A DNA stretch of 8,478 nucleotides from assembly GCA_030154385.1 (NCBI GenBank), contig JASKJZ010000091.1, positions 1 to 8,478 on the forward strand. The letters are read 5' to 3'. This DNA is from Clostridiales bacterium (GTDB lineage: Bacteria > Bacillota_A > Clostridia > Lachnospirales > Lachnospiraceae). Made by a program: the position numbers and the translations under genes. The notes beneath the pieces were generated by a model. That model did not search any database and had not been told where the DNA came from. It saw only the letters and a list, made by a program, of their open reading frames with translations. Below, piece by piece: positions 1 through 8,478 of this stretch; the first letter of the stretch is position 1; the number at the start of each line of letters is the position of its first letter.

Positions 1-216
1 CTTTTTTGCATCCCCAAGGACAAAACCTCCCCCGTGGAACTCAAATACCACGGGGGCGTTCTCTCTTTTGGTTCGATGCAAAAAGACTTCTATTTCCCTT
101 TCCTTTGCGGGCACCAAAAACAAAGTTCCATGTATTGGATATTGTTCTATGATTTCCATCGTTGATTCTCGCAAGGAAGGTATTATTTTTTGAAAGCTTC
201 TTGTAAATTGATCCAC
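1..216 (-). CDS. alpha/beta hydrolase (HSL/Aes-like, HGGG motif), 5' part only
   Basis: This open frame runs off the left edge of the window, so only the first 72 codons are present. A GTG start at 216-214 is chosen because AAGGAG lies five bases upstream (minus strand). The visible peptide ends in FEFHGGGFVLGDAKK. The HGGGF stretch (about residues 61-65), after a hydrophobic beta strand (APVVFEF), is the oxyanion-hole signature of the hormone-sensitive-lipase-like group of alpha/beta hydrolases, which includes acetyl esterases such as Aes and many carboxylesterases. The nucleophile Ser and the rest of the triad lie outside the window. No signal peptide is seen, so it is probably cytoplasmic. 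It starts 26 bases after the stop of the broken transporter gene and is probably the next gene of the same operon, giving that operon a second esterase-like enzyme. The substrate is unknown. Confidence 0.8.
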   Translation of the reverse strand, partial: MDQFTRSFQKIIPSLRESTMEIIEQYPIHGTLFLVPAKEREIEVFLHRTKRENAPVVFEFHGGGFVLGDAKK

Positions 217-242
217 TATTTCTCCTTATTACTTGATGTTAT

Positions 243-1464
243 TTATGATGCAAGATCCTTTTTTGCTAATTCATAGAGTCTTTTTTCAATCACAGCATCA
301 TCCATTTCTTTTTTGTCATCAATTCTAAATATAACAAAGGCACCTATCAAGCATAGACAGATAAAAATTCCATATGCCAATGTCCATCCACCAATCGCAA
401 TTCCAATTGCCAAAATTGCAAATCCAAAGCTCTGTAAAATCGTAGCCAACGGTGTACAAACACGATTTGCAGATAAAAATTCATACCGACCAAACTTCGA
501 TATTACCATGGAAGGCATAAGATTGGGAATTCCTCCTGCTGTAAAGGTAAGGCAACAGGTTACAAGGTATGATGCCCCAACTGGCAGACGATCTAAAAAG
601 ATTAGTATCGAAAGAATAACCACATAGGCTAAGTTGTATATAATTCCAGCCTTTCTTGTTCCTATCTTCGTATCTAGAAATCCCCAGAAAAAGCTTCCAA
701 TCAATCCAACTATGGTTGCAATCTGAATGACATGAATTGCTTGCATCTGATTTTCAAAGTTTCCAGTACTCATAAGTCGGACTATAATATGACTTAATAC
801 ACCGGCTGTTGTCATCCAGGGAATTCCAAAACCAATACAAATTTTCCATACCACCTTGTTCTTTAACAAGTCTTTGAGGGTAAGCGAGGATTTAAAATAT
901 TTTAAAAGATTCACTTTTTCATCCGCATTTGTTTTTTCAGCATCGGGCTTGGCATTATCTGGGTATTTTCCTTTTTCTTCTGGTGTATTGCTGAGGAATA
1001 GAAGGGTTACAAAAGCAAGAACAACTAGTATCCCAGATAGTACATAACAGTATCCGCTCCAACCGATTCCTCCATCTGCCAATGCTTTTGACATAAAAGG
1101 TACAATTACCATACTGGTAAGTGGAAGACCCATTGTCGTCCAACCCATTACCACTCCTTTTTTCTTCGGAAACCAGGAGCCAACAAAGCCATGATGAACT
1201 GCAAAGGCCAAACAAGTTCCAGCCATAAACAAGTGAAGTAAACATAACACCTGCCAAACAACAAACAATTCCGATTGGAGTAGCAACGGCTAAAAGCGCT
1301 GTACTTTGTTTTCCAACTACATTTGAAAGATAGCCCGTAAAAACGTTCATTCCATCCACTGCAAACGCACTATACATCATCTGATATACAATACAAACCA
1401 GAATTAGCACCCAGCCCCATACCCCAAAATTTACTGCATCAATATTTCTCTTCTTCTCCTTCAT
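243..1464 (-). pseudogene. MFS transporter, disrupted by an out-of-frame internal deletion
   Basis: The N-terminal frame starts at ATG 1464 (MKEKKRNIDAVNFGVWGW), with AAAGGGG about seven bases upstream; a GTG one codon earlier sits too close to that site. It encodes TM1 and TM2 up to about LAGVMFTSLV (near 1228) and then loses MFS character. The MFS reading resumes in another frame at about FMAGTCLAFAVHHGFVGSWF and continues to the stop at 243, with WFPKKKG after TM4 and the remaining membrane helices. No single frame gives a whole transporter. Even joined, the product would pass from TM2 almost directly to TM4: the TM2-TM3 loop motif with its G...D(K/R).G pattern and TM3 are missing, roughly 35-45 residues judged against the OFA transporter at the other end of the window. 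An 8-bp direct repeat (AAACAAGT, 1210-1217 and 1227-1234) lies at the junction. It follows the kinase gene by 24 bases, so it was probably the operon's own carrier for a small organic acid. An assembly error remains possible. Confidence 0.8.
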
Positions 1465-1488
1465 CACAATACCCCTTTATATTCTATT

Positions 1489-2595
1489 TTAGAACTGAAA
1501 ACCGCTCCACGCTGGGATTCCGGTATATTCCTTCGTCTCTTCTTCTCCAGATAGTGCACGGATTGCTCCTGCCGCCAAGGCCTCCATCTCAAAATCCCCG
1601 CCGTATACCTTGACAGGAGCTAAAAATCCACAGTACTCGGTCACGTGTTCAACGAAATATTTATCGTTGCTGACGCCACCTGTTAAAATAATGCCATCCA
1701 CTTTCCCTTTTAGCACAACCGCATAAGATCCAATTGCTTTCGCAAGCTGATAGGCCATCGCATCATAAATCAAGGTTGCATAAGCGTCTCCATCTTTGAT
1801 TCTCCGCTCAATTTCCATAGCACTGTCGGTTCCAAGATGTCCAAGAAGTCCTCCTGTTTTGCTGATTTTAGCAACCATCTCTTTTTCCGTAAATTCTCCC
1901 GAAAAGCACATCTTAATGATTGGTACGGCTGGAACAGATCCGGAGCGATTTGGCGCCATCGGTCCATCCCCATTTAAGACATCATTTCCATCAATTATTT
2001 TACCCTTACACTGTGCGGTAATGGAGAGGCCACCACCTACATGAGCGACTACAAAATTACAGTCCTCATATTTTTTGCCAAGCTCTTTCGCATATCGCAT
2101 AGCAACTTCCTTTTGATTTAAAACATGAACGCGGCTCTCACGGTAAAGTCCTTTGATTCCTGTCACTCTTGCTAAATCTTCAAACTCATCCACATCTGGA
2201 GGATTTACAAGATAAGCTGGCGCTTTAAATTCCTCAGAGAAAATGTGGATAAGCTGTGCTCCTAGAATAGCAGGATGCTTAACGGTACGTCCCTCTTTGG
2301 AATGCTTTAGTATCATCTCATTGACTGGATAAATACCTCCCTCCATACTTTCAAGTCCACCACTATAGGCTGCAAATGCATCCATATCCGATAGTGAAAT
2401 TCCTGCATGGTTAAGTTCAGACTGTATGGTTTCTAAACGGTATGGCAACTGGTCGCTAATTTCTTTGTACTCCTTTAGCTTTTCTGGATCATGAGCCACA
2501 TTCGCCTTAAATATCCTTGTTTCATTTTCAAATACTGCAAGCTTCGTTGAGGTCGAGCCTGGACTTAACGTACATATTTTATAGGATTTTCCCAT
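1489..2595 (-). CDS. buk: butyrate kinase family acyl kinase (acyl-phosphate + ADP = acid + ATP)
   Basis: This 368-residue cytoplasmic enzyme belongs to the acetate/butyrate kinase branch of the ASKHA fold; the length is usual for butyrate kinase. Family marks include SPGSTSTK (11-18), the phosphate-binding AHVGGGLS (184-191), NRSGSVP (216-222), YDAMAYQLAKAIG (277-289), VLKGKVDGIILTGG (294-307) and EMEALAAGA (337-345). Members phosphorylate short-chain carboxylates reversibly and usually run towards ATP in fermentation. ATG 2595 is preferred over the upstream GTG at 2619 because the ribosome binding site AAGGAGG (2613-2607) lies between the two. The gene begins one base after the stop of the phosphate acyltransferase, so translation is probably coupled. 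Odd residues: compared with the remembered butyrate kinase consensus, Asn of NPGSTSTK is Ser11, Arg of GRGGLL is Ser78 and Asp of VDPVVVDE is Asn131, whereas His185 and Arg217 are kept. The family is secure; butyrate as substrate is not. Confidence 0.9.
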   Translation of the reverse strand: MGKSYKICTLSPGSTSTKLAVFENETRIFKANVAHDPEKLKEYKEISDQLPYRLETIQSELNHAGISLSDMDAFAAYSGGLESMEGGIYPVNEMILKHSKEGRTVKHPAILGAQLIHIFSEEFKAPAYLVNPPDVDEFEDLARVTGIKGLYRESRVHVLNQKEVAMRYAKELGKKYEDCNFVVAHVGGGLSITAQCKGKIIDGNDVLNGDGPMAPNRSGSVPAVPIIKMCFSGEFTEKEMVAKISKTGGLLGHLGTDSAMEIERRIKDGDAYATLIYDAMAYQLAKAIGSYAVVLKGKVDGIILTGGVSNDKYFVEHVTEYCGFLAPVKVYGGDFEMEALAAGAIRALSGEEETKEYTGIPAWSGFQF

Positions 2596-2596
2596 T

Positions 2597-3604
2597 TTAA
2601 CATTCTCCTCCTTGTGCACGGATAATTAGCATCACAATATTTCCCATCATCTCGGATAATGGCGCACTTCTCGAAAAATCACAAACAGGAAGTGCAAAGC
2701 CTTGCAAAACAGGACCATAAGCATCCGCTTTTCCAAAGGTTTGAATTAACTTAACTCCAATATTTCCTGCATGTAGGTTAGGGAAAATCAAAATATTTGC
2801 CTTGCCAGCTACTTCACTTTCCCGATTTACTTTCTTTTTTGCTACATTTGGATTTAGTGCTGCATCCAATTGGAACTCGCCGTCTATTTTTATCTCAGGG
2901 CGTCTTTTTTTCACGATTTCAACGGCTTCACGAATCACATCAATGCTCTCATGCTCGGAACTTCCAATCGTTGAAAAGGACAGCATCGCAACTCTTGGCT
3001 CCCATTTTAGTAAAGAAGCAATGGTATCGGCGGACGAGATTGCAATATCCGCAAGATCATTGCTATCAGGTGCTGCATTTACCGCACAATCCGCAATCGC
3101 AAGCATCTCTCCCTCTGGTCCTGCAAATCCAGGCACATTTAAGATTCCAAGGCTAGATACTACATTGCAACCTTCTTGCAATCCAACAATTCCTTGTGCT
3201 GCGATAATAACATCGGCGGTGGTATACTCTCTTCCTGCAGCCACACAATCTGCCTTCCCAAGCTTTAATAAAAACATCGCCAAATTAACGGCATCCTTTG
3301 ATTTTCTCTTAATTGCTTTTTCTGAAAAGTCACCAAACTTCATCAAATATTCACTTGCAAGCTCTTCACGAAGAGATTCACTTGCATTGTCATAATAGGT
3401 AAAGCCTTGGCAGCTTACACCCACTTCCTTTGCAAAGGCTTCGATTGCTTCTTGATTCCCAATCAAAACGGGATATCCGATTTTTTTTGCCACTACCTGC
3501 TCAGCGGCTTTTAAAATCATCTCATTGTTAGTTTCTGGAAATACGATTCTTTTTGGATTTTTTCTTGCTTCCGCTTCTAGCGTTTCCATTAAATTTTCAG
3601 ACAT
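2597..3604 (-). CDS. pta: phosphate acetyltransferase family acyltransferase (Pta-like)
   Basis: This 335-residue protein matches the short, single-domain Pta type. It would exchange an acyl group between a thioester and inorganic phosphate to give an acyl-phosphate for the kinase encoded next. Family marks are RIVFPET (19-25), FLLKLGKADCV (111-121), YTTADV (127-132), PRVAMLSFSTIGSSEH (203-218), IDGEFQLDAAL (240-250), AGKANILIFPNLHAGNIG (266-283), GPVLQGFALPVCDFSR (297-312). The catalytic Ser-Arg pair is kept (Ser311-Arg312). Compared with remembered canonical Pta sequences, the Arg of the ELRK motif is Met88, the Arg of TTADVLRA is Ile134 and the Asp after SRG.. is Glu318; the two arginines are those linked to CoA binding in the Methanosarcina thermophila enzyme. 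ATG 3604 has AAAGGA about eight bases upstream. It lies after a terminator-like hairpin and one base before the kinase start. The acyl donor may not be acetyl-CoA. Confidence 0.88.
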   Translation of the reverse strand: MSENLMETLEAEARKNPKRIVFPETNNEMILKAAEQVVAKKIGYPVLIGNQEAIEAFAKEVGVSCQGFTYYDNASESLREELASEYLMKFGDFSEKAIKRKSKDAVNLAMFLLKLGKADCVAAGREYTTADVIIAAQGIVGLQEGCNVVSSLGILNVPGFAGPEGEMLAIADCAVNAAPDSNDLADIAISSADTIASLLKWEPRVAMLSFSTIGSSEHESIDVIREAVEIVKKRRPEIKIDGEFQLDAALNPNVAKKKVNRESEVAGKANILIFPNLHAGNIGVKLIQTFGKADAYGPVLQGFALPVCDFSRSAPLSEMMGNIVMLIIRAQGGEC

Positions 3605-3621
3605 GGTATCTTTCCTTTCTT

Positions 3622-3665
3622 AAAAAAGGTCTTCTCAAACCCATTAAAAAGATTTAAGAAGACCT
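3622..3665 (-). terminator. terminator-like hairpin between the CocE-type hydrolase and pta
   Basis: On the minus strand a perfect 9-bp stem (AGGTCTTCT at 3665-3657 pairing with AGAAGACCT at 3635-3627) encloses a 21-base loop and is followed at once by a run of T (3627-3622). It starts eight bases after the stop codon of the hydrolase gene. Four of nine pairs are G-C and the loop is long, so it is probably a leaky intrinsic terminator or a processing site that lowers expression of the downstream acyltransferase, kinase and transporter. No clear promoter is visible between it and the next start codon, which argues for read-through. Confidence 0.6.
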
Positions 3666-3672
3666 GCATCCA

Positions 3673-5433
3673 TTAACGATAAACATAATCTCCAGCTTTG
3701 TATTTTGGAGGGATCACTGGTACTTGCAGGAAGGACTCATACTGTCCTCCTGTATGAATGATATGGTTTCCATGATTGTCGGTATCCCAGGAAAGCGGCT
3801 CAAACCATCCTTCCCGAATATAGCGTCCTGCTACTTGAATCCGAAGCTTCTGTCCCTTATGCCAAATACGAGCGGATGGAACAATTGCAATATCGACTGG
3901 AACGATTTCACCCTTTGCTAATTTTTGTTCGCGTTTACACTTTAAAACAGGATTAAATTTTGTGGATAATTTTTCATCTAATTCACGCATAGACACACGC
4001 ATCTTACCCCATGCACCTGGATGTGGCTCATCTAAGGTGTTCCAAGGTAACCAGCTCCCATTCGCATCTGCCTTTTGAATGTTTACAAATAAATCCATGT
4101 CGTCATATCCATCTGCTTCGACAAACAGACGAAGGAACATATATCCCGTAAGCTCGGTATCTTCCGTAAATTCCATATCAAAAACGGCTTCTTCCGTATT
4201 CGCATCATATGAAACACTGCTTTCAATCGCTACTGGTGCATCCTGCATCGTCATCTTTGCTGCATCCAGATAATATTTCTTATACTCAGTACGCTCTAAT
4301 GGAAATGCATTTTCTGCACGGCGTACCTGATAATCGCAATCATATGCATCCATAATATCAATGCGAACCTTCGGTGTCATTTCCCATCCAGTGTGAATTT
4401 CTTTTAGATAACGATCATAGAACCGTTTTAAATCCTCCAGATTTTCTGGCATATAGGTGTCTGGCCACTCAAAGTCACGATGCATACGCATCCATTTTCT
4501 TCTGGATTTGCACTTACGGAAAGCCTTTACGGATCCCATCAGATGGAAGTGGGAAAATCCTGCCGTCTGATAAACTGGAATTCGAACCTTTGAAAAATCC
4601 GGTATCTTGTCTTCCCAGTAACCATTCATAAATGGATATTTTCTTGCCATCGCCACCTGGTCATCTACTCCGCCACTTCCTGTCACCTGTGCCGCGATAA
4701 AATCGTTGAAACTAAGTGCCGGAATTCCACCTTCAAATAATGATTCGCGGTAAAGATCTGTCGTGCATTCCCAAGGTGCAATACAAGCAAGATGAGGTGG
4801 CTGTTCTGCTGCAATTCCCCATTGATGCATCGCAACACCAGAGTTACCAGACATCCCAACCTTTCCATTACACCAATCTCTTTTTGCAATCCACTCTACA
4901 AAATCATAGCCATCTTCACGGTCTTGATGCGTAAACATATGTACATTACCTTCTGAGTGCCCAGCACCACGAACATCTACGTTAGCCACTGCATAACCTT
5001 GATAGCACCAGTATGCAGGATCTGGAGATTCAAATTTTGCAAGCTTTGATACTGTGTGAGGTGGAACTCCCATGATCTGCCATTCGCTCATACCATCTCC
5101 AGGACGTTTTCCAAACCAGCTCCAGGATACGATAACTGGAATCTTTTCCGTGGTGTTTGCTGGACGGAAAATATCACAATAAATCTTAACCCCATCACGC
5201 ATCACAACTTCTACGTCCTGATCGCAAATAATACCTGGTGCCGCTTCATAAGTTCTTTGATTGAAGGCGGGACAAAAGCCTTGTCCCATACGGGCCATCG
5301 GATCATCACTATTTGACAAATCAACTTCGCCCTGATTATCAACTGGCTTTCTTGCCACACGGTAAATTGCTTCAATTTCTTCTCCTTGAAACACTTCTTT
5401 CTCTGTGAAAAATTCACCTTTCATTTCTGCCAT
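3673..5433 (-). CDS. CocE/NonD family (peptidase S15-like) alpha/beta hydrolase
   Basis: A 586-residue protein, a normal length for the CocE/NonD family (cocaine esterase, glutaryl-7-ACA acylase, alpha-amino-acid ester hydrolases, Xaa-Pro dipeptidyl peptidases), which cleaves esters or amides through an acyl-Ser enzyme. Seen in order: MRDGVKIYCDIFRP (78-91) opening the catalytic domain, VANVDVRGAGHSEG (149-162), the nucleophile elbow KVGMSGNSGVAMHQW (191-205) with Ser198, a cap region with APWECTTDLYRE (219-230), MHRDFEWPD (317-325) with the probable catalytic His, and a C-terminal beta-sandwich (about 390-586) with a closing jelly-roll strand pattern. An Asp in the usual GW.D triad place is not recognisable (GFSHFHL instead). 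No signal peptide, so a cytoplasmic enzyme. ATG 5433 follows AGGGAG; it begins 12 bases after the carrier protein stop, so the two are co-transcribed. It may release an acyl group for the acyl-phosphate enzymes downstream; substrate unknown. Confidence 0.88.
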   Translation of the reverse strand: MAEMKGEFFTEKEVFQGEEIEAIYRVARKPVDNQGEVDLSNSDDPMARMGQGFCPAFNQRTYEAAPGIICDQDVEVVMRDGVKIYCDIFRPANTTEKIPVIVSWSWFGKRPGDGMSEWQIMGVPPHTVSKLAKFESPDPAYWCYQGYAVANVDVRGAGHSEGNVHMFTHQDREDGYDFVEWIAKRDWCNGKVGMSGNSGVAMHQWGIAAEQPPHLACIAPWECTTDLYRESLFEGGIPALSFNDFIAAQVTGSGGVDDQVAMARKYPFMNGYWEDKIPDFSKVRIPVYQTAGFSHFHLMGSVKAFRKCKSRRKWMRMHRDFEWPDTYMPENLEDLKRFYDRYLKEIHTGWEMTPKVRIDIMDAYDCDYQVRRAENAFPLERTEYKKYYLDAAKMTMQDAPVAIESSVSYDANTEEAVFDMEFTEDTELTGYMFLRLFVEADGYDDMDLFVNIQKADANGSWLPWNTLDEPHPGAWGKMRVSMRELDEKLSTKFNPVLKCKREQKLAKGEIVPVDIAIVPSARIWHKGQKLRIQVAGRYIREGWFEPLSWDTDNHGNHIIHTGGQYESFLQVPVIPPKYKAGDYVYR

Positions 5434-5445
5434 TTTTTTCTCCCT

Positions 5446-5697
5446 CTACTCGTTTTCTACAAGCTCAAGTACATAATCCACTGCTTCCCCAATTGTTGCC
5501 TTTCTGCGAAACGTCATGTAAGGAATTTCCACATCAAATTCATCCTCCAGATAAGTTGTAATCTGAGAGTAATGAACGGATTTTGCAGCCAAATCCTCCA
5601 CAAATTTCATATCCTCTGTGATTTCCTCTGGATTTTTCCCAAACAAAGGGGCTCCTCGCTCAATTAGCTTTTGTTTAATTTGTTCTCTGGTACTCAT
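5446..5697 (-). CDS. stand-alone acyl carrier protein (phosphopantetheine-binding)
   Basis: An 83-residue acidic protein with the four-helix acyl carrier layout: helix 1 (about 4-16), a loop leading to VEDLAAKSVHYSQI, helix 2 starting at Ser40, YLEDEFDVEIP (49-59) which is typical of carrier proteins, and the final helix TIGEAVDYVLELVE (68-81). Ser40 is the expected attachment site of 4'-phosphopantetheine. The residue before it is Lys39 rather than the usual Asp of the DS(L/I/M) motif, so recognition by the phosphopantetheinyl transferase could differ. ATG 5697 has an excellent site, AAAGGAGG, seven bases upstream. It is the first gene of the operon, about 57 bases after the predicted transcription start, and is followed after 12 bases by the CocE-type hydrolase. 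There is no ketosynthase, adenylation or fatty-acid gene in view, so the carrier probably serves its operon neighbours. Family assignment is firm; the cargo is unknown. Confidence 0.85.
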   Translation of the reverse strand: MSTREQIKQKLIERGAPLFGKNPEEITEDMKFVEDLAAKSVHYSQITTYLEDEFDVEIPYMTFRRKATIGEAVDYVLELVENE

Positions 5698-5710
5698 TTT
5701 TGTTCCTCCT

Positions 5711-5726
5711 TTATATTACAACACAA
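5711..5726. promoter_or_regulatory. probable operator half-matching the 5825-5852 palindrome
   Basis: TTATATTACAACACAA matches the core of the perfect palindrome (TTGTGTTAGAACACAA) at 13 of 16 positions, with one arm (AACACAA) intact. It lies between the predicted start of transcription of the carrier protein operon and its ribosome binding site, where a bound protein could block transcription. Its centre is 120 bases from the centre of the perfect site. It may be a weaker site for the same regulator; protein binding is inferred. Confidence 0.45.
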
Positions 5727-5743
5727 TGCTTTTTATATAGTTA

Positions 5744-5772
5744 TTGTTATTTACATCCCTATTATATATAAT
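5744..5772 (+). promoter_or_regulatory. predicted sigma-70-type promoter of the PucR/CdaR-like regulator
   Basis: TTGTTA at 5744-5749 and TATAAT at 5767-5772 are separated by 17 bases, an ideal spacing. Transcription would start near 5779, leaving a leader of about 90 bases that contains the 5789-5804 element and the whole perfect palindrome. The surrounding DNA is very AT-rich, so TATA-like strings occur by chance; a second TATAAT overlaps at 5772-5777 with a poor spacing. Confidence 0.5.
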
Positions 5773-5789
5773 ATAATATAAGCAAACAA
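5761..5789 (-). promoter_or_regulatory. predicted sigma-70-type promoter of the carrier protein/hydrolase operon
   Basis: On the minus strand TTGTTT (5789-5784) and a perfect TATAAT (5766-5761) are 17 bases apart. Transcription would start near 5754, about 57 bases before the carrier protein ATG. The -10 box is directly adjacent, base to base, to the -10 box of the divergent regulator promoter, so the two polymerase footprints overlap. An operator-like element at 5789-5804 touches the upstream side of the -35 box, a usual place for an activator or repressor. Confidence 0.5.
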
Positions 5790-5804
5790 TGTGTTAAAAA
5801 CTAA
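5789..5804. promoter_or_regulatory. degenerate third copy of the TGTGTTA operator element
   Basis: The half-site TGTGTTA is intact here (5790-5796), and 11 of 16 positions match the core of the perfect palindrome. Its centre is 42 bases, about four helical turns, from the centre of that palindrome, so both would face the same side of the DNA. It abuts the -35 box of the operon promoter. The match is modest and may be chance in AT-rich DNA. Confidence 0.35.
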
Positions 5805-5824
5805 ACAATAAAAATAAATCATTA

Positions 5825-5852
5825 TTTATATTGTGTTAGAACACAATATAAA
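5825..5852. promoter_or_regulatory. perfect 28-bp palindrome, probable operator of the divergent regulator
   Basis: Two perfect 13-base arms (core TTGTGTT / AACACAA, extended by TTTATA / TATAAA) flank a 2-base AG spacer. It ends 18 bases before the regulator ATG, just upstream of its ribosome binding site, and lies downstream of the regulator's predicted start of transcription. A dimeric regulator bound here would block the regulator's own transcription, so autoregulation by the adjacent PucR/CdaR-like protein is the simplest reading. It sits about 70-100 bases upstream of the operon's predicted start, so it could also serve as an upstream activator site. Confidence 0.65.
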
Positions 5853-5870
5853 ATTTTAGGGGGTCATAGA

Positions 5871-7295
5871 ATGAAATTATCGCAGCTATTAGAACAATTA
5901 GAGCTAAAAAACAATGCTTTTCAAAGCGATTCTGCAAGGTTTCAGGGAGATTATGAAGTCTACCAATGTACACTTTCAGCTTCATCAAAACGATATCTAC
6001 GATTAGAAGATCATTGCCTTATCCTGCAAGATTTTGAGCTTTATGAAAAGGCAAGCAAACTTCTATTAAAAGAACAAGTTCTTACTCATAAAAAAGCAAT
6101 CCTTATGGAACTTCTCTACCAAAATCACACCTTACAAGATTTAATTGATACAGCATATCAAATATTGGATAACCCGATTTTCTTAGTCGATACCAGCTAT
6201 AAGATATTGGCAAGCTGCCAAAATATAGTCTATGATCGGCCAGACTTAGCAGAACAAACCATAGCTGGGTATATGAAAGAAGAAAATATAGAATCCATGA
6301 AAAAGGATCGCCTTTACGAAATTGCGAGAGAACAAGGCTATCCCTATTACAGCAAGCAAGAAGGCTCCTCCTATGGATGGGTGACAGCCCTCATTCATGT
6401 GCATGGTATTGAATCCGCACAAATGGGAGTCATGGACAGTAATCACCCGATTGAGGAACAGGATCTAGAATTAATCGATTTTTTATGCCGTCTTATTTCC
6501 ATAGAATTGCAAAAGAGCAATTTTTATAAAAACAACCAGTCCCTGATGCACAGCTTCTTTTTATCCGAGCTTTTGGAAAACCGTATACGGGATATTCACA
6601 CCATTCGCCACCGCATACAAAATTTAACCTGGAAAGTCACCGAATATATGTATATTTTAACTATTTCCGAGCAACGTGCCGACATTTTTGATAAAAAAGC
6701 ACAGCTTATTTCCAAGCAGCTCCATTTAATTTTGCCAGATAGCCGCTGGGTCATCTACGATGGACGTATCGTTTTTTTACTATGCTTACCAGACGCAAGC
6801 GGTGCCATCTTTAGGGAGGGCAGCGAACTATCAAACTACTTACAGATTAATAACCTAACTGCTTCAGTCAGTCGATGCTTCCATAGCTTTTTAGAGGTAC
6901 ATAAATATTACGAAGAATCCCTTACCGCTTATACGATGGGACAGCGCTTTGATCCCGATAAACATATGTATTTGTATAGCGATTATGTTTGCCAGCACAT
7001 AGGGGAGATTATTTCTGAGCAATATAAGCTCACTGATTTCTACCATCCAGTAATTGCTTCTATACAAGAATATGACATGCTCCATAACTCTCATCTATTA
7101 GAGACACTAAAGGAATACCTTACGTATCCAGACAATCCCTCGTTAGCAGCCGAACATCTTTTTGTTCACAAAAACACGCTGTTTTATCGCATGAGCAAAT
7201 TAAAAGAGCTCTTCAACGTGGATTTATCCAACGGAGAAGAGCGTCTAAAAATTCATCTAAGTCTTAAGTTCATGGAATTAAAGGCAGGTGATTAA
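5871..7295 (+). CDS. PucR/CdaR-family transcriptional regulator
   Basis: A 474-residue soluble protein, with ATG 5871 seven bases after AGGGGG. The C-terminus (about 405-474) carries the helix-turn-helix typical of PucR/CdaR proteins: LLETLKEYLTYPDNPSLAAE, then HLFVHKNTLFYRMSKLKELF, where the VHKNTLFYR stretch is the recognition helix region. Before it, a CdaR GGDEF-like region (about 235-390) with EESLTAYTMGQR and YLYSDY is seen. A GAF/PAS-like sensor is likely at about 80-215 (IFLVDTSYKILASC, GWVTALIHVHG, then EEQDLELIDFLCRLISIEL). Members sense small metabolites and often activate a neighbouring catabolic operon. It is divergent from the carrier protein operon across a 173-base region with operator-like palindromes, so it probably controls that operon and itself. 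Its TAA shares bases with the stop of the convergent transporter gene. The effector cannot be read from sequence; perhaps it is an organic acid or the operon's ester substrate. Confidence 0.88.
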   Translation: MKLSQLLEQLELKNNAFQSDSARFQGDYEVYQCTLSASSKRYLRLEDHCLILQDFELYEKASKLLLKEQVLTHKKAILMELLYQNHTLQDLIDTAYQILDNPIFLVDTSYKILASCQNIVYDRPDLAEQTIAGYMKEENIESMKKDRLYEIAREQGYPYYSKQEGSSYGWVTALIHVHGIESAQMGVMDSNHPIEEQDLELIDFLCRLISIELQKSNFYKNNQSLMHSFFLSELLENRIRDIHTIRHRIQNLTWKVTEYMYILTISEQRADIFDKKAQLISKQLHLILPDSRWVIYDGRIVFLLCLPDASGAIFREGSELSNYLQINNLTASVSRCFHSFLEVHKYYEESLTAYTMGQRFDPDKHMYLYSDYVCQHIGEIISEQYKLTDFYHPVIASIQEYDMLHNSHLLETLKEYLTYPDNPSLAAEHLFVHKNTLFYRMSKLKELFNVDLSNGEERLKIHLSLKFMELKAGD

Positions 7296-8478
7296 GCCAT
7301 CTTTTCCTCTTTATTTACCGCAGTATATAAAAGGCATAAAATGATTCCTGCCACTGCTAACATACCAGCGATTAAAAAAGCATGGCGGTAGCTGCCGGTT
7401 GCTGCTACAATTTTTCCAACTACGGTTGGCCCAAAAAAGCCAGCCAAGGCAAAACCAATGAACATGATTCCATAATTCACACTGTTGTTTTTTGCCCCAA
7501 ATTTATCTGCGGTAAAGCCTGGAAATACACCCATAAAGGAGCCAAAACATAAGCCTATAATCGCAACTGCACTTATAAACTGGAGGGTGCTGCCCTCTCC
7601 ACACGTATATAGAAGAAAGAGTCCTGCCATCGACAAACAAAATGCAAGAAAAAGAGTTCGCACTCTTCCGATCCGATCGGACAGAAAGCCTGCAAGCACG
7701 CGCCCCGTTGCATTAAAAAGCGCCAGTATGGATACGCAAGTCGCTGCCATTGCAGTGGACATTTTTATGATAGATTGTGCCATCGGAGAAGCCTGCGAGG
7801 TAATCATGAGTCCAGAAAACGCACCGCACATTAACATACAAATCATCAGATAAAAGTTGCCGTCTTTTATCATCTCCATCCAATTTCTATCGTTCTGTTT
7901 TTTACTATTCGAATTCGCTTCCCGTGGTACATATCCTTCTGGTATATAACCATCAGGACACTTCTCTATAAAAAATGCACAACCGCAAATAACAACCATA
8001 ACGACTGCCCCAATGATGCGAAACGTATTTTGCACACCCATAGATACGATGAGCTTATTCGCAATCGGAGGGATTATTACCGAGCTTAGACCATAGGTAG
8101 CGGTGGCAATTCCGCCAATTAACCCTCTTTTGTCCGGAAAGAATTTGACGGAATTATTTATCGTACAACCATAAACAAGCCCCATGCCAAGTCCGCATCC
8201 AAGTCCGTAGCTCACCACTAAAAATCCGATGCTGCTTGCAAAACCACTTGCAATTAAGCCTGCACCAAATAAAATTCCCCCTAAGAACACGACCCATTTG
8301 GGACCCATTTTATCATTAAAAAATCCCCCGGATATCATCGTGACAGGACCTACGGAATTTGCAACGGTAAATACAAGGGATAAACTAGCCGCTGTTAAAA
8401 CCGCACTTCCCGAAAGCCCATAGCGTTCAGACAAATGTGCCGCCATCGGCGACGCAAATACACTCCATGAATACAAGG
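7292..8478 (-). CDS. OFA-type MFS transporter (organic anion), 5' end cut by the window edge
   Basis: The frame is open to the right edge, and about 395 residues up to the C-terminus are present. The product starts mid-protein at YSWSVFASPMAAHL, the end of TM1 in the oxalate/formate antiporter (OFA) family, so some 20-25 residues are missing; a TTG at 8476 is not a credible start. OFA marks are GGFFNDKMGPKWVV (TM2-TM3 loop), KFFPDKRGLIGGIATATYGLSSVIIPP (split here by TM4-TM5), a charged central loop near EANSNSKKQNDRNW, and LSDRIGRVRTL (TM8-TM9 loop). The C-terminal tail is NKEEKMA. Eleven membrane helices are visible, twelve expected. The family moves small monocarboxylates or dicarboxylates such as oxalate, formate or lactate. 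It converges on the regulator, and the two stop codons overlap by four bases. It may supplement the broken transporter of the neighbouring operon. The substrate is not assignable. Confidence 0.88.
   Translation of the reverse strand, partial: LYSWSVFASPMAAHLSERYGLSGSAVLTAASLSLVFTVANSVGPVTMISGGFFNDKMGPKWVVFLGGILFGAGLIASGFASSIGFLVVSYGLGCGLGMGLVYGCTINNSVKFFPDKRGLIGGIATATYGLSSVIIPPIANKLIVSMGVQNTFRIIGAVVMVVICGCAFFIEKCPDGYIPEGYVPREANSNSKKQNDRNWMEMIKDGNFYLMICMLMCGAFSGLMITSQASPMAQSIIKMSTAMAATCVSILALFNATGRVLAGFLSDRIGRVRTLFLAFCLSMAGLFLLYTCGEGSTLQFISAVAIIGLCFGSFMGVFPGFTADKFGAKNNSVNYGIMFIGFALAGFFGPTVVGKIVAATGSYRHAFLIAGMLAVAGIILCLLYTAVNKEEKMA

Follow-up and report, generated by a model that had tools for sequence, protein, structure and literature searches.

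Catabolic cleavage of carbon-carbon bonds on a dedicated carrier protein is known from citrate lyase and malonate decarboxylase, which have their own prosthetic-group enzymes. Both differ from the gene module described here in the carrier and its prosthetic group, and as far as we are aware neither has a carrier-linked Pta or kinase step. The Pta-AckA and Ptb-Buk pairs, members of the same enzyme families as two module proteins, convert a thioester to acyl-phosphate and then to ATP. In the module, a Pta-type transferase is instead paired with a Buk-type kinase, a carrier protein appears to replace CoA, and two arginines that contact CoA phosphates are gone. PlsX with FakAB (acyl-ACP:phosphate transacylase and fatty acid kinase) resembles the module in tying acyl-ACP/acyl-phosphate interconversion to a kinase, but serves lipid synthesis, uses other transferase and kinase families and includes no hydrolase. 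CocE/NonD hydrolases, such as S. aureus 3ib3 and cocaine esterase, share their fold and serine nucleophile with the module hydrolase, but no carrier is known for them. Phloretin hydrolase (Phy, DAPG_hydrolase) of the FLR-Fcr-Phy pathway probably occupies the same pathway position and cuts the same bond as the module hydrolase, and FLR-type genes neighbour both (PMC11868195, PMC7862272). The two enzymes belong to unrelated families, however, and the parts of these accounts that deal with Phy have it form the acid with water and describe no carrier, Pta or kinase step. Searches of the open-licence PMC literature found nothing joining CocE, acyl carrier protein and butyrate kinase in a gene cluster, flavone reductase and acyl carrier protein, or phloretin hydrolase and substrate-level phosphorylation, although such absence is weak evidence.

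Gene order in the window and in related loci

The stretch of DNA analysed (the window; 8,478 nucleotides) contains intact genes for an acyl carrier protein (ACP), a serine hydrolase (HYD), a phosphate acyltransferase (PTA) and an acyl kinase (BUK), transcribed in that order from the minus strand (Table 1). This arrangement and the intervening gaps of 12, 68 and 1 bases, as given in a preliminary description of the locus, were confirmed, the last gap applying to a BUK start at the ATG at 2595, which is preceded by AGGAGG; an alternative GTG start at 2619 would create a 23-base overlap with PTA. The ACP scored 22.0 bits with the PP-binding model (PF00550, cut-off 20.8) and fell under the cut-off of each of the nine NCBIfam models that it matched. 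HYD contains Peptidase_S15 (PF02129) and PepX_C (PF08530) domains and scored 226.5 bits with CocE_NonD (TIGR00976, cut-off 66.3), and BUK scored 418.5 bits with the butyrate kinase equivalog TIGR02707 (cut-off 289.1). PTA matched PTA_PTB with 317.6 bits and was closest to acetyl-type models while staying under their cut-offs (TIGR00651, 277.8 against 311.2 bits), as expected of a diverged subfamily. The MFS gene downstream of BUK can be read only in two segments, each in its own frame (955-1467 and 243-1286). A gene related to the divergent regulator was found in 42 of 81 locus maps, window included.

Table 1. Positions and assignments of genes in the window
Feature	Positions	Strand	Assignment
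ACP	5446..5697	-	Specialised acyl carrier protein (83 aa) with K-S (AAKSVHYSQ) where the phosphopantetheine serine is expected
HYD	3673..5433	-	CocE/NonD-type serine hydrolase family, 586 aa; candidate enzyme for acyl transfer to ACP; Ser198 nucleophile by alignment
PTA	2597..3604	-	Pta-family phosphate acyltransferase, ACP-linked group, 335 aa; without two CoA-phosphate arginines
BUK	1489..2619	-	Acyl kinase of the butyrate kinase family; probably starts at the ATG at 2595
PucR/CdaR-type regulator (HTH_30, GGDEF_2)	5871..7295	+	Divergent; candidate regulator of the module
MFS transporter gene	243..1467	-	Downstream of BUK; frame break
MFS transporter, L-lactate/oxalate-formate type	7292..8476	-	Convergent with the regulator; probably cut by the window edge

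Wider gene context was taken from the loci of relatives, whose genes were called by the longest or most similar open reading frame with approximate start sites. The fixed order of the four genes anticipated for relatives was kept in 38 of the 80 loci fetched, on one strand and within 6 kb, indicating that the grouping is more than chance. ACP lies directly upstream of HYD in 45 of the 80 loci and is fused to it in 22, 15 times with two ACP domains and seven times with one (counting L007, whose second ACP domain scores 0.1 bit, as a single fusion); ACP domains are also carried by 18 of 120 listed HYD homologues (14 with one, four with two). These fusions support the view that HYD and ACP belong together, and the special ACP was present in 24 of 25 HYD genomes examined. 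ACP and PTA remain directly adjoining in three loci in which HYD lies apart (L081, L082, L083), and a PF01515 gene was located within 9.2 kb of ACP in each of the 20 ACP-bearing genomes searched, supporting a tie between PTA and ACP as well. Several observations weigh against an ACP-dependent reading. No ACP stands beside the examined HYD in 11 of the 80 loci, one of which (L076) has a second HYD with an ACP just upstream; two more loci are cut. HYD also lacks an adjoining ACP in L129 and L130, and occurs without ACP in two of eight genomes of one family (G046, G252) and in Nocardia. Moreover, ACP, PTA or BUK is missing from the stretch in 26 of the 80 loci, several because the contig ends. 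Overall, gene order and fusions support a conserved module of ACP, HYD, PTA and BUK. By title, its records come from Bacillota, Actinomycetota, Spirochaetota and Chloroflexota. Its carriers include some bacteria of gut and sediment.

Carrier, hydrolase and phosphate acyltransferase

The canonical motif of acyl carrier proteins is D-S-L. The window ACP has K-S-V in its place, and K-S occurs in 119 of 120 listed members of its group, window ACP included. In 17 of 24 genomes a holo-ACP synthase (AcpS) gene was found no more than 15 kb from ACP, and 15 of these 17 have another copy elsewhere. Because K-S is conserved and a holo-ACP synthase lies nearby, the carrier probably receives a phosphopantetheine arm.

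The Ser198 nucleophile of HYD is kept in all 81 aligned rows, and the predicted structure, which is of low confidence at residues 322-369, matched S. aureus 3ib3 with a TM of 0.71. H295, R110, R319 and E234 of HYD are absent from five CocE relatives outside the module (L091-L094 and 3ib3), and the annotated neighbours of L091-L093 include no ACP in the stretch fetched. The idea that HYD has lost a catalytic Asp was dropped, the five outside relatives having no Asp at the inspected position either. HYD gave no Pfam match to PF18089 (phloretin hydrolase) at E ≤ 0.001 and would be at most a functional analogue of that enzyme.

Aligned with M. thermophila Pta, all 53 module PTAs lack R87 and R133, the arginines touching CoA phosphates, and all 53 keep the catalytic S309 and R310. 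Of 17 housekeeping Ptas from the same genomes, all have R87 and 16 have R133, compared with none of the 13 fetched module PTAs. In the tree, one branch (100/98) separates 54 module-type from 21 other Ptas. The association of PTA with ACP, this separate branch and the missing arginines together support acyl-ACP as the probable substrate of PTA. Weighing against the arginine argument, EutD-like 1vmi likewise has no residue aligned at R87. In P. gingivalis Pta, mutating the two equivalent arginines, placed in a second CoA site by the paper on that enzyme, cut activity by only 58% and 21%.

Flavonoid-type genes around the module

Genes of flavone-reductase type (FLR-type) are present in 39 of the 80 loci, and 19 of the 25 HYD genomes have an FLR match at E ≤ 1e-20; the six without one include Bifidobacterium simiarum and Slackia equolifaciens. 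Within one family, FLR-type genes occur in eight of eight HYD genomes versus 24 of 299, a comparison whose p-values ignore kinship among the 299 genomes. One such neighbour (L001) is 70% identical to the flavone reductase in PDB 7d38. Among 44 FLR-type rows, the flavone/FMN-contact residue W149 is conserved in all, H271 in 43 (one row is cut short) and T279 in none, and 25 rows are only 24.6-30.8% identical to 7d38; the C. ljungdahlii FLR works at 29.69% identity (PMC7862272).

The clusters also contain flavin and Fe-S reductase genes. Phloroglucinol-pathway-like cupin, SDR and cyclase genes lie near the module in L065, L070 and L079, and the BKACE of L079 scored 409.4 bits with the 3,5-dioxohexanoate model, close to its cut-off of 430. 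In L126 and L127, a thiolase/OB-fold pair follows ACP at the place of HYD. Naming this thiolase PhlC was not retained, PhlC being among its PDB matches with 81.2 bits and the best match scoring 115.7 bits; we keep the designation thiolase/OB pair. The FAD oxidoreductase of cluster 7 was first considered as the flavanone-cleaving Fcr. PMC11868195 describes a predicted Fcr as an FAD-dependent oxidoreductase with an alpha/beta barrel, a description that suits the OYE-type gene found in L079, and a related gene in L074, better than cluster 7. The presence of phloretin hydrolase (PF18089) in seven of the 25 HYD genomes means that HYD does not simply replace it.

These neighbours point to breakdown of flavonoids, in which HYD would cut a C-C bond adjacent to a ketone. 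The preliminary description had proposed carrier-dependent, ATP-yielding cleavage of an ester or amide; the module and the ties of ACP to HYD and PTA stand, and ester or amide, probably wrong given the flavonoid gene context, was set aside as main substrate.

Proposed reaction sequence and competing explanations

We propose that the module is catabolic and yields ATP by carrier-protein-dependent acyl cleavage, most likely of a dihydrochalcone, and give this reading about an even chance of being right. Holo-ACP synthase, whose gene belongs to the cluster in many relatives, would place phosphopantetheine on ACP; Ser198 of HYD would attack the acyl group of the substrate, which would then go to the thiol of ACP rather than to water; PTA would convert acyl-ACP and phosphate to acyl-phosphate, from which BUK would make ATP and the free acid, possibly exported by an MFS transporter. 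The likeliest substrate would be a dihydrochalcone such as phloretin, formed from flavones or flavanones by the FLR-type and flavin/Fe-S reductases of the clusters, with arylpropionyl as acyl group and phloroglucinol as leaving group. We infer acyl transfer to ACP, the ATP-yielding direction and the substrate, and the module is best read as an energy-conserving counterpart of phloretin hydrolase. A more specific version is advanced tentatively: thiolytic retro-Friedel-Crafts (C-C) cleavage of dihydrochalcones by a CocE-fold enzyme or the thiolase/OB-fold pair, passing arylpropionyl to a dedicated holo-ACP, from which an ACP-specific Pta branch and a Buk-type kinase would generate ATP in anaerobes.

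The same carrier-based, ATP-yielding module might act on a non-flavonoid substrate (another aryl ketone, a phenolic acid ester or an amide, with the chemistry first proposed). HYD shares its fold with ester and amide hydrolases, HSL-type esterase genes occur in 22 of the 80 loci, and six genomes have no FLR match; the family-level FLR enrichment, the phloroglucinol-like genes and the C-C chemistry suggested by the thiolase/OB pair speak against this substrate range, which we consider unlikely. More doubtful still is an ATP-using direction, in which BUK and PTA would load an acid on ACP and HYD would move the acyl group to an acceptor for biosynthesis, storage or detoxification, or reductases would act on acyl-ACP first, the latter variant resembling the caffeate CoA loop with ACP in place of CoA. 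Reactions of Pta and of acyl kinases can run either way, and the clusters do include flavin and Fe-S reductases. PlsX/FakAB joins acid, acyl-phosphate and acyl-ACP in Gram-positives (PMC10146087). Against this direction, the recurrent neighbours annotated, FLR and phloroglucinol-like genes, are of a catabolic kind, and the annotation, which covered recurrent clusters rather than many of the non-recurrent genes, turned up no acceptor-making gene.

HYD could also be an ordinary hydrolase or acyl-ACP thioesterase sharing only regulation with PTA and BUK, which would then serve another acid or phloroglucinol-derived CoA thioesters. The HYD genes without adjoining ACP fit this explanation. So does the induction of acetate kinase and butyrate kinase on phloroglucinol, with ATP ascribed to CoA thioesters in PMC10470551; PTA and BUK near phloroglucinol-type genes thus need not mean ACP use. 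Single and double ACP fusions to HYD, the special ACP in nearly all HYD genomes and its constant proximity to a PTA devoid of the CoA-phosphate arginines argue against it, and we judge it improbable.

If the proposed catabolic route is correct, flavonoid breakdown would supply energy in a new way: cleavage would be an ATP-yielding fermentation step rather than wasted hydrolysis, which would account for the energy that strict anaerobes can draw from it. The route would also represent a catabolic, ATP-yielding use of acyl carrier protein and a Pta group reading acyl-ACP rather than acyl-CoA. For gut-polyphenol research, the module offers a gene marker distinct from phloretin hydrolase, and cultured carriers exist. 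In one of them, Konateibacter massiliensis (L055, G014), ACP, PTA and an FLR-type gene lie within 6 kb on one contig, and the FLR-type gene is 78% identical to that of L001.

Gene content and conservation of the module

The preliminary description had recognized four genes in the order acyl carrier protein (ACP), CocE/S15-type hydrolase (HYD), Pta-family gene (PTA) and butyrate-kinase-family gene (BUK). Open reading frames and the Pfam and NCBIfam assignments confirmed all four genes, their order and the gaps of 12 (ACP-HYD), 68 (HYD-PTA) and 1 (PTA-BUK) bases. MFS genes flank this module at both ends. The one 3' of BUK (243-1467, minus) is split into two overlapping out-of-frame pieces, 955-1467 and 243-1286; the broken frame reflects either gene decay or an error in sequencing.

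Module genes and the adjacent regulator in the window
Gene	Position	Strand or orientation	Transcription order	Family assignment
ACP	5697-5446	minus	first	Pfam/NCBIfam
HYD	5433-3673	minus	second	Pfam/NCBIfam
PTA	3604-2597	minus	third	Pfam/NCBIfam
BUK	likely 2595-1489	minus	fourth	Pfam/NCBIfam
PucR-type regulator	5871-7295	divergent from module		

The gene order recurs in relatives. An HYD alignment searched against species genomes retrieved 248 relatives, and among the loci of the best 80, the order ACP-HYD-PTA-BUK was found on one strand within 6 kb in 38. A separate ACP lies immediately 5' of HYD in 45 of these 80 loci, ACP and HYD are fused in 22 (15 with two ACP copies, 7 with one), no ACP adjoins the examined HYD in 11, and 2 incomplete loci are undecided. 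PTA and BUK are each present in 57/80, holo-ACP synthase (AcpS) genes in 34/80 and flavone reductase (FLR)-type genes in 39/80. Record titles place the 80 loci in Bacillota, Actinomycetota, Spirochaetota, Chloroflexota and several "Deltaproteobacteria". Fusions were also seen in a protein search with HYD, as homologues of 714-822 aa with one or two ACP domains N-terminal to the hydrolase; such domains are present in 18 of the best 120 of 3225 matches (14 single, 4 double).

Ser198 is kept in 81/81 aligned HYDs, as are R110, H295 and R319, with E234 in 80/81; the latter four residues are missing from five CocE relatives outside the module. Since an ACP-less Nocardia HYD carries all four, they mark the HYD subfamily, not ACP use. 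The AlphaFold model of HYD (mean pLDDT 73.5, with low confidence at 322-369) matches the S. aureus CocE-type structure 3ib3 with a TM-score of 0.71 and cocaine esterase with about 0.6.

Several loci depart from the common arrangement. In genome G008, a further ACP-HYD-TRAP transporter-PTA-BUK set, more diverged than the first (L084, 128-7464, minus), adjoins LysR-type regulators. L076 contains two HYD genes (1592-3436 and 7455-9221, plus), only the second with ACP immediately 5', and two short genes between them resemble CoA-transferase subunits, as judged by their starts. In four Lachnospiraceae and Parasporobacterium MAG loci (L010, L011, L018, L027), HYD has no nearby ACP and is followed immediately 3' by FAD oxidoreductase and NuoG/GltD-like genes; L010 belongs to G005, where ACP is paired with a PTA at another site. 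An Amidohydro_2-type cluster (Pfam, L076 and L080) lies near HYD in L073 (13069-14205), L076 (621-1628) and L080 (11770-12705), and also in the ACP-less Nocardia locus.

The carrier protein and PTA

Where ACPs usually have a D-S motif, this subfamily has K-S, which all 23 aligned members share and 119 of the best 120 listed homologues carry; the sole exception, P0215, has Q-S. An ACP of this kind was found at 93 bits or more in 24 of 25 HYD genomes, the exception being Nocardia at 40 bits. In a 299-genome sample from one family, HYD (E≤1e-150) occurs in 8, ACP (E≤1e-14) in 8 and both in 6 (hypergeometric 8e-10, kinship among genomes ignored). The two genomes with HYD alone, G046 and G252, encode an HYD that shares ~60% identity with L072 HYD and has no adjoining ACP (L129, L130), and no ACP at E≤1e-14 was found anywhere in either. 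The two with ACP alone are G092 and G061.

Gene proximity links ACP to PTA. In 20/20 searched ACP-bearing genomes, a set without G007, G011, G015 and G023, the start of a PF01515 gene lies no more than 9.2 kb from ACP, and in G005, G008 and G009, where HYD lies apart from ACP, ACP is directly 5' of PTA (L081, L082, L083). AcpS is encoded within 15 kb of ACP in 17/24 genomes, in two of these at 13-14 kb, with one or more additional AcpS genes elsewhere in 15 of the 17.

Alignment to M. thermophila Pta revealed that S309 and R310 are kept in 53/53 module-type PTAs, and that none of the 53 has arginine at R87 or R133, positions that contact CoA phosphates. In a same-genome comparison covering 30 of 67 PF01515 matches, R87 is present in 17/17 and R133 in 16/17 of the other Ptas, and both are missing in 13/13 module-type PTAs. 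In the tree, one branch (100/98) separates 54 module-type PTAs, including L124, assigned by its residues, from 21 others. PTA looks specialised. The phosphopantetheine arm on ACP lacks the 3'-phosphate, and the missing arginines would fit ACP as the acyl carrier. They are not proof, because mutation of the equivalent arginines in P. gingivalis Pta, assigned in the mutational study to a second CoA site, cut activity by only 58% and 21%, and because in EutD-like 1vmi, too, R87 has no aligned counterpart, with R133 kept.

Flavonoid-type neighbours and the candidate reaction

The HYD of L001 shares 92% identity with that of the window, and in this locus BUK is followed 3' by an esterase, a DUF1097 protein, an FLR-type gene, an FAD_binding_2 oxidoreductase and a NuoG/GltD-like protein. 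The FLR-type product is 70% identical to 7d38, described in PMC7862272 as FLR of Flavonifractor plautii. FLR-type genes occur in 19/25 HYD genomes at E≤1e-20 (22/25 at E≤1e-3) and, at E≤1e-40, in every one of the 8 HYD and the 8 ACP genomes of the family sample, compared with 24/299 overall. Among 44 FLR-type sequences, W149 is kept in 44, H271 in 43 (the remaining row is incomplete) and T279 in none. Identity to 7d38 is just 24.6-30.8% in 25 of the 44, similar to that reported in the same paper for a functional FLR from C. ljungdahlii (29.69%). Phloretin hydrolase was found in 7/25 HYD genomes.

Cyclase, SDR and cupin genes lie near the module in L065, L070 and L079, the latter two also having a 3-hydroxyacyl-CoA dehydrogenase-type gene and BKACE. 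Phloroglucinol degradation, as outlined in PMC10470551, involves a cyclohydrolase, a dehydrogenase and a triacetate lyase. Family models were run on the L079 genes and the L065 cyclase; L079 BKACE scored 409.4 against the 3,5-dioxohexanoate:acetyl-CoA acetone transferase model, below the cut-off of 430. By term counts, "acyl carrier" (in PMC7862272, "acyl") is absent from the main text of five flavonoid or phloroglucinol papers.

Because ACP is fused to a protein of an acyl-enzyme family, PTA lacks the CoA contacts and BUK is an acyl kinase, the simplest reading of the module would be acyl transfer from substrate to ACP to phosphate to ADP: HYD, a putative acyl-enzyme former, would load ACP, PTA would pass the acyl group to phosphate, and BUK would use the acyl-phosphate to form ATP from ADP. 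The interpretation in the preliminary description finds support in part: its carrier-based Pta/Buk coupling is well supported at the sequence level, and its ester or amide substrate is displaced by flavonoid-type C-C cleavage, now the leading hypothesis, given FLR and the phloroglucinol-like neighbours. Since flavonoid reductases lie nearby and some loci add phloroglucinol-like genes, the most likely substrate would be a dihydrochalcone, yielding phloroglucinol and an arylpropionyl group. The substrate may instead be other than a flavonoid-derived dihydrochalcone, the reactions may run in reverse, and CoA may have a role for PTA and BUK.

Acylphloroglucinols and thioesters appear close in acyl-transfer potential, as PhlACB chemistry suggests. 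C-C cleavage with a thiol acceptor would fit the thiolase/OB-fold pairs preceded by ACP in G092 (L126; another ACP there adjoins BUK, L125) and G061 (L127), and the Olsenella-type loci, where thiolase/OB-fold-like genes neighbour another ACP that is divergent and accompanied by PTA and BUK.

Such genes of a second kind lie near the first set in ten Olsenella-type and other Coriobacteriia loci (L036, L037, L039, L043, L045, L046, L047, L049, L052, L054), several with thiolase-like and OB-fold genes; in some, the divergent ACP, with PTA and BUK, scores about 30 bits. A hormone-sensitive-lipase-type esterase lies near the module in 22 of the best 80 of 248 loci (e.g., L001, 14137-15060, plus). 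Around the module in L072 (2367-18613) lie several genes for xylose-isomerase-like TIM-barrel and GFO/IDH proteins, reminiscent of DgpABC-type flavonoid C-deglycosylation systems.
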